A stretch of 64,000 nt of DNA from an uncultured Rhizobiaceae group bacterium (GTDB lineage Bacteria > Pseudomonadota > Alphaproteobacteria > Rhizobiales > Rhizobiaceae), in contig CALHCF010000012.1 of the NCBI GenBank assembly GCA_937930635.1, forward strand, positions 1 to 64,000. The letters run 5' to 3'. The position numbers and the translations under genes were made by a program. The notes below the pieces were generated by a model that saw only the letters and a program-made list of their open reading frames with translations, did no database searches and was not told where the DNA came from. Positions 1 through 64,000 of this stretch are shown one piece after another. Position 1 is the first letter of the stretch. Each line of letters begins with the position of its first letter.

Positions 1-2
1 TC

Positions 3-611
3 GCCTTCATGCCGCTACGTTTTGACGGCACGTTTGGAGAATACCTCAGCCGCAGCACTCTGAAACGCAACCTGCTGAAAGAGTACATTGGCAAAAAGCT
101 TTGGCGCACAGACACTCTCGTTCATCACTGCAAAACCAATCCAAGCTGGTTTTGGTGGTCGCACTTCCTGAGATTGCCAACTGATGCGTTGAGTTTGACG
201 GATCGGTGGGCAAAGGATGTGGGTCTCATCAATGGAGTTACCATCCCACTTTCTCGTTTGGGCTTCTATCGATCTGGTATCAGCTTAGTAGGTGCCGCTG
301 ATGATGATGGGAATGATCTTGAACGGCGCGTTCATGCTCAAAGAGAAGAACTGACAGAACTGGTTCATCTGTATCAGGGATATCTCAACACCCCAAATTT
401 AGCGATTGACCACTATCGGCTTAGTCCTCAGCATCAAGAGATCCTTCGGATCACGGCACATGAACAATCGATCAAGATGACTGCTAAACACCTTGGATTA
501 TCGAAAGCCAGAGTCCGGAAGCTTCGCGGTCAGATCATGAAGCGTTTCAAGGCAGACAACATGACCGGTGTCGTGAGTAAAGCGACAGCGCTCGGCCTTG
601 TGTCGCTGTGA
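3..611 (+). CDS. LuxR-family transcriptional regulator, 5' truncated by window edge
   Basis: This is a quorum-sensing type regulator, expected to bind DNA in the cytoplasm in response to a small signal. The frame is still open at base 3, so the true start probably lies before the window; the first ATG is at 9. The middle part (WAKDVGLINGVTIPLSR, then GISLVGA) resembles the autoinducer-binding domain. The last 65 residues are a LuxR-type helix-turn-helix, beginning LSPQHQEILR and containing AKHLGLSKARVRKLR. About 200 residues are visible against roughly 240 for the family. No acyl-homoserine-lactone synthase is seen nearby, so it may be a solo receptor, although a synthase could lie upstream. 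A hairpin with a short T run follows the stop. Confidence 0.8.
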   Translation, partial: AFMPLRFDGTFGEYLSRSTLKRNLLKEYIGKKLWRTDTLVHHCKTNPSWFWWSHFLRLPTDALSLTDRWAKDVGLINGVTIPLSRLGFYRSGISLVGAADDDGNDLERRVHAQREELTELVHLYQGYLNTPNLAIDHYRLSPQHQEILRITAHEQSIKMTAKHLGLSKARVRKLRGQIMKRFKADNMTGVVSKATALGLVSL

Positions 612-616
612 AAATC

Positions 617-650
617 AGAAACACCATCGGACCACCGGTGGTGTTTTCTA
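617..650 (+). terminator. Probable terminator after the LuxR-type gene
   Basis: The arms AAACACCA (619-626) and TGGTGTTT (639-646) form an 8-bp stem with a 12-base loop, and the right arm runs into TTTTCTA. It starts eight bases after the LuxR stop codon and could also serve the leftward gene ending at 658. Confidence 0.5.
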
Positions 651-657
651 GTCCTTG

Positions 658-921
658 TTACGCATCTTCGGACGGAGCGAACCGTTTTAGCCACGCAAGC
701 GCCCTCTGACGATCTTGATAGGCGCACTCCTCATGGTCTCCAGTACTGAACGTCACCCTGACCTGAATACGATGCAGTGGTGTGTCAGGATCATCAACTG
801 TATCAGATGCCGATGCCACATACTCATAAACTGCCTTGTAGTCTTCAAATCGCTCCACCCATTGTCCGTAGGTTTTGATTGCGGCGTATTGAGCTACCCG
901 CAGCGGTTTTAGGTCATTCAT
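658..921 (-). CDS. Hypothetical protein, uncertain start
   Basis: I do not recognise this gene. The reading frame continues upstream to 1347, but the part beyond about 1110 runs into the Y-family polymerase gene on the other strand and is unlikely to be coding. I chose the ATG at 921, giving 87 residues beginning MNDLKPLRVAQ. A GTG at 936 in the same frame is an alternative, and the residues just upstream also look protein-like, so the true start could be further back. The product is rich in Tyr, Trp and charged residues, with no signal peptide or membrane segment. It lies between the LuxR-type gene and the polymerase module and may belong to the same accessory region. Confidence 0.4.
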   Translation of the reverse strand: MNDLKPLRVAQYAAIKTYGQWVERFEDYKAVYEYVASASDTVDDPDTPLHRIQVRVTFSTGDHEECAYQDRQRALAWLKRFAPSEDA

Positions 922-1159
922 ATTCCAGAATTGTACCACACCTCCCCAAAACGTTCCCTGCGCCAATTCAGCCAACCAGACCAGTCGGTCACCCGCAGGG
1001 CCGGAACGAACGTGGTGGACGGCGCAGCCGTTGAGGGACTGGGCTGGATGGCTATCCTTGATACTGGTTTGGGTATTTATTCCTGAATTGCAGAATTCTT
1101 GATTGACTTGAATGTGATTATGTTCCCAGTTTGTTCTCCTGACATTTGGAGAACTCCCT

Positions 1160-2419
1160 GTGCGCAAACCCACCACCATTGAGTGCCTGTATCTGGACTT
1201 TGATGGCTTCTTTGCCTCGGTGGAACAACAGGCCCGCCCTAAGCTGCGGGGAAAGCCGGTGGGGATCATTCCGTTTGAAGGAACCGAGCATACCTGTGTG
1301 ATTGCCTGCTCCAAGGAAGCCAAGGCACGGGGATGCTCCAACATCATGACCTATGCTGAGGCTAAGGCGAAGTGTCCTGATATTATTCTTCAACCACAGT
1401 CACCTGATCTGTACCGGCGGGCGCATCATGCGCTGATTGCTGAGATCAGCACGGTACTGCCAATAGAAGCGGTGAAGTCGATAGATGAGATCACCTGCCG
1501 CCTTGATACTGGGCAGCAGCATGATCCTGAAGGCTTAGCTGTCCGCATCAAGGATCGGATTGCACGGTATGTGGGTCAATACATCACTTGCTCCATAGGC
1601 TTTGCCCCTAATCGGCAATTGGCCAAGATTGCGGGGAAACAGAACAAGCCGGATGGTGTGACCATCTGGCATCCAAACGATATCCCGCACGTTCTCAATG
1701 ATGTCCCCTTTGCTGAGGTTGGTGGCATTGGCCATCGCATGGAACGCCGGTTACGAGCGGCTGGTATTACATCCATGTCGGAGCTGCTGGCTTGTTCTCC
1801 CAAGCAGCTGCGCAAGATATGGCGCAGTGTGACGGGAGAGCGGTTGTGGTACGCGCTTCATGGCTACGCCATTCAAGCGCAGAAATCACAACGGGGCATG
1901 TTTGGTCATGCCCGTGTGTTGCCGCCTGAGCTGCGCCAACGCGATCACGTCAAGCCAGTGGCGCGTATGTTGGTGATCAAAGCCGCCCGACGCATGCGCA
2001 AAGCTGGATACTATGCCAGTCGCCTTTGGTTGGGGTGTGAGTATCGCAGTGATCAACGCGATCATGGATACAGCGATAGTTTGAGCCTGCCCATCGTGTC
2101 TGATGATCATGCCTGTCTGACAGGACTGAACACCCTGTGGCAGCGGTTGTGCCAACGTCTCTCGTCCCACACCCGCATTGTTCGTGTAGGCATCACTCTT
2201 GGGGAACTCTCCAACGCCAACGAACGGCAGCTGGACTTTCTTCTCAATGATGATGCTGACCGCCGCCGCTGGGAACAGGTCAGTCATGCCGTTGATCATC
2301 TCAACGCCGAATACAGCAAATCACTGGTGACCCTTGGCCCATGGCAACCTCCTGCAGGCGGGCATCTAGGCGGCAAGATATCATACACACGCATCCCCAA
2401 AGCGGAGGACTTCTGGTGA
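1160..2419 (+). CDS. Y-family DNA polymerase (translesion type)
   Basis: A 419-residue polymerase of the DinB/UmuC superfamily, which copies past damaged bases with low fidelity. The N-terminus carries the metal-binding motif YLDFDGFFASVEQ (Asp13, Asp15), and the second acidic motif SIDE is at Asp109-Glu110. Helix-hairpin-helix and little-finger regions follow (VGGIGHRMERRLRAAGI). The start is a GTG preceded by GGAG at good spacing. Family knowledge: such proteins are error-prone and usually damage-induced; I see no clear LexA box. The stop overlaps the GTG of the next gene by four bases (GTGA), so the two are translationally coupled. It is divergent from standard chromosomal DinB, and similar pairs occur on plasmids and islands, so horizontal acquisition is plausible but unproven. 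Confidence 0.88.
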   Translation: MRKPTTIECLYLDFDGFFASVEQQARPKLRGKPVGIIPFEGTEHTCVIACSKEAKARGCSNIMTYAEAKAKCPDIILQPQSPDLYRRAHHALIAEISTVLPIEAVKSIDEITCRLDTGQQHDPEGLAVRIKDRIARYVGQYITCSIGFAPNRQLAKIAGKQNKPDGVTIWHPNDIPHVLNDVPFAEVGGIGHRMERRLRAAGITSMSELLACSPKQLRKIWRSVTGERLWYALHGYAIQAQKSQRGMFGHARVLPPELRQRDHVKPVARMLVIKAARRMRKAGYYASRLWLGCEYRSDQRDHGYSDSLSLPIVSDDHACLTGLNTLWQRLCQRLSSHTRIVRVGITLGELSNANERQLDFLLNDDADRRRWEQVSHAVDHLNAEYSKSLVTLGPWQPPAGGHLGGKISYTRIPKAEDFW

Positions 2420-2667
2420 GTTGGAAAACTGAAATACAGCTGATGGATCTCAACCAATCGCAACGCCTTGAAGTCACCTGCACCGTCTGCGGCCACTCCC
2501 GTTACGAAAACTCCTACCGCCTCGTGCGCCGGTATGGCTTTGGGTTTGAATATCTTGACGAAGTGGAACGCCTGCTTGTCTGCGGACAACAAGGTTGCTT
2601 GGGAACCGTGCGACTGGCTCTATCCACCGAGGAGGAAACCGAAGGGTTTGTGGGTGGGTTGGCGTAA
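2416..2667 (+). CDS. Small zinc-ribbon-like protein coupled to the Y-family polymerase
   Basis: An 83-residue protein whose GTG start overlaps the polymerase stop in the sequence GTGA. A longer frame from 2341 exists, but it lies inside the polymerase gene. It carries CTVCGHSRYE near residue 20 and CGQQGCLG near residue 58, so two cysteine pairs could hold a zinc ion in a ribbon fold. No enzymatic motif is visible. Tight coupling suggests it works with the polymerase, perhaps as an accessory or DNA-binding factor. That role is inference; the zinc site is inferred from cysteine spacing only. Confidence 0.7.
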   Translation: MSWKTEIQLMDLNQSQRLEVTCTVCGHSRYENSYRLVRRYGFGFEYLDEVERLLVCGQQGCLGTVRLALSTEEETEGFVGGLA

Positions 2668-2905
2668 ATGGGGGAAACCAGACGTTCGGGAAAACTAAGC
2701 TGGTAACCACAAATCACAGAAACGGACGTGCAGTATGTTTCTTGCGATAGCTTCACAGCAAAACGGCTGGAAATTTTTTCCAGAGTTCGCCGCTAAGTAC
2801 TCGGTTTTTGAGTTAACAAAGCTGCGGGCACTATGCCGTTGCCCCCAGCAATTGCACAGAACCATTCGTCGAGGATTACCTTGGAAGTGATCGAGCGATC
2901 GTGGG

Positions 2906-2925
2906 CACTCAATTAAAATTGAGTG
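2906..2925. repeat. Perfect inverted repeat at the end of the Hxs operon
   Basis: CACTCAATT (2906-2914) and AATTGAGTG (2917-2925) form a perfect 9-bp palindrome with a 2-base centre, spanning the stop codon of the peroxidase gene. There is no T run after it in the direction of transcription, so it could be a weak terminator, an RNA-stability element or a protein site. A second short palindrome (GATCGAGCGATC, 2889-2900) lies next to it. Confidence 0.45.
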
Positions 2926-4120
2926 TTTTGAGAAACGAAACCAAATTTTGAACTTCCTCTTTGGTCAAACTGGGCACTTCAAACGAATTACGTGACCAGG
3001 CCTTAAGCGCTTTGTAAAACTCGATCCGTCTGTTCTGTTGCTCGGGATAGCCGCTGGCTCGCAGAGGGTCAAAATGTGCTACGATCGCTTGTGCCAAACT
3101 CTGGGCTGAACCTGAGTGAAAATATGGACCAGTTTCTGAAACGTTGTACAAAGGTGGTGTTCGAACCTTGAACAGGTCTTCCGGATCGAATGTAGTGTTG
3201 TAGCGCCCGAAATCCTGACCAAAACCATTCTTGCCAAATCCTGCAATTGCAAAAGGTACTGTATAAAATTTCTGGTCGGTGAACATTGCCCCTGAATGAC
3301 AGGCAAAGCAGCGTCCTTTGCCAAAAAAAATTAGTCCACCAGAGATCTCGCTTTGAGACAGCATTCCGCCTCCAAACACGAACTTGTGGAATCGAGTTTC
3401 CTTGATGCGAAATTTGTCTCGAATATGTTCTGCTATAGCTGCCGGAAACATTGAGAACTTTATGTCAATTCGCTCCACATCGAATGCCCTTGAAATCTCA
3501 TTTGACAGCGTATCATCCTTGAGCAACCGAACTAGCAAGTCATCGAAGACCTTGTTCGCCGACGCAGCAGTTTCAGTTTTTAAGTCATTGATATCACCAT
3601 CCTCTCGCACCATTTCGCGAAGCTCAACAAATGGCAGGTGAGCGGCAACTTTGAGCGGATCGTCGGACGGTGGGTTGGTGCCAAACTGACTGACAATGCC
3701 TTGATCAGTCCGTACAACTTTGCCGTCCCAGAAGAATGTATCGAAACCAATCGAGCCCCTTCCCCACAAAGGTAGGGTGTTACGTGGAACGATTACGCCA
3801 CCGGAGTCCATTCGTTTGAGACCAAAGCCTTTTCCACCAACACCGATAGCGTTTGGCAGGCCGTCAGCAGAAGAAAACTCGTCACGATGGCAGGTTTGAC
3901 ATGACGTGTCTCCGTTGAAGCTTAGTCGTTCGTCTTTGAAGAGCTTCTCTCCAAGCTTGCTCTTTTTCGAATTTATTGTACCGACCATTTGATTTGGAGG
4001 GATCAAGCCATTCTCGAGGGCGCGCTTCCTCAACAACTCCGTTCGCATATCGGCAGAAGCCGGAATAATCGTGACTAACAAGCCGATGAACACGCCGATA
4101 AATCTAATATTGAAACTCAT
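2909..4120 (-). CDS. MauG-like di-heme cytochrome c peroxidase of the Hxs system
   Basis: A 403-residue exported di-heme protein of the bacterial cytochrome c peroxidase/MauG superfamily. The start at 4120 gives a clean signal peptide (MSFNIRFIGVFIGLLV, ending near ASA) and is preceded by GAGG; a start at 4162 would lie inside the upstream gene. Two heme-binding motifs are present: CQTCH (Cys74, Cys77, His78) and CFACH (Cys271, Cys274, His275). Family knowledge: MauG oxidises tryptophan residues of a partner protein, and a MauG-like protein is a known associate of some His-Xaa-Ser loci. The start overlaps the preceding gene by 17 bases, so it is translated with the hxs genes. I infer that it oxidises HxsA or another product of the cluster in the periplasm. 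A simple peroxide-detoxifying role is the alternative. Confidence 0.85.
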   Translation of the reverse strand: MSFNIRFIGVFIGLLVTIIPASADMRTELLRKRALENGLIPPNQMVGTINSKKSKLGEKLFKDERLSFNGDTSCQTCHRDEFSSADGLPNAIGVGGKGFGLKRMDSGGVIVPRNTLPLWGRGSIGFDTFFWDGKVVRTDQGIVSQFGTNPPSDDPLKVAAHLPFVELREMVREDGDINDLKTETAASANKVFDDLLVRLLKDDTLSNEISRAFDVERIDIKFSMFPAAIAEHIRDKFRIKETRFHKFVFGGGMLSQSEISGGLIFFGKGRCFACHSGAMFTDQKFYTVPFAIAGFGKNGFGQDFGRYNTTFDPEDLFKVRTPPLYNVSETGPYFHSGSAQSLAQAIVAHFDPLRASGYPEQQNRRIEFYKALKAWSRNSFEVPSLTKEEVQNLVSFLKTLNFN

Positions 4121-4499
4121 GAACCTCGACCACCTTTTTGAGCGACCCGGCATTGGCTTCAATCGCCTTCAGAGCAAGTTCAGAAAGGTCATTGTCTGAT
4201 AGACCCCATCTCAGCAGTTTCTTACGCTTTAAGTCGTAAGGCTGGCAATCTAGTAGCCCTAGTTCCGCAGCTTTTAGCTCAGTTACCGCAATTTTGGTTG
4301 GTCTGAGCACAACACGTTGCTTGGCAATAAGGTGCGACTTCATTGCTGAATCACACGCATGAACAAGCCGGGCATAACCCTCTGCATTGATCATCACGAC
4401 AGCCTCTTTCCAGAGTGGCTTTGAAAAAGCGCCAACCGCAATGCCAACGACGAAAACACCGACAAATTTCAGACTACTTGACCACGAGACCGAATGCAC
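4104..4499 (-). CDS. Small His-Xaa-Ser system membrane protein (TIGR03982-like)
   Basis: A 131-residue protein with one N-terminal membrane helix (LKFVGVFVVGIAVGAF) and a soluble remainder rich in Lys and Leu. Two cysteines (in HACDSAM and LLDCQPY) are the notable residues. Its position between hxsA and the peroxidase, together with its size, matches a small conserved companion of His-Xaa-Ser loci known to me as the TIGR03982 family; I assign this from recall and context, not a search. The start is a GTG at 4499, preceded by GGAG and overlapping hxsA by 26 bases. Its function is unknown. A membrane anchor or chaperone for HxsA maturation would fit. Confidence 0.65.
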   Translation of the reverse strand: MHSVSWSSSLKFVGVFVVGIAVGAFSKPLWKEAVVMINAEGYARLVHACDSAMKSHLIAKQRVVLRPTKIAVTELKAAELGLLDCQPYDLKRKKLLRWGLSDNDLSELALKAIEANAGSLKKVVEVHEFQY

Positions 4500-5061
4500 T
4501 TTGCATCTCCGGGGTTACGGTTCCTGTCACTTTGTAACCAGAATCAGCTTGGTATTTAGAGATCGCGACCTTGAGTTGGGGACCCATGATCCCGTCAATG
4601 GCCCCATTGTAATAGCCAAATGCCTGAAGTCCGATTTGCAGTTTCTTTAGTAGTTCGATGAACTGCACCGTATTCCCCTTGAGCGGTTTAGGTTTACGGG
4701 TGAGGGCCGGGGAACTCGGCAGAATTGATGTGTTCGGAGTTGTTCGCGGGTTTCGCGTCGTCGGAGAAATCAATCTAGTAGCAGGTGGTGTGTATACACG
4801 TGAGGGACTTGGAGCCCGCGGCACGGCGGTTCTATAACCACCGCCTGAACTGGAGCGATGGCTACCATGGCTTCCATGACTGCTATGTGACCGGTGCGCC
4901 GCCATCGTGTAGGCATCGGTTGCGCCAACGATGCTGATGAGTGAGCGTTTTGGCGAATTAGAGAGGTCATCTGTAGGTTCAATGGCGCTTTCCACTGGAG
5001 AGCCATCCAATGCCAAGCCTGCTGCAATTAACGACGGTACTGCAAAAGCTCTCTTTTTCAT
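4474..5061 (-). CDS. hxsA: His-Xaa-Ser repeat protein HxsA (putative modification substrate)
   Basis: A 195-residue protein with an N-terminal hydrophobic export-like segment (MKKRAFAVPSLIAAGLA). At residues 56-70 it has five consecutive His-Xaa-Ser triplets (HRS, HSS, HGS, HGS, HRS). A Pro/Thr/Ser-rich linker follows, and then a C-terminal peptidoglycan-binding type 1 domain (LQIGLQAFGYYNGAIDGIMG onward). This order is that of HxsA, the defining protein of the His-Xaa-Ser system. Family knowledge: HxsA always occurs with the paired radical SAM proteins HxsB and HxsC and is thought to be their substrate; the chemistry is unknown. The ATG at 5061 overlaps the hxsC stop (ATGA); an ATG further upstream lies within hxsC. 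I infer export and anchoring to the cell wall through the C-terminal domain. Confidence 0.88.
   Translation of the reverse strand: MKKRAFAVPSLIAAGLALDGSPVESAIEPTDDLSNSPKRSLISIVGATDAYTMAAHRSHSSHGSHGSHRSSSGGGYRTAVPRAPSPSRVYTPPATRLISPTTRNPRTTPNTSILPSSPALTRKPKPLKGNTVQFIELLKKLQIGLQAFGYYNGAIDGIMGPQLKVAISKYQADSGYKVTGTVTPEMQSAFGLVVK
4852..4896 (-). other. HxS repeat block of HxsA (likely modified core)
   Basis: Fifteen codons encode five uninterrupted His-Xaa-Ser triplets, residues 56-70 of HxsA, preceded by YTMAA and followed by SSGGG. The short, low-complexity character and the flanking Ser/Gly residues make it the best candidate for the segment acted on by HxsB/HxsC. That it is modified is inference. 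Confidence 0.7.
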
Positions 5062-6146
5062 TGGGCAACTATTCCTGCAAAACCCCTTTGATGATCGTAC
5101 CACTCAAAGAAGCCGCCGCAAGAGGACTTGATGGAACAACCTTGGCATTCGTCAAGATATTTCGTTTTCCAGTCAGAAATCGAAGGGACAGCGTAATCGC
5201 GATACCCAGCCGGCACAGTGCAGAGAGGAAAATTGTAGAGATAGATTTGCAACCCCATTTCGACCGATTTGTTGATGGCAAATGCGATTTGGTTAAAGTC
5301 CTTTGAATGGTCAAAAAATACTGAATCCCAGTTCATTCGCGCGTAGCCAATACTCTCCAGCTGCATGATCGACCAAAACTCGGCATGGCGGAGGTGACGA
5401 GTTAGAAATCGAGCCAGTGATGGTAGCGTTTCGACATTGTTGTCGAGCAGAACTGTACGAAGTTCGACCCGGACCGGAGAGCGCATTAGAATTGTGAACG
5501 AGACCTTGAGCCTCTCGAGTGCGCCTTCCTTTCCTACTATTTCGTCATGGACCTCTGCTCGATCCGAATAGACCGGAATGGCCCACAAGACGTTTTTTAC
5601 CCAAGGTTGATTTAAGAAAGTTAGATCGTCTTCCGTGAAATGCTGTGCGTTGGTCAGAACGTGAAACTGTATGTCCGGCCTGTTGCGATGGACTTCTGCA
5701 ATCATCTCAAACAGTTGTTCTTTGTACAGTGTTGGCTCGCCACCTGATATGCCGATCACGGCATCCTTGGGCGCTAATAGAGCTGCTTGAATAAATGTCG
5801 GGAAGAGATCCACATGATGTTTTTTCGGCGGCTGTGAACACATGACACAAAGCTGGTCGCACTGCTCTGTGATCAAAAACGTGTTGTGCGGCGAGCTTGC
5901 CCGAATCAAGCGGTGAGCAATATTTCTGGACGGTTCCACCAGCAACACATCACCTGAACAATCCTTGAGCGCCAGATCGGGCAAGCGAACGATTCCTTCA
6001 CACAAAAGGAAGCAAGTTCCGCCATCCGCATGCGGATGAATTTCACGGTCGTACTCAGTGCTACATTGCCCATGAGCCGATAAGCGAACTAGGAAGTCGT
6101 CTTCTATCTCATCTGAGCACAACGCACGAACCCTAAGAGGTATCAT
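5058..6146 (-). CDS. hxsC: Radical SAM protein HxsC
   Basis: A 362-residue radical SAM enzyme. The cluster-binding motif CDQLCVMC gives Cys96, Cys100 and Cys103, unusually far into the protein, which leaves about 90 N-terminal residues for another role. A glycine-rich SAM-binding segment (GISGGEPTLY) follows. The C-terminus carries CQGCSIKSSCGGFFEW, a short SPASM-like cysteine cluster that may bind a second iron-sulfur centre. This layout and the neighbours match HxsC. It starts at 6146 in an ATGA overlap with hxsB and ends in another with hxsA, so the stoichiometry of all three is probably tied. Family knowledge: HxsB and HxsC always occur as a pair. I infer that both act on HxsA in the cytoplasm before export. 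Confidence 0.88.
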   Translation of the reverse strand: MIPLRVRALCSDEIEDDFLVRLSAHGQCSTEYDREIHPHADGGTCFLLCEGIVRLPDLALKDCSGDVLLVEPSRNIAHRLIRASSPHNTFLITEQCDQLCVMCSQPPKKHHVDLFPTFIQAALLAPKDAVIGISGGEPTLYKEQLFEMIAEVHRNRPDIQFHVLTNAQHFTEDDLTFLNQPWVKNVLWAIPVYSDRAEVHDEIVGKEGALERLKVSFTILMRSPVRVELRTVLLDNNVETLPSLARFLTRHLRHAEFWSIMQLESIGYARMNWDSVFFDHSKDFNQIAFAINKSVEMGLQIYLYNFPLCTVPAGYRDYAVPSISDWKTKYLDECQGCSIKSSCGGFFEWYDHQRGFAGIVAQ

Positions 6147-7555
6147 GGTGCACCAAGTCCGCGTTCTATCGTGCCTTTGGGAACACCCAGCCACTTGGCA
6201 TAGGCAATCCTTGCTTTTGGTGAGTCGCTGCTCAAGTCGGATGCTATACGATCAAAGATGGCTAGATGCCGTTTGCAGAACCAAGACTCACTTTTGATGA
6301 TATCTGTCCTACCATAGCGTGAGAGGTCATCGACAAGATCTATTCCGCAGCAAGATTGGTAAGGGCAATGAATGCATTCTTCATGAAACGAATTGATCGC
6401 GCTTTCATTCAGTTGTTCCAGCTTTGAAAAATCCAATCCTTTGGTGACGTGTCCAACTGAGAGATCCACTTGTCCTATTCGTGTTAGCATCCGGGATTCG
6501 TCCGTCGGATAGAATGCCCCGTCGTAGTCGATCACCAAATAGTCCTTGCCGAAATAATTGGGATTGCGCAGATCGACGTGATGATCTTCGCCAGCGTGCA
6601 AAAAACGCTTTAGACAGAGAGTGAAATAGAATTCCACCATCAGCTCAGAATTTTCGTTTGCTCTCTCAATTAGGGTGTCGATGAAACTGAAATACAATTT
6701 GTTCCACGATTCAAACGCATCCCTAGAAGAGGAAAATGTTTTTCGGGCAAATCCCTGATAGTTGACCGGTCGAAGGTAGATCGAGTTTAGACCAAGAGAA
6801 CTGTAGGCGCTGATAAGGTCCTCCAAATTAGCATCACCGGTCGGGTCGATGGTTGGCAGCGCGGAGACTTTTCCTTTTGGGGAGCGATCAACCAGTTTTT
6901 GAATGTTGTTGAAAAACTCTTCGGTTCGGCCCTTGCTTTTGGTTCTGTGTTCTTGATGGGCAGTCCAGTCCCCGTCAAGAGACGTGCTTACAAAAACATC
7001 TTCATGGTCCAAGAATCCCAGAACGTCCGGCCTCAGATCTTGGAGATTTGTGCATACAATGAACTCACAGCTGTCGAATTGTTTGCGGCAATGACCTGCA
7101 ATGCGTTCCAGGAGATCCACCCTCAGGGTGGGTTCTCCTCCTTGAAACTCGATTTTGATCCGTTTGGTTTCAAGCCCATCCAAATATCGAAGCACGTGGG
7201 AGAGGGTTTCGTCGTTCCAGTCGTAACCTTGAGCTTTTTTGTTTACACGTGAGACTTGGCAGTAACTGCAGGCAAGGTCGCACCTCAATGTCGGAACAAG
7301 TATAAGATAATTGGTCGTTTGAGCCTGTGCCATGCGCAATGCGTACCGGCGAAGAAATGAAACACCATTGAAACTCTTCAGGTCCGTCGCTGCGAGTCCA
7401 TTTTCATTCAGAAAGCCCCAATCTCTGTTCGTGAGATTTTCTGTCGCGTAACGATCAAGGAATTTTTCATCTCCAAAAAATTGATCCCCCGCGTCGTTCG
7501 CGAACACAAAGCGATCAGTTGCAATTTCGCGGAATTTAAGAGGGAAGTCGATCAT
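6143..7555 (-). CDS. hxsB: Radical SAM/SPASM-like protein HxsB
   Basis: A 470-residue radical SAM enzyme with the motif CDLACSYC (Cys92, Cys96, Cys99) and the SAM-contacting sequence FQGGEPTL at 137-144. The C-terminal region has further cysteines at 394, 397, 402, 403 and 427 (CIHCPYQSCC), consistent with a SPASM or twitch extension holding auxiliary clusters, as in peptide-modifying enzymes such as anaerobic sulfatase maturases. About 90 residues precede the core. It overlaps hxsD upstream and hxsC downstream by four bases each. The closeness in layout to known RiPP-maturing enzymes makes a peptide substrate likely; HxsA is the obvious candidate by context. Confidence 0.9.
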   Translation of the reverse strand: MIDFPLKFREIATDRFVFANDAGDQFFGDEKFLDRYATENLTNRDWGFLNENGLAATDLKSFNGVSFLRRYALRMAQAQTTNYLILVPTLRCDLACSYCQVSRVNKKAQGYDWNDETLSHVLRYLDGLETKRIKIEFQGGEPTLRVDLLERIAGHCRKQFDSCEFIVCTNLQDLRPDVLGFLDHEDVFVSTSLDGDWTAHQEHRTKSKGRTEEFFNNIQKLVDRSPKGKVSALPTIDPTGDANLEDLISAYSSLGLNSIYLRPVNYQGFARKTFSSSRDAFESWNKLYFSFIDTLIERANENSELMVEFYFTLCLKRFLHAGEDHHVDLRNPNYFGKDYLVIDYDGAFYPTDESRMLTRIGQVDLSVGHVTKGLDFSKLEQLNESAINSFHEECIHCPYQSCCGIDLVDDLSRYGRTDIIKSESWFCKRHLAIFDRIASDLSSDSPKARIAYAKWLGVPKGTIERGLGAP

Positions 7556-7836
7556 TTCTCTACCAGAGCTCGGACAATGCCTCTGCGCATATCGAGTGTT
7601 TCCTGATAGATCTTTTCTCGATAGAGGCAGTGTCGAAATTCTTTGGCGATCTGCAAGTTGTCCAAGCCTTGATCCTTTGAAATCCGAACATCATCCCCCA
7701 GAATGGAGATACTGCAACTGGGATAAACAACCAAAAACCTTATTTTAGCCGCTGCTGTATAAGGCAAAAAAGAGGGGTCAATCTCGATGTCTATATAATC
7801 CTTTAAAGATCGATTTATTGCACCGTCAATATCCAT
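7552..7836 (-). CDS. hxsD: His-Xaa-Ser system protein HxsD
   Basis: A 94-residue soluble protein without signal peptide or membrane segment, first gene of the hxs operon. The C-terminal part (EFRHCLYREKIYQETLDMR) resembles the conserved segment of HxsD, a small protein found only with HxsA, B and C. I chose the ATG at 7836 because AGAGGAG precedes it at good spacing; an ATG at 7854 is possible. Its stop overlaps the hxsB start (ATGA). Function is unknown. Its size and position recall the small recognition or chaperone proteins that hold precursor peptides for radical SAM enzymes in other pathways, but no such fold can be seen from the sequence alone. Confidence 0.8.
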   Translation of the reverse strand: MDIDGAINRSLKDYIDIEIDPSFLPYTAAAKIRFLVVYPSCSISILGDDVRISKDQGLDNLQIAKEFRHCLYREKIYQETLDMRRGIVRALVEK

Positions 7837-7872
7837 GAGCACTCCTCTGGCCATTGTAGAAGTAATTTTGTA

Positions 7873-7901
7873 TGATTAAACACTGAATGAAAATCACTCA
7901 A
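7873..7901 (-). promoter_or_regulatory. Candidate promoter for the hxs operon
   Basis: Reading leftward, TTGAGT (7901-7896) and TAATCA (7878-7873) are separated by 17 bases and lie about 37 bases before the hxsD start. The match to the sigma-70 pattern is fair, not strong. The divergent small gene starts at 7913, so the two promoters would overlap. Confidence 0.35.
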
Positions 7902-7912
7902 ATGGAAATGAT

Positions 7913-8053
7913 ATGAATAAGATATTTGCATTTTTAATGGTTGCAATATTTTCAGGAACGTTGGCCATTGAAATCGCTGAAGCTCATGGGGGTCGCACAG
8001 CAAGCGATGGGTGCCACAATGATCGCAAACGCGGCACCCGCCATTGCCACTGA
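7913..8053 (+). CDS. Small secreted His/Cys protein with an HGGRT...GCH...HCH motif
   Basis: A 46-residue gene that is easily missed. It reads MNKIFAFLMVAIFSGTLA (a signal peptide, cleavage probably after AEA), and the mature part is only about 22 residues: HGGRTASDGCH, then NDRKRGTRHCH at the very end. That ending is the conserved module seen in many small secreted bacterial proteins and at the C-terminus of some nucleases (consensus roughly GRT..GCH...K.G.YHCH). The Cys/His residues could bind a metal. GGAAATGAT precedes the ATG. It is divergent from hxsD across 76 bases, so shared control is possible. Any link with the Hxs system rests on adjacency only. Confidence 0.65.
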   Translation: MNKIFAFLMVAIFSGTLAIEIAEAHGGRTASDGCHNDRKRGTRHCH

Positions 8054-8082
8054 GCTTATCTTCTCAGGGTTGTTTTTTTTTG
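8050..8082 (+). terminator. Weak terminator after the small secreted gene
   Basis: CTGAG (8050-8054) and CTCAG (8063-8067) form a short 5-bp stem, followed closely by a run of eight to nine T residues (8073-8081). The T run is convincing and the stem is weak. Confidence 0.35.
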
Positions 8083-8703
8083 CAATCGAATACCGTACGT
8101 AATCGCTCGCTCACCAGGTCATGACGACGTATTTTGGCAGCCGCCAAAGTCTGCTTAAGGAGGTTGAATTGCGGCGTAAGGGCATGGTCGAACGACGGGT
8201 TTGGGCCGCGAGTGACGGAGAAGATGCGATCAGGCAGATTTTGCTGGAGGTCCGGATCGAGCCCAAACTGCTGCCGACGATTTCGGGCGTTACTGCTGCA
8301 ACACGCACAAAGCTGACGTCGCTCTATAAGTTCGCGGCCGATTCTGACATTCGACGACCACAGCAAATTGCGTTTGGAATCCCGATAGCTGCCGTTCAAA
8401 TGTTGGGACCGCAAATTACGTTCAATGACGGCACAGGGGACAAAGCGATTGAATCCAACGTCTCCCTTAAGATCAGCTGTCAGGCTGAAGCGGCAACTCA
8501 TGACAATAGAGGATGCAATGCTACCAAGCTGGGAGTCCGATCTAAGAAAACATACTGGGATGACTAAGCGACATCCGAAATCACCTCGCGGATCTCCGAT
8601 TGTTGCCAAATCAATGAAACGTTCCGGCCGACATACAGTCAGATCCGGCTTCAACTTCGAAATCTTTATTGTTCTCATGCGCGGAAACTGGCCGAGGCGA
8701 AGA
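8083..8703. other. About 620 bases without a recognisable gene
   Basis: Open frames exist on both strands (8064-8678 leftward, 8121-8567 rightward), but neither gives a protein I recognise along its length. The rightward frame begins with a short stretch, TTYFGSRQSLLKEV, that looks like the end of a TetR-type DNA-binding domain. The helix-turn-helix before it is missing (in-frame stop at 8100) and the rest does not resemble a TetR ligand domain. The stretch may be a decayed gene remnant, or the likeness may be chance. Confidence 0.4.
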
Positions 8704-9174
8704 TCAACCGCCTCTGATTTTCATCAACCCACGGTTCACCAGGTTTTCTTCGACGACCTTGTTAAACTCATCGCCTTCGGCAACCACTTTGCTTTTGAAT
8801 AGATACCAATCTCCATTGGGCTGTTTCTTTTGATAGATTGCGCCGTTTCTCGTTCTGTGTGCAAAACAGGTGCGGGATTTTCCGTTACCCTTTTTTGTGC
8901 GCCAAAGCGCTCGGAAACAGAGGCGACCGCGACCCGGCAACGTCCATTTTCCTGTTCCAAAACTGCGGTCCTTTACCGAGAGGACTGCGGTAAATCTTCT
9001 GTGGCCTCGGGCGAAATGGCCAGCACCTTGCTCCCATTTCCACGACTTGTCGCCATAGATGGCGTAGAGTTCCTGCGGGGTCACATAGCGTCCATAGTCC
9101 TTGCGCTCACCAGCCCAACCCTGTGTTGCAAACGTTATCGGCAGAAAGATTAAAGCGATAAGCGACATATTCAT
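8704..9174 (-). CDS. DUF995 family secreted protein (copy 1)
   Basis: A 156-residue exported protein: signal peptide MNMSLIALIFLPITFATQGWA, then the DUF995 domain. The family pattern is clear: ELYAIYGDKSWKWEQGAGHF, RGRLCFRALW, CFAHRTRNGAIYQKK and GDWYLFKSK. Two cysteines (in LCFRA and TCFAH) could form a disulfide. I chose the ATG at 9174; a TTG at 9189 would only lengthen the front. Family function is unknown, and members are found mainly in rhizobia and relatives as periplasmic proteins. It lies directly after a close paralogue in the same direction, so the pair probably arose by tandem duplication. Confidence 0.8.
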   Translation of the reverse strand: MNMSLIALIFLPITFATQGWAGERKDYGRYVTPQELYAIYGDKSWKWEQGAGHFARGHRRFTAVLSVKDRSFGTGKWTLPGRGRLCFRALWRTKKGNGKSRTCFAHRTRNGAIYQKKQPNGDWYLFKSKVVAEGDEFNKVVEENLVNRGLMKIRGG

Positions 9175-9236
9175 GTTCGAAAATCTCAAGTGTCCAACTC
9201 CACAGAAGGCTCAGTAGATTTTGATCTTTATCACGA

Positions 9237-9725
9237 TTATCGAGAGGCTTTCTCCAGGCGGTGTGCCACATAGTCGCCACGCCTGAATTTTCTATATTCA
9301 TCCATCATCCGGCCTGGGTTGTTCCGGAAGACATACCACTCGCCCTTCGGCTCACGCTTTTGATAGATGCGACCATCAACCAATCTGTGCGAAAAGCAGG
9401 TTACAGCGCGGGTCCGGGTTTTTCCGGCATACCAGAACGCTCGAAAACAGACTTTGCCGTTTCCTGGTATGTACCAGTTTCCAACAGCGTATTCCTGTTT
9501 CTTCACAGAGATCACAGAGGTGAAGCGCCGTTTGCTGCGCGCAAAGTAGCCGACTCCCTTTTCCCAGATCCAGCTTTTGTCTCCATACATTCTGTAGAGT
9601 TCCCTCGCTTTCAAAGGGCGCCCTTCCTTAGAAATGTTCCTTGCCTTACTTGCGGCGTCGGCCGGGATGCCATTCAGGCTCGCTAGCAAGGCCATGCAAC
9701 CAAACACCATAACCATTGTTCTCAT
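9237..9725 (-). CDS. DUF995 family secreted protein (copy 2)
   Basis: A 162-residue paralogue of the next gene. It has a signal peptide (MRTMVMVFGCMALLASLNG, ending at ADA), then ELYRMYGDKSWIWEKGVGYF, NGKVCFRAFWYAG, TCFSHRLVDGRIYQKREP and GEWYVFRN. The two cysteines align with those of the neighbour. GGAGAG lies just before the ATG. The C-terminus is Arg/Lys-rich. Family function is unknown; a periplasmic or cell-surface role is likely. A 62-base gap separates the two copies, so they may be cotranscribed. Confidence 0.82.
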   Translation of the reverse strand: MRTMVMVFGCMALLASLNGIPADAASKARNISKEGRPLKARELYRMYGDKSWIWEKGVGYFARSKRRFTSVISVKKQEYAVGNWYIPGNGKVCFRAFWYAGKTRTRAVTCFSHRLVDGRIYQKREPKGEWYVFRNNPGRMMDEYRKFRRGDYVAHRLEKASR

Positions 9726-9773
9726 AATTACTCTCCGCTTTTGAACTCCAGACCGCGGTCGATCACCCCTGAT

Positions 9774-10685
9774 CTAATTCGTTATTCTCGATCCTACCCG
9801 CCAGTCAGGAAGGCCAAAATTGTCCGGCCAAGGATAAACTTCCTTTTGGTTGAAATAGACGACCGCATTCAACTCCGGAAATTCGGGATGCAACTGGCGC
9901 ACTGAGTTTTCCCAATTCGCCACATAGTCCGCGTCGCCCACATAACCGAGCTCGGCGACGACGACTGGTTTCCCAAACCTCACAGCCTCATCGTAGCCCG
10001 GTTTCAGCACTTCCTTAAACGTCCGATCACGTCCAAACTTCTCGCGATCCCATTTCTGAAGGCCAAATACCGTAAGGCCAACCACATCGAGATAATCGTC
10101 ACCAGGGTAATAGTCCTTGAGGTTCTCAAGACCGAGTGGCGACCACATGATTTTTACGGCAGGAGCGGATTTCCGACATTCGTCAACGATACGGCGAAAA
10201 GCATTGATATAGGTTTCAGGCTCCCAGTTCGACCAGGTAAATCGCCCTTCAATATTTTCCATTTCATGCGCCCAACGGACGGTCACTTCGCTCTTCAAGG
10301 AGCCAAGAGCTCCGCAGATTTGACGCATATTCTTGTCAAAACGTCCCGATGATATACCACGCTGCAAAGCCCGTGGCGTATTACGTGCATCGCGTGTCCA
10401 AGTCCATGGCTCCACAGTTACTAGAAGAGTTCGGTTACGGGCTCTTGCGTATGAATCAGCAGCAGGAAGGCTTTGGAGATCGACATCCTCCCATGGCAAA
10501 AACAGATGCTCAATTTGAACATTCTTATCCGCTGAGAAACTGCCCTCAGGGTCATAGGCGCCAAAGGGAAGCGGCCCGGGAGGAGCGGCGTGAGCGACCA
10601 GAGTACCCGCTGCAACAAATCCACCTGCCACAAACCCCGTCAAAATCTTTCTGGCATCAAGAATTCCAACCATCTTGTTTAACAT
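9774..10685 (-). CDS. Glycoside hydrolase family 26-like secreted enzyme
   Basis: A 303-residue exported protein with a TIM-barrel-like sequence resembling family 26 beta-mannanases and related endoglycanases. The signal sequence lies in the first 34 residues (VAHAAP cleavage region). The expected acid/base is Glu141 in RWAHEME, and the nucleophile is Glu245 in VVVAELGY, about 104 residues later, as in that clan. Other markers are FGAYDP near residue 41 and PWTW near 93. AGAAGGAT precedes the ATG. It follows the GT2 synthase, epimerase and decarboxylase genes. Hydrolases of this type are often encoded beside synthases to trim or release the polymer, and I infer that role here. The exact sugar specificity cannot be read. 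Confidence 0.75.
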   Translation of the reverse strand: MLNKMVGILDARKILTGFVAGGFVAAGTLVAHAAPPGPLPFGAYDPEGSFSADKNVQIEHLFLPWEDVDLQSLPAADSYARARNRTLLVTVEPWTWTRDARNTPRALQRGISSGRFDKNMRQICGALGSLKSEVTVRWAHEMENIEGRFTWSNWEPETYINAFRRIVDECRKSAPAVKIMWSPLGLENLKDYYPGDDYLDVVGLTVFGLQKWDREKFGRDRTFKEVLKPGYDEAVRFGKPVVVAELGYVGDADYVANWENSVRQLHPEFPELNAVVYFNQKEVYPWPDNFGLPDWRVGSRITN

Positions 10686-10736
10686 TACTACGATCCTTCT
10701 TGTGATCCTTGCTCTAATGCTCCGTTCTCAGATTCA

Positions 10737-12599
10737 CTATTCGTCATAGGTTTGTTTGGTGCGCCAGCGAGGCCGGAATTTGATCCGAACGGTCCCAACT
10801 GGCGTTCCCGCTCCTGAGGGCACAAATTTTGTCTCAGTCAGTGAAAATGGTTCGGCACCTTTGGTCAGAGCGTCCAGGCCTTCCAACCCTCGTGTCGAGA
10901 GCGCATATGCACTTGTGGCAACCAAACACGCTGCCAATGACGTCTGGAAACCAAGTGCGAGGCGTTTGTAGCGCCAGCGGATGTTATTTTCCCGCGTATG
11001 CTTGAATACTATTGCTGCGAGCAGGCTCGTGTAGAGAATCGCGTTGATAGCTGCGAGCAGGTAGAATCCTCTGGCTTCCGATACGTCGGAGAATATGATG
11101 ATCGGGAATATCGACGCGGCGGCCAACACGAAATAGGGCAGCAGAACCCGATTGGACAAAAGGGCGACTTCTCCATCTCCCTTGGGTGTAATTCTGAAGT
11201 CGACAAACTTGCCAGTAAGCCGGTCCCGAACTGCCATGATGCAGCCCCACAGAACCCAGGGCCATTGGGCACAGGGAAAGAGCATCTTCTCCCAGCTCAT
11301 GACCTTTGCATTGATTGGGCGAAACAATCTATCGCGGCGCATTTCGTAGGCGATCAAAACCAGCATGATTGTGGCCGGAAGCAGATGTCCAAGAAATGCC
11401 GGGTAGGTGACATTGGCAAATCTCATGCCAAATGCCAGTGCGACGATGGGCATTGCAAACATCGCTGCCATGAAGACGGCAAACAGCGGGTACCATAGTT
11501 GGGCGAACAGGAACTGGAACTTCAATCGTGGCGACAGGCCCTTAAAGTACTGTGGGAGATAGGTCAGAAGCAGGGTCATCAGACTTCGCGACCACTGAAA
11601 CTCCTGGGTGATCATATCGGCAAATGTCGCCGGGCCTGCGCCGATGGCACGAGCATTGATGGCATGAGCACCCCGCCAGCCACCGGCATTCAATATCATT
11701 GTGGTGGAATGGTCTTCAGCGAGATCGGGCCCCAAGCCGCCGACATCTTTCAACGCTAATGTTCGGACGGCGTAGTGCGAGCCGATGCACATTGGCGCCC
11801 ATCCACCGGAATAACCAGCTTGCAAGACACCGTGAAACATCGCTTCGGCATACAGGCGGGCCCGCGCCGCCCAACTCTGTTTTTCGTTCGACGCACACAC
11901 GCTTGGAGCAGATACGTAGCCGACAGCTGGATCAATGAAGGGTTTTACGATTTCGGCGAGATAACCCTCTTGAGGAACGTGATCTGAATCGAGTTGGGAA
12001 ACGATATCATAATTTTCATAGCCGTAGTGGTCGTAAAAGAACGCTAGATTTCCCTCTTTGCAGCGGGCTCTGCGTGGCCATGTTGCGCGATGATAATCCT
12101 CTCGTTCCCACCGTGTGGAAATCTTCACCCCATGTTGGCGACACCAACGAGTGGTTGCTGGCTCTGGATTTTCGTCAGCCAGCCAGGTGTCGTGTGGAAC
12201 ATCCTGAGCCAGCATTGCTTTTAGCGTAGGTTCAAGGACTGAAAACGGCTCCGACGGGGTTTTGGTCACCACCATGGCAACCCTGAGCGAATCGGGCACG
12301 GTGGTGTCAGGGTTCGTCGTGCGCGCCTGCAGAAACATTGTGAGAAAATACAGCTGAAGAAAGAAAACCCAGCCCAGGCAGACGGACACCAGTACGTAAC
12401 GGCCCATGCCAATATTGTGGTGCGGCGTGAACCACCACTGCCAGAAGTAGAAAGCGAGCAGTGTCCACAGACCGATCAGGATCAGATATTTTGCCTTTTG
12501 CCCTGACGACAGCAGTGAGATAAACAAGCGGGGAGATCGACCCTGCGAAACAGAACCGCCCTTCAGTTCAAAATCTGTTTGATCATTACTCCGCTGCAT
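10737..12599 (-). CDS. Membrane glycosyltransferase family 2 (processive synthase-like)
   Basis: A 620-residue inner-membrane enzyme that probably polymerises a sugar from a nucleotide-sugar donor and passes the chain across the membrane. Two helices precede the catalytic domain (LILIGLWTLLAFYFWQWW and VLVSVCLGWVFFLQLYFL). The GT2 motifs are DSD at 204-206, ED at 295-296 and QEFQW at 332-336, and at least four more helices follow. Cellulose and hyaluronan synthases have QxxRW; here the Arg is Gln. The start at 12599 overlaps the galE-like stop by 14 bases; the longer frame lies within that gene. No PilZ domain is evident. The neighbouring genes would supply UDP-xylose, UDP-arabinose or UDP-galactose as donor. 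Confidence 0.82.
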   Translation of the reverse strand: MQRSNDQTDFELKGGSVSQGRSPRLFISLLSSGQKAKYLILIGLWTLLAFYFWQWWFTPHHNIGMGRYVLVSVCLGWVFFLQLYFLTMFLQARTTNPDTTVPDSLRVAMVVTKTPSEPFSVLEPTLKAMLAQDVPHDTWLADENPEPATTRWCRQHGVKISTRWEREDYHRATWPRRARCKEGNLAFFYDHYGYENYDIVSQLDSDHVPQEGYLAEIVKPFIDPAVGYVSAPSVCASNEKQSWAARARLYAEAMFHGVLQAGYSGGWAPMCIGSHYAVRTLALKDVGGLGPDLAEDHSTTMILNAGGWRGAHAINARAIGAGPATFADMITQEFQWSRSLMTLLLTYLPQYFKGLSPRLKFQFLFAQLWYPLFAVFMAAMFAMPIVALAFGMRFANVTYPAFLGHLLPATIMLVLIAYEMRRDRLFRPINAKVMSWEKMLFPCAQWPWVLWGCIMAVRDRLTGKFVDFRITPKGDGEVALLSNRVLLPYFVLAAASIFPIIIFSDVSEARGFYLLAAINAILYTSLLAAIVFKHTRENNIRWRYKRLALGFQTSLAACLVATSAYALSTRGLEGLDALTKGAEPFSLTETKFVPSGAGTPVGTVRIKFRPRWRTKQTYDE

Positions 12600-13590
12600 G
12601 AAATATTTTCCCAAGGTCGAGCCCGAAGGTCGGTGCGGCCGACCGCAAAATAAAGTCGATATCTGACATGGTAGTTTCGAAGCCGAGTTTGTTACGGATA
12701 CGCGATGGATCCGCGTAAAGTTCCGGCGGATCCCCCGGACGACGCGCACTAAACGATACCGGCAGCTTCTCGCCGGTCAGATTTTCTATGGCGGAAAGGA
12801 TTTGCCGGATCGACAGGCCAGTGCCGGTGCCCACATTCAAATGGAGGTTTTCGCCACTTTTCAGCAAGTGCTGGCAAGCAGCAACATGCGCACGCGCCAG
12901 ATCGCAGACATGGATGTAGTCCCGGATACAAGTACCGTCTGGTGTTTCATAGTCGGTTCCAAACACGTCAAGTGCCTGGCCTGTACCCGAAGCAGCCATA
13001 AGCGCCAGCGGGATCAGATGCGTTTCCGGATCATGGTTTTCTACGAGCTCTCCGTCTGGGTCCGCCCCGCAGGCGTTAAAGTACCGTAAGGCCGCAAAGC
13101 GTATGTGGCGCACTTTGGCAAAGTCTTTCAGCATGTGTTCGCCGATCAGCTTTGTCATTCCATAAGGATTGATGGGGCGCTGAGGGGACTCTTCACTGAT
13201 GGGCAGAGTATCCGGAATCCCGTAGGTTGCACAGGAGCTCGAAAACACCACATTCTCAAGTCCCGTTTCGGTGCAAGCCTTCAACAAGGCACACAACCCG
13301 CCGACGTTATTGTCGTAATATTTCCCCGGGTTCTGTACCGACTCCCCCACATAGGCACTGGCTGCAAAATGGATGACCGCATCCGGCCTGTGCCTGAAGA
13401 TCGTTGACCGCAGGAGCGACTCGTTACGGACATCGCCTTCAACCAGCGGCCCCCATTTTACCGCGTCCCTATTGCCGGTGCCAAGATTATCAATCGTGAC
13501 CGGCAGATAGCCTTGTTGGGCCAGAGCTTTACAGGTGTGGCTTCCGATGAAGCCTGCACCACCCGACACCAGGATAGATTTCTTGGACAT
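12586..13590 (-). CDS. galE: UDP-sugar 4-epimerase (GalE type)
   Basis: A 334-residue short-chain dehydrogenase-type epimerase. The NAD-binding motif GGAGFIGSH is at 10-18, the catalytic serine region SSSCATYG at 117-124, and the YxxxK pair at Tyr143 and Lys147 (YGMTK). This is the full GalE layout. The reaction inverts C4 of a UDP-hexose such as UDP-glucose/UDP-galactose; close relatives act on UDP-xylose/UDP-arabinose. Its ATG shares one base with the stop of the upstream decarboxylase (TGATG), and it overlaps the downstream synthase, so the three are coupled. Coupling to a UDP-xylose-forming enzyme makes a pentose substrate possible. Confidence 0.87.
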   Translation of the reverse strand: MSKKSILVSGGAGFIGSHTCKALAQQGYLPVTIDNLGTGNRDAVKWGPLVEGDVRNESLLRSTIFRHRPDAVIHFAASAYVGESVQNPGKYYDNNVGGLCALLKACTETGLENVVFSSSCATYGIPDTLPISEESPQRPINPYGMTKLIGEHMLKDFAKVRHIRFAALRYFNACGADPDGELVENHDPETHLIPLALMAASGTGQALDVFGTDYETPDGTCIRDYIHVCDLARAHVAACQHLLKSGENLHLNVGTGTGLSIRQILSAIENLTGEKLPVSFSARRPGDPPELYADPSRIRNKLGFETTMSDIDFILRSAAPTFGLDLGKIFHAAE

Positions 13591-14627
13591 CAGGCAATTT
13601 CCAGTCTCTTTGCTTCCGTTTGCCCAAGCTGTTTGGCGAAGTAATCGATTGTTGATTGCAATCCCTGTGCCAGCGAAACCCGTGGCTGCCAGTTGAGCAG
13701 CTCTTCGGCGCGGGAAATGTCGGGACGTCGTTGTTTAGGATCGTCAACCGGAAGCTTGCGCTTCACCATTTTTGACTTCGAACCAGTCTGTTGCAGAACA
13801 AGCTCCGCCAGTTCCACTATCGTGAATTCTGTCGGATTACCCAGGTTCACGGGCTCTGCCACAGTTTCATCAGAGTTCATGAGGCGGATCAAACCCTCAA
13901 CGAGATCATCCACGTAGCAAAAGGAGCGGGTTTGTTGGCCTGATCCAAATATGGTGATCGGTTCGCCTTTCAAGGCCTGAACAATGAAGTTGGATACAAC
14001 ACGGCCATCATCTGCAAGCATTCTGGGGCCGTAGGTGTTAAAGATTCTGGCGACTTTGACATTAACGCCCAGACTTTCCTTGAAGTCGTAGCAAAGTGCT
14101 TCCGCAGCGCGCTTGCCTTCATCATAGCAGGCCCTTGGCCCAAATGGATTGACATTACCCCGGTAGGTTTCCGGTTGCGGGTGAACGTGAGGATCACCGT
14201 ACACTTCTGAGGTCGATGCCTGCAGGAAACGAGCATCATTGGTCTCCGCCAGCCTAAGCAGATTGTGTGTGCCAGTGACGCAGGTCTGCATGGTGTGAAT
14301 GGGGTGTTCCTGATATTTGGGCGGAGATGCAGCGCAGGCGAGATTAAAAACCTGATCCACATGAACCTCAACGGGAAGCGCATCGACAATATCACTATTG
14401 ATTAGCGTAAAATTGTGATTTCTGAGCAACGGACTAATGTTGCGTTGCTGCCCTGTTAGGAAGCTATCTACGCAGACTACCCTATAGTCCAGGTCAAGAA
14501 GCTTTCTGCAAAGATGAGACCCAAGGAATCCCGCGCCTCCCGCGACGACGGCTGTTCGTTTTACATCATCACTGTTGCGAACCGTACGGAGCTTAGTCTT
14601 CCGGCTCAATGCACGCACTTTCGACAT
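13590..14627 (-). CDS. UDP-glucuronate decarboxylase (UXS-like NAD-dependent epimerase/dehydratase)
   Basis: A 345-residue extended SDR enzyme. It has GGAGFLGSH at 30-38, ASTSEVYGDP near 137, and the hallmark GPRACYDEGKR with catalytic Tyr168 and Lys172. That last motif is typical of UDP-glucuronate decarboxylases, which make UDP-xylose. Conserved RIFNTYGPRM and GSGQQTRSFCYVDDLV also fit. I chose the ATG at 14627, preceded by GGGTAGTGGG, over a TTG at 14639. It is the first gene of a leftward polysaccharide operon. UDP-glucuronate itself would have to come from a dehydrogenase outside this window. Confidence 0.85.
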   Translation of the reverse strand: MSKVRALSRKTKLRTVRNSDDVKRTAVVAGGAGFLGSHLCRKLLDLDYRVVCVDSFLTGQQRNISPLLRNHNFTLINSDIVDALPVEVHVDQVFNLACAASPPKYQEHPIHTMQTCVTGTHNLLRLAETNDARFLQASTSEVYGDPHVHPQPETYRGNVNPFGPRACYDEGKRAAEALCYDFKESLGVNVKVARIFNTYGPRMLADDGRVVSNFIVQALKGEPITIFGSGQQTRSFCYVDDLVEGLIRLMNSDETVAEPVNLGNPTEFTIVELAELVLQQTGSKSKMVKRKLPVDDPKQRRPDISRAEELLNWQPRVSLAQGLQSTIDYFAKQLGQTEAKRLEIA

Positions 14628-15229
14628 CCCACTACCCAATCAAGCTGGACGCAAGAAAGATCATACACCACTTTACTGCGACAACGCCCCAAACCTGTAC
14701 ACCAACTCATGGTTGGCCTCATCATACAGGTTTCGCCACCAGAATATGATGCGCAAGCTCTCAGCGCCGACATATTCACCCCTGCCGAAAGGTTTGTTTA
14801 TTTATTTTCTTGAGTCAATACCGCAAATAACACTTGGTTAACCAAACAATTCGTGGTCCGGTTTGATTTGACGATTCATGAACTCTAGCCAACGTATTCA
14901 CATCAGCTAACTACTCAAATTTTGGCAAGAAAAATCAAACAGCGCTTCTATTTCTCAAACCAGATTTGAGTGAATTTGATACGATCAACTTTCAATGAAG
15001 GGCTCTTTCAAAGAAAGGATCAGCATTTGGAATGCTTTCAAAATAGTGGTTTAATTGAGAGAATTTTCGATCCCCACCCCAAGTTAACACACACCGCATT
15101 CGTATTGTGGAGTCCAGTTCCAACTAATTTTTAGAATGAAATACTCACGTGAATGCTTTGCAGGATGGTTGGCTTTCAATGGAAAAGAAACGTTACCACC
15201 TAGGATGAAAACGTTATTACCGAACAGCC
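14628..15229. other. AT-rich intergenic region upstream of the polysaccharide operon
   Basis: About 600 bases without a convincing gene. The stretch from 14820 to 15130 is clearly more AT-rich than its surroundings and presumably holds the promoter of the leftward decarboxylase operon. A short inverted repeat, CTCAAA (14954-14959) and TTTGAG (14965-14970), could be a regulator site. Frames seen on the plus strand (15136-15369) run against the lipoprotein gene and look like shadows. Confidence 0.5.
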
Positions 15230-15526
15230 TTAATTTTCGCGAGCGAAACAAGCTGAGTTGCGGCCGAACCCGCTCGGGGAGCATATGTAGGCTGCGCTTC
15301 CCAAATAGGTTTTCTTCCGGGGATTCGCCTGCGAAACAGAGCGTTGGCGCTGCGAATGAACCCGTTTAGAGGGACCGGATCTCTTGGTAATTTTGGTCGT
15401 ATTTGTGACCAGTGCTCGAGTCTGTGTGCCTTCGAAGGTCGAGGCGGTCTGTTTGCTGTTACAAGCAGTTAAAACTATGCTGAGCAAGATTGCCAGCAGC
15501 CCATTTCCAATTAATCCAGTATTCAT
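15230..15526 (-). CDS. Small lipoprotein with a C-terminal CSPSGFG motif
   Basis: A 98-residue predicted lipoprotein. The signal sequence MNTGLIGNGLLAILLSIVL ends in the lipobox LTAC, so Cys22 would be lipidated. A basic, Ser/Arg-rich linker follows, and the C-terminus is YICSPSGFGRNSACFAREN. This two-cysteine ending recurs in small exported proteins of rhizobia and may form a disulfide. AGGGGC precedes the ATG at about eight bases. No function is known to me. It stands alone between two long intergenic regions. Confidence 0.65.
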   Translation of the reverse strand: MNTGLIGNGLLAILLSIVLTACNSKQTASTFEGTQTRALVTNTTKITKRSGPSKRVHSQRQRSVSQANPRKKTYLGSAAYICSPSGFGRNSACFAREN

Positions 15527-16357
15527 TTTGCGCGCCCCTATCTTCTGTCAATATTACTGGTGAAAGCGTTCTTAATCGAGGTTAGAATCGTTTCTACAAA
15601 GACACAGTTAGTTAATAAATGTTACCAAGCTGCTAATTTAGACGCGCTTGATCGTTGTGCGGTTGAATACTCTGGCGCATAGCCATAGAAAAACGCAGCC
15701 TTTGAAGGCTGTTGGTTGCTTCAGATCGACTGGTCAAATGACGCGCCACACCAGAATCTCAAATTGAGCAAGGTTCCAGTTGTCAAATGGCTTGTGTGGA
15801 TGGCTCCGTTATTGCAAGTGGTATTTGAACCTCTGCCGATAGATCGTCTATGACCGCTTTTACAATCTGCCCACGACGGCAGCTAGCCAAAGCGAATGTC
15901 AGCCAATTCTCCCAACATCTAAATTTCGGAACGCAATGTGCGTAAAGCCGCCATTGGAAATTTGAAGGCAACGTCAGAAAGGTCCGCTCATAAGACTTCT
16001 GGCCGTATTCCAACTCAATTTCGTCGAAGTCGGCTTTCGTGATATGGGGTCAAACTCGACGCGACACCGCCAAGGTCGGGTTTGGGCTGCGATCGACAGT
16101 GGTCGCCTTCCTCCTCGTAATCTCGCTTACGAAGACTTCGAGCCTTTCTACAAGAAAGAAAAACGGCCGTGGTCACTTTGCGACGATATGTTCGTGCCCG
16201 TTCATATGTGCGAAGCCTTCAACCGACGGGAACTAAGCAACTCAAGGGTGGCCTTGCATTATAACGAGCCAGCGAACAATCGAAGGTGGCCCAGAAGGTG
16301 GTCCGAAATCAATGCGCAGTGATAAACTATTGATAATAAAGAATAATAGAAAAAGAA
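15527..16357. other. Gene-poor region before tRNA-Thr
   Basis: About 830 bases without a gene I can support. A leftward frame with a TTG start (15783-16013, 76 residues, Trp-rich) and a rightward frame (16044-16322) are present, but neither has a good ribosome site or a recognisable motif. Bases 16320-16355 are strongly AT-rich, directly beside the 3' end of the tRNA. The region may contain decayed genes. Confidence 0.45.
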
Positions 16358-16433
16358 TGGTGCCCCCACACGGACTCGAACCGCGGACCTACTGATTACA
16401 AATCAGTTGCTCTACCAGCTGAGCTATAAGGGC
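16358..16433 (-). tRNA. tRNA-Thr (anticodon TGT)
   Basis: Read leftward, a 76-base cloverleaf begins GCCCTTATAGCTCAG and ends GGGGGCACCA. The acceptor arms pair GCCCTTA with TGGGGGC. The D arm contains AGCTCAGCTGGTAGAGC. The anticodon stem ACTGA/TCAGT encloses TTTGTAA, so the anticodon is TGT, reading the threonine codon ACA. The T arm has GGTTCGAGTCC. The CCA end is encoded. No integrase or repeated tRNA fragment was seen beside it. Confidence 0.95.
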
Positions 16434-16532
16434 TCCGGTGCTGTGCGGCTTTGTTGGCACAGCTGGGCTGCGTGTAGCGTATTCGTGTTTACCGGGCAAT
16501 AGAAAGTGTTGGTTTTTGAGCAGATAGCGTAA

Positions 16533-17237
16533 TTAATCGCGCAAGGTCAGCCGGTCGCCGCGTTTTTCGTAGGAACTCAGCGATTCAAGAAACTGCTGGC
16601 CAAGCAAACTCTGGTCCAGACGTCCCGCTTCTGCCACCAGAACACGCAGGTTGCGGCGCTCGATACCGCCCAGATAAAGCCGGTCGATTCGGGCCCATGC
16701 GGAGCGGCCGGTCCCGTTGGCTGTGCGGGTGACAACGCTGTAGTCCAGCGTTGCAAGATCGATGCCTGCTGTCCGCGCATCGGCCGCACTGAGGACAATG
16801 GCTGTGGCACCTGTGTCGACGAGAAAGCGCAAACTGGCATTATTGACACCGGCCACCGCTTCGAAATGACCGTTTGTGGCGCGAATGAGTGTGACTTCGG
16901 CCTTCCCGTTGTCATTGCTGGCTGAAATGGGGCTGCCCGGGATAATGCCGCCGGTAAAGCGGGAGGCAAGGTCCTGAAGGTCAAAGCGAAAGACATAGCC
17001 TGCCATCAGGCCCAAAATGATGAGAAGCCAGATTGCCATCTGGCGCAGCGTGTCCATCAACCGGGTTCCGCGCCCCAACACAGCGGACCCGATAAGAGCG
17101 CCCCACAGCGCCATCACCGCTGCACTGGCAAATGTGTTTGATTCAAAACCCAGCGTTGTGCCGGTGTCTCCCGTGACAATAAGTATGATGAGCACCAGGC
17201 CCATTATACCGATCATGATCCAGAAAAAGCGGCCCAT
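16533..17237 (-). CDS. TIGR02281-type clan AA retropepsin-like aspartic protease
   Basis: A 234-residue membrane protein. The N-terminal half has three hydrophobic helices (FFWIMIGIMGLVLIILIV, SAAVMALWGALIGSAVL, MAIWLLIILGLMAGYVF). The C-terminal half is a single retropepsin-like domain with the active-site motif FLVDTGATAIVLS (Asp141), which must dimerise to be active. This matches a family common in alphaproteobacteria. The start at 17237 lies eight bases after the stop of the DUF1289 gene; the longer frame to 17465 overlaps that gene and was not used. It is probably the last gene of a cobS-DUF1289-protease operon. The substrate is unknown. Confidence 0.85.
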   Translation of the reverse strand: MGRFFWIMIGIMGLVLIILIVTGDTGTTLGFESNTFASAAVMALWGALIGSAVLGRGTRLMDTLRQMAIWLLIILGLMAGYVFRFDLQDLASRFTGGIIPGSPISASNDNGKAEVTLIRATNGHFEAVAGVNNASLRFLVDTGATAIVLSAADARTAGIDLATLDYSVVTRTANGTGRSAWARIDRLYLGGIERRNLRVLVAEAGRLDQSLLGQQFLESLSSYEKRGDRLTLRD

Positions 17238-17244
17238 GCGGCTT

Positions 17245-17514
17245 CTAGCTGCCGTCTTGCTGAAACGTTGTGGCCCGCGATGCTTCCGGTTCGCTGCGCA
17301 TGCGCTGGCGGCGGGTGATCCGGCGCGGACGCCGTTCCAGCTTGGCAACTCGCTGCGGCAACTCATCCATGAGTGCACTGCGCTGGTCGTCGCTGAACGC
17401 GGTCCAGCCTGCGATTTCATCGCGGGAACGGCCACAGCCGTAACAATGTCCACTCGTCGGCTCAATCGCGCAGACGAGAATGCAGGGGGATTGGATTGGT
17501 GCGGTTTTATCCAT
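17245..17514 (-). CDS. DUF1289 domain protein
   Basis: An 89-residue protein. The N-terminal half is the DUF1289 domain: SPCILVCAIEPTSGHCYGCGRSRDEIAGW, with cysteines in the order C-x3-C then C-x2-C, which probably bind a metal or iron-sulfur centre. The tail is strongly basic (KLERRPRRITRRQRMR). It begins five bases after the cobS stop and ends eight bases before the protease start. Family function is not established. Confidence 0.85.
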   Translation of the reverse strand: MDKTAPIQSPCILVCAIEPTSGHCYGCGRSRDEIAGWTAFSDDQRSALMDELPQRVAKLERRPRRITRRQRMRSEPEASRATTFQQDGS

Positions 17515-17519
17515 GCGCC

Positions 17520-18356
17520 CTATATAGCGAACAAAAGAGCAAGCAAAAGTGCTAATTCAGCCACCTGCTGCGTCGCTCCCAGAACATCGCCGGTGTGTCC
17601 GCCAATATGATGGCGGGCCAGCGTGATTATAACCGCTACAGAAACCGCAAGGGCCAACAGACTGACGAAGAGCGACCCCACCCCGGTGAACAAGACCACA
17701 AGTGCAGCTGCGGGCAGGGCAAACACCGCCCCCTTGATGGTTGTTGCCCCGGTTGCGCTGCCATAGCGGGCGGACAGGCCGGCAGCACTTTTATCCTCTG
17801 TCGTTATCTCATCCTCCAAGGGCCGCCGGGCCGCCGGCAACACTGTCCAGACCGGTAACATGGCAAAGCGTGATAGTCCGCCGACGGCCAGCAGCAGCAT
17901 TGTAGCGTCTGCCGCGCCTGTTGCGGTAAGGAGGGCGCTTAACAGCGAGACGCGTAAAAAGCTTGAGAAAACTAGGGCGAGCGTCCCATAGGTGCCGATG
18001 GAACTGTCGCGCATGATGGCAAGCTTGCGCTCTTTGGTATGTCCCCCCCAGAACCCGTCGAACAAATCGGCAAGACCATCTTCGTGCAGCGCGCCGGTTG
18101 TGAAAACAAGGGCCGCGACAGCCAGCGTCGCGCAGACGAGATGCGGCAGTCCCGCCTGTACACAAAGCCACAGGATGAAGGCAGAAGGAGCTGCGATGAT
18201 GATCCCCGCCAGTGCAAAGCCGTGGGCGGTTTTTGAAAAGTCGGTCACGGCTCCGGAAGCCAGAGGGCCGGTCAGGGGCAGTCTGTGCACCGGCAAGCGC
18301 GACAAAAACTGCACGCTCGCCGTGATTGCGCCCAAAAATCGGCCCGTACCGTTCAT
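17520..18356 (-). CDS. cobS: Adenosylcobinamide-GDP ribazoletransferase CobS (CobV type)
   Basis: A 278-residue integral membrane enzyme that joins adenosylcobinamide-GDP to alpha-ribazole, the last step of the nucleotide loop of vitamin B12. The N-terminus FLSRLPV and the acidic motif GALHEDGLADLFDGFWGG, with its conserved Asp and Glu residues, are diagnostic. Several hydrophobic helices follow. The gene is divergent from cobT, which makes the alpha-ribazole phosphate precursor, across about 120 bases, so both ends of lower-ligand assembly are encoded together. Confidence 0.9.
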   Translation of the reverse strand: MNGTGRFLGAITASVQFLSRLPVHRLPLTGPLASGAVTDFSKTAHGFALAGIIIAAPSAFILWLCVQAGLPHLVCATLAVAALVFTTGALHEDGLADLFDGFWGGHTKERKLAIMRDSSIGTYGTLALVFSSFLRVSLLSALLTATGAADATMLLLAVGGLSRFAMLPVWTVLPAARRPLEDEITTEDKSAAGLSARYGSATGATTIKGAVFALPAAALVVLFTGVGSLFVSLLALAVSVAVIITLARHHIGGHTGDVLGATQQVAELALLLALLFAI

Positions 18357-18476
18357 CCCGCTGGTCTGCCTCCCGTCGTAAATGCGTCAGCATGTTTCGC
18401 CCAACACATATTGTGCGCTGACGCTGGCAGCTTATAGAGAGGTCCATCATCCCTGCCAAACAACATTGTGCACATC

Positions 18477-19496
18477 ATGACTTCAGGCCTGCCTTTCGAT
18501 GACATTCGCGATCTTCTTAATTCGCTGCCGGGGCCGGATACCGGTGCGGCTCAAATGGTGGCGGAGAGGGACGCACAACTGACCAAGCCGCCGGGGGCTC
18601 TGGGGCGGCTGGAAGAGATTGCCGAATGGCTGGCGAGCTGGACAGGGCGACGGCCTCAGGTCGTGCGTCCGCTGGTCGCCATTTTTGCAGGCAATCACGG
18701 GGTTACGAAACAGGGCGTTTCTCCGTTCCCAAGCGAAGTCACCGCTCAGATGGTGGCCAATTTCTCCAATGGCGGAGCCGCCATCAACCAGATCTGCATA
18801 GCCCATGATCTTGGTTTGAAGGTTTTCGATCTGGCCCTGGAAATGCCGACACAGGATATCACCGAAGCGGCGGCGATGGACGAGCGTACTTGCGCCGCGA
18901 CAATGGCTTTTGGCATGGAGGCAATTGCTGGCGGAACGGACCTTCTTTGCATAGGCGAAATGGGGATCGGCAACACGACCATCGCATCAGCGATCTATCT
19001 CGCGCTGTTTGGCGGAAAGCCGGAAGACTGGGTAGGGCCGGGTACAGGCCATGATGCTGAGGGCGTTGCGTTAAAAGCTGATGTCATTGGGCGCGCTGTC
19101 CGGTTCCACAAGGATCATCTGCAGGATCCTCTTGAAGTGCTTCGTCGTCTTGGTGGCCGGGAAATCGCGGCGATGGCCGGGGCCATTCTTGCCGGTCGCG
19201 CCCAGCGTGTTCCCGTTGTCGTTGATGGCTTTGTGGCAACAGCAGCAGCCAGTGTGCTCTATAGTGCCGATCCTTCGGCACTCGATCATTGTCTCTTTGC
19301 CCACATATCTGCCGAACCGGCACACGAGCGAGCGCTCAAAATGATGAACAAGAAACCATTGCTGGATCTGGGGATGCGTCTTGGGGAAGGGACGGGGGCT
19401 GCTCTGGCTGCGGGTATCATCAGGGCTGCCGCGCTTTGTCATTCCGGCATGGCAACATTTGAAGAGGCGGCGGTCAGCGCCAGTGACAAAATTTAG
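18477..19496 (+). CDS. cobT: Nicotinate-nucleotide--dimethylbenzimidazole phosphoribosyltransferase CobT
   Basis: A 339-residue enzyme that transfers ribose phosphate from nicotinate mononucleotide to dimethylbenzimidazole, giving alpha-ribazole phosphate for cobalamin. Markers are KPPGALGRLE, FAGNHGV, the glycine-rich GEMGIGNTTIASA, VVDGFVATAA and the catalytic Glu in MRLGEGTGAALA near the C-terminus. The length is normal. I chose the ATG at 18477; a GTG at 18468 is in frame, and neither has a strong ribosome site. It is divergent from cobS. Its stop lies in a short direct repeat shared with the end of the convergent kinase gene. Confidence 0.92.
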   Translation: MTSGLPFDDIRDLLNSLPGPDTGAAQMVAERDAQLTKPPGALGRLEEIAEWLASWTGRRPQVVRPLVAIFAGNHGVTKQGVSPFPSEVTAQMVANFSNGGAAINQICIAHDLGLKVFDLALEMPTQDITEAAAMDERTCAATMAFGMEAIAGGTDLLCIGEMGIGNTTIASAIYLALFGGKPEDWVGPGTGHDAEGVALKADVIGRAVRFHKDHLQDPLEVLRRLGGREIAAMAGAILAGRAQRVPVVVDGFVATAAASVLYSADPSALDHCLFAHISAEPAHERALKMMNKKPLLDLGMRLGEGTGAALAAGIIRAAALCHSGMATFEEAAVSASDKI

Positions 19497-19539
19497 CTGG
19501 ACAAGGTCTAGGTAGACAAAGTTTAGCTGGACAGGGTCT
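19492..19539. repeat. Imperfect direct repeat between convergent genes
   Basis: TTTAGCTGGACAAGGTCT at 19492-19509 recurs as TTTAGCTGGACAGGGTCT at 19522-19539, a 30-base spacing with one difference. The copies cover the cobT stop codon and the end of the histidine kinase gene, so the duplication may have set where one of these genes ends. Confidence 0.7.
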
Positions 19540-21184
19540 GGCTGCGACGCTGTTTCGTCAAAACATCCTCAAAACCGTCTGCCGATGACTGAACCTGAGA
19601 GGGCATGGCAAGACCGCTGGCGGGAGCATCGCTTCTTTCCCTTGTGCGCCGGTTGGACAACAGGCCCTTGCCCGGTCCCGATTTTTCGGACTGCTCCTGG
19701 AGCAGGGGGGATTGCGGTTCCAGAACGCGCTTGCGCGGGAAAGTGGCGATTGCTTCCGTTCCTTGGCGCAGCTTCGATTTCAGTTCGAAGTTGCCGTCAT
19801 GCATATGCATCAGGGCCTGCACAATGGGCAGTCCAAGCCCCGTGCCCTGTTCAGCGCTCTTGATTGCGATGGACCCCTGACCAAAGGACGACAGAACCAC
19901 CGGCAGTTCTTCTTCTGCGATACCAGGCCCGGTATCCTTGACGGAGATGTACTGACCGCCTCCTGTGGTCCAGCCAACCTTGATCCAGACGGAACCACCG
20001 GTGGGCGTGAACTTCAGCGCGTTTGAAATCAGATTGAGCATGACCTGACGAACGGCGCGGGCATCGGCCCAGATATTGGGCAGGTCGGATTGAATTTGCA
20101 GGCTGATGTCGATGTTCTTCTGGGCAGCACGCAGTTTCACCATCTGATGGGATTCTTCGGCTGAAAAGGCCAGGCTGGTGGATTCTTCATTCAGCTCATA
20201 TCGTCCCGCTTCAACGCGCGACAGGTCAAGGATTTCATTGATCAGCTGGAGAAGATGGTCTCCCGAAGCATGGATGTCGCGGGCATATTCTTTGTAATAA
20301 TCATTGTTGAGCGGGCCCATGACCTCATTGGCCATAACTTCCGAAAAGCCTAGAATTGCATTGAGGGGGGTGCGCAGTTCGTGGCTCATGGTGGCCAGAA
20401 ATCTGGACTTCGCGAGGTTTGATTCCTCGGCCCGTCGCCGCGCTTCATCAGAAATCGCCCGCGCATCTTCCAGTTCAACAACAAACTGATCGCGCTCGCC
20501 CATGAATTTGAGATGGTCGATGTGGGAACCGCGGATAAATGCACCCAGCCTCTGGAAGAAAAAAGTCGCGGCTGTGAGCACCACGGCCATGCCCAGTGAA
20601 GCCGGTGTGCCATCCACCGCCAGACGCGAACCAACAACGGCAACGATGGGAAAGATACCAAACAAAACACCGAAGCGCAGATTATTTCCCGTCACCAGAA
20701 TGATGGCCATCAAAACCATTGCGGCAGCGAACGCCACCACGGAAAAATCGCCATAGGGTCCAAACACGGGATGAACCGCAAACAGGGGAGCCCACATTGC
20801 CCCGCTTATGCCCATCAGCACCTGAAAATGACGCTCCCAGGCACGGTTTTCCTTTTCGTCTTTTTCGCTTTTAAGAAAATTGTTGCACGCCCGTTCAACA
20901 AAACCACACACAGCCAGCGCCATCGCGACCCAGACAATAACAATCTCGATGGGGAGGGCCAGCTGCGCGAGATAGGCCGCAAGGGTTATGGCAACCAGAA
21001 AAACCGCCCGCGACTTCTGCATCAATCTGGAATGACGTTCCAGCAGCTCGCCGGTAAACCGATCCGGCTGGCCACCGGGAGAGGCAAATTTTGCACGCCA
21101 GTCGCGCACAGCCTGCCTAGACATGTCGCCTGCATGGGCAACACGCCGCTCAAAAACGTTATGATCGTTGTTTTGAGAAGTCAT
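19523..21184 (-). CDS. Membrane sensor histidine kinase (PleC/PdhS-like)
   Basis: A 553-residue kinase. Residues 60-220 contain about six hydrophobic helices forming an integral membrane sensor without a large periplasmic loop. A linker helix follows, then the dimerisation domain with SHELRTPLNAILGFSEVM (His268). The ATPase domain has NLISNALKFTP, DTGPGIAEEEL and GTGLGLPIV. The phrase after the H box (EVMGPL) is typical of the PleC/DivJ/PdhS group, which controls cell cycle and envelope in alphaproteobacteria. No receiver domain or adjacent response regulator is seen. I chose the ATG at 21184; a GTG at 21214 is possible. The ligand is unknown. Confidence 0.85.
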   Translation of the reverse strand: MTSQNNDHNVFERRVAHAGDMSRQAVRDWRAKFASPGGQPDRFTGELLERHSRLMQKSRAVFLVAITLAAYLAQLALPIEIVIVWVAMALAVCGFVERACNNFLKSEKDEKENRAWERHFQVLMGISGAMWAPLFAVHPVFGPYGDFSVVAFAAAMVLMAIILVTGNNLRFGVLFGIFPIVAVVGSRLAVDGTPASLGMAVVLTAATFFFQRLGAFIRGSHIDHLKFMGERDQFVVELEDARAISDEARRRAEESNLAKSRFLATMSHELRTPLNAILGFSEVMANEVMGPLNNDYYKEYARDIHASGDHLLQLINEILDLSRVEAGRYELNEESTSLAFSAEESHQMVKLRAAQKNIDISLQIQSDLPNIWADARAVRQVMLNLISNALKFTPTGGSVWIKVGWTTGGGQYISVKDTGPGIAEEELPVVLSSFGQGSIAIKSAEQGTGLGLPIVQALMHMHDGNFELKSKLRQGTEAIATFPRKRVLEPQSPLLQEQSEKSGPGKGLLSNRRTRERSDAPASGLAMPSQVQSSADGFEDVLTKQRRSQTLSS

Positions 21185-21305
21185 AAAACGCAAAACTCGA
21201 ACTGACCCAGCCACACGACAAAAGCACAGTGCGGCAAGCCTTTATTATGGTGTAAGGATGGAAACTTCTGGTTAACGATAGAGTTAACCTGTGATTTTTT
21301 GAGGA

Positions 21306-21929
21306 ATGGAGAGCCAGATGAGGAGGAGGCGAAAAAGGGTGTCGGGCCGCCGCCGTCGCTCCACAATTCGCGAACTTCTTTTATGGATTCCTCTGTTTGG
21401 CCTTATGCTTGCGGCAATCGTCTGGCTCGACGGGCAAAACACAGCCGCATTTGTCGGCAAAGCCCGCGCTGTCGATGGGGACAGTCTGATCATGAACGGG
21501 GAGCGCCTGCGCCTGTATGGCATTGATGCCCCCGAGCGGGGTCAAAACTGCTGGCGCAGCGGGAAAGAATGGCCATGCGGGTCACGGGCACATGCGCAAC
21601 TGCGAAGGCTTGTGCGCGGCAAGCAGGTAGAATGTTCCCCCAATGGGATAGACCGCTATGACAGATGGCTTGTCATCTGTACCGTCAAAGGGCCGGGAAA
21701 GGCTGTTGAGATCAACCAGACGCTTGTCAAACAAGGATGGGCAATAAACTATGGCGGTTATGGCGAAGAAGAACGAATTGCCATCAAAGGCCGCGCCGGT
21801 GTGTGGTCCGGAGACTTTGACCGTCCGCAAGACTGGCGCCGCCAGAATAGCGATCTGCGGGGCGACAATGGCTGGTATGAGCCGGTTGGCCAGCGGGTAC
21901 GGGCATTCTGGAAAAAGTATGGCGGCTGA
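21306..21929 (+). CDS. Thermonuclease-family (SNase-like) protein
   Basis: A 207-residue protein with a very basic N-terminus (MRRRRKRVSGRRRRS), one membrane-anchor or signal helix (LLLWIPLFGLMLAAIVWL) and a staphylococcal-nuclease-like barrel: VDGDSLIMNGERLRLYGIDAPE, then DRYDRWLVICTV and LVKQGWAINY. The catalytic Arg and Asp/Glu positions of the family appear present (RLRLYGIDAPE, DRYDRW). It probably cleaves nucleic acid outside the cytoplasm. An ATG at 21318 with GGAG before it is an alternative start. Confidence 0.83.
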   Translation: MESQMRRRRKRVSGRRRRSTIRELLLWIPLFGLMLAAIVWLDGQNTAAFVGKARAVDGDSLIMNGERLRLYGIDAPERGQNCWRSGKEWPCGSRAHAQLRRLVRGKQVECSPNGIDRYDRWLVICTVKGPGKAVEINQTLVKQGWAINYGGYGEEERIAIKGRAGVWSGDFDRPQDWRRQNSDLRGDNGWYEPVGQRVRAFWKKYGG

Positions 21930-21968
21930 AGATGTTTAGAAATTACATTAAGAAATTAGGATAAATCC

Positions 21969-22580
21969 ATGAGATTATATGATGGAGGCAAGGCACCCAA
22001 TCCTCGAAGAGTGCGTATTTTCCTTGCTGAAAAAGGCATTGAAGTCCCGCTGGAACCTGTGGACATGAACCAGCTTGGGCACAAGAGCGAGGCCATCAAG
22101 CGCCTCAATCCCCTCCAGCGGCTGCCAGTTCTGGTGCTGGATGATGGAACTGCTGTTTCGGAGAGCGTTGCAATATGCCGTTATTTTGAAGAACTGCACC
22201 CCGAACCGCCCCTCATGGGGGTTGATGCTCAGGACAAGGCCGTGGTCGAGATGTGGCAACGGCGCATCGAAATGCATCTCCTGTTGCTGATTGCCAATGT
22301 TTTTCGTCACGCTCACCCCGCAATGGCAGAATGGGAAGTCCCACAAATCAAGGAGTTTAGTGAGGCCAATCGCCCCAAAGTGCTGGCATCGCTTGAATGG
22401 TTGAATGAAGAACTTGCCGACCGCCCCTTCATGGCGGGTGAGCGTTACACGATTGCCGACATCACGGCGATGATTGCGCTTGATTTCATGAAGCCTTCAC
22501 GCATCGAATTGCCGTCCCATCTCGTTCATTTGAATCGCTGGTATGACAGCGTGAAGGCGCGCCCGTCTGCTGATGCCTGA
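21969..22580 (+). CDS. Glutathione S-transferase family protein
   Basis: A 203-residue cytosolic enzyme with a thioredoxin-like N-terminal domain (MRLYDGGKAPNPRRVRIFLAEKGIEV; the P-loop cis-Pro in LPVLVLDDG; SES motif in AVSESVAICRYFE) and an all-helical C-terminal domain (FMAGERYTIADITAM). It would conjugate or reduce substrates with glutathione. The substrate cannot be predicted. Its end overlaps the next gene by eight bases, suggesting cotranscription. Confidence 0.88.
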   Translation: MRLYDGGKAPNPRRVRIFLAEKGIEVPLEPVDMNQLGHKSEAIKRLNPLQRLPVLVLDDGTAVSESVAICRYFEELHPEPPLMGVDAQDKAVVEMWQRRIEMHLLLLIANVFRHAHPAMAEWEVPQIKEFSEANRPKVLASLEWLNEELADRPFMAGERYTIADITAMIALDFMKPSRIELPSHLVHLNRWYDSVKARPSADA

Positions 22581-23214
22581 CAAAAAGCGCGAACCCGAGC
22601 TGTTATCCGCCCGCATAAAGGCTTGCCGGGTCTGTCGTGAAGCTCCGCTGGGACAGCCTTTGCCCCACGAACCACGCCCTGTGGCCGTATTGTCCAGCAC
22701 TGCGCGCCTTTGCATCGCTGGCCAGGCACCAGGTTTGCGGGTACATGAAAGCGGAATACCCTTTGATGACCGTTCCGAAGACCGCCTTCGCGACTGGATG
22801 GGCATTGACCGGGATATCTTCTACGATCCGGAGCGTCTTTCTATCGTGCCGATGGGGTTCTGTTTTCCCGGCTATGATGCCAAGGGGGGCGACTTGCCAC
22901 CGCGCAAGGAATGCGCTCCTCTCTGGCGCCAGCAGGTTTTCGATACCATGCCGCAGATCGAATTGGTCCTGACAATCGGCATGTATGCCCAGGCATGGCA
23001 TTTGGGAAAAGAGCGACAGAAAACTCTGACAGAAACGGTCCGACATTGGCGCAGCTATTTCGAAGCGAATTATTCGCCGAAAATTTTGCCGCTGCCTCAT
23101 CCGTCCTGGCGCAATACCGGCTGGCTGAAAAAGAACCCTTGGTTTGAGAGTGAGGTCCTGCCGCTCCTGCGTTCACAGGTTCAGCGGCTGGCCATTGCTC
23201 CGTTTGAGGAATAG
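22573..23214 (+). CDS. Uracil-DNA glycosylase family protein
   Basis: A 213-residue protein of the uracil-DNA glycosylase superfamily. Motif A is GQAPGLRVHESGIPFDD, a four-cysteine-poor relative of family 4/5 enzymes: only CRVC and scattered cysteines remain, so an iron-sulfur cluster is doubtful. The second motif is LPLPHPSWRNTGWLKKNPWFE, matching the HPS loop. It may remove uracil from DNA or be a divergent member without that activity. It overlaps the GST gene by eight bases. Confidence 0.8.
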   Translation: MPDKKREPELLSARIKACRVCREAPLGQPLPHEPRPVAVLSSTARLCIAGQAPGLRVHESGIPFDDRSEDRLRDWMGIDRDIFYDPERLSIVPMGFCFPGYDAKGGDLPPRKECAPLWRQQVFDTMPQIELVLTIGMYAQAWHLGKERQKTLTETVRHWRSYFEANYSPKILPLPHPSWRNTGWLKKNPWFESEVLPLLRSQVQRLAIAPFEE

Positions 23215-23330
23215 AATTTTACAAATTGTTATAATCTAGTCTCTTTTTTGGCAGCTAAACCTTTAAATTGGACCTGTCTGAGAATAAGTTTCTATAGCTA
23301 AGCTCTCTCCCAATTCAAAAGGACAGGCCC

Positions 23331-23804
23331 ATGGACCGGATGGACAAGAAAATTCTGGGCATACTGCAAAATGATGCAACCATCCCCGTTGCCGAGATCG
23401 GCAAAAAGGTGGGGCTGTCCACGACCCCGTGCTGGCGGCGTATTCAAAAGCTGGAAGAAGACGGGGTGATCAAAAAACGGGTTGCCGTTCTCAATCCAGA
23501 AAAGGTCAACACGCGTGTAACAGTGTTTGTGTCGATCCGCACAAAGGCGCACAACGCGGAATGGCTAAAGCGGTTTTCCGAAGTTGTGGCCCAGTTTCCC
23601 GAGGTTGTGGAAATTTACCGGATGAGCGGTGATGTCGATTATCTGCTGCGGGTCGTTGTGCCTGATATCGCCGCCTATGACACGTTCTATCAGCAGCTCA
23701 TCGCAAAGATCGACATCACCGATGTCAGTTCTTCCTTTGCGATGGAGCAGATGAAATACACAACCCAGCTGCCGCTGGATTATCTTCTTGAGGACAAGGC
23801 GTAG
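23331..23804 (+). CDS. Lrp/AsnC family transcriptional regulator
   Basis: A 157-residue regulator with an N-terminal winged helix-turn-helix (MDKKILGILQNDATIPVAEIGKKVGLSTTPCWRRIQKLE) and a C-terminal ligand/oligomerisation domain (VVEIYRMSGDVDYLLRVVVPD). The SGDVDYLL segment is the family's ligand-binding turn. The closest classes control amino-acid metabolism; the effector is not evident. Two ATGs (23331, 23340) are possible. The upstream region is AT-rich and may carry its own autoregulated promoter. Confidence 0.9.
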   Translation: MDRMDKKILGILQNDATIPVAEIGKKVGLSTTPCWRRIQKLEEDGVIKKRVAVLNPEKVNTRVTVFVSIRTKAHNAEWLKRFSEVVAQFPEVVEIYRMSGDVDYLLRVVVPDIAAYDTFYQQLIAKIDITDVSSSFAMEQMKYTTQLPLDYLLEDKA

Positions 23805-23813
23805 ACCCCGCCG

Positions 23814-24686
23814 CTATTTGCGTTCAAGGCGAGCAAGCAGGCTTGATGTGTCCCAACGGTTGCCGCCCATGCGCTGCACCTCGGCATAAAACTGATCGAC
23901 TAGCGCCGTGACGGGCAGGCTGACCCCACGGGCGTCGCCTTCTTCAAGGCAGATCGCCAGGTCCTTGCGCATCCAGTCAACCGCAAAACCGTGTTCGTAC
24001 TCGCCCTGATCCATGGTGATATGACGGTTCTCCATTTGCCATGAACCGGCAGCGCCTTTGGAAATGACATCAACCACCTTGGCGATATCGAGGCCGGCGG
24101 ACTTACCCAGATGAATAGCTTCTGAAAGGCCCTGAACCAGACCGGCAATGCATATCTGGTTCATCATTTTTGTCAGTTGTCCGGCACCCACATCCCCCAT
24201 CAGTCCAACCATACGGGCGTAGCATTCGATAACGGGTTTGGCCGTATCAAAGGTTGCCTGATCACCGCCAACCATCACCGTCAACACGCCATTTTCTGCA
24301 CCGGCCTGACCACCGGAAACCGGAGCATCGAGAAATCCAAAGCCCTTTTCCCGCGCAATGGCGGCAAGCTCTCGGGCGACATTTGCTGATGCCGTTGTGT
24401 TGTCGATAAAAACCGCACCGGGTTTTATTGAATGGAAGGCTCCCTTGTCACCGGTGGTAACGGATCGCAGATCATCATCATTGCCGACACAGCAGAAGAC
24501 AAAATCGGCGCCCTCGGCGGCTTGCGCCGGAGTGGCTGCATGACTGTCCCCATATTCGGATGCCCATTTTTCAGCCTTTGCGGCTGTCCGGTTGAACACG
24601 GTTACATCATGGCCACCTTTGGTTTTCAGGTATCCGGCCATGGGATAACCCATGACGCCTAAGCCGATAAATGCCACTTTTGCCAT
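23814..24686 (-). CDS. NAD(P)-dependent oxidoreductase, 3-hydroxyisobutyrate dehydrogenase family
   Basis: A 290-residue beta-hydroxyacid dehydrogenase. It starts MAKVAFIGLGVMGYPMAGYL (dinucleotide motif GLGVMG), then FLDAPVSGGQAGAENG (substrate-binding signature) and the catalytic lysine region KMMNQICIAG. Family members act on 3-hydroxyisobutyrate, tartronate semialdehyde or similar acids; the substrate is not certain here. I chose the ATG at 24686 rather than one at 24707, because the Rossmann fold begins at once. It is convergent with the Lrp gene. Confidence 0.87.
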   Translation of the reverse strand: MAKVAFIGLGVMGYPMAGYLKTKGGHDVTVFNRTAAKAEKWASEYGDSHAATPAQAAEGADFVFCCVGNDDDLRSVTTGDKGAFHSIKPGAVFIDNTTASANVARELAAIAREKGFGFLDAPVSGGQAGAENGVLTVMVGGDQATFDTAKPVIECYARMVGLMGDVGAGQLTKMMNQICIAGLVQGLSEAIHLGKSAGLDIAKVVDVISKGAAGSWQMENRHITMDQGEYEHGFAVDWMRKDLAICLEEGDARGVSLPVTALVDQFYAEVQRMGGNRWDTSSLLARLERK

Positions 24687-24789
24687 GAATGTCGTCCTCG
24701 TTTGCAATCAAAAATCTGTCGGTAGTGTCTTAGCGTGGCCAGGGGTGTTGGCAAATGATCTGTGTCGTTTTTATCGTCATTGTGATGGG

Positions 24790-26070
24790 TTACCGGAGGC
24801 TTGAAAACGGAATAAAGGAAACGTTGTCTCCGCGACGCACTTGCGTGACGTTTTCCGCAATCTCGATGAGACCATCGGCTTCGCGCAGCGAGGAGATCAG
24901 GCCACTGCCATCGCGTGCAAACTTGTCAACACACAACGTTTCGCCCTGATCGTTCAAAATACCCCGCAAAAACTCCCGTCGATCCGGCTTCTTGTTGGTG
25001 ATCTCGAAATTGGCGGGCAAAGGGAAACGCGGCGGCGTTTGCCAGCGTGCACCCGCAAGCTTCAAAAGTGCCGGTCGGGTATAAAGCAGGAAGCAGAGCA
25101 TGGCAGCGACCGGATTGCCCGGCAGGCCGAAAAACAGGCAGTCCGCAGTGTTTTCAGATCTGCTTATCTGCCCAAACATCATTGGGCGTCCAGGTTTCAC
25201 CGCCAGTTGCCACAGATGGCGCTTGCCCAGCCGGTCAAGCGTCGTCAGCATGTGATCTTCAGAACCCCGTGAGGCACCGCCTGTTGTAATGATGACATCA
25301 TTGTCCTGGGCGGCAGATGAAATAGCCGCTTCCGCCGCCGCTGCATCATCACGGATCAGGCCACAGTCGCGTATCTCCAGCGGCAGCGATGCCGCAAGCG
25401 CACAAATCAGCGGCATATTGGCGTCGTAAACTTCGCCGCGTTTCAAAGGACGAGGGGTGTCACCCACCCGGCGCATTTCATTTCCGTTTGAAAGCACGGC
25501 AACTTTGAGCCGCTGAAAGACCGGGATTTCAGACAGTCCAATCGAAGCAAGGGCGGCAATATCGGCGGCCTGCAGGCGGGTTCCCGCATCCAGAACCTTG
25601 TCACCGTCGGCCAGGTCTTCTCCGGCCTGACGGCAGTTCGCCCCGGCTTTCAGGCCGGTGGGTATTGAAACCTTGTTGTTTTCCAGCTGGCAATCTTCCT
25701 GCATCGCCACGGTATCGGCACCGTCGGGCATTATTGCGCCGGTAAAAATCCGTACCGCTGCGCCTTTTGGCAGCGCGGCAGGCTCAAGGTCTCCCGCCGC
25801 AATGCGTCCTACGACGGGGAGTGCACTTGTGGTCAGGTCACTATGGCGAAAAGCATATCCATCCACTGCAGCATTGGTGTGAAGTGGCACCGGGTGGGGG
25901 GCTGCGATCTTTTGCGCCAAAATGCGCCCCAGGCTGTCATTCAGTGAAACGGTTTGTGCAGATACAACAGGAGCAAGCCGTTCCTTCAGCAGGTCCAGCG
26001 CTTCGTCATGACGCAATCTGTCCTTGTCATGCAGGAAACAGTCATCAATGAGGGAGGGGGTGGCTGTCAC
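24790..26070 (-). CDS. moeA: Molybdopterin molybdenumtransferase MoeA
   Basis: A 426-residue enzyme that inserts molybdate into adenylated molybdopterin. Markers are HTNAAVDGYAF, RIFTGAIMPDGADTV, the glycine-rich TTGGASRGSEDHM and KPGRPMMFG, and GLPGNPVAAMLCF. It begins with a GTG three bases after the mobB stop. It is the last gene of a leftward fdhD-mobA-mobB-moeA operon. Confidence 0.93.
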   Translation of the reverse strand: MTATPSLIDDCFLHDKDRLRHDEALDLLKERLAPVVSAQTVSLNDSLGRILAQKIAAPHPVPLHTNAAVDGYAFRHSDLTTSALPVVGRIAAGDLEPAALPKGAAVRIFTGAIMPDGADTVAMQEDCQLENNKVSIPTGLKAGANCRQAGEDLADGDKVLDAGTRLQAADIAALASIGLSEIPVFQRLKVAVLSNGNEMRRVGDTPRPLKRGEVYDANMPLICALAASLPLEIRDCGLIRDDAAAAEAAISSAAQDNDVIITTGGASRGSEDHMLTTLDRLGKRHLWQLAVKPGRPMMFGQISRSENTADCLFFGLPGNPVAAMLCFLLYTRPALLKLAGARWQTPPRFPLPANFEITNKKPDRREFLRGILNDQGETLCVDKFARDGSGLISSLREADGLIEIAENVTQVRRGDNVSFIPFSSLR

Positions 26071-26073
26071 AAC

Positions 26074-26583
26074 TCACAATCTCAGGCCGGTCTTCTGCAT
26101 CACATAGTCGGCGATTTTAGGGATATCGTCGAGGGCAAACTGGGGAAGGGGGCAGGCGGCGTCTTCGGCATCGCAGGCCACAGCCACAATCGACTTGTTG
26201 GATTTCCAGATCGGTTCATCCGTCGCCGCCTCGTATCGGATGCATTCGATCTTTGGAATATCACTCGTCTTGTATCCTTCCACCAGAACCAGATCACAGG
26301 GGACGAGTTTTCCAAGAATGGTCGATAATGTCGGTTCCGAGGGGTTATCACGAATTTCGTGCATCAGCGCCCAGCGCTTGGGCGACACAATGGCGACTTC
26401 GCGCGCGCCTGCGGTGCGGTGAATGTGTGAATCTGTACCGCGATGATCGATATCAAACGACTTATGGGCGTGCTTGACGGTGCTGACGGTCAGCCCGCGG
26501 CGCACATATTCTGCAACAAGTGCTGAAACAAGGCTTGTTTTGCCGCTGTTCTTCCAGCCCGTGATCCCAAAAATGACTGCCAT
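26074..26583 (-). CDS. mobB: Molybdopterin-guanine dinucleotide biosynthesis adaptor MobB
   Basis: A 169-residue GTP-binding protein with a Walker A motif GITGWKNSGKTSLV at the N-terminus, then VSTVKHAHKSFDID and LVLVEGYKTSDIPKIEC. It assists MobA in forming the guanine-dinucleotide form of molybdenum cofactor. I chose the ATG at 26583, eight bases after the mobA stop; a longer frame to 26610 runs into mobA. Confidence 0.92.
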   Translation of the reverse strand: MAVIFGITGWKNSGKTSLVSALVAEYVRRGLTVSTVKHAHKSFDIDHRGTDSHIHRTAGAREVAIVSPKRWALMHEIRDNPSEPTLSTILGKLVPCDLVLVEGYKTSDIPKIECIRYEAATDEPIWKSNKSIVAVACDAEDAACPLPQFALDDIPKIADYVMQKTGLRL

Positions 26584-26590
26584 ATCCTGT

Positions 26591-27226
26591 CTAATCCAGT
26601 TTCCCGGCAAGCCGTTTTGCCTCGATCAGATCTTCCGGCGTGTTGATGTTGAAAAATGGATCACCAGTGGCGGTTTTGGTTCCATCGCCAAAGGTAATTT
26701 CCTGCAACGGATACCGATTGGCAAAGACGAGTATCTTGCGCTGATCTTCCTGCACCAGGAAATGCTCAAGATCATCAGCCAGGGTTACAGGCCACAGTCC
26801 AAAAACCGGATGGATGCGCCCATTGCTGGCTGCCATGGCCACGCTGTCGGGTTGGGTTTCTTTCACACTGTCCATCAGTTTGCGAACCAGAGTGTCTGGA
26901 ATAAAAGGCGTATCTGCTGCTGCGGTCATAAGATGGGTCACACCTGCGACCCCGCTGGCTGGTGTTTTGGCCCAGCGCATGCCAGCCAAAACACCGGCCA
27001 GTGGGCCAGCAAAACCGTCAATCGTATCGGCGATTACGGGCAGACCCGTGAAACCAAAGCGTGACGGATCTCCGTTTGCATTGATCGCAAGTTTCTCTAC
27101 CTGAGGCCCGAAACGACGAATGATCCATTCAAGCGCAGATGCGCCCTGCAACTCCATCAGGCTTTTTTCAGTGCCGCCCATGCGTCTTGATTGCCCGCCG
27201 GCGAGAATGACCCCGGCAACCTTCAA
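26591..27226 (-). CDS. mobA: Molybdenum cofactor guanylyltransferase MobA
   Basis: A 211-residue nucleotidyltransferase that attaches GMP from GTP to molybdopterin. The N-terminal motif LAGGQSRRMGGTEKSL is diagnostic, followed by PLAGVLAGMRW and AAADTPFIP with the metal-binding Asp. The start is TTG, overlapping the fdhD stop in the sequence TTGA. The C-terminal FNINTPEDL is also a family signature. Confidence 0.92.
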   Translation of the reverse strand: MKVAGVILAGGQSRRMGGTEKSLMELQGASALEWIIRRFGPQVEKLAINANGDPSRFGFTGLPVIADTIDGFAGPLAGVLAGMRWAKTPASGVAGVTHLMTAAADTPFIPDTLVRKLMDSVKETQPDSVAMAASNGRIHPVFGLWPVTLADDLEHFLVQEDQRKILVFANRYPLQEITFGDGTKTATGDPFFNINTPEDLIEAKRLAGKLD

Positions 27227-28125
27227 CGCTGCGCTCCCTTGCGGTTGTGGCGTTCGTCTTCATCTTCGCCCGATGATACGGCAGTATCAAATTCAACCCG
27301 CTCGGCACCGGCCAGAACGATAAAACGTTTTCCCCGCGCCCGACCGATGAGCGTCAGCCCCGCCTTGCGGGCCAGTTCCACGCCCCAGGCCGTAAAACCG
27401 GAGCGTGATACAAGAATAGGTATCCCCATCATCACCGTCTTGATCACCATCTCACTGGTCAGGCGACCCGTGGTGTAGAAAATCTTGTCATCGGGCCGTG
27501 CTTTGTTGACTGCCATCCATCCGGCAATCTTGTCGACAGCGTTATGACGACCGACATCTTCCATGTAAACCAGAGGCTTGTCGCGCTGGCACAGCACACA
27601 GCCATGGATGGCACCTGCTTCCAGATACAGGCTTGGTGTGGTGTTGATCTGTTTGGTGAGGGCCTGCAGCCAGGATGTTTTCAGGCGGGCATTATCTGCC
27701 AGTGTGACATCGTCAAATGCATCGATGACATCGCCGAATATTGTTCCCTGGGCGCAACCGGATGTGCGGACCTTCTTTTTCATCTTTTCTTCAAACTGCG
27801 TTTCGGCTTCGGTGCGCACCACCACGACACCCAGATCATCGTCATAGTCAACGCCGCTGACCGGATCATCTGGATTCAGCATGTTCTGGTTGATCAGATA
27901 ACCCAGTGCCAACAGGTCGGGATGATCGCCGATCGTCATCATGGTGACGATTTCCTGCCGGTTCAAAAATAAGGTGAGAGGACGCTCGGTTACCACCCGC
28001 AAGTCAACCGGCTTGCCATCATGATCTATTCCGCTGACCGCTGCCGAAAGACGGTCGTCCCCCGGGTCCGGCTGGATAATAAGACCGGTGTTTTGGGAAG
28101 TGCCAGAGGGGTGTTCTTTGCTCAT
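27223..28125 (-). CDS. fdhD: Formate dehydrogenase accessory sulfurtransferase FdhD
   Basis: A 300-residue protein that passes sulfur to the molybdenum cofactor of formate dehydrogenases. Markers are RTSGCAQGT (Cys124, where E. coli has a CxxC loop; the second Cys is absent here), AGAIHGCVLCQ and EDVGRHNAVDKIAGW, the family's strongest signature. Further motifs are FYTTGRLTSEMV and LVSRSGFTAWG. It leads the molybdenum-cofactor operon, although no formate dehydrogenase subunit lies in the window. Confidence 0.92.
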   Translation of the reverse strand: MSKEHPSGTSQNTGLIIQPDPGDDRLSAAVSGIDHDGKPVDLRVVTERPLTLFLNRQEIVTMMTIGDHPDLLALGYLINQNMLNPDDPVSGVDYDDDLGVVVVRTEAETQFEEKMKKKVRTSGCAQGTIFGDVIDAFDDVTLADNARLKTSWLQALTKQINTTPSLYLEAGAIHGCVLCQRDKPLVYMEDVGRHNAVDKIAGWMAVNKARPDDKIFYTTGRLTSEMVIKTVMMGIPILVSRSGFTAWGVELARKAGLTLIGRARGKRFIVLAGAERVEFDTAVSSGEDEDERHNRKGAQR

Positions 28126-28156
28126 GGTCCAGTCTTATCTCTTCGCGACAACAGCT

Positions 28157-29392
28157 TCAAATCGTGTTGGCACCGGGATGGCGTCTGGCCCATAAAAACA
28201 TCGACACTGAAATGACAGCACCGGCCAGCGACGACAGGAACATAATAACATAAAGCGGCACTGCCGCGTTCTCGACCGTGATCAGTATTCCAGACAAGGT
28301 CGCCAGCGCCGCGCCGCCGCCAATAGTCAAAAAACCCGCCAGACCGGAGGCCGAACCTGCAAGCTCCGGGCGGACACTGATGGCCCCGGCATTGGCGTTG
28401 GGCAGTGTCATGCCATTGCCTGTGCCGACAAGGATCATGGGAAAAAACAGGAAGGCGGCCCGCGGCTCAAATGATGTCATCAAAAACAGAGCCAGCCCAA
28501 CGCCCAAACAGGAAATGATACCGCCACAGGCCATCATCGGTTCGATGCCGATGCGTTGCGAATACCGTCCCGACAAAAAGTTTCCAAACATGTATCCCAG
28601 CGCGACAGTCCCCAGATGAAGCCCCAGGCTGGTCGCGCTCATGCCGATAATGTGCTCGCCAACAAAGGGAGCGCCGCCGATGAAGGCAAAATAGGCACCC
28701 GACGACGTGGCGGCCGCCATCAGATAACCCCAGACCAGCGGCTCCCGCAAAAGCGAGAAATAGTCGGAAATCTGCTCACTGACCGGGTTTTTGACGGGAG
28801 CGTGGGTTTCGCCCAGATCAAACCAGATCAGTGCCGTAACTGCGATGCCCAAAAGCAAAACAATCACAAAAGGCCCGCGCCAGCCAAAGAATTCACCGAC
28901 CGAGCCGCCAATGACCGGCGCAACCATCGGCATGACAGCCATGGCCATGGTGACATAGCCGATCATGCTTGCGGCTTTTTCGCGATCATAGAGGTCGCGA
29001 ACAATGGCCCGGCTCAGCGCCATCTGCGCCGCCGAAGAAGCCTGCAGCACCCGGCCAATCAACAGCATCTCGATACTGGTGGCAAAAATACAAATCAGGG
29101 TGCTGAACAGAAAAATCATCGCCGTTGTCAGCAAAACTGGCCGGCGTCCAAAGCGATCGGACAGGGGGCCGACAATCACCTGTGCAATCGCGGTCATCGC
29201 CAGAAACAGGGTGAGGGTGAGCTGGCCGAGCGCATTTGTCGTTTGCAGATCTTCGGTCAGATCCGGCAGCATCGGGAGATAGATGTTCATCGCCGTGACG
29301 GACAAACCCGCCATCAATACGAGCGTGAAGATACGCGGCGGCGACGTTGCGCCACGCAAAAGAACCTTGCGGGTGTTAAATGTGGACATCAT
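28157..29392 (-). CDS. MFS transporter, Bcr/CflA drug-efflux type
   Basis: A 411-residue inner-membrane protein with twelve predicted helices. The family motif GPLSDRFGRRPVLL is at about residue 77, and LPMLPDLTEDL in the first loop is typical of Bcr/CflA proton-driven exporters. It probably expels drugs or small metabolites such as sulfonamides or bicyclomycin-like compounds; substrate prediction is not safe. It has the same direction as fdhD but lies 30 bases upstream, so it could be cotranscribed. Confidence 0.87.
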   Translation of the reverse strand: MMSTFNTRKVLLRGATSPPRIFTLVLMAGLSVTAMNIYLPMLPDLTEDLQTTNALGQLTLTLFLAMTAIAQVIVGPLSDRFGRRPVLLTTAMIFLFSTLICIFATSIEMLLIGRVLQASSAAQMALSRAIVRDLYDREKAASMIGYVTMAMAVMPMVAPVIGGSVGEFFGWRGPFVIVLLLGIAVTALIWFDLGETHAPVKNPVSEQISDYFSLLREPLVWGYLMAAATSSGAYFAFIGGAPFVGEHIIGMSATSLGLHLGTVALGYMFGNFLSGRYSQRIGIEPMMACGGIISCLGVGLALFLMTSFEPRAAFLFFPMILVGTGNGMTLPNANAGAISVRPELAGSASGLAGFLTIGGGAALATLSGILITVENAAVPLYVIMFLSSLAGAVISVSMFLWARRHPGANTI

Positions 29393-29457
29393 GGCTGCCG
29401 GGAAAATCAGTTACATCACTGATACGCCTCTGCGCTCCTAAATTCCAGCGCAATAGA

Positions 29458-30354
29458 TCACTTTGATTGATCCTTCATCATCAGTTTTTGTTCGCGGTAG
29501 AAGGTAAAAAGCCCGCTGACGACCACGATGAAGGCACCAATCAGTGCCAGGCCATCAGGGAGGTCTCCAAACACGAAATACCCGATCAGCAAGGCCCAGA
29601 TCAGGATTGAATAGCGGAAGGGCGAGATGAAGCTCATATCGCCTTCCCGTACAGCCAGGGTTGAGAAGATATAACCAACGGTGAGGATCATCGCTGCACC
29701 GGCAAGAGTGGTAAGGCTGTTGGCGTCCACGACCCGCCAGGGTTCAAACATGCTGCCGACGGCCCCCATCAGCGTGACGGCAATCGCTGTGATAAAACTG
29801 ATCAGCAGCGACGGGATAGCGCGGGGCAGGCGGCGGGTCGCGAGATCGCGCAATGTTACAAAACCGGCCGCTGCGACCGCATAGACCGCGTAGATGTTAA
29901 ATCCCTCCGAGCCGGGACGGATGATGAGCAGCACGCCAAGAAAGCCCGCGATAATTGCCAGATAGCGCCGCCATCCCACCGGCTCACCAAACAGAAAGGC
30001 CGCGCCCAGTGTTATGGTAAGCGGCAACACCTGCAACACCGCTGTCACATTGGCGATGGGCAGGTGAAACAACGCTGTAATGAAACAAAGAGTGCCGCCG
30101 GTTTCGCCGAATGTCCGAAGAAGCGTCATTGGATGACGCAGGACAGGCCCAATGCCGTTAGGTGTTCGAAATCCACCCAAACGCCAGCACAACAACCCCA
30201 TCAGCGCACAGGCAAACATCCCCCGAACCAGAATTGCCTGAAACAGGTTGAGGTCAGACGAGGTCAGTTTCATCAACATGTCGTTGAGCACATAACCGCC
30301 CATGGCCAGCATCATGTAAAAGGCACCAAGCGTGTTGGATGAAAAACGGTTCAT
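29458..30354 (-). CDS. DMT family (EamA) transporter
   Basis: A 298-residue membrane protein with ten predicted helices in two repeated halves, each an EamA domain. Recognisable segments are ILVRGMFACALMGLL and TVLQVLPLTITLGAAFLFGEPVGWRRYLAIIAGFLGVLLI. Such proteins export or import metabolites; the substrate is unknown. It ends in a short Lys-rich tail. Confidence 0.85.
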   Translation of the reverse strand: MNRFSSNTLGAFYMMLAMGGYVLNDMLMKLTSSDLNLFQAILVRGMFACALMGLLCWRLGGFRTPNGIGPVLRHPMTLLRTFGETGGTLCFITALFHLPIANVTAVLQVLPLTITLGAAFLFGEPVGWRRYLAIIAGFLGVLLIIRPGSEGFNIYAVYAVAAAGFVTLRDLATRRLPRAIPSLLISFITAIAVTLMGAVGSMFEPWRVVDANSLTTLAGAAMILTVGYIFSTLAVREGDMSFISPFRYSILIWALLIGYFVFGDLPDGLALIGAFIVVVSGLFTFYREQKLMMKDQSK

Positions 30355-30685
30355 GAATGAGCGGTGAACCAGCCGCGACTAAAGGTCAAAGAATAAATCA
30401 AAAGCGCTGTGAAATTCGCAAGGCATGACCAACGCTTCGGGTGAGGCGGGTTTCGCCGTCAATCTTTATCGCAGCCTCTTCAAATCCAATCAGATTTCCC
30501 GCCCAACTATAACCATGTGCAGACGTGGCGATTTGACCCGCTCACACGGGTCCTGGTGCAGAAATTCCTGCCGATGTGCCGTTGCTGAGAGCGCTGTTGC
30601 ATGATCGTGCTGTGCAAAACGGCACAATCAGCCTTTGCAGCCTTCGTTAAAATGATGCCAAATATAGGGAGGAGGGACCACAACA
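30355..30685. other. Intergenic region with a GC hairpin
   Basis: About 330 bases between divergent genes without a supported ORF. GACCCG (30535-30540) and CGGGTC (30547-30552) form a perfect 6-bp hairpin with a 6-base loop, without a T run. The promoters of both neighbours should lie here, but I cannot place them with confidence. Confidence 0.45.
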
Positions 30686-31906
30686 ATGCTCAATATTTTT
30701 TCTTCAACGCCTCTGGAGGGCGCCTTGTCAGGGTTTGCAGCAGGCTTTCGCCGTGCCGCCGTTGCTGCGGTCGTTGCCACGACAACTCTGTCCTTTGGTG
30801 GCGCTGCCAGCGCGGCAACCCTGCACAAAAACCTCAAATTCGGTGCCTGGTCGGGCGGGGTCTATGTCAGCGACAAGACCGGCGCCTTCAGCCATTGCGT
30901 TGTGTCGGCCAAATATAAGAGCGGCATCACTTTGTTGTTTTCGATCACCAAGGGGCAGCGCTGGAAAATCGGTTTTTCCAAGAAAGGCTGGGAGCTGACA
31001 CCTGGAGAAAAATATCCCGTCCTCTATCAGGTGGACAAGGGAGAAGTGAACAAGGGACAGGCTCTGGCCAGCGGTAAACGGCTGGCCGTTGTTTCTCTTC
31101 CGGCAGAAAATACCCTGTTCAACAGAATGCGGCGTGGCCGCACCCTCAAAGTCAAGGCCGGGGATGATATCCTGGCTTTCAATCTGACCGGGACCAGCAA
31201 AATGCTGCGCCGTCTTCTCGACTGCAGCATCCAGCACGAAAACCTGGTTGTTGATCTCCCCTCTGCGTCGAATCAGTCTTCGGAACCGAAGAAAAATCCT
31301 TTTGCCTCCAAAAAACAGGCCCCGCGCAAGTCGGCCGGTTCAGCCCCCAAAGGCATCGCCCCGGAATATCGCGAGGAAGCGGTCCGCTGGCTCAAGGCCA
31401 ATTTCGCCAATGGCGGGCTGGACTATTCGGTGGTGCGCAACGAGGGCAAGGCAAGAAAAATGTACAAGCGCCATGCTGTTATCTGGCGCATTACCAACAC
31501 CAAAAGCACGATCGGCACGTTGCGCATCTTCCCGCGCAGCACGCCATCCAAGATGGAAAACAATGTCCTCGCGCATGAGGCAAAGAACTGTAAGGGCGAT
31601 TTCGCATCAAAGTTTTTCCAGGACGATGGTGTATCGGCCAAGAGAATTGGCCGCTTGATGACCACCTGTCGCGGCAAGGATGGCGTGAACTGGAATGTCT
31701 ATTACGCGTTTGCTGAACGCACGGCTGGCGGCACCTATCTGGTCACGGTCATGAGCAACCGCGACAACAGCGAGAGTGTGATTGCAACGGGTGAGCGGGT
31801 AACAGGCATTATGCAGACCGGTCCGGCTCCGGCAGCAGAATTGCCTGCCGGATCGCAGGATGATGATCTGCCCATCCGGGAGGAAGGTGAGACAGTTCGC
31901 TTTTAG
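30686..31906 (+). CDS. Hypothetical exported protein, two-domain
   Basis: A 406-residue protein that I do not recognise. The signal peptide (RRAAVAAVVATTTLSFGGAASAA) ends near residue 45. The first domain (about 46-180) contains FGAWSGGVYVSDKTGAFSHC and ends LLDCSIQ, so its two cysteines could pair. A Lys/Pro/Ser-rich linker (residues 190-225) leads to a second domain (226-375) with another two cysteines (EAKNCKGDF, MTTCRGKDG). The tail is acidic. A strong ribosome site, GGGAGGAGGG, precedes the ATG. The opening pattern recalls small exported proteins of rhizobia, but no function is known. It ends in a strong hairpin terminator. Confidence 0.7.
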   Translation: MLNIFSSTPLEGALSGFAAGFRRAAVAAVVATTTLSFGGAASAATLHKNLKFGAWSGGVYVSDKTGAFSHCVVSAKYKSGITLLFSITKGQRWKIGFSKKGWELTPGEKYPVLYQVDKGEVNKGQALASGKRLAVVSLPAENTLFNRMRRGRTLKVKAGDDILAFNLTGTSKMLRRLLDCSIQHENLVVDLPSASNQSSEPKKNPFASKKQAPRKSAGSAPKGIAPEYREEAVRWLKANFANGGLDYSVVRNEGKARKMYKRHAVIWRITNTKSTIGTLRIFPRSTPSKMENNVLAHEAKNCKGDFASKFFQDDGVSAKRIGRLMTTCRGKDGVNWNVYYAFAERTAGGTYLVTVMSNRDNSESVIATGERVTGIMQTGPAPAAELPAGSQDDDLPIREEGETVRF

Positions 31907-31922
31907 GAATGGGCAAAAACAA

Positions 31923-31962
31923 AAAAAGCCGACGAAGAGCCCTCTCTCTTCGCCGGCTTTTT
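31923..31962 (+). terminator. Strong bidirectional terminator
   Basis: AAAAAGCCG-A-CGAAGAG (31923-31939) pairs with CTCTTCG-C-CGGCTTTTT (31946-31962) with a single mismatch and a 6-base loop. The T run on one strand and A run on the other let it stop transcription from either side. Confidence 0.9.
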
Positions 31963-32010
31963 ATGTGCCGTGTCCGCTCCAGCATTCAGCGTTACCGCTG
32001 GGCCCTAAGC

Positions 32011-32052
32011 GAAACCGACCGCGTGAAACCGATCGCGCGAAACCAACCGCAC
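32011..32052. repeat. Three tandem 14-base repeats
   Basis: GAAACCGACCGCGT (32011-32024), GAAACCGATCGCGC (32025-32038) and GAAACCAACCGCAC (32039-32052) are three near-identical units in a row, between the terminator and the end of the L,D-transpeptidase gene. They could be binding sites or a slippage product. Confidence 0.7.
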
Positions 32053-32090
32053 TGTTTCTAACAAAAGCGGAACCAGTTTCGGGGTCAGGG

Positions 32091-32723
32091 TCAGTTTGAT
32101 ACGATAACCCGTGATCCCACTTTTACCCGCGAATACAGATCTTCCACATCGTCATTGGCCAGACGGATGCAGCCTGACGACATGGCCTGGCCGATTGTCC
32201 AGGGCTGATTGGTGCCGTGAATGCGGTAGATGGTTGAGCCGATATAGAGTGCTCTGGCACCCAGAGGATTGCTGGGGCCGCCGGGATAATAGCTTTTCAG
32301 CGTCTTTCCGGTCTGGCGCTTGACCCGGGCGATCATCCGCTTTGGCGGTGTCCAGCCTGGCCATTTTGCCTTGCGTGTAATGTTGTGTTTGCCCGACCAG
32401 CGGAAACCGTCACGACCAACGCCGATACCATATTTCATGGCCCGGCCACGCTGTGTCACATAGTACAGCCGCCGCTCACCGGTTTTGATCAAAATCGTTC
32501 CAGGCGCATATTTCTTGTCGATACGAACCCGTCGCTTTTTAATCGGTGATCTGTTGGAGACATAGCCCGAACGCGCGCGCGTGCTGCCTCTGGTGCTGAG
32601 CTGATGGGTTCTTTTTGAATAGCCATCCTGCTCCGACATTTGCCGGGCGTGTGCTGTTCCCCAATATGCAGCACTGGCAAATACAAATGCTGTCGCCAGT
32701 GACAGCAGATTTCCAAGTTTCAT
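32091..32723 (-). CDS. L,D-transpeptidase (YkuD domain)
   Basis: A 210-residue exported enzyme that cross-links peptidoglycan stems or attaches proteins to them. The signal peptide is MKLGNLLSLATAFVFASAAYWGTAHA. The YkuD domain carries IYRIHGTNQPW and the catalytic MSSGCIRLANDDVEDLY, with the His and Cys of the active site. The segment between signal and domain is strongly basic. AAGGGA precedes the ATG. Confidence 0.9.
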   Translation of the reverse strand: MKLGNLLSLATAFVFASAAYWGTAHARQMSEQDGYSKRTHQLSTRGSTRARSGYVSNRSPIKKRRVRIDKKYAPGTILIKTGERRLYYVTQRGRAMKYGIGVGRDGFRWSGKHNITRKAKWPGWTPPKRMIARVKRQTGKTLKSYYPGGPSNPLGARALYIGSTIYRIHGTNQPWTIGQAMSSGCIRLANDDVEDLYSRVKVGSRVIVSN

Positions 32724-32925
32724 GAGTTAACGTCCCTTCTTTTATGCCCCACGCCATTGAAAATGATTCGAACACAAACAGTCCCTAAACATAGGGGGGC
32801 TGGAGGCCGGATCTGCCGACCCACCGTTACTCAAACTCGTTCACGATTTGTGAACGGTAGCAAATTTCTACTTCTAAATCCCGCCTGCGCACCCATTTTC
32901 CAGTGAAATAATTGGCGGTTGCAGA

Positions 32926-34554
32926 TCAGCCCAGATTCAGTTCTTTGAAGAAATCATTGCCCTTGTCATCAATGACGATAAACGCAGGAAAATCTTCAAC
33001 CTCAATCTTCCAGATCGCTTCCATACCCAGCTCAGGGTACTCGATCACGTCAACTTTCTTGATGCAGTCTTGCGCCAGGCGCGCTGCGGGGCCGCCGATA
33101 GAACCCAGATAGAACCCGCCATGTTGTTTGCAGGCATCACGGACCTGGCGGGAGCGGTTGCCCTTGGCCAGCATGACCATCGAGCCACCGAAAGACTGGA
33201 ACTGATCGACATAAGAATCCATCCGTCCTGCCGTTGTCGGGCCAAAAGAACCTGATGCCATGCCTTCGGGCGTCTTTGCCGGACCGGCATAATAGACCGG
33301 GTGATCCTTGAAATATTGCGGCATGCCTTCACCCGCCTCAAGCCGGGCCCGGATTTTCGAATGGGCGAGGTCACGGGCAACGATGATAGTGCCGTTGAGC
33401 GCCAGACGGGTTTTGACGGGGTGTCTGGACAATTCCGCAAGAATATCCGCCATCGGTCTGGTGAGATCGATAGTCACCACGTCCCCGGAGAACTCGCTTT
33501 CATCGATGTCCGGCATATACTGCGAGGGGTTGGTTTCCAGCTCCTCAAGAAAAACGCCTTCGGAAGTGATTTTGCCCAAAGCCTGACGATCCGCCGAGCA
33601 TGACACGCCAAGCCCGATGGGCAGGGAAGCCCCATGGCGGGGAAGCCGGATGACCCGCACGTCATGACAGAAATATTTGCCGCCAAACTGGGCACCAACC
33701 CCCATGCTTTGGGTGAGCTTGTGGATTTCGCTCTCCATCTCCAGATCGCGGAAGGCATGGCCTTTCTCCGATCCTGATGTTGGCAGATTGTCGAGATAGC
33801 GGGTGGAGGCCAGTTTCACGGTTTTCAGGCACTGTTCTGCCGACGTGCCGCCGATGACAATGGCGAGGTGATAGGGCGGGCAGGCGGCTGTGCCCAGCGT
33901 CAGCACTTTTTCCTGAATGAAATCAATCATCCGGTCACGGGTGAGAAGGGACGGCGTGCCCTGGTAGAAAAAGGTCTTGTTGGCCGAGCCGCCACCCTTG
34001 GCGATGAACTGAAATTTGTAAGCGTCGCTGCCCTCAGAATATATGTCGATCTGCGCGGGGAGATTGTCGCCGGTGTTTTTCTCTTCAAACATCGACAGAG
34101 GCGCAAGCTGCGAATAACGCAGGTTTTTCTTGAAATAGGCATCCATGATGCCCTGGCTGATGGCCTCTTCATCCTGGTTGTTGCTCAGGATATTGCGTCC
34201 CCGCTTTGCCATGACAATGGCTGTCCCGGTGTCCTGGCACATGGGCAGGACACCACCGGCTGCGATGTTCGCGTTTTTCAGCAGATCAAAGGCCACGAAA
34301 CGGTCGTTTTGTGTGGCTTCCGGGTCTTCCAGAATGGATGCCAGCTGTTTCAGGTGGCCGGGGCGCAACAGATGGTTGATATCGACAAAGGCCTGTTCGG
34401 CCAGCAGACGAATGCCTTCGGGTTCAACTTCCAGAAATTTTCGGCCAGCAGCTTCCAGCGTTTTGACATAGTCGCCCGAAAGCTTGCGATAGGGTGTTTC
34501 ATCCTCGCCCATAGGAAACAAATCGACATAGGGTGAAGAGGGTGAAGTGACCAT
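32926..34554 (-). CDS. Class I (iron-sulfur) fumarate hydratase
   Basis: A 542-residue enzyme of the citric acid cycle interconverting fumarate and malate. The N-terminal domain holds cluster cysteines in [23 protein letters not shown] and nearby [13 protein letters not shown]. The C-terminal domain contains [14 protein letters not shown] and [16 protein letters not shown]. The length matches FumA/FumB-type enzymes. It is an oxygen-sensitive 4Fe-4S enzyme, unlike FumC. AGGAAAAAG precedes the ATG. Confidence 0.92.
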
Positions 34555-34641
34555 TTCTTTTTCCTGACCTGAAGAAAAAACTTTTGATCATGTAGCGCTG
34601 CAAGGTGGGCAACATCAAGCGGAACGCTTGCTTAAAACCCT

Positions 34642-35193
34642 GTGGAATGGGAATGTAGCAACCGGAAAACCGAGGGTCGAATCGCCGCAACGGCGATGGT
34701 GGAAGAACAACAGACATTGATTTTCGGCAATGTAAGCAACGATGCGGATTTGGATTTGGCCAGCAATATCGAGAGAATTAAAACCCACGTCAGTCGGGTG
34801 CGCGAATCCGATCAGGGTTTCCCTGCGCGGGGCGCAGTCGCGACTTTCCTGTTCATGGTGATGCCGGTGGACGGACAACTGCACCCTGCCGAGATGGACA
34901 GACTTGTGCGCATCCTCTCCGATGATTTTGATCTTGATGAAGCCGAAACCGTTGAATTGATTGCACACGCACGTGGTCAAAAAACCGACATTAAGGCCAT
35001 GCAGGCCATGGCCGATGTCTTGCGCGCTGATATGCGAAGAGAAGACATCCTGCTGCTCATGTCCCATATGTGGGAGATGGTGTTTGCTGACGGCAAGCTT
35101 CACGAAACCGAAGTGGTTCTGGTCGAGCGTGTGGCGGGCCTGCTCGATATCCCGCAGGAAGATGTCGCAAGGGCGATGACATCATCGGACTAA
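34642..35193 (+). CDS. TerB-like tellurite-resistance domain protein
   Basis: A 183-residue all-helical cytosolic protein. Two copies of the metal-binding helix pattern are visible: VMPVDGQLHPAEMDRLVRIL and VFADGKLHETEVVLVERVA, each with Asp-Gly and a later Glu, as in TerB. An ATG at 34696 would remove 18 poorly conserved residues and is an equally good start. No other ter genes are near, so stress resistance cannot be inferred; single TerB-like proteins are common in alphaproteobacteria. Confidence 0.8.
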   Translation: MEWECSNRKTEGRIAATAMVEEQQTLIFGNVSNDADLDLASNIERIKTHVSRVRESDQGFPARGAVATFLFMVMPVDGQLHPAEMDRLVRILSDDFDLDEAETVELIAHARGQKTDIKAMQAMADVLRADMRREDILLLMSHMWEMVFADGKLHETEVVLVERVAGLLDIPQEDVARAMTSSD

Positions 35194-35218
35194 AAGCCTT
35201 CATCATCACATGAAAACG

Positions 35219-35273
35219 ATATTTTACTTTAGGTTATGAGATAAATATAAAGTAAAATATGAAGTAAAATATC
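35219..35273. repeat. AT-rich perfect inverted repeat with a third copy, between convergent genes
   Basis: ATATTTTACTTTA (35219-35231) and TAAAGTAAAATAT (35248-35260) form a perfect 13-bp stem around a 16-base loop. AAGTAAAATATC (35262-35273) repeats the right arm and runs into the end of the gph gene. It may act as a weak terminator for both sides or as a binding site. Confidence 0.7.
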
Positions 35274-35964
35274 AGGTCTGCTTCTCCTTGGCTGACAGTT
35301 TTTCCACGGCACCGGCCAGCTCACTGAAATGCGAAATGATGATGTCGGGGGCAAGCGTACTCACGGGAACATCGCTATAGCCGAAATCCACGGCGATGAC
35401 GGGAATGCCGCCATTTTTGGCCGCATCAATGTCGTTGATGCTGTCGCCAACCATAATGACCTGACGCGGATTTTTGGCCACCATGCTGGCTGTCTCGATG
35501 ATATGGCGGGGGTCCGGCTTTTTGAAGCCGAACGTATCGCCACCCGTCACGACTGCAAACCGATCGCCATGACCCAACAGGCCAATCAGTTTGCGGGCAA
35601 GGTGTTCATATTTGTTGGTGCAGATCGCAAAGGTCCACCCCAGCGAATCCAGATGATCGAGCGCATCCATCACACCGTCAAACCAGACGGTTTCATCGGC
35701 GATATGGGCTTCGTAAGTTTCCAGAAAAACAGGCAGAAGCTCCTTCTGGCGCTCTGATGTCAAAGGCCGGTCGTGAAACTGAAAGGCCCGCTCAATCATC
35801 TTCAAGGCACCCTGACCAACCACATGCCCCACATCTGCCCGTGAAATGGGAGGGACATCGTCGTGAGCGATGGTCCGGTTAAGCGCCGGCACAAGGTCCC
35901 GGTTGCTGTCAACCAGGGTGCCGTCAAGGTCAAAGATCAGGACACGGTCATTGTTGGCATTCAT
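35272..35964 (-). CDS. gph: Phosphoglycolate phosphatase (HAD family)
   Basis: A 230-residue HAD hydrolase with VLIFDLDGTLVDSNRDL at the N-terminus (nucleophile Asp in DLDGT), ICTNKYEHLARKLI, KPDPRHI and MVGDSINDIDAAKNGG. This is the layout of phosphoglycolate phosphatase, which removes the 2-phosphoglycolate formed in DNA repair. A related HAD substrate is possible. It is divergent from rpiA. Confidence 0.87.
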   Translation of the reverse strand: MNANNDRVLIFDLDGTLVDSNRDLVPALNRTIAHDDVPPISRADVGHVVGQGALKMIERAFQFHDRPLTSERQKELLPVFLETYEAHIADETVWFDGVMDALDHLDSLGWTFAICTNKYEHLARKLIGLLGHGDRFAVVTGGDTFGFKKPDPRHIIETASMVAKNPRQVIMVGDSINDIDAAKNGGIPVIAVDFGYSDVPVSTLAPDIIISHFSELAGAVEKLSAKEKQT

Positions 35965-36116
35965 GATTCGATCCGGTTTGCTCTTTCATAAGCTTCAGAT
36001 GCGCCTTTGCCCTGATTTTTGTGGTTGATCAATGTTCATTGCGGCGGTGGTGCACTGGCGATGGCGCAGGTGTCGTGATACCGGCAATACAGGGCGTGTA
36101 AAAACGGGTTTGACTG

Positions 36117-36815
36117 ATGTCTGAAAATCTCAAGGCGGATGCGGGACGTGCGGCTCTGGAATGGGTGCATGATGGAATGAAACTGGGAATTGGCACCGGC
36201 TCAACGGCTGAAGCCTTCATCGATGCGCTTGCGCCAAAGGTGGCCGGGGGATTGCAGATCGTTGGCGTTCCCACGTCCGAGCGCACACGGGCCCATTGCG
36301 AGAAGCTGGGCGTGCCTCTCACCACACTGGAGGAAACGCCGCATCTGGATCTGACCATTGATGGTGCAGACGAAATCGACCCGGCGCTGAACCTGATCAA
36401 AGGGGGGGGCGGGGCGCTGTTGCGTGAAAAAGTTGTGGCGGCCGCGTCTGATGCCATGGTGGTGATTGCCGACGACAGTAAACTGGTGGAGGCACTTGGT
36501 GCCTTTCCTCTTCCCATTGAGGTCAATGCCTTCGGGCTGGCTGCCACCCGCATTGCGATTGAAGAGGTTGCAATGCAGCATCAGCTGTCCGGTGATCTTG
36601 AATTGAGGAAAGGTGAGGGGAGCGAACCCTATCTGACGGATGGCGGGCATCTCATTATCGATGCATCTTTTAGCCGCATTCTCGAACCAGAAGCGCTTTC
36701 CGTTAATCTGAACTCGATTCCTGGGGTCGTGGAGCATGGACTGTTTACAGGTTTGGCTACACGGGCCATTGTTGCCGGACAGGGCGGCGTCAAAGTGATC
36801 GAATCGTCGAAGTAA
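36117..36815 (+). CDS. rpiA: Ribose-5-phosphate isomerase A
   Basis: A 232-residue enzyme of the pentose phosphate pathway. Diagnostic motifs are [42 protein letters not shown] and [11 protein letters not shown]. The length is typical. It stands upstream of the DUF2059 gene and glutathione reductase in the same direction; together these could form a loose operon, although spacing of about 60 bases allows separate control. Confidence 0.93.
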
Positions 36816-36882
36816 AAGCTGGGCCCGATTTCCCGCCGGATCATGGCGGCGAACATCGCAGAATCAATGGAGATTGGTAAAC

Positions 36883-37398
36883 ATGTCATTCAAAACTGCC
36901 AGAATTGCGGTTTTTGGTATCGCAGCGGTTGTTTGTGGAGTGCTCGGTTTGGTGTTTGGGGCATCAGCCGCCTATGCTCAGGAGCCGAGTGCCGCGCATC
37001 TGGAGGCGGCCCGCAAGGCGATCAGCGCCACCAAGGCCACCAAATCGTTTGACGGAATTCTTATTCAGGCTGCTGGAACCTTAAAGAGCCGCCTGACAGC
37101 CGACAGTCCTGATAAGGTCGATCTGATTTCAAACATCGTGGATGAGGAGGCTATCGCTCTCGCCGCCCGTCGCGGAGCGCTGGAAACAGAAGCGGCGCGT
37201 TTGTTTGCAAATACTTTCAGTGAAGCGGAACTGAATGAGGTGGCAGCCTTTTTCTCCTCGGAGGTTGGGGGCAAATATCTGGACTCAACGCCCATTCTGG
37301 CGCGCGAGCTTGGAAAGGCAGCCCGGATCTGGGCCAACGGGGTCAACCGTGATCTTGGTCAAAACGTCGCCAAGAAATTGCAGGCGGCAGGTAATTAA
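36883..37398 (+). CDS. DUF2059 domain exported protein
   Basis: A 171-residue protein with a signal peptide (MSFKTARIAVFGIAAVVCGV, ending AYAQ) and a helical DUF2059 domain: FANTFSEAELNEVAAFFSSEVGGKYLDSTP is the family core. I chose the ATG at 36883, with GGAG ten bases before; a TTG at 36874 is in frame. The protein is probably periplasmic. Family function is unknown. Its place directly before glutathione reductase is often seen in rhizobia. Confidence 0.85.
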   Translation: MSFKTARIAVFGIAAVVCGVLGLVFGASAAYAQEPSAAHLEAARKAISATKATKSFDGILIQAAGTLKSRLTADSPDKVDLISNIVDEEAIALAARRGALETEAARLFANTFSEAELNEVAAFFSSEVGGKYLDSTPILARELGKAARIWANGVNRDLGQNVAKKLQAAGN

Positions 37399-37451
37399 TT
37401 TTCTAACTGTGATCTGCCCTGATAGGGCAGGCCGGGATTGGTGGGCGACCC

Positions 37452-38840
37452 ATGAAATACGACTATGATCTGTTTGTTATCGGTGGCGGTTCCGGCGGTG
37501 TACGCGCAGCGCGCCGAACAGCAGCCCTTGGCAAGCGTGTTGGGGTTGCTGAGGAAAGCCGTTATGGCGGCACATGCGTCATTCGCGGGTGTGTGCCCAA
37601 AAAACTCTATGTCTATGCCTCCACATTTCCTGAGCATTTTGAAGACTCGCAAGGTTACGGCTGGTCGGTCGGCGAAACGAGCTTTGACTGGAACAAGCTG
37701 GTTGCAAACAAGGAAGCCGAAGTAACGCGCCTTGAAGGGGGCTATCGGCAGGGGCTTTTGTCGAGCGGTACAGAAGTGTTCGACACCCGTGCCGAACTTC
37801 GCGGTTCTCATGAAGTCTGGCTCAAGGAAGAAGATCGCATCATTACCGCTGAGCGCATCCTGATTGCTGTCGGCGGCACCCCCTACCGCCAGCCGGAACT
37901 TGAGGGTCATGAATTGGCGATTGTTTCTGATGACGCCTTCAACCTTCCAAAACTGCCAAAGAGCATCATCATTGCTGGCGCGGGTTACATCGCTGTCGAA
38001 TTTGCGGGGATCTTCGCCGGGCTGGGTGTTGAAACATCCATTCTGTACAGAGGGCCTGAAATCCTGCGGGGTTTTGATGACGATGTGCGCACCTTGTTGC
38101 ACGAGGAGTACGAAAAGCGTGGCATCCGCATCATCACGGAGCAGGTTTTTTCAAAACTCGAACGCGGGCAGGGCGATACGGTAAAAGCTCACCTGTCGGG
38201 TGGTGAGGTGATGGAAGTCGATCAGGTTATGCTGGCGCTGGGCCGGGTTCCCTTGACCGGCAGTCTGGGGCTGGACATGGCCGGTGTGGAGACAGACGAG
38301 CGCGGTTACATCAAAGTCAATGAGTATTCCCGCACCAATGTCGAGAACATCTGGGCTGTTGGTGACGTGACGGACCGCGTTCAGCTGACCCCCGTCGCCA
38401 TCCACGAGGCAATGTGTTTCGTGGCAACCGAATATCAGGATGATCCGCAGCGCCCGGACCACGATCTTATTGCCACGGCAGTATTCTCTCATCCCGAAAT
38501 TGGCACTGTGGGTATGAGCGAGGCCGAAGCTGCCGAAGCATTCCCAAAACTCAACGTGTTTCGGGCAAACTTCCGCCCGATGAAATATACACTGGCTGGC
38601 CGCGACAGCCGCATGTTGATGAAGCTCATTGTGGATGCTGAAAGCGACCGCGTGGTGGGCGCTCATGTTCTTGGGCCTGATGCCGGTGAAATGGCGCAGG
38701 TGATGGCGATCTCCATAAAAATGGGAGCAAAAAAGGCCGACTTTGACCGCACCATGGCGCTTCACCCCTCTGCCGGGGAAGAGCTGGTGACCATGTATGA
38801 TCCAACCTACACGGTGGAGAACGGAAAACGCGTCGAGTGA
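37452..38840 (+). CDS. gor: Glutathione-disulfide reductase
   Basis: A 462-residue flavoenzyme that regenerates glutathione with NADPH. The FAD motif VIGGGSGGVRAARRTA is at the N-terminus, and the redox-active disulfide is in GGTCVIRGCVPKKL. The NADPH fold is at SIIIAGAGYIAVEFAGIFAGLG, and the C-terminal MALHPSAGEELVTMYDP carries the catalytic HPxxxE. These distinguish it from lipoamide dehydrogenase. GGTGGG precedes the ATG. Confidence 0.93.
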   Translation: MKYDYDLFVIGGGSGGVRAARRTAALGKRVGVAEESRYGGTCVIRGCVPKKLYVYASTFPEHFEDSQGYGWSVGETSFDWNKLVANKEAEVTRLEGGYRQGLLSSGTEVFDTRAELRGSHEVWLKEEDRIITAERILIAVGGTPYRQPELEGHELAIVSDDAFNLPKLPKSIIIAGAGYIAVEFAGIFAGLGVETSILYRGPEILRGFDDDVRTLLHEEYEKRGIRIITEQVFSKLERGQGDTVKAHLSGGEVMEVDQVMLALGRVPLTGSLGLDMAGVETDERGYIKVNEYSRTNVENIWAVGDVTDRVQLTPVAIHEAMCFVATEYQDDPQRPDHDLIATAVFSHPEIGTVGMSEAEAAEAFPKLNVFRANFRPMKYTLAGRDSRMLMKLIVDAESDRVVGAHVLGPDAGEMAQVMAISIKMGAKKADFDRTMALHPSAGEELVTMYDPTYTVENGKRVE

Positions 38841-38889
38841 TCCAGATGCAGGCAACTCCAGCCCTCGCAAGAGACGAGCGGAGTTGAAC

Positions 38890-39933
38890 TTGAAACTGAA
38901 GATTCCGCAGCAAACCATTCTTCTGTCATCAAAAACACTGTTTGTTGCAGCCATCGGTACGCTCGTTGCCTATGCGCTTTCATTGCCGGTCTTTGTGCTT
39001 ACAGGGCCGGCAATTGCGGTGACGGCCGCGAATCTCCTGGGCGCCCGGCTCGATGTCGCGCCGGTGCTGCGGGATGCAGCTTTTCTTCTGATTGGCGTGG
39101 GTATTGGTGCCAGCATCAATGAAGAAGTCATGGCGTCTTTCTTGCGGTGGCCACCAGCTTTTGTTGCACTTGCGATCATGCTGGTCGCGATCCTGTTTTT
39201 ATGTCGTGCGGTGCTGACCCGGTCCTTTGGATACGACTCTCAGACTGCTGTGCTGGCCTCGACACCGGGCCATCTCAGCACGGTGATTACGCTGGGCACC
39301 GAAATGAAACTCGATGTTGTGCAGATCACGGTCATGCAGGCGGTGAGGCTCTTGTTGCTTACCCTTGCGGTTCCTTCGGTGGCTTTTGCCATGGGCGTTG
39401 ATGTTAATGTCAGCCCGTTGCCCGCCGGTGATCCTATGCTTCTGCCTGAGATCATCGTTACAGTGGTGCTCGCTCTGCTTGTGGGGTTGGCTTTAAAAAA
39501 ACTCAAAACTCCCGCCGCACTGGTGATTGGCGGCCTGCTTGTCTCAGGCGCAGCCCATACCAGCGGGCAAGTGACGGGTGTCATGCCCGATGTTTTGATC
39601 TATCCCTGCTTTGTCGTCATTGGAGCGATTATTGGTGCCCGTTTTGTCGGTGTCACAATTGATGTCCTTAAAAAAGCTCTTGCCGCCGGGGGGCTTACAA
39701 CCGGCATTTCGGTTATGGCTGCAGCGTTGGCGGCGTGGCCGGTAGCGCAATCTCTGGACATGCCTCTTGTCCATGTCCTGATTGCATTCGCCCCCGGTGG
39801 ACTTGAAACCATGATCGCCATGGGCGTGATATTGAACGTCAGTCCCGGCTTTGTCGTCGCCTGCCATGTGGCGCGTCTTGCTATTTTGCTCATCCTGCTG
39901 CCGGTTTTTCTTGGTCGCCGGGAAAAGGCCTGA
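38890..39933 (+). CDS. AbrB family integral membrane protein
   Basis: A 347-residue membrane protein with about ten helices in two repeats, of the family named after E. coli AbrB (often mislabelled ammonia monooxygenase or transcriptional regulator). Conserved segments are LTGPAIAVTAANLLG, TPGHLSTVITLGTEM, GARFVGVTI and FAPGGLETMIAMG. It may regulate or transport, and the function is not established. The start is uncertain: I chose the TTG at 38890 after GAGCGGAG, which puts the first helix at the expected place. A longer frame from 38797 overlaps gor by 44 bases. Confidence 0.78.
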   Translation: MKLKIPQQTILLSSKTLFVAAIGTLVAYALSLPVFVLTGPAIAVTAANLLGARLDVAPVLRDAAFLLIGVGIGASINEEVMASFLRWPPAFVALAIMLVAILFLCRAVLTRSFGYDSQTAVLASTPGHLSTVITLGTEMKLDVVQITVMQAVRLLLLTLAVPSVAFAMGVDVNVSPLPAGDPMLLPEIIVTVVLALLVGLALKKLKTPAALVIGGLLVSGAAHTSGQVTGVMPDVLIYPCFVVIGAIIGARFVGVTIDVLKKALAAGGLTTGISVMAAALAAWPVAQSLDMPLVHVLIAFAPGGLETMIAMGVILNVSPGFVVACHVARLAILLILLPVFLGRREKA

Positions 39934-40084
39934 CGCAGCGAAAAAGGCCTGACCCAGATATGAACGCAAAACAGGCTGGCTTTGTTCTCACAATGAAATG
40001 ACAACCCGAAAATAGCCTTTCCTTTGCCCCATTGGACGGCATTGGATATGATTTCAGTACAATGAAATCACCGGAAACGCTCCT

Positions 40085-40924
40085 ATGACATTGGTACGGC
40101 TCTTTACGCGACTTTCCTTTGCTTCAGCTCTTGCAACGGTTGCGATGGGTTTCGCGCCCTCAACTGTCGTGGCATGCGGACCGGACACTGATTGTATGAT
40201 TGGCGAGCGCACCTATCGCATTCGTATGCCGCAGGGGCATGACGGAAAAAGCAAAGTGGGGGCGATCATCTTCAACCACGGCTATCGCGGCACTGCGGCC
40301 GGGTTGATGAAAAACAAGAACCTGTCGCGTGCCATCTCCAGGATGGGGCTTGCCTTTGTTGCTCCCAAATCCGCCCGCGAGGACTGGGATATTCCCAATG
40401 CCCCGTCTCCCGGTCCCCGGGTTGAAATCCCGTTCTTTGATAAGCTGAAGCAGGACCTTGTTGATCAACACGGCATCGATGGCAATCGCCTTATGGTGAG
40501 CGGCTTTTCAGCCGGTGGAATGATGACCTGGAATCTGGCCTGTGAGCGTGGGGGGAACTTCGCGGCTTTCGCGCCAATTGCCGGGACATTCTGGGCACCT
40601 GTTCCTGACAAATGCGAAAGACTGCCCGCCAACATCATCCATATTCATGGCACTTCGGACAGGATTGTTCCGATAGAAGGGCGGGCGATTGCCTCAACAA
40701 GACAGGGAAACGTCAACACGGCGCTGGATCTGGCCGCGAAAGCGGGCGGTTACGGCAATTGGAAGGCGACAAGCGGAGCCGAAGGGTTGGATTGTAAAAT
40801 GCGTGAAGGCGGAGACGGGAAAGTCCTGCAATTATGCCTGCATCCGGGCGGCCACTCCTTTCGTGCTAAATGGCTGGAACGGGCCTGGAAACAGTTTGAG
40901 CAGGCGGGTGCCTTTGGCGGCTGA
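40085..40924 (+). CDS. Secreted alpha/beta hydrolase, polyhydroxybutyrate depolymerase-like
   Basis: A 279-residue exported enzyme. The signal peptide ends near VVACG. The alpha/beta hydrolase core shows the oxyanion segment IIFNHGYRGT, the nucleophile elbow VSGFSAGGMMTW, the acid in IHGTSDRIVP, and the His in HPGGHSFRAKW. This order matches LpqC/PHB depolymerase-type esterases. Cysteines at both ends of the mature protein may form disulfides. The true substrate is unknown. Confidence 0.85.
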   Translation: MTLVRLFTRLSFASALATVAMGFAPSTVVACGPDTDCMIGERTYRIRMPQGHDGKSKVGAIIFNHGYRGTAAGLMKNKNLSRAISRMGLAFVAPKSAREDWDIPNAPSPGPRVEIPFFDKLKQDLVDQHGIDGNRLMVSGFSAGGMMTWNLACERGGNFAAFAPIAGTFWAPVPDKCERLPANIIHIHGTSDRIVPIEGRAIASTRQGNVNTALDLAAKAGGYGNWKATSGAEGLDCKMREGGDGKVLQLCLHPGGHSFRAKWLERAWKQFEQAGAFGG

Positions 40925-40989
40925 TCCTGGGTCAGGTCTTGCTCAGATTTAACTGAGGCCAACAGGGGCGATCATGAGCGAAAACGACG

Positions 40990-41589
40990 ATGAGTAGAAA
41001 TGCCACAATCGCCTATTTTGGCTATGGTTCGCTGGTCAATCTGCGCACTTTGCAAACTCCCTATATATCGGCGCATCCTGCTCGCCTGCACGGGTGGCGG
41101 CGCGAATGGCTGTGTCGTCCCATGGTCGGGGGCAGCTTCGCGCCGATAGAAAACCTTGCCTTCCTGTCGGCCCGGCCTAGCGCCGATTGCGTAATAGACG
41201 GCATGGTTGTGCTTGACCACGCCAGCAGTCTCGCCGCGCTTGATGAACGTGAAGCGCTTTATGAGCGTCTCACGATCGATGCCCGAACCATCGAATACAC
41301 CGATACCATGCCGCCGCCGGATCATGGGCGGCCCATCTATGTCTACAAGGCGCTTGCTCCTGAACCGGCACATCAGGGATCACGGATTTTACGCTCCTAT
41401 CTTGATGCCGTGTTACAGGGGTTTCGGCATCACCATGGCGAAGCGGCCCTGAGGCGTTTTGTCGAAACAACCGATTATGGCGAAACACCGATTCACGAAG
41501 ATCGTGACAAGCCGATTTACCCCAGGCCCGTTTCGCTGGGCGCGGACGAAGCGGCGTTGTTCGACAAATTGCTGCCTGCCATAAGCTGA
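40990..41589 (+). CDS. Gamma-glutamylcyclotransferase-like protein
   Basis: A 199-residue cytosolic protein. It opens [15 protein letters not shown], the YGSL substrate loop of the family. The catalytic Glu lies in [12 protein letters not shown], and YVYKAL follows. Family enzymes release 5-oxoproline from gamma-glutamyl peptides or glutathione. The nearby glutathione reductase makes glutathione turnover a plausible theme but does not prove it. Confidence 0.83.
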
Positions 41590-41726
41590 GGGCCTGGTGC
41601 CGCGAGACGTTGAATGATCACACTGGTGCCATTTCCCTTGCCAAGATTGCCTTCAACGCCTTAGAACGCAGCCTGTATGGAACCCGGTTGCGTTTTCAGA
41701 CCGGATGGCACAACGCGAGTAAGACA

Positions 41727-43103
41727 ATGGCACAGAAATGGTCACCTGATTCATGGCGCTCTAAACCGGCAGTCCAGATGCCGAATTATCCCGACAAGGC
41801 AATACTGGAAGCAACAGAGGCCCGTCTGGCGACTTTCCCGCCTCTGGTTTTTGCAGGCGAAGCGCGGGCGCTAAAAGATCACCTTGCGCGCGTTTGCGCT
41901 GGAGAGGCTTTCCTTTTGCAGGGGGGCGATTGTGCAGAAAGCTTTGCCGAGCATGAAGCGGACAATATCCGTGATTTTTTTCGTGTTTTCCTGCAAATGT
42001 CGGTAGTGCTGACTTTTGGTGCGTCCAAACCCGTCGTGAAAGTCGGCCGTGTCGCAGGCCAGTTTGCCAAGCCCCGCTCTTCCGACACCGAAACACAGGG
42101 CGACCAGACGCTGCCTTCCTATCGCGGCGATGTGGTCAATGGCATTGAGTTTACGGAAGACGCACGGGTGCCGGATCCGGAGCGCCAGATTATGGCCTAC
42201 CGCCAATCTGCCGCCACGCTGAACCTGCTGCGCGCCTTTGCACAGGGCGGTTATGCCAACCTCAACCACGTTCATAAATGGACGTTGGATTTCGTCAAGA
42301 ATTCTCCGCAGTCGGAAAAATACACCGAACTGGCCCACCGCATTTCCGAGACGCTGGAATTCATGCGCGCCATCGGCATGGACCCGGAAAACAATCCAAA
42401 GCTGCGTGAGACCGACTTTTATACGAGCCACGAAGCCCTGTTGCTGGGCTACGAGCAGGCACTGACCCGCGAAGATTCCATCACCAATGATTGCTATGCC
42501 ACGTCGGGCCACATGATCTGGATTGGAGACAGGACCCGTCAGAGCGACCATGCCCATGTTGAATATTGTCGTGGGGTCAAAAACCCGCTCGGTCTGAAAT
42601 GCGGTCCAACAACCACCGCCGACGGTCTGTTGGAACTCATCGATATTCTGTCACCTGACAATGAGCCGGGTCGGTTGACCCTGATAGCGCGTTTTGGCCA
42701 CGACAAGGTTGGCGAACATCTGCCAGAGCTTGTCCGCGCGATAAAGAAAGAAGGAAAACAGGTCGTCTGGTCGTGCGATCCGATGCACGGCAATACAGTT
42801 TCCGCCGGTGGCTATAAGACCCGCCCCTTCGACCGGGTGATGGGCGAGGTCAATTCCTTCTTCGATATTCATGACGCCGAGGGGACCATTGCCGGTGGTG
42901 TTCATGTCGAAATGACCGGCAAGGACGTGACAGAATGCACGGGAGGTGCGCGGGCCATTTCTGATGATGATCTGGGCAGCCGCTACCATACCCATTGCGA
43001 TCCGCGTCTGAACGCTGATCAGTCTCTTGAACTTGCCTTCCTTATCGCTGACCGGCTGAAAAAGAAGAACGGTATACAAGGTCAGACCGATCAGGCCGCC
43101 TAA
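41727..43103 (+). CDS. aroG: Class II 3-deoxy-7-phosphoheptulonate synthase (DAHP synthase)
   Basis: A 458-residue enzyme committing erythrose 4-phosphate and PEP to the shikimate pathway. It begins [22 protein letters not shown], the usual class II N-terminus, so I chose the ATG at 41727 over an upstream TTG at 41610. Metal and substrate residues lie in [35 protein letters not shown] and [15 protein letters not shown]. Class II enzymes are the plant-like type common in alphaproteobacteria. The 137 bases before the start hold no gene and could contain a regulatory leader, but I could not identify one. Confidence 0.93.
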
Positions 43104-43144
43104 TTAACGCCAGGCCAAACTTCCAGACGAACGGAACAAGCCCC

Positions 43145-43555
43145 ATGAGCATCGAGTCCAGATCAGGTTCCTGCAACTGCGGCAGGGTGAGCTATCAGGT
43201 CACCGGTCCGATGCGCGAAATTGTAGCCTGCCATTGTGGCCAGTGTCGCAAGCAGTCCGGCCTGTACTATGCGGCAACCAATGCCGCCGATTCAGATCTG
43301 GTCGTCAATGACAGTGGTAGTCTGAAATGGTACGCGGCATCTGATTTTGCAAAGAGAGGTTTTTGCGGCGAATGCGGGTCAGCGCTGTTTTGGAAAGCCA
43401 ATGACAGTGTCCAAACGTCCATCATTGCCGGGTCGCTGGACGCCGGTTCCGGCCTTAAAATAGAGCGTCACATCTTCTGCGCGGACAAGGGTGATTTTTA
43501 CGAGATCGCTGATGGATTGCCGCAGTTCGACTATACCGACCGCGACGTAACCTAA
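43145..43555 (+). CDS. GFA family (glutathione-dependent formaldehyde-activating-like) protein
   Basis: A 136-residue zinc protein with the pattern GSCNCGRVSY, ACHCGQCRKQSG and FCGECGSALFW, which together give two zinc sites of the GFA fold. The original family member was said to condense formaldehyde with glutathione, but most members have no proven activity. Spacing of about 40 bases after the DAHP synthase suggests possible cotranscription. Confidence 0.87.
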   Translation: MSIESRSGSCNCGRVSYQVTGPMREIVACHCGQCRKQSGLYYAATNAADSDLVVNDSGSLKWYAASDFAKRGFCGECGSALFWKANDSVQTSIIAGSLDAGSGLKIERHIFCADKGDFYEIADGLPQFDYTDRDVT

Positions 43556-43672
43556 CGCTTTGCGAGCGCCTAAAACCGACACACCATGGGTCCCTGTCTG
43601 CAACTGGCAACAGGGTGTGCTGCTCCAATCATTTGCGTCCAGAAGCTTTGCTGATATTTCTTGGCGGTACAT

Positions 43673-45397
43673 ATGGCAGACTTATGGCGGGGTGCAGTAT
43701 GTTCAGCCAGAACTGGGAGACGCTTCTTGACCCGTTTTTTCAATACACTGGCTATTGTACTTGTCGTGTTGTTGTGCGCGCCAATTGCAAATGCACAAAA
43801 ACGCGCAGCGCTGGTTATTGGCATAGACAATTACCTCAACATTGAAAGTCTGCAAAAGGCCGTCAATGACGCAGAAGCCATTTCTGCTTCACTGGCAGAG
43901 GTCGGTTTTCGCGTAACCACGGCAAAGGACGTTACGCGCCGTGACATGAACCGTGTTATCCAGGAGTTTGCCTCACAACTATCGGCTGGCGATGAAGCGG
44001 TATTTTTCTTTGCCGGTCACGGGATTGAAATTTCTGGTCGCAACTATCTGCTGCCCACCGATACACCTGCGGCAAAGCCTGGGCAGGAACAATTTATCAA
44101 GGCTGAGGCCATCCCTGTGGATCAGATTCTCGAAACCATTCAGAATCGCGGAACCCGGGTATCCGTTTTGATGCTTGATGCGTGTCGCAACAATCCCTTT
44201 CCAAGCAACGGGACCAGGAGCCTTGGCAGTTCGCGCGGGTTGGCGGGAACTATTGCACCTGAAGGAACCTTAATTCTGTATTCTGCAGGGGTAGGGCAGA
44301 CGGCGCTCGACCGATTATCCGATGATGATCAAAATCCCAACTCCGTTTTTACGCGCAGCTTGATTCCGCTTTTAAAACAGCCCGGCCTGTCCCACGTTCA
44401 GCTCGCCCGTCAGGTGCGCCGGGATGTCATGCGCCTGGCTGCGACGGTCTCCCATCAACAAAGGCCAGCATATTACGATGAGGTCACCAGCGAATATTTC
44501 TTTTCTGGACAGTCTGGAGACGGAAACCAGGCTCAGGTCCGGCCGGTGCCGCAGCAAATTGGTGATGATGCGCTGGTCTGGGAATCAATCAAGAATACGG
44601 ACAGCGTTGCAGTTCTGCGAACTTTTATTGAGCGATTTCCAGACTCAGCGTTTGTTTCGTTCGCCAGGGCTCGGGTATCGGAACTGAATGCGCAAAGCGA
44701 GAAATCAGCCCTGTTAAACCAGGCAGATCCACAGCCCCGCCAAAAACAATCACCCGATGACAAGGCCGTCTGTACACGAAAAGGGCCGCGCTGGGCCGAT
44801 GTTTTGGGCGCCACGCGTTATGGAGAAAAGACTTATTTCTTTGCAAGCAACGCCATGACCTATCGCTATGACAATAAGGCGGATTGTTTTGACTTTCAGC
44901 CAGTTCCCACTTCTTCGTGGCAGGGTCTGGGAGAGCATGCCAAGAAAATCTCTGCCGTACTGGACTGGAGCGACATCAATGGAAAGCTCTATTTCTTTTT
45001 GAACGACGGCAATTACGTGCGCTTTAACAAACAAAAGGGGCGCATTGATGTGGGGCCAAAGTCAACGGGCTCCAGCTGGCCCGGTCTTGGGCCCTATGCG
45101 CGTAAAATCATCAGCGCCACCACCTGGAATAACAACGGCAAAACCTACTTCTTTTTGAACGATGGGACCTATGTGCGGTACGACAATAAATCCGACAGCA
45201 AGGAAGCGGGGCCCAGCCGCGTGGAACGTGGATGGAAGGGGGTTGGCAAATATGCCCGAAAAATTGTCGCAGCCATCGACTGGCAGGCGATGAACGGAAA
45301 GACCTATTTCTTTCTCAATGACGGCCGCTATTTGCGCTACGGCAACCAAAAAGACGCGCTGGAAGCGGTCAATAGGTCTTCACGCTACTGGCCATAG
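43673..45397 (+). CDS. Secreted caspase-like protease with C-terminal hemopexin-type propeller
   Basis: A 574-residue exported protein. A signal peptide (FNTLAIVLVVLLCAPIANA) precedes a caspase-like peptidase C14 domain: RAALVIGIDNY, FFFAGHGIEI (His116) and VLMLDACRNNPF (Cys171), the expected His/Cys pair. A linker domain (DDALVWESIKNTDS ... FIERFPDSAF) is common in bacterial caspase-like proteins. From about residue 384 four repeats follow, each close to GKTYFFLNDGxYVRYD with a later WxGxGxYARKI; these are hemopexin blades and would make a four-bladed propeller. The start is uncertain: ATG 43673 or TTG 43727, the latter after GGGAGA. I infer a periplasmic or secreted protease whose propeller binds a partner. 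It has no obvious operon partner. Confidence 0.85.
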   Translation: MADLWRGAVCSARTGRRFLTRFFNTLAIVLVVLLCAPIANAQKRAALVIGIDNYLNIESLQKAVNDAEAISASLAEVGFRVTTAKDVTRRDMNRVIQEFASQLSAGDEAVFFFAGHGIEISGRNYLLPTDTPAAKPGQEQFIKAEAIPVDQILETIQNRGTRVSVLMLDACRNNPFPSNGTRSLGSSRGLAGTIAPEGTLILYSAGVGQTALDRLSDDDQNPNSVFTRSLIPLLKQPGLSHVQLARQVRRDVMRLAATVSHQQRPAYYDEVTSEYFFSGQSGDGNQAQVRPVPQQIGDDALVWESIKNTDSVAVLRTFIERFPDSAFVSFARARVSELNAQSEKSALLNQADPQPRQKQSPDDKAVCTRKGPRWADVLGATRYGEKTYFFASNAMTYRYDNKADCFDFQPVPTSSWQGLGEHAKKISAVLDWSDINGKLYFFLNDGNYVRFNKQKGRIDVGPKSTGSSWPGLGPYARKIISATTWNNNGKTYFFLNDGTYVRYDNKSDSKEAGPSRVERGWKGVGKYARKIVAAIDWQAMNGKTYFFLNDGRYLRYGNQKDALEAVNRSSRYWP

Positions 45398-45427
45398 AGC
45401 TTCGCAAAGCGGTATGACCTGCGGATA

Positions 45428-45748
45428 TTAAAGCACCGCCAGCGCTGATTTTACGACAAGGCTGGTCACGCCTTTTCGAAACCGGTCGACCCGCGCCTGT
45501 GCGATGCCGGTTGCTGTGAGTGCGTGCATTTTGGCCAGATCAAGCCGCATTTTGACAAGAAAACCAAACTCGTCACCGGTCAGTTTTCCGTCTGCAAGGG
45601 CGTCGGTCCAGCGGCGCAAATCATCCTTTGAGCTTTCAAGAAAGGTTTGAAAATCCTGTTCCGCATCTGCGGCAAAGTCCTTGACCGTATTCTTGGCCAA
45701 TTCCGGGATGCCGCTTTTCACGGCGTCGACAAAGGTATCGAAATTCAT
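45428..45748 (-). CDS. Hypothetical small helical protein
   Basis: A 106-residue protein that I do not recognise. It is predicted to be mostly helical, with acidic and basic residues alternating (DAEQDFQTFLESSKDDLRRW). It has no signal peptide. I chose the ATG at 45748, preceded by GGAGAG; the longer frame to 45862 lacks such a site. Neighbours are convergent or unrelated. Confidence 0.65.
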   Translation of the reverse strand: MNFDTFVDAVKSGIPELAKNTVKDFAADAEQDFQTFLESSKDDLRRWTDALADGKLTGDEFGFLVKMRLDLAKMHALTATGIAQARVDRFRKGVTSLVVKSALAVL

Positions 45749-45904
45749 GGTGTCTCTCCGCTGGACTGGTTCCGCTTTCCACGGGATAAGCCCGGTTGGT
45801 TTTCGTTCACGCCCCCTGGTAATGCTAAATGCCTGCGCCAGTCCGGTACAAAAGTGCGGCACACACGTGCCGGGCGTTCGCGCGTCAGCTAAAACTGAAA
45901 CGCA

Positions 45905-46381
45905 CTAGCCACCCGTGGCCGGTGCGGTGCATGTCTTGCCTTCGCGCTTGTTCACCTCAAGACAGATAATATAGTCATAGGCCTGCTCAATCTTGCCCCG
46001 CGCCTCGCTGCGAAAGAACTCTGAGACCCCCTCGGCTCCCGGTCCCTGCCAGTGTTTGAGATACCCGCCGATCAGGTTTTTCTCAGGATCGCGCATCAAC
46101 GCCCACTGGTTGGTGGCGACTTCATTGCGGGGCTGCCCTTTGGAAAATTCCAGAGCGGCACTGATGTCGGTGCTCAGTTGGGTCGCGGCAGCGCTGTGTT
46201 GTGCATAAGGCTGCGAGGACAGGTCAATCAGCGCGACGGATCGCGCTTTGAGCGTCGTTGCGTTGGAATAGGCTTTCTCGCTGTAAGATGGCCCCAGCTT
46301 TGTCACCTGACAGGCATGAAGTGCCAGGATAACAAAAATCAGGGCCACAGCCCGCCATCGAAAAAAAGAAGACAGGATCAT
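45905..46381 (-). CDS. Hypothetical lipoprotein
   Basis: A 158-residue predicted lipoprotein. The signal MILSSFFRWRAVALIFVILA ends in the lipobox LHAC (Cys24). The mature part is helical, with LKARSVALIDLSSQPYAQHSAAATQL in the middle and two cysteines near the end (IICLEVN, KTCTAP). No family is recognised. It could be an outer-membrane-anchored accessory protein. Confidence 0.7.
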   Translation of the reverse strand: MILSSFFRWRAVALIFVILALHACQVTKLGPSYSEKAYSNATTLKARSVALIDLSSQPYAQHSAAATQLSTDISAALEFSKGQPRNEVATNQWALMRDPEKNLIGGYLKHWQGPGAEGVSEFFRSEARGKIEQAYDYIICLEVNKREGKTCTAPATGG

Positions 46382-46531
46382 CGCAAACTTCCCTCAATCT
46401 GCGCCCCTGACAGAAGTCTTGCACAGATTGTCTTTGTGGGGAAGGACGCAGATCCATGCCGCGATCCGGTGCAGTTTTTTCGAAAAATGTGCGTGAAGGT
46501 GGGCTGGCTGGCACAGCCTGAACAGGTCAGT

Positions 46532-46772
46532 ATGGAAACCTCACCGCAAAGCAACCCGCCCATCCGCAAGCCGTTATATTTCATCGGGGGGCAAAGGCGT
46601 CTCGATCAATAATTACGTTGCGGCAAATACCATCAATGAGCTACCCTATGGTCAGTGCGAAACGCAGACATCGATCAGGAACCCGATCATCAAGAATCGT
46701 ATCGAAAGAGGATCCGTTGTCTGTGGGCGTTTTGAAATACCCTTCCGCATTTATGGCACTGCGGCAGACGTT
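46532..46772 (+). other. Probable 5' part of the hydrolase gene, in a shifted frame
   Basis: An ATG at 46532 after AGGTCAGT opens a frame reading METSPQSNPPIRKPLYFIGG and then hits a stop at 46612. At a run of six G residues (46586-46591) a shift of one base would continue it as KGVSINNYVAANTINELP and onward, without a stop, into the hydrolase frame that is clearly coding by 46700 (VVCGRFEIPFRIYG). The hydrolase has no normal start codon before 46773. I read this as a one-base insertion in the G run, either real or a sequencing error. Confidence 0.6.
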
Positions 46773-47525
46773 TTGGTGTGTGTCAACGGCGCGCAGCAAA
46801 GCATGGTGGTCTGGCGGTCATTTGCCTCCTACTTCCAAAAAGAATTTCGTGTTGTCATATTCGACCTGCCCGGCCAGGGCCGTGCAGTCAGATTGTCCGG
46901 CAACTCCGTCGTGGACCTTGATGAACAGGTTGCAGCACTTCACGCTGTCATAGCGGCCACGCGGCAAAGCGGCAGTGTCAGCCTTGCTGCTGCGTCCTGG
47001 GGCACTCTGGTTGCTGCCTCTTATGCGTCAAGATTTCCCGGGACGATCGACAAACTCATCCTGGGTGGTTTTGGAACACGCAAAACCAAGCTGATGCACT
47101 CAATCATCAGTGAGGGGCAGGCCTTTTATGCGGCCAATAAGACAGAACATGTGGGCAGGCTTATCGTTGATAAACTGGCGTCCGGTGTATCGCAGGCTCA
47201 GCAAAACCGGATTATCAATCAGTTTCGCAATCTCAAGATTGAACAATGCGAAGCGTTCTCCGCTCAATGCGATTTTGTTCAAAGTGTCGGTAGCATCGAT
47301 GGGCTCCTCGATCTCAAGACAATTGACGCCAAAACGCTGATCATCAACGGCGAGGATGACGTGTTGCTCGACCCTGTCGACGCTCAGGCCGCGGCGCACA
47401 GAATTCCGGACTGCCAGCTGCGCATCGTTCCTGATGTTGGGCATTTTCTTCACTTCGAAGTCAGCGACGTTCTGGATATCTATCGCGATTTCCTGTGCGA
47501 TTTTCCGTCCCCCGCATCACCGTAA
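46773..47525 (+). CDS. Alpha/beta fold hydrolase (main part; 5' end probably frameshifted)
   Basis: The 250 residues from the first in-frame start (TTG 46773) cover an alpha/beta hydrolase: FDLPGQGRAVRL, the nucleophile region SLAAASWGTLVAASYASRFP (Ser in AASWG), the acid in LIINGEDDVLLDP, and the His in VPDVGHFLHFE. Starting here would cut into the first beta strand (DVLVCVNGAQQSMVVW), so the true protein surely begins earlier, at the ATG at 46532 if the frameshift described there is accepted. The substrate is unknown. It resembles the esterase/lipase and C-C hydrolase group. Confidence 0.75.
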   Translation: MVCVNGAQQSMVVWRSFASYFQKEFRVVIFDLPGQGRAVRLSGNSVVDLDEQVAALHAVIAATRQSGSVSLAAASWGTLVAASYASRFPGTIDKLILGGFGTRKTKLMHSIISEGQAFYAANKTEHVGRLIVDKLASGVSQAQQNRIINQFRNLKIEQCEAFSAQCDFVQSVGSIDGLLDLKTIDAKTLIINGEDDVLLDPVDAQAAAHRIPDCQLRIVPDVGHFLHFEVSDVLDIYRDFLCDFPSPASP

Positions 47526-47597
47526 AACCGGGGTGTGTTGAACGTCACGAAACCCCGGTGATTGCTGCCCTCCAATAGTGGTGGCGTTTGCAGTCTT

Positions 47598-49373
47598 TTA
47601 CAGCGGCCAGAAAAACAATATCGCTGGCATCGCCACCGCAATGACCAGGATTTCGAGCGGCAGGCCCATGCGCCAGTAGTCTCCAAACCGATAGCCACCG
47701 GGTCCCAATATGATTGTGTTGTTCTTGTGCCCGATTGGGGTAAGGAAAGCGCAGGAGGCGGCAACCGCAACGGCCATCAGCCAGGAATCGGGGTTAGTCT
47801 GGGTGGTTGTGGCCATGCCAACAGCAACGGGCGCGGCAATCAACGTGGTTGCGACATTGTTGAGGAAGTCGGAGAGGGTCATCGTCACGACCATGAGGGC
47901 AAGGAGTGAGAGCCAGACGGGAAAGCCTTCTGTCAGATTGAGGATTTGCGAGGCGATAAGTTTTGCGCCCCCAGAACTCTCAAACGCCTCTGCAAGCGGA
48001 ATAAGGCTTGCCAGAAGAACAATCACTTTCCATTCGACTGATTCATAGACCTCGCGCCCAGAGACGAGACCGATCGCCACGAAACTGACCACAGCAGCGG
48101 CAAGAGCAACAGGCAGCGAAGCCCAGCCAAGCACTGCCGTTGCGATGGCGCCCAGAAAGATTGCGATTGAGAGACCGGCCTTGGAACGCTGAACGACCTG
48201 TGTTTTACGGCCCTCAAGAGGCAGCGCACCCAGCCACGAAGCTGCATTTGCATTCTGTTCCGGCGTGCCCAGCAGGAGGAGAACGTCTCCCGGTTCAATC
48301 GTCAGCAACCGCACACGGTCGCGAAACCGCTGACCGCTGCGCGACACGCCCAACAGGGTGACAGAGTGACGGTAGAGCAATTTAACGCTTCGTGTGGTGC
48401 GACCCGCAATACGGGCACCCTCGGGAACAATGGCTTCGGTAAGTGTCAGTCCACCGGATGTCACACCGCCGGCGTGTTTTTCAGAACCGGCAAATTCGAG
48501 GTCACTCAGCCCCATGAATGTCTCGATGGACTTGGGATCCCCCTCGACAACGATGAAATCACCGGCCCGGACTTCCTGTTGAGCGGCGAACCCCGGCATT
48601 CTCTTGCCACGGCGCACCATTCCAAGAATGTGCAGATCAAGCTCGTCGGCAATGGGATAAAGATCCTCTATCGTCTTTTCATCCGTCTCCGCTTTTTCTC
48701 CCACCCGAAGCTCGGCAATGTAACGGCCCTTGGCAAATTCGGCCTCCTGCTCAAGTGCGCCCTCCCGTTTTGGCAAAAATCGCCAGCCAATCAGGGACAC
48801 AAAGGCAATTCCCGACACAGCGACCGCCAGGCCAACCGGAGCAAAGTCGAACATGCCAAATGGCGCACCAAGAGCGTCCTGCCGGTACTCGGCAATAACA
48901 ATATTGGGAGGTGTACCAATCAAGGTAATCATTCCGCCAAGAATTGTTGCAAAGGAAAGCGGCATGAGTGACAGACTAACCGCGCGCTTTGCCTTGCCGG
49001 CGGTTTCCAGATCAAGCGGCATCAGAAGTGCGAGAGCCGCGACATTGTTGATAATCGCTGAAATGCCGGCCCCAACAGCCGCGATAATTCCAATATGCAG
49101 GGGCAGGGGGCGTTCGGAGTCCAGCAACTGAGCCGCCAGTTTCTCAATCGCTCCCGAACTGATCAACCCACGCGAGATGACAAGAACCAACGCAATGATT
49201 GCGACAGCGGAATGCCCAAACCCCGAAAACACATTGTCTTTTGAAACAAGACCCAGAACAGCCGCCAGCACCAGAGCGCCAAAAGCCACAAGATCATAGC
49301 GAATGCGCCCCCACACCAAAAGCACGAAGAGAACGACGAAAATACCGATGATCAGTGTCTGGTCGCTGGGCAC
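47598..49373 (-). CDS. SLC13-type anion permease with two RCK-C domains
   Basis: A 591-residue inner-membrane transporter. Helices at both ends follow the SLC13/DASS layout, with SSGAIEKLAAQLL, NNVAALALLMP (the anion-motif loop) and FLNNVATTLIAAPVAVG (the matching second loop). Two soluble TrkA-C/RCK-C domains sit in the middle (about 205-395), e.g. GMVRRGKRMPGF with AGDFIVVEGD and EPGDVLLLLGT. Such proteins carry sulfate, dicarboxylates or similar anions. The start is GTG at 49373. The gene stands alone. Confidence 0.88.
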   Translation of the reverse strand: MPSDQTLIIGIFVVLFVLLVWGRIRYDLVAFGALVLAAVLGLVSKDNVFSGFGHSAVAIIALVLVISRGLISSGAIEKLAAQLLDSERPLPLHIGIIAAVGAGISAIINNVAALALLMPLDLETAGKAKRAVSLSLMPLSFATILGGMITLIGTPPNIVIAEYRQDALGAPFGMFDFAPVGLAVAVSGIAFVSLIGWRFLPKREGALEQEAEFAKGRYIAELRVGEKAETDEKTIEDLYPIADELDLHILGMVRRGKRMPGFAAQQEVRAGDFIVVEGDPKSIETFMGLSDLEFAGSEKHAGGVTSGGLTLTEAIVPEGARIAGRTTRSVKLLYRHSVTLLGVSRSGQRFRDRVRLLTIEPGDVLLLLGTPEQNANAASWLGALPLEGRKTQVVQRSKAGLSIAIFLGAIATAVLGWASLPVALAAAVVSFVAIGLVSGREVYESVEWKVIVLLASLIPLAEAFESSGGAKLIASQILNLTEGFPVWLSLLALMVVTMTLSDFLNNVATTLIAAPVAVGMATTTQTNPDSWLMAVAVAASCAFLTPIGHKNNTIILGPGGYRFGDYWRMGLPLEILVIAVAMPAILFFWPL

Positions 49374-49645
49374 GAAAGGGAATCGTTGCTTTTTGTTGAA
49401 TTAGAAGCATCAAGAAATATCGCATTTTGACACAAAAAAGAAGGGTGCGCTTCAAAGGATAGGCAAAGAGTTTGCTGTTTCATCCGCCCATGCCAGTCGT
49501 CAAGAAAAATCAAATTTGTCTATTTCAGGACGCGTATTTCCAGAAGCGGTTGGCGCATGAAATACAAGCCTATATGGTCAGGATCGGGAGAAATTCAGCT
49601 CGGTAAATTATTTGCTTTTCTGCTGAAATAAAATGGACCCTATTT

Positions 49646-50746
49646 ATGGCGTATATTCAAAAATATCCCTTCTACAGACATTTGAGGGCTGACGCCTCCA
49701 AGCATATTCAGCAGTTCAAAAAAGGCAGGCGTGTTCGCTCTGGCCGCGGGCTTACATTTTGGTTTTCTCCAACCGGAACGTCGCTCAGCGAGATCCCGAT
49801 GGATGACAGAAATCTGCCATTCCTGCTCAAAGGTCTTTCCGCCGATTATCAGGATCTGACCGTTCAGGGCAGCATTGTCTGGAGAGTGAGTGAAGCGGAA
49901 AAGCTGGGTGATCGCATCGACTTCACAATCGACCATGCCACCGGGCAGGTCGTTGGCCAGCCAATCGACCAGATCAACGATTTTCTGGGTTCTCTGGCCC
50001 GGCGCTACATTGCGGCCTATCTCAAAAGTAAGGGGGTTCGCGATCTGCTTGAAACGGGTGTGGAACCTCTCCAGACCGCGCTCGAAGAAGGCTTTCATGC
50101 AGACACCAGCACGCCTGAGATGGGTGTCGAAATCGTTGGTGTTGGTGTCGACAACCTCCTGGCCAGCAGCGAACTGTCCCGTGCCCTGCAGACGCCAACA
50201 TTTGAAAGCGTGCAGCAGGCCGCCGATGAAGCCACATTCTCGCGCCGCGCCCTGGCGGTCGAAAAGGAACGGGCCATCGCGGAAAATGAATTGAGCACCG
50301 AAATTGAACTGGCGACACAAAAGAAGAAACTGATCGCAAGAGAAGACGAGAATGCCCGTTCGAAGGCCGAAGCGCTGGCTGCGTCCATGAAAATCAATGC
50401 CGATGCCGAAGCCAACCGCATCCGCACAATCGATCAGGCCAAGGCGGATATGGAAAAGGAACGTATGGAAATCTATGCCGGTCTTCCGCCTCAGGTTTCG
50501 CTCGCCATGGCCGCGCAGGAGTTTGCAGGAAAACTTCAGAGGATCGACAATGTGACGTTTACCCCCGACATGCTTTCCAGCGTGATCGGGCAGTTTCAAA
50601 ACATGTTGAAGGCCGACAAGCCTGCCAGACCGGCACCGGCTGCCAAGCCAACGCAGGCTGCCAGTTCAACACCGCGGGTAAAATCGACCAAATCAAAAAA
50701 ACCTGCGGGTAAAGTACCTGCAAGCAGAGACAGCAGGGATAGATGA
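49646..50746 (+). CDS. SPFH/Band 7 domain protein
   Basis: A 366-residue protein with an SPFH domain (about 20-190, including LTVQGSIVWRV and RYIAAYLKSKGVRDLLE), followed by a long charged coiled coil (RALAVEKERAIAENELSTEI, through EDENARSKAEALAASMKI) and a Pro/Ala/Lys-rich tail. There is no N-terminal membrane helix, unlike many stomatin-like proteins. Its stop overlaps the start of the NAD-kinase-like gene (ATGA), so the two are expressed together. SPFH proteins assemble scaffolds at membranes; a scaffold for its coupled partner is a reasonable inference. Confidence 0.85.
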   Translation: MAYIQKYPFYRHLRADASKHIQQFKKGRRVRSGRGLTFWFSPTGTSLSEIPMDDRNLPFLLKGLSADYQDLTVQGSIVWRVSEAEKLGDRIDFTIDHATGQVVGQPIDQINDFLGSLARRYIAAYLKSKGVRDLLETGVEPLQTALEEGFHADTSTPEMGVEIVGVGVDNLLASSELSRALQTPTFESVQQAADEATFSRRALAVEKERAIAENELSTEIELATQKKKLIAREDENARSKAEALAASMKINADAEANRIRTIDQAKADMEKERMEIYAGLPPQVSLAMAAQEFAGKLQRIDNVTFTPDMLSSVIGQFQNMLKADKPARPAPAAKPTQAASSTPRVKSTKSKKPAGKVPASRDSRDR

Positions 50747-51654
50747 GCAGCCTGCGCCCTCGTGTTGTCCTTGTTACAAGGAAGACAGAGTATCAGGCAC
50801 TGCTCGAGACGCACGGCACACGGGGGCAGGCCGAATTTTTTCTCAAAAGCCGTGACCAGCAAATTAAGGCGATAGATGAGGCGCATCAGGAGCTTGAAGA
50901 TGCAATCCAAAGGGTGCGGTTATCGGTTCCCGATGATTGGTCAATTGCGCAAGTGGAACGCGAAGATCTGGACCGGTTTCTGTTTGCAGACAACGATGTG
51001 GTGATCGCCGTTGGGCAGGACGGTCTGGTTGCAAATCTGGCAAAATACGTGGCGGATCAACCCATATTGGGCGTTACGCCCGGCCAGCAGGGTTCAGAGG
51101 GCGTACTGACATCGACGCCCGTGCAACACGTGGCTGAAATGCTGGGTTTGATCGATGCGAACAGGGCGTATTTTGAACGACTGACCATGGTCGAAGCAAA
51201 TCTCGGCGGTGGAGAAAGGCTGGTTGCGCTGAACGAATTGTTCATCGGTCACCGCTCTCATCAGTCTGCAAAATACATTTTAAAGGCGGATGGTTCTGAG
51301 GCATTTCACTCCTCGTCCGGCGTTATTGTAACCACAGGCACCGGCGCTACTGGTTGGGCAAAATCGATCATGACCGCCACCGATCAGTTCATGAAGATCA
51401 CATCAACCGAACCCAAGGTTCTGTTCTTTGCCCGGGAGCCGTGGCCGAGTAAAACCAGCAGTTGCGAGCTTCAGTGTGGGGAGATCGATGGTTCACAATC
51501 GATCGAACTGATCTCGCGCATCAACGAGGGAGGCGTCATCTTTGCTGATGGTATCGAGCAGGACTTCCTGAAATTCAACTGGGGTCGCCGGGCGACAATA
51601 TCAATCGCACGGCAAACGCTGAACCTGATGACCGGGAAAAGCCCGGTGTCATAG
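50743..51654 (+). CDS. NAD-kinase-like protein (divergent)
   Basis: A 303-residue protein with the layout of the NAD kinase/diacylglycerol kinase fold. The catalytic GGDG motif appears as GQDG at 91-94 (VVIAVGQDGLVANLA). The NE motif is LNELFIGH (164-165), and the nucleotide-binding TGTGATGW (198-205) stands for TGSTAYxxS. A helical N-terminal part (LKSRDQQIKAIDEAHQELED) is extra. Catalytic residues look largely kept, so kinase activity is possible, but the substrate may not be NAD. It is translationally coupled to the SPFH gene (ATGA overlap). The true housekeeping NAD kinase is probably elsewhere. Confidence 0.8.
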   Translation: MSSLRPRVVLVTRKTEYQALLETHGTRGQAEFFLKSRDQQIKAIDEAHQELEDAIQRVRLSVPDDWSIAQVEREDLDRFLFADNDVVIAVGQDGLVANLAKYVADQPILGVTPGQQGSEGVLTSTPVQHVAEMLGLIDANRAYFERLTMVEANLGGGERLVALNELFIGHRSHQSAKYILKADGSEAFHSSSGVIVTTGTGATGWAKSIMTATDQFMKITSTEPKVLFFAREPWPSKTSSCELQCGEIDGSQSIELISRINEGGVIFADGIEQDFLKFNWGRRATISIARQTLNLMTGKSPVS

Positions 51655-51658
51655 CGTC

Positions 51659-52021
51659 TTAGTTCAGTACAATGGTGCTTCCACCCGGCTGCGGAAGATA
51701 CACGGCGATGCAATCTTCGGGGCCGCCAGGCGCGGGGGCGGTAACGACCCAGGGGTGGGTCATGAAGGTTTGTTGCTGATACACATCACCGGCAAAGACG
51801 TGTTTGTAGAACTGGCGCTTGCCCTCATAATCAATCCAGTAAATCTTGAACTGTGTCTCGTCATTCTCGCCAACAATCTGGAACGTGATGGTGGTTTTCT
51901 CGTCACCCACCACCGATCGGATGTGTCCTTCATTGGCACAAGCCGGTGCTGCTAGTGCAGGGGCGATGGCGGTGAGAGAGGCGGCAAGTGTGGCAGCAGC
52001 CAGAGTAAGAATCTTGTGCAT
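51659..52021 (-). CDS. Small secreted VHL beta-domain-like protein
   Basis: A 120-residue exported protein. The signal peptide is MHKILTLAAATLAASLTAIA, with cleavage near ALA-AP. Residues 41-110 (TTITFQIVGENDETQ, FKIYWIDYEGKRQFYK, QQTFMTHPWVV, CIAVYLP) follow the pattern of the von Hippel-Lindau beta domain, which in eukaryotes recognises hydroxylated substrates. Bacterial homologues are secreted and of unknown role. Two cysteines (28 and 104) could pair. The assignment comes from motif likeness only. Confidence 0.7.
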   Translation of the reverse strand: MHKILTLAAATLAASLTAIAPALAAPACANEGHIRSVVGDEKTTITFQIVGENDETQFKIYWIDYEGKRQFYKHVFAGDVYQQQTFMTHPWVVTAPAPGGPEDCIAVYLPQPGGSTIVLN

Positions 52022-52148
52022 GGAAGCCCTCCTTTGTGATGGCGGCGATAGTCACGCAAAACGGAACAAAGGCAAAGCATTCCCGTAGTTGTGTCAACAG
52101 TTGCGTAAGTGAAGCCCATGCATTGCCCTGATGCGGCGTTGGCCCTAA

Positions 52149-53834
52149 ATGTCGCTTATGACAAGCATTCTCGATATCCTGCGCATCGCACTGGCGCAGC
52201 ACAATCCAACTGTTGGTGACATTGCCGGCAATCTTGCTCTTGCCCGCACGGCTCGGGCCGATGCCGCACGGCAGGGCGCCGATATTGTCGTCTTTACCGA
52301 GCTGTTTCTCTCCGGTTATTCGCCGGATGATCTGGTGCTTAAACCCGCCTTCGTGGAAGCCTGCCGCATTGCAGCCTTAGAGCTTGCCGGTGACACGACT
52401 GATGGCGGCCCCGGTATCATCATGGGTTTGCCGTGGCGCGATGCCCAATCCGGTCTGCACAACGCAGTCGCCATCATGGATGAGGGCAAGATCGTGAGCA
52501 CCCGTTACAAGGTCGATCTTCCCAACTACGGCGTGTTTGACGAAAAGCGTGTGTTTGATGCGGGGCCGATGCCCGGTCCGGTGAATTTTCGTGGAGTACG
52601 GCTGGGCATTCCCATTTGCGAGGATATCTGGGGTGAGTTGGATATCTGCGAAACGCTGGCGGAAAGTGGCGCAGAAATTCTCATTTCTCCCAACGGGTCT
52701 CCTTATCACCGCAACAAGATGGACCGCCGGTTGCAGGTGGTCATGAAACAGGTAATCGAAGCTGATCTGCCGCTTGTCTATCTCAACCAGTTGGGTGGGC
52801 AGGACGAACTGGTTTTTGATGGTGGTTCTTTTGTGGTCAATACCGACAAGACCGTGCCCGTGCAGATGAACCAGTTTGAAGAAAGCGTAACGCTGACAAC
52901 CTTTCGTCGTGGTGTGGACGGCTGGGCTTGCGATACCGGTGTGCGGGCAAATTTGCCGGATGTTCGCGAGGCGGATTACCGCGCCTGTGTCATCGGCTTG
53001 CGCGATTATGTAAACAAGAACGGGTTCAGCAATGTGGTGCTGGGCCTTTCGGGTGGAATTGATTCTGCCATTGTCGCGGCCATGAGCGTGGATGCATTGG
53101 GCGAGGAGAGGGTGCGTTGTGTGATGCTGCCCTATCGCTACACGTCAGATGAATCTCTCAAGGACGCGGCGGATTGTGCCAAGGCATTGGGTGTGCGCTA
53201 CGAAACGGTGCCGATTGCCGAACCTGTAGAAGGGTTCCAGTCGGCTCTCGCCACACTATTTGATGGAACCGAAAGCGGTGTGACCGAAGAAAACCTCCAG
53301 AGCCGCGCGCGCGGTGTTATCCTGATGGCGATCTCCAACAAATTCGGTTCGATGGTAGTGACGACCGGCAACAAGAGCGAAATGTCAGTCGGCTATGCCA
53401 CATTGTATGGCGACATGAATGGCGGGTTCAATCCGATCAAGGATCTCTACAAGATGCAGGTCTATGATCTGGCTGCCTGGCGTAACGACCACATGCCGCC
53501 GGATTGTCTGGGGCCATCGGGTGAGGTGATCCCGCGCAACATCATCGACAAGGTGCCGACAGCAGAGTTGCGCGAAGGTCAGACTGATCAGGATTCGCTT
53601 CCTGAATATCCGGTCCTCGATGCCATTCTCGAAGGTCTGGTCGAAGATGAAATGTCGGTCGATGATATTGTTGAAAAATATGGATTTGAGCGCGCGACGG
53701 TCGAGCGGATGGAGCATCTGCTTTATATCGCCGAATACAAGCGGCGGCAGGCGGCTCCCGGTGTCAAAATCACCCGCCGGGCATTTGGCCGCGAACGGCG
53801 CTATCCCATCACGAACCGCTGGCGTGACCGTTGA
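52149..53834 (+). CDS. nadE: Glutamine-dependent NAD+ synthetase
   Basis: A 561-residue two-domain enzyme forming NAD from deamido-NAD, ATP and glutamine. The N-terminal nitrilase-type amidase has its Glu-Lys-Cys set in VVFTELFLSGYSPDD, RYKVDLPNYGVF and GIPICEDIW. The C-terminal synthetase has the ATP loop LGLSGGIDSAIVAAM and the NKSEMSVGYATLYGD segment. The length is typical. Alternative ATGs are at 52149 and 52158. Its stop overlaps the folP start in TTGA, joining it to the folate genes. Confidence 0.93.
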   Translation: MSLMTSILDILRIALAQHNPTVGDIAGNLALARTARADAARQGADIVVFTELFLSGYSPDDLVLKPAFVEACRIAALELAGDTTDGGPGIIMGLPWRDAQSGLHNAVAIMDEGKIVSTRYKVDLPNYGVFDEKRVFDAGPMPGPVNFRGVRLGIPICEDIWGELDICETLAESGAEILISPNGSPYHRNKMDRRLQVVMKQVIEADLPLVYLNQLGGQDELVFDGGSFVVNTDKTVPVQMNQFEESVTLTTFRRGVDGWACDTGVRANLPDVREADYRACVIGLRDYVNKNGFSNVVLGLSGGIDSAIVAAMSVDALGEERVRCVMLPYRYTSDESLKDAADCAKALGVRYETVPIAEPVEGFQSALATLFDGTESGVTEENLQSRARGVILMAISNKFGSMVVTTGNKSEMSVGYATLYGDMNGGFNPIKDLYKMQVYDLAAWRNDHMPPDCLGPSGEVIPRNIIDKVPTAELREGQTDQDSLPEYPVLDAILEGLVEDEMSVDDIVEKYGFERATVERMEHLLYIAEYKRRQAAPGVKITRRAFGRERRYPITNRWRDR

Positions 53835-54679
53835 AAAAAGGGTTTGAACCGGTCAGCCCTGCGTTGGCCCATGGCGCCTATTTATCGCTGGGGCCCAAAT
53901 CGGTGTTGATGGGGATCCTTAACGTGACACCGGATTCTTTCTCCGACGGCGGAAAATTCATCGACGCAGAACAGGCCGCCACTCATGTAAAAGCCATGAT
54001 CGCACAGGGCGCTTCGATCATCGATGTGGGCGGAGAGTCCACCCGTCCAGGGGCCGACCCGGTGGACGGTGAAACAGAGCGGGCGCGTGTTTTGCCGATC
54101 ATTGAGGCGCTCGCCAGAAACCGAGAAACACTGATATCCGTCGATACATATCGCGCAAAGACTGCTGCCGCTGCTGTTGAAGCCGGGGCGCATATCGTCA
54201 ACGATATCTGGGGCTGTCAGCGTGAACCCGACATCGCCGGAGTTGCCGCTGATACGGGCGCGGGGCTGATTATCATGAACAACCGGCGCGACCGAAGCGT
54301 AATGGATGATCTTCTGGATGATGCAATTGCCTTTTTTGAAAAATCTCTGGTGATCGCAACAAATGCAGGTGTGAAGGAAAGTCAGATTATCCTTGATCCC
54401 GGATTTGGATTTTCAGACACAACAGACGATGATCTGCCGCTCCTTGGCGGTTTGGAAAGGCTGCATGAGTTGGGCTATCCTTTGCTGGTTGGCACATCGC
54501 GAAAGAGGTTTTTGGGAAAAATCACCGGCCGCGACCCATCTGAGCGGGGAGTGGCAACCGCCGCAACCAGTGTTGTTGCACGAATGAAAGGCGCGACGGT
54601 CTTTCGCGTCCATGATATAGCGCATAACAGGGACGCATTGGCTGTGGCCGATGCATTGATCGAACAGGGCCTGAAATAA
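53831..54679 (+). CDS. folP: Dihydropteroate synthase
   Basis: A 282-residue enzyme joining p-aminobenzoate to the pterin, the target of sulfonamides. Signatures are LMGILNVTPDSFSDGGKF and SIIDVGGESTRPGADPV, then VNDIWGCQ and LLVGTSRKRFLG. It starts with TTG at 53831, overlapping the nadE stop, and is followed two bases later by folB. Confidence 0.93.
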   Translation: MKKGFEPVSPALAHGAYLSLGPKSVLMGILNVTPDSFSDGGKFIDAEQAATHVKAMIAQGASIIDVGGESTRPGADPVDGETERARVLPIIEALARNRETLISVDTYRAKTAAAAVEAGAHIVNDIWGCQREPDIAGVAADTGAGLIIMNNRRDRSVMDDLLDDAIAFFEKSLVIATNAGVKESQIILDPGFGFSDTTDDDLPLLGGLERLHELGYPLLVGTSRKRFLGKITGRDPSERGVATAATSVVARMKGATVFRVHDIAHNRDALAVADALIEQGLK

Positions 54680-54681
54680 GC

Positions 54682-55056
54682 ATGGTCAAGACACATACCT
54701 ATGAGATCACATTGAAAAACTGCGCATTTTTTGCGCATCATGGGGTCTATGAAGAAGAAAACAAACTGGGTCAGCGTTTCTTCGTTGATGCCACGCTGAA
54801 GGTGGAACCGCGTGGTGCTCTTGAGGAAGATCGCATTGAAGGCACGGTTCACTACGGTACGGCATTTGCCGTTATCGAACGGGTGGTCACAGGCCAGCGG
54901 CGCTATCTGATTGAAGCATTGGCGCTCGATATTGCCCAGGAGCTTTGCAAAGAGTTTTCAGAAATTCTTCATACACGCGTGACGGTGCGCAAGCCCAATG
55001 CGCCCGTTCCCGGCGTTCTGGATCATGTTGAAGTCACGGTCTGTCACCCTGAATGA
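54682..55056 (+). CDS. folB: Dihydroneopterin aldolase
   Basis: A 124-residue enzyme that cleaves dihydroneopterin in folate synthesis. Family markers are LKNCAFFAHHGVYEEENKLG, FFVDATLKVE, TVHYGTAFAVIE and VTVRKPNAPVPGVLDHVEV. It sits two bases after folP and overlaps folK by four bases (ATGA). Confidence 0.92.
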   Translation: MVKTHTYEITLKNCAFFAHHGVYEEENKLGQRFFVDATLKVEPRGALEEDRIEGTVHYGTAFAVIERVVTGQRRYLIEALALDIAQELCKEFSEILHTRVTVRKPNAPVPGVLDHVEVTVCHPE

Positions 55057-55568
55057 ATGAGAGCGCGTCTCAATCGGTCTGGCTGGGTCTGGGCGGTAAT
55101 ATCGGGGATGTTCGGCTTGCCATGGCAACGGCGCTGCAACGGCTCGATGGTGACGATGGCATTGAAGTAAAACTGGTTTCATCCATCTATAAAACGCCGC
55201 CATGGGGCGTGGAAGACCAGCCCTGGTTTCAAAATTGCTGCGCAGAAATCGCCACAACGCATTCGGCTGAGGAGACGCTCAAGCTGTGTCAAAGCGCTGA
55301 GCACGAAGGAAGGCGCGAACGTACCCTGCGCTGGGGGCCCCGCACCATCGATATCGACATTTTGATATTCGCAAACGAGGAGCGCGCAACAAAAGATCTG
55401 GTGCTGCCGCATCCCAGGATGTTGGAACGTGCTTTTGTTCTTGTGCCACTGAACGAGATTGCGGCGAATCTTTGCGTTAAAGGGCGGCCCATTGCCGAAT
55501 GGGTCAGTGAAATTGATTGTCAGGGTGTGGAGAAGATCGCGGCAGACGCCAGCTGGTGGCGCCCCTAG
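55053..55568 (+). CDS. folK: Hydroxymethyl-dihydropterin pyrophosphokinase
   Basis: A 171-residue enzyme that pyrophosphorylates the pterin before FolP acts. It has WLGLGGNIGDVRLAM at the N-terminus and the diagnostic RWGPRTIDIDILIF with its metal-binding Asp pair, then LVLPHPRMLERAFVLVPL. It is the last gene of the nadE-folP-folB-folK unit and is followed by a symmetric hairpin. Confidence 0.93.
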   Translation: MNESASQSVWLGLGGNIGDVRLAMATALQRLDGDDGIEVKLVSSIYKTPPWGVEDQPWFQNCCAEIATTHSAEETLKLCQSAEHEGRRERTLRWGPRTIDIDILIFANEERATKDLVLPHPRMLERAFVLVPLNEIAANLCVKGRPIAEWVSEIDCQGVEKIAADASWWRP

Positions 55569-55626
55569 GTTTTTCGCTTTTTGCTGAGCCGGTTTGACCG
55601 GACTTTATCGCCTTCGCGGCTCAATC

Positions 55627-55662
55627 AAAACCGCAAACGCCTTAGTCGGCAAACGCGGTTTT
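55627..55662. terminator. Symmetric hairpin between convergent folK and a secreted-protein gene
   Basis: AAAACCGC (55627-55634) pairs with GCGGTTTT (55655-55662), with an inner GCC/GGC pair. The right arm lies in the last codons of the leftward gene. The flanking A and T runs suit termination from either side. Confidence 0.55.
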
Positions 55663-56172
55663 GTTAACACCATTGCGGTTCAGGGTAAGGCCGATCACCG
55701 GAACAAGCCGGTTGTTTGCGCGTACCGAAATCGTGATGCGCATCTTGTTGCGGCTTCTCAGATTGGCAACCATCGTACCGTTGAGTTTTTTCCGGTTGAT
55801 TCCAACCACCAGACGGTTGCTGCGAAGGCTTCCTGAAACAATGTCCAGACCTTTGCCTTTCGCCCCGTCCAGGAATGTTCCGCTAAAGGAATTGCCCTGC
55901 TTGGTTATCCGGGCAGACATCTTTTGCGAGAACAGGCCAACGCGGCATTTTCCTCTGATATCCATGCCAACGCCAACAGGGGCGTGACCGGTGAAACTGC
56001 ATGAAAACCGGGTGTTTTTGTACTTACCGGCAACTATTTCACCGGAGCCGGACCATTTGCCCTGCACGTTTTCAAAATAGGCTTTTTCGCTGGCAAACGC
56101 AGGTATGACACAAAGGCTCACGAACAAGCCAGTGCTTACAAGGGTTTTTGTGATGGAAGACAGGAAACTCAT
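55642..56172 (-). CDS. Hypothetical exported protein
   Basis: A 176-residue secreted protein. The signal peptide ends near AFASEK. The mature part begins FENVQGKWSGSGEIVAGKYKNTRFSCSFTG and is predicted to be mainly beta strand, with two cysteines (SCSF, KCRV) and many Arg/Lys residues. The opening (GKWSGSGEIVAGKY) resembles small lipocalin-like exported proteins of rhizobia. I chose the ATG at 56172; one at 56181 is in frame. Function is unknown. Confidence 0.7.
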   Translation of the reverse strand: MSFLSSITKTLVSTGLFVSLCVIPAFASEKAYFENVQGKWSGSGEIVAGKYKNTRFSCSFTGHAPVGVGMDIRGKCRVGLFSQKMSARITKQGNSFSGTFLDGAKGKGLDIVSGSLRSNRLVVGINRKKLNGTMVANLRSRNKMRITISVRANNRLVPVIGLTLNRNGVNKTAFAD

Positions 56173-56315
56173 TGGACACATGCCTGTTGTTCATTGCGCC
56201 GGAGTATTAACGACAATGGTTAACGCATTGCTCATTTCAGGGGAAGTGTTGTGTGCGTCATATCACGAAATGTTTCATTCGCCCCTGGATACAGGAACCT
56301 GCCTTCCGCCTCTGT

Positions 56316-56825
56316 TCAGGCTTCCAGCTCTTTTGGCCGAACCAGATCAGTCAGGGTGCAACTTGCCCGTCCCAGGTCCGACCAACTGTCTCCGGCGAAT
56401 GTGAAACAAGCAACCGTACCGGTGCTGAAATGGTGGGCCATAAGGCTGGCCGCAGAGGGGCTGGACGGTGCCGTCAGATATCGGGCGAGTTCGTCGCAGG
56501 TTGGATTATGGCCGATAAGCATCAGGGATGGCGTATCCTGAGCCCAGATTGCAGACAGATAATCTTCCAGGGATCCCAGATAAAGGGAATCCAGTATCTC
56601 AGCCGGTGGGTTGCCCGCGGCAGCGGTGATACCGTCATATGTCTGTCGTGTGCGCAGCGATGGTGAGCAAATCACTTTGCCCGGCAGATGATCTCGACCC
56701 CCAAGCCAGTTGGATAACAAGACCAGTTGTCTGTTGCCTCTGCCATTGAGAGGGCGGTCGATATCTCCCAGTCCCGGCTCGGCCCAGGATGATTTCGCAT
56801 GGCGCAGGACATAAAGATGTTTCAT
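56316..56825 (-). CDS. sixA: SixA-type histidine phosphatase
   Basis: A 169-residue phosphohistidine phosphatase. The catalytic RHAKSSW near the N-terminus is the SixA form of the RHG motif. The second arginine region is ICSPSLRTRQTYDG, and the second histidine is in LMLIGHNPTCDELARYL. SixA proteins remove phosphate from histidine phosphotransfer proteins or from the nitrogen PTS. The neighbouring genes do not reveal which. Confidence 0.85.
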   Translation of the reverse strand: MKHLYVLRHAKSSWAEPGLGDIDRPLNGRGNRQLVLLSNWLGGRDHLPGKVICSPSLRTRQTYDGITAAAGNPPAEILDSLYLGSLEDYLSAIWAQDTPSLMLIGHNPTCDELARYLTAPSSPSAASLMAHHFSTGTVACFTFAGDSWSDLGRASCTLTDLVRPKELEA

Positions 56826-57079
56826 TGGAAACCACTAGCTGGCCGCGGCCATCCTGCCAAGTCGGTTGGGTTTTGAAAATTAAACCCTTCTGGCCGCCCT
56901 AAATGTGACTTTGGTTCGAGCGGCGCAAAACACCGTCGGAATTCAGATATTTCGTCAAACGTCAAGTGCTTGTCGGACGCCAATGCAGCCGTTATACACC
57001 GGCGCAAGATGTGGTGTTTGGTGTCCACAAACATCGCGATGGCAGTCTGGCCAGCGAATGATGATGGGATTGGTTTGCA

Positions 57080-57493
57080 ATGGCGACGAAGACGAAGGAA
57101 TATAAACCACACGACAAGGAAAAGTTTATGGGCAAGCGCCAGCTCGCCTATTTCCGCGAAAAGCTGCGTGCGTGGAAAGCCGATATTCAGCGTGAATCGG
57201 CAGAAACGCTTGAAACTTTGCAAGAGCATAATCTCAATCATCCAGACATTGCCGATCGGGCGTCTTCAGAATCAGACCGTTCAATCGAACTGCGTGCCCG
57301 TGACCGCCAGCGCAAACTGATATCCAAGATCGATCAGGCCCTCGCTCGTATCGACGATGGCAGCTACGGTTATTGCGAGGACACGGGCGAGCCGATCAGC
57401 CTGCAACGGCTGGATGCCCGCCCGATAGCGACACTGTCACTGGAAGCGCAGGAACGCCATGAACGTCGTGAAAAGGTTTACCGCGACGAATAA
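57080..57493 (+). CDS. dksA: RNA polymerase-binding protein DksA
   Basis: A 137-residue stringent-response factor that enters the RNA polymerase secondary channel and acts with ppGpp. A long coiled coil (LAYFREKLRAWKADIQRESA...) is followed by the globular end SYGYCEDTGEPISLQRLDARP and LEAQERHERREKVY. Only one cysteine (Cys99) remains of the usual four, so the zinc finger must be metal-poor or absent, as in some alphaproteobacterial DksA proteins. A second ATG at 57128 is possible. Confidence 0.9.
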   Translation: MATKTKEYKPHDKEKFMGKRQLAYFREKLRAWKADIQRESAETLETLQEHNLNHPDIADRASSESDRSIELRARDRQRKLISKIDQALARIDDGSYGYCEDTGEPISLQRLDARPIATLSLEAQERHERREKVYRDE

Positions 57494-57580
57494 GGCTGGC
57501 GAAGCAGCCCGGTGGTGTTGACCAACGACAATTCGGCCGCGCCTAATCGCTTTTGCGTGTCAGTGAAAAACTGAAACGTC

Positions 57581-58594
57581 TCAGACCCGCTCGGTCGTGA
57601 TCTTGTCCAGAAGCGCATCCATTTCTGAAACTATATTTGGATCAGGCTTGCGCGGTGCGGAAAGGTCAGAATTTGATGCGTCTCCGTCTGAATGTTTCGA
57701 AATATTTTCGATTGTTGATTTTGATTCATCATCCAACGCGGTCAGCAAGACATCACTGTCAGTTACGTCGCTCGGTTTATCTGACTGTGTGCCATCAATC
57801 GAAACAGGCAGTGCGCCGCCCGTTGTTGTGGCATAGGGAGAATCAACCTTTAGCACGTCCTTTGTGACGCCGGTTTTTTCGATAGTCTGCGCAACTGTTG
57901 AGACCGCGTCGGAAACCGCAGCCGCCGCCATACCGGCCGCTGCTCCACCCGCAGTTGCCATGATGGCCGGGGCTGCATCCGACTCCACCTTGGCTTCCGG
58001 TCTGGCTTCAGGTTTTTTGCTCTGTGAAGCGGCGGGTGCTGACACCGTTTGAGCGGCAGGTTTTACGGCTGGCTGCTGAGAATCTTTTGAAGCCTGGACG
58101 GGTTGTGGACGCAGAGCGTCCTGAGCCTGCCTCTGCTCGTAGGGAGTATTGTCTGCCTTCGATTTCGCCGCCGATGGTGTTGCGGTTTCAGAAACCGGCT
58201 TTTCGTTGTTGTTTTTAGGGGCCGGGCTCTCGGTGCGCACAGCGGTCTGAGCCGCCGATTGAGCAATTTGTCCGCTCTTGGCCGCAGTCGCGAAGGCTTT
58301 TTGCGCTTCAATACCGCTTTCAATGACAATATCGGTCGTTCCGCCGATCAGGATCAGATGTTCAACATTGTCACGACGCAACAAGACAAGCCGGCGTTCA
58401 TCGTAGAGCGCCACTGCATCAGTAACGGCAAGTCGTGCCTGTTTATCTCGCCTTTGCGATAGGCCGGGGCGGCGGACCGCCCGGATTATCCACAAAACCA
58501 GCAGTAAGACGATCAATGCCAGAACGGCAATACAGATGTAATAGACGGTTTCCACCATCTCTTGCGGGAAATACCCGGCGATAAATTCTCTCAT
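57581..58594 (-). CDS. FliO/MopB-like membrane protein with long Ala/Pro-rich tail
   Basis: A 337-residue protein. One N-terminal membrane helix (YICIAVLALIVLLLVLWII) is followed by a short conserved domain LYDERRLVLLRRDNVEHLILIGGTTDIVIESGI, typical of the cytoplasmic part of the flagellar export protein FliO. The remaining 200 residues are low-complexity Ala/Pro/Ser/Lys, plus a conserved-looking acidic end (NIVSEMDALLDKITTERV). No other flagellar genes are near, so a flagellar role is doubtful and it may be a relative with another task. It is divergent from cckA. Confidence 0.7.
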   Translation of the reverse strand: MREFIAGYFPQEMVETVYYICIAVLALIVLLLVLWIIRAVRRPGLSQRRDKQARLAVTDAVALYDERRLVLLRRDNVEHLILIGGTTDIVIESGIEAQKAFATAAKSGQIAQSAAQTAVRTESPAPKNNNEKPVSETATPSAAKSKADNTPYEQRQAQDALRPQPVQASKDSQQPAVKPAAQTVSAPAASQSKKPEARPEAKVESDAAPAIMATAGGAAAGMAAAAVSDAVSTVAQTIEKTGVTKDVLKVDSPYATTTGGALPVSIDGTQSDKPSDVTDSDVLLTALDDESKSTIENISKHSDGDASNSDLSAPRKPDPNIVSEMDALLDKITTERV

Positions 58595-58786
58595 AATACA
58601 GGCCGCTCAACTCTTTAGATATACGCATATACAGTGCGCTCGAAAGCCTAGCATCATTTTTACGCACTTGTCAGGTTTATCGAGACTAAACGTGCGTAAT
58701 GGCGTCAAAGGGCTTTTCTCGCGCGGTTGAATGTGATTCAAGCGCTGGAGCCTGACAGGGGGCGGAAACCGATTCTTCCAGGACAT

Positions 58787-61618
58787 ATGGTCAGCCAACA
58801 TGAGCAAAGTCAGCAGGATATGAGCCAGGCCAAGAAAAGGACTGTGGTTGAATTTGCGTCAAAAACACGCGGTGATCAGCCTGAAAAGGAACCTGCGGCA
58901 AAAAAGCCCGACGTGTCTATGCCCGACATGTCGATGAAAGAAGACGTTGTTCAAGCACCACAATCAGCCGGGCCGAAGGTTAAAAAGCCTGTTGAATCCA
59001 GCGCGCTCATCGACCGGGCTGATCAGGGTGGCTACATAGGGCGTTTGCTGCTTGTGGGCCTTGCAATGCTGGGCCTTGTCGGTCTTTTCGTATTTCTGCC
59101 ACCACCCTATAAGCAGCCGGTAACGCTTCTGGTCCTTGCCCTATTTTCGATGATCGGGGTGTTTTTCCTGTTTGCGCTGGCAATCGGGTTTATCCATCTG
59201 TCGTCGCGCTCAAAGGGAGAGGGCTTTGCCCGCGCCTTTATCGATGGCCTGTCCCACGGTGCTGTGGTGACTGACTGGGAAGGCCGGATTGTTTATGCCA
59301 ACAAATCCTATGGAGAAATGACGGGCACGCAATCTGCGCGCGACGTGGCAACGGTGGAGAGGGTTTTCTCCCGGTCTGATGAAGCATCAGAGATTGTCTA
59401 CCGTATGAACCAGCAGGTGCGCAGCGGTGCGGCTGCCACTCAGGAGTTCCGCATGTCTCAGGACGTGCGAGATCTCAATGCGGGGTCGGGGGACCCGATG
59501 CCTCACTGGTATAGGGTCAGTACCCGGTCCATGGATCACCCTTCCTATAAAAAGCCGCTGATTGTCTGGGAAATCAGCGATGTGACCCAGGAGCGTCTGC
59601 GCCAGGAAAGTGTGTTTCTGGAGCTTCAGCACGCGATTGACTACCTTGATCATGCGCCTGCGGGTTTCTTTTCTGCGCAGCCTGACGGATCAATCGTTTA
59701 TATTAACGCCACACTCGCTGACTGGTTGGGTATTGATCTGGCACAATTCAGGCCGGGCGAAACCAATATGTCGGAGCTGGTACAGGGCGACGGTATGGCG
59801 TTGCTCAACACGCTGGAAGTTGAACCCGGTGAGTCTAAAACGGCGGTTGTCGATCTTGATTTGTCCCGGTCCAGCGGCAACAGTCTGCCGGTTCGCCTGT
59901 ATCACAAGGTTCCTTTTGCGCCGGACGGGGCGCCCGGTGCGACCAGAACCCTCGTTCTCAACCGCGGTTCGGGCGCTGGAATATCCGAGGAGTTGCGCGC
60001 AGCCGAAGTTCGGTTCACCCGCTTTTTCAACAACACGCCAATCGCCATCGCCTCCTTTGCCGAAGACGGTACGATGGTGCAGTCCAACGCTCCCTTCCAG
60101 CGATTGTTTGCTCCGGTTCTGGCGGCTGCCAAAAAGGCTCACGGTTCCAGCGATATTCGAATTGACCAGTTATGCGGAGAAAATGAAGCCGATGCTTTGC
60201 GTCAGGCCATGTCTGATGCAAATGAAGGACAAACGACGATTGATTTTGTTGACTCTGTTTTGCCAGGTGTCGCGGCACAGATAGATGATGAAGATTGCTC
60301 CATCCGATATTTCGTCAGTGCGGTAACGGATGGACAGGACGAGGCGGAAGAAGGCGTGAAGCGCGAGAGCGCAATCCTCTATGCAATCGAAATGACTGAG
60401 CAGAAAGCCCTTGAGCGGCAGATGGCGCAAGGCCAGAAAATGCAGGCTGTGGGGCAACTGGCAGGTGGTATTGCTCACGATTTCAACAATGTACTGACAG
60501 CAATCATCGGTTTTTCAGACCTGCTTTTGTCCAACCACCGCCCGTCCGACCCGTCTTTTCCTGACATCATGAATATCAAACAGAATGCGAACCGCGCAGC
60601 GTCTCTGGTTCGCCAGTTGCTTGCATTCTCACGCCGTCAGACATTGCGGCCCCAGATCCTGTCGGTTCCTGATGTTCTTGCTGATCTGCGAATGCTGCTT
60701 ACCCGCCTTGTGGGAGACAAGATCAAGCTCGATATGCATCATGGTCGTGATCTCTGGCCGCTGAAAGCCGATATCGGGCAGTTTGAACAGGTGGTGGTCA
60801 ATCTGTGCGTCAACGCCCGCGACGCCGTTAATGACGAGAATGCGCGAACCGGAAATGATGACGGCTCCGTCACCATTTCAACCTCCAACCTCAAATCAGA
60901 TGTGGTTGAAAAGGAACATCGCCGCAAAGAGCTTCCCATTGCCGACTATGTCCTGATTGAAGTTACGGACACCGGAACCGGCATGAGTTCGGAAGTCATG
61001 CACAAAATATTTGACCCGTTTTTCTCCACCAAGGACGTTGGCAAGGGAACCGGGCTGGGGCTTTCGACGGTTTACGGCATCGTCAAACAGTCCGGAGGCT
61101 TTATCTATCCCGAAAGCGAATTAGGCAGCGGCACGACATTTCGCATCTATCTTCCCCGCCATGAAATGACTTCGGCGGAAATTGCTGCCGCAGTCGATGA
61201 CAGCGAAGAGAAGAAGGAGAAGGTCCGCGACCTCGCCGGCAATGCCACGATTGTTTTCGTTGAGGATGAAGACGCTGTTCGTGCCGTTGGATCGCGAACA
61301 CTTCAGGCGCGCGGATATACGGTTCACGAGGCTGAAAACGGCGCTGAAGCCCTTGAACTGATAGAAGAATATGGAGACGAGGTCGATCTGGTGGTTTCAG
61401 ATGTGGTGATGCCTGAAATGGATGGGCCCACACTTCTCGACGAGGTGCGCAAAGCCGGCAATTCCGTCCCGTTTATCTTTGCATCCGGCTATGCCGAAGA
61501 CGCCTTCGAGAAAAACCTTCCCGAAGCCGAACATGGCAAGTTTGGTTTTATACCCAAACCTTATTCCCTTAAGCAGCTTGCGACGGCAGTCAAAGAGCAG
61601 CTGGACGGCGAGGAGTAG
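58787..61618 (+). CDS. cckA: Hybrid sensor histidine kinase CckA
   Basis: A 943-residue cell-cycle kinase. After a charged N-terminal extension (about 85 residues) come two membrane helices (LLLVGLAMLGLVGLFVFL and LLVLALFSMIGVFFLFALAIGF). PAS domains follow (about 140-540), then the dimerisation domain with GGIAHDFNNVLTAIIGFSDLLL (His564), an ATPase domain (DTGTGMSSEVM, GTGLGLSTVYG) and a receiver domain (Asp872 in VVSDVVMPEMDG). This is the CckA order. Family knowledge: CckA phosphorylates ChpT, which feeds CtrA and CpdR. The start is uncertain: ATG at 58787, ATG at 58820 or TTG at 58727. Confidence 0.92.
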   Translation: MVSQHEQSQQDMSQAKKRTVVEFASKTRGDQPEKEPAAKKPDVSMPDMSMKEDVVQAPQSAGPKVKKPVESSALIDRADQGGYIGRLLLVGLAMLGLVGLFVFLPPPYKQPVTLLVLALFSMIGVFFLFALAIGFIHLSSRSKGEGFARAFIDGLSHGAVVTDWEGRIVYANKSYGEMTGTQSARDVATVERVFSRSDEASEIVYRMNQQVRSGAAATQEFRMSQDVRDLNAGSGDPMPHWYRVSTRSMDHPSYKKPLIVWEISDVTQERLRQESVFLELQHAIDYLDHAPAGFFSAQPDGSIVYINATLADWLGIDLAQFRPGETNMSELVQGDGMALLNTLEVEPGESKTAVVDLDLSRSSGNSLPVRLYHKVPFAPDGAPGATRTLVLNRGSGAGISEELRAAEVRFTRFFNNTPIAIASFAEDGTMVQSNAPFQRLFAPVLAAAKKAHGSSDIRIDQLCGENEADALRQAMSDANEGQTTIDFVDSVLPGVAAQIDDEDCSIRYFVSAVTDGQDEAEEGVKRESAILYAIEMTEQKALERQMAQGQKMQAVGQLAGGIAHDFNNVLTAIIGFSDLLLSNHRPSDPSFPDIMNIKQNANRAASLVRQLLAFSRRQTLRPQILSVPDVLADLRMLLTRLVGDKIKLDMHHGRDLWPLKADIGQFEQVVVNLCVNARDAVNDENARTGNDDGSVTISTSNLKSDVVEKEHRRKELPIADYVLIEVTDTGTGMSSEVMHKIFDPFFSTKDVGKGTGLGLSTVYGIVKQSGGFIYPESELGSGTTFRIYLPRHEMTSAEIAAAVDDSEEKKEKVRDLAGNATIVFVEDEDAVRAVGSRTLQARGYTVHEAENGAEALELIEEYGDEVDLVVSDVVMPEMDGPTLLDEVRKAGNSVPFIFASGYAEDAFEKNLPEAEHGKFGFIPKPYSLKQLATAVKEQLDGEE

Positions 61619-61638
61619 GGTGCGGTGGGGTCCTGACC

Positions 61639-61959
61639 CTAACTGCAACGTCGTGAGACAACGCAGCGACGGTTGTCGGCGGTAACGACCTGGGTGGACA
61701 CCAATGTCGACCGGGGGCCGCAGCTAAGCCTGTTTGCTTTTCGCACCGGAACACCACCATAGATGGGAAGGATCACACCTGACCGGGTGCGTGTCATCAC
61801 TCTTCGCGTCCGTTCAAATATCTTCTGTGTCTGAGAACAGGTCATGTTATTGGTCAAAGACTGGGCCTGTGCTGGCCCAAATGAAGAACCCGAAAAGAGC
61901 AGGGCAGTAAAGCCAAAGATCACGCTCAGGGAGCATGAGTGGTGAAGCGGTCCCCTCAT
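61639..61959 (-). CDS. Small secreted Cys-rich protein (paralogue B)
   Basis: A 106-residue exported protein. The signal peptide ends near AQAQS. The mature part opens MTCSQTQKIFERTRRV, has a middle CGPRS and ends DNRRCVVSRRCS. Its pattern (Cys, then about 40 residues, then Cys, then an Asp-x-x-Arg-Cys-x4-Arg-x-Cys end) is shared with the gene just upstream, so they are paralogues. The start overlaps that gene's stop by four bases (ATGA). No function is known; the family occurs in rhizobia as small periplasmic proteins. Confidence 0.7.
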   Translation of the reverse strand: MRGPLHHSCSLSVIFGFTALLFSGSSFGPAQAQSLTNNMTCSQTQKIFERTRRVMTRTRSGVILPIYGGVPVRKANRLSCGPRSTLVSTQVVTADNRRCVVSRRCS

Positions 61960-62258
61960 CCTGGATCTCTAACCTGGCGACAGCTTAGCAGATTGCAGCG
62001 CCCGTCTGCGGCCGTAATTGTTTTCCACAAAGGTTGGCCGCTTTCGAAAAAGCACAAACCGACGTGAGCGACAAAGACAGCATTGGCTCTGCGTCCGAGG
62101 CTAAGATAAACCGTCCCTCTTTGCTCAACTATGCGTTTCAGCTCAGAGCAGTTGATAGACGATACGTTGAAACCAGCCTGGACGGTCGTAGACCAAACCA
62201 TCGAAATGGTAATTGCTGCGATAATTTTCGCTGCGCTGGTTTTGTTGAAAAGTCTCAT
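61956..62258 (-). CDS. Small secreted Cys-rich protein (paralogue A)
   Basis: A 100-residue exported protein. The signal peptide is IIAAITISMVWSTTVQA. The mature part has NCSELKRIVEQRGTVYLSLG, HVGLCFFESGQ and TAADGRCNLLSCRQ. The four cysteines could form two disulfides. ELKRIVEQRGTVYLS with the closing cysteine pair is a pattern I know from small secreted proteins of rhizobia without assigned function. It is coupled to the paralogue downstream. Confidence 0.7.
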   Translation of the reverse strand: MRLFNKTSAAKIIAAITISMVWSTTVQAGFNVSSINCSELKRIVEQRGTVYLSLGRRANAVFVAHVGLCFFESGQPLWKTITAADGRCNLLSCRQVRDPG

Positions 62259-62473
62259 AACCTAGTCCTCTAAAACTCCTTTTATTCTACCTTTATAACT
62301 GATTGTGGCGACAAAGGTTCCTTTGACGCGGCTAATTTTTAGATGGAACGAGGCGCATTGACCCTTGCTTTGCAGGCTGTTTCGCCCAAAAACGACTGAA
62401 CCGCTCTTGCCGGGGGTAGCGGCCTTCGATGGGCAGGGTCTCGATTGATCGAAGCAAAGTGAAAGCGTTTGAA

Positions 62474-64000
62474 ATGGCAGGTTACCGCAAAAATATTCTT
62501 TTCATTATGTTTGATCAGTTGCGGTTCGATTACCTCAGTTGCGCCGGTCATCCGCATTTGCAGACACCGCACATGGACTCGCTGGCCAGGCGAGGTGTGC
62601 GGTTCTCCAGATGTTATGTTCAGTCACCGATCTGCGGCGCTTCGCGGATGAGTTTTTACACGGGACGGTATGTCAGCAGCCACGGTGCCCAGTGGAATGG
62701 TTTTCCCCTCAAGGTGGGCGAACACACGCTGGGCGATCATCTGCGCCAGCGGGGTATGAACTCATGGCTGGTCGGCAAAACTCACATGAAGGCCGATGTC
62801 GAGGGGATGGAGCGTCTTGGCATTGCCCATGACGGGACAATCGGGGCTCGGGTTTCTGAATGCGGTTTCGATGTCTTTGCCCGCGATGATGGTCTTTGGG
62901 CGCAGGGACCGGATGGGTTTTATGATCACCGCCGTTCCCCTTACAATGAGTATCTGAAATCAAAGGGCTATGAAGGCGAAAACCCGTGGCACGACTATGC
63001 CAATTCGGGCGTTGACGAGGAAGGCGATATCGCGTCCGGCTGGTTTATGAAACATGCCGAAAAGCCCGCCAATATCGATGAACAGGATTCCGAAACGCCG
63101 TGGCTGACCCGTGAGGTCATCCGGTTTATTGAAGACCGCAAGGATGATGATGAGCCGTGGCTGTGCCATGCGTCTTACATCAAACCCCACTGGCCCTATA
63201 TCGTGCCGGCGCCCTATCATGACATGTATGGGCGCAATCACGTACCGGCTCCCTTGCGTCATGCCGCTGAACGGAAACAGCCGCATCCCGTCTGCGAGCA
63301 GTTCATGAACAATGCTGTCGGCAAGGCTTTTCAGCGCGATGAAGTCCGTGACGCTATCATTCCCGCCTATATGGGGCTGATCAAACAGTGCGACGACCAG
63401 ATGGGCGTTCTGTTCAAATATCTTGAGGAAACCGGGCGGATGGAGGACACGATGATTGTCCTGACCTCAGACCATGGTGACTATCTTGGTGACCACTGGC
63501 TGGGCGAAAAGGGACTGTTCCATGAACAGTCCGCCAAAATTCCGATGATTATCTACGACCCGTCACCGGCGGCAGACAGTGCCCGTGGAACAGTCTGTGA
63601 TGAACTGATGGAGAGCATCGACCTTGCCGCCACCTTTACCGATTTTGTGGCAGGTGATGTCCCCGATCATATTATCGAAGGCCGTTCCGTGATGCCGTTT
63701 CTCCATGGTTGCAAACCTGAAAAATGGAGAGATTACGCGGTGGCGGAATACGACTATTCAGCCACGCCCATGGCCTCTGGCCTCGCCCTGGCGCCGCGCG
63801 ATGCACGCTTGTTCATGGTGACGGACAAGCGCTGGAAGTTCATGCATGCAGAGGGTGTTGATCCCAAGACCGGGGAGGGCTTTCTTCCCATGCTGTTTGA
63901 TATGGAAAATGATCCCGACGAGTTCTTTGATCTGGGCGCGGATGAAGAACATGCCGACACCGTCGCGCTGATGTATGAGCGTCTTGGCGCGTGGGGAAGG
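62474..64000 (+). CDS. Sulfatase-like hydrolase (alkaline phosphatase superfamily), 3' truncated by window edge
   Basis: At least 509 residues, open to the last base of the window. It starts MAGYRKNILFIMFDQLRFDY (metal-binding Asp14), then SPICGASRMSFYTGRY. Cys54 is the residue expected to become formylglycine, in a C-x-A-x-R-x4-TG form with Ala56 where Pro is usual. Other metal-site segments are LTSDHGDYLGDHWLGEKG and GKTHMKAD. No signal peptide is visible, so it is likely cytoplasmic. It could cleave sulfate esters, phosphonate or phosphate esters. A maturase is not seen in the window. A GTG at 62459 is in frame. Confidence 0.85.
   Translation, partial: MAGYRKNILFIMFDQLRFDYLSCAGHPHLQTPHMDSLARRGVRFSRCYVQSPICGASRMSFYTGRYVSSHGAQWNGFPLKVGEHTLGDHLRQRGMNSWLVGKTHMKADVEGMERLGIAHDGTIGARVSECGFDVFARDDGLWAQGPDGFYDHRRSPYNEYLKSKGYEGENPWHDYANSGVDEEGDIASGWFMKHAEKPANIDEQDSETPWLTREVIRFIEDRKDDDEPWLCHASYIKPHWPYIVPAPYHDMYGRNHVPAPLRHAAERKQPHPVCEQFMNNAVGKAFQRDEVRDAIIPAYMGLIKQCDDQMGVLFKYLEETGRMEDTMIVLTSDHGDYLGDHWLGEKGLFHEQSAKIPMIIYDPSPAADSARGTVCDELMESIDLAATFTDFVAGDVPDHIIEGRSVMPFLHGCKPEKWRDYAVAEYDYSATPMASGLALAPRDARLFMVTDKRWKFMHAEGVDPKTGEGFLPMLFDMENDPDEFFDLGADEEHADTVALMYERLGAWGR

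Follow-up and report, generated by a model that had tools for sequence, protein, structure and literature searches.

The locus described here raises the question what a MauG-like di-heme protein contributes to a His-Xaa-Ser (Hxs) system and on which partner it may act. Open reading frames were checked in the window, i.e. the whole stretch of 64,000 nucleotides from an uncultured Rhizobiaceae bacterium that was analysed, and gave six genes in the order hxsD-hxsB-hxsC-hxsA-TIGR03982-MauG-like, all on the minus strand (2909..7836, Table 1). The junctions hxsD/hxsB, hxsB/hxsC and hxsC/hxsA are ATGA overlaps, while hxsA and the TIGR03982 gene share 26 bases and the TIGR03982 and MauG-like genes 17 bases. 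The original prediction had described six co-directional, overlapping genes with two radical SAM motifs, HxS triplets and hemes, and all of these elements were confirmed.

Composition of the Hxs locus

HxsB and HxsC match their own Hxs families in NCBIfam, with 384.3 bits for TIGR03978 (cut-off 370) and 311.2 bits for TIGR03977 (cut-off 267.9), as had been expected of the radical SAM pair. The TIGR03982 protein (81.4 bits, cut-off 40) and the MauG-like protein (TIGR03981, 355.2 bits, cut-off 340) likewise pass the curated NCBIfam thresholds, and the latter also matches Pfam PF03150 (CCP_MauG; 75.2 bits, cut-off 25.6). The locus differs from the curated Hxs system in HxsA, which scored approximately 2 bits below the NCBIfam cut-off for TIGR03979 (119.5 versus 121.65 bits, E 1.7e-34), and in HxsD, which had no NCBIfam match even at E 1. 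The identification as an Hxs system was upheld, and the locus is of the type for which NCBIfam already lists a MauG-like partner. The gene kit itself is known, since its families have names in NCBIfam, one of which is "His-Xaa-Ser system-associated MauG-like protein", and no functional study of Hxs or of its product was found in the openly licensed literature. What is new is the comparative result, namely a linker motif, a split arrangement and a fusion, none of which is described in the literature that we could search.

Table 1. Positions of the six genes and of features within them in the window.
Feature	Position	Strand	Remarks
hxsD	7552..7836	-	Small partner protein of 94 aa, divergent HxsD; ORF, profile link and AF2 fold
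hxsB	6143..7555	-	Radical SAM maturase; TIGR03978, PF04055; CDLACSYC at 7259-7282 (residues 92-99)
hxsC	5058..6146	-	Second radical SAM maturase; TIGR03977; CDQLCVMC at 5838-5861 (residues 96-103)
hxsA	4474..5061	-	Exported-looking His-Xaa-Ser repeat protein; TIGR03979, PF01471
Five HxS triplets, HRSHSSHGSHGSHRS	4852..4896	-	HxsA residues 56-70, HRS-HSS-HGS-HGS-HRS
MauG-linked linker motif, RNPRTTPNTSILPSSPA	4705..4755	-	HxsA residues 103-119; core TTPNTSILP at 4717-4743
HxsA peptidoglycan-binding domain	4504..4650	-	Residues 138-186; PF01471, 2.8e-12
TIGR03982 protein	4104..4499	-	GTG start, N-terminal hydrophobic stretch, invariant Cys49 and Cys85
Di-heme MauG-like protein (TIGR03981)	2909..4120	-	CxxCH at 3887-3901 (CQTCH, residues 74-78) and 3296-3310 (CFACH, residues 271-275); His349 (3074-3076)

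HxsD joins a divergent HxsD family only via profiles built in this analysis, and the iterated profile reaches an annotated Klebsiella HxsD (L170) at only 24.5 bits. Its AF2 model has a beta-alpha-beta-beta-alpha fold (pLDDT 89.3) and gave no clear match to a RiPP recognition element with a PqqD-like winged-helix fold. The N-terminus of HxsA appears signal-like by eye. A wall-bound product, as originally proposed, is consistent with the peptidoglycan-binding domain of HxsA in the window but is not a general feature, as three loci (L075, L102 and L106) carry, alongside MauG, short HxsA2-type repeat proteins in which Pfam detected no peptidoglycan-binding domain. By eye, no conserved Trp or Tyr that could be a quinone precursor was seen in the listed HxsA sequences; sequences free of Trp made up 24 of 44 with MauG and 18 of 29 without, so that the groups are not separated (over-long starts included).

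A linker motif that accompanies the heme pair

We compared 46 MauG-bearing loci (the window, L066, L067 and 43 further loci). Because 42 of them also contain hxsB and the other four end upstream at a contig edge, the association of the two genes goes beyond chance. The usual order is B-C-A-TIGR03982-MauG, which recurs in named genomes and on plasmids; in L081, hxsB/C/A lie on the opposite strand, and in L075, L102 and L106 the repeat protein precedes hxsB. The gene directly preceding TIGR03982 encodes the consensus RNxxSTPPSSVLP in 42 of the 44 evaluable cases, most of which also served to derive the pattern. Three MauG loci lay outside pattern-building, and two of these match (L067 and L181), while L066 has only the near variant STSPRTVLP. 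L181 was the one new locus from a hold-out hunt (L186 was L073 again), and 107 genomes of one family yielded no further hold-out loci. In L109 (Marinobacter), the motif is absent with both the TIGR03982 and the MauG gene present.

No HxsA carried the motif at any of the 32 hxs loci that lack MauG in the stretch fetched; 16 of these loci came from genomes searched whole for TIGR03981. This set comprises 16 loci, six of the eight loci of another group (the two left out being the window genome's own MauG homologues) and 10 plasmid loci from 439 matching records, with matches far below the HxsB cut-off omitted. TIGR03982 was also missing from the stretches fetched for these 32 loci, and the view of MauG as a general part of Hxs systems is thereby not supported. 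Among close relatives, MauG was present in three of five genomes with HxsB and is not rare within Hxs there. At four loci, the motif belongs to a small protein of its own that has no HxS repeats, indicating that it follows the TIGR03982/MauG pair and not the repeats. A short motif that predicts the presence of the heme pair turns co-occurrence into a testable relation.

The 43 motif segments included 40 distinct ones, some loci being near-copies. Among the distinct segments, the last Pro is present in all 40, and the first Ser and the third-position Pro are each retained in 39; the HxsA linker outside the motif appears variable by eye. These positions are near-fixed in Alphaproteobacteria, in Polynucleobacter and in bins labelled Gammaproteobacteria, Binatia and Verrucomicrobiia. 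Such conservation within a variable linker, together with the transfer of the motif to a second protein in company with the trio, would be expected if the motif were the substrate and the peroxidase hydroxylated or otherwise oxidised Pro, Ser, Thr or Asn in RNxxSTPPSSVLP. We consider this unlikely, however, as the 40 distinct segments have no conserved aromatic or sulfur residue and the protein-modifying heme peroxidases known to us attack aromatic residues.

Predicted heme ligands of the MauG-like protein

Two CxxCH motifs are present in 44 of 44 MauG-like proteins, in keeping with the bCCP/MauG superfamily, and all 44 have a His at the position of MauG's Tyr heme ligand in the alignment, including His349 of the window's enzyme (proteins shorter than 380 aa were dropped; in L110 and L111 the protein is split into two pieces). 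His instead of Tyr is therefore predicted as the sixth ligand of the second heme, and Trp131 was inferred as the interheme Trp. According to PMC6405878, the bis-Fe(IV) signal of both MauG and BthA is lost once His takes this ligand position. The predicted His ligand makes a bis-His peroxidase most likely, rather than the long-range bis-Fe(IV) chemistry of MauG, and is a warning against transferring the MauG mechanism to all proteins named MauG-like. The enzyme retains peroxidase features. The original prediction had assumed that the di-heme enzyme oxidises the radical SAM-modified His/Ser repeats in the periplasm in the fashion of MauG, yielding a modified protein or cofactor. This now appears doubtful: besides the replacement of the Tyr that bis-Fe(IV) requires, the trio goes together with the linker motif, which in four loci is part of a protein other than the one with the repeats, and 32 repeat systems have no heme enzyme nearby.

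MauG shares the di-heme bCCP/MauG fold and the two CxxCH motifs with the window's enzyme and also acts on a partner protein, but differs in the Tyr ligand, as judged by sequence. The window's enzyme scored 67.7 bits against the MauG equivalog TIGR03791 (cut-off 443.85) and 96.8 bits against TIGR04039 (cut-off 362.85), far below both thresholds. The comparison with MbnH (6e1c), which is MauG-like and has a link to copper homeostasis, gives the same shared fold and CxxCH pair and the same difference in the ligand. BthA belongs to this superfamily as well, and we know of no tie between it and a peptide-modification operon. Its second heme has Met-His ligation, unlike the His predicted here, and it catalytically converts H2O2 to water (PMC6405878). 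By analogy, the pair might have an accessory role, scavenging peroxide or taking up electrons and so protecting the modified protein, with the motif merely a linker inherited in a cassette that appears to travel as a unit. We regard this as improbable, as a mere linker is not expected to hold near-fixed positions across the groups named above, nor to be missing from MauG-free HxsA. A bis-His second heme is found in the gamma subunit of hydrazine synthase, a MauG/bCCP homologue (PMC12607021); this subunit belongs to a nitrogen-cycle enzyme, and the similarity of the window's enzyme to it is low (hydrazine_gamma, 20.5 bits).

Proposed recruitment and spread of the heme pair

We favour, with modest confidence, a two-module Hxs system in which the TIGR03982/MauG pair would be a bis-His peroxidase that is tethered to the membrane and that the motif brings to a wall-binding scaffold, and not a MauG-type long-range oxidase. 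Sequence comparison establishes the family membership, gene order, co-occurrence of the trio, motif contrast, split and fused arrangements and invariant His on which this reading draws. In the core module, HxsB and HxsC, with HxsD, would act in the cytoplasm and modify the His-Xaa-Ser repeats that HxsA carries, as suggested by their families. In the accessory module, TIGR03982 may be a small periplasmic subunit, anchored in the inner membrane, that pairs with the MauG-like protein. The linker motif would dock the pair onto the peptidoglycan-binding scaffold, which would be the C-terminal half of HxsA in the window and a separate small protein elsewhere; the motif could instead be a substrate or a passenger in a shared cassette. 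The heme enzyme would probably use peroxide to act on the partner, or on repeats brought adjacent, and the order of these steps is likewise presumptive. As the motif protein of the split loci has no HxS repeats, the favoured explanation leaves the pairing of peroxidase and repeats unaccounted for.

Cys49 and Cys85 of TIGR03982 are invariant in 42 sequences (the cut L078 was dropped, and L066 and L067 were left out), and eight loci encode a second MauG-like protein that contains a fused TIGR03982-like domain. Weak TIGR03982 matches in three genomes (L183-L185) were accompanied by no hxs profile match there, and the match in L183 lies in what, from its open reading frames, looks like a LacI-type regulator. 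TIGR03981 homologues outside hxs were rejected as members of the system: neither TIGR03982 nor the motif was present at 37 such loci, viewed with 1.5 kb of flanking sequence, and the same held for the window genome's own two homologues outside hxs. Among viral contigs, 82 pattern matches to MauG relatives gave no confirmed case.

The TIGR03982/MauG/motif cassette appears to be transferred as one block; the trees comprised one of HxsB, built after removal of 8 of 78 loci in which HxsB was missing or shorter than 380 aa, and a quick one of MauG with SH-aLRT support only. The MauG-like protein and TIGR03982, together with the RNxxSTPPSSVLP scaffold, might even form a self-standing, transferable oxidase module, plugged repeatedly into different Hxs cores, in which a bis-His enzyme modifies a non-aromatic target on the wall scaffold. 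We give this little credence, and modification of a non-aromatic target is chemistry that, to our knowledge, is not known for the MauG superfamily. The HxsB of the window matched 439 of 72,556 plasmid records, 395 of these over at least 80% of HxsB, and Hxs genes are distributed across both plasmids and chromosomes.

The operon and its distribution

Positions of the operon and of the neighbouring genes discussed in the text
Feature	Sequence	Position	Strand	Basis
Six genes head to tail (hxsD, hxsB, hxsC, hxsA, TIGR03982, MauG-like)	window	7836-2909	minus	ORFs
DUF995 proteins of 161 and 162 aa, neighbours of each other, upstream of hxs	window	8704-9725	minus	
CBASS set	L069	861-5311		
CBASS set	L167	8563-11365		

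The operon adds one more member to Hxs, a system named by NCBIfam, and the kit itself is already known, since NCBIfam model names already pair the MauG-like family with Hxs. The gene structure and motifs of the original prediction were borne out: three ATGA junctions are followed by overlaps of 26 and 17 bases, and the five HxS triplets, both radical SAM motifs and both CxxCH are present in the products. Its family names were upheld in part by profile searches with all six proteins, in which HxsB, HxsC, TIGR03982 and the MauG-like protein (TIGR03981) exceeded the curated NCBIfam cut-offs, HxsA scored 2 bits under and HxsD of the window gave no match in the NCBIfam scan. Pfam domains were Radical_SAM in HxsB and HxsC, PG_binding_1 in HxsA and CCP_MauG in the product of the last gene. 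Profiles built in this analysis linked the HxsD of the window with proteins in the HxsD position at other loci. In five alphaproteobacterial plasmids (L068, L069, L166-L168), the gene in this place is annotated only as "hypothetical protein" although it overlaps hxsB; this branch of HxsD apparently escapes the NCBIfam models.

Counting the genome of the window itself, 4 of 101 relatives scored above the TIGR03981 cut-off, as did 1 genome in a phylum-wide sample of 398; for HxsB, the numbers above the cut-off were 5 and 14, respectively. The heme enzyme accompanied HxsB in 1/14 genomes of the phylum sample and in 3/5 among the relatives (G000, G033, G044); in the fourth relative with the heme enzyme (G049), the gene lies at the edge of its contig. 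Querying public genomes with six aligned MauG-like proteins yielded 43 loci, mainly from Alphaproteobacteria and additionally from Polynucleobacter, Marinobacter and bins labelled Gammaproteobacteria, Binatia and Verrucomicrobiia. TIGR03981 homologues outside hxs were widespread in the sampled relatives (L011-L026, L034-L051, L179, L180).

A conserved motif in the HxsA linker

HxsA proteins encoded next to MauG-like genes share a short conserved stretch, RNxxSTPPSSVLPxxP, within the variable linker that joins the HxS repeats to the PG-binding domain. Of 44 MauG loci that could be evaluated, 42 matched the search pattern [ST][TVN]P...[ILV][LM]P, drawn from the same loci as were counted, in the gene immediately preceding TIGR03982; HxsA matched in 0/32 loci with no MauG-like gene in the stretch fetched (16 of them from genomes searched whole). 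Across the full set of 10,576 ORFs from both groups of loci, the pattern had 44 matches, including those 42. The exceptions were L066, which reads STSPRTVLP, and L109 from Marinobacter, with nothing similar. When Ser was allowed at the third position, the counts became 43/44 MauG loci versus 0/32 MauG-free loci, with 48 matching ORFs in all. The 43 motif windows include near-copies and represent 40 distinct sequences. Among three loci not used to draw the pattern, L067 and L181 matched and L066 did not.

In four loci (L075, L081, L102, L106), the HxS repeats reside on a protein other than the motif carrier, which is a small protein whose gene immediately precedes that of TIGR03982. The repeat protein is short, above the HxsA2 model cut-off and devoid of a peptidoglycan-binding match in L075, L102 and L106, and longer with a peptidoglycan-binding domain in L081. 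The C-terminal part of the motif protein is PG_binding_1 above the Pfam cut-off in L081, L102 and L106, and scores 16.1 bits against a cut-off of 23 in L075. As judged by these sequences, the motif goes with the heme pair, not with the HxS repeats. HxsB of the four loci falls into a different clade, and a quick tree placed their MauG-like proteins inside the main clade together with that of L086. Most simply, scaffold, TIGR03982 and MauG-like protein would make up a cassette that can be transferred as a whole. That the motif is a mere passenger of this cassette we consider quite improbable. When presence of MauG is mapped onto an HxsB tree of 70 loci, it requires 9 changes, at least 7 of them forced by well-supported branches. 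Seven independent pairs differed in MauG; the motif differed in the same direction in six, did not differ in one and was never opposite (median p 0.031, range 0.031-0.063, for a pattern chosen after the fact).

We lean towards the motif being a docking site for the predicted peroxidase pair. HxsB and HxsC would modify the repeats of HxsA in the cytoplasm, HxsA would then be exported and bound to peptidoglycan, and the anchored pair may dock on the linker motif and oxidise whatever adjoins it. That the motif is itself the substrate appears unlikely to us. TIGR03982 has a hydrophobic N-terminal stretch, and three of its residues are invariant in 42/42 sequences: two Cys, numbered 49 and 85 in the window protein, and His127. 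It is taken as the putative membrane anchor of the pair.

The di-heme enzyme

Alignment of 44 MauG-like proteins of the system showed no variation at either CxxCH or at Trp131, Glu169 and His349. His349 is also kept in 9/9 second-type MauG-like proteins and in 37/39 homologues outside hxs and is therefore not special to the Hxs system. In a profile alignment, its counterpart is Tyr in the MauG-like protein 6e1c and Met in the peroxidase 2c1u. According to one source, the second heme is ligated by Met-His in bCCPs and Tyr-His in MauG, Tyr-to-His exchange abolished the near-infrared bis-Fe(IV) band in MauG (Y294H) and BthA (Y463H), and BthA kept peroxidase turnover after the exchange (PMC6405878). 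A bis-His second heme is known from hydrazine synthase gamma (PMC12607021). The name MauG-like is thus right for the fold and misleading on mechanism. Given the His aligned with the Tyr-ligand position, MauG-type oxidation of the radical SAM-modified His/Ser repeats in the periplasm, as originally proposed, seems doubtful. Our probabilities for the four readings, docking site, substrate, passenger and MauG-type oxidation, total more than one because they are not mutually exclusive. Position 131 is Trp in 44/44 and, for the second type, 9/9 enzymes of the system; among the 39 outside homologues, 34 have His and one Trp. From the FWDG motif, Trp131 is probably the interheme Trp.

In a quick tree, the second MauG-like type is a clade of its own. 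A TIGR03982-like domain is fused to it in eight loci (L099, L103-L105, L107, L108, L110, L111), and the two are separate genes in L072. In L110 and L111, the first MauG-like gene is split into two parts separated by about 1.3 and 1.5 kb, and the second is whole. Four comparative findings (linker motif, split arrangement, fusion and His ligand) were not found in print, in a literature search that covered few subscription papers and no preprints, and are regarded as new. Ordinary as a gene cluster, the operon is useful because the unexplained Hxs system becomes testable at thirteen residues.

Plasmid and phage neighbourhoods

A CBASS set (DncV-like synthase, phospholipase, ThiF) lies within about 0.6 kb of hxs in 2 of 11 annotated plasmid loci examined, both rhizobial (L069 and L167; Aminobacter, Mesorhizobium), on opposite sides of hxs. 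On a Rhizobium tumorigenes plasmid (L168), the cyclophane maturase gene yhhB is located about 3.5 kb upstream of hxs. Of the 439 plasmid records that match HxsB, 318 are from Klebsiella; on the one Klebsiella plasmid read (L170), hxsDBCA is flanked by IS26 on one side and IS1 on the other, in the vicinity of silver and copper genes. A Leptospira phage record (H121, KF114877.1) carries an hxsB-annotated gene with 25% identity to that of the window.
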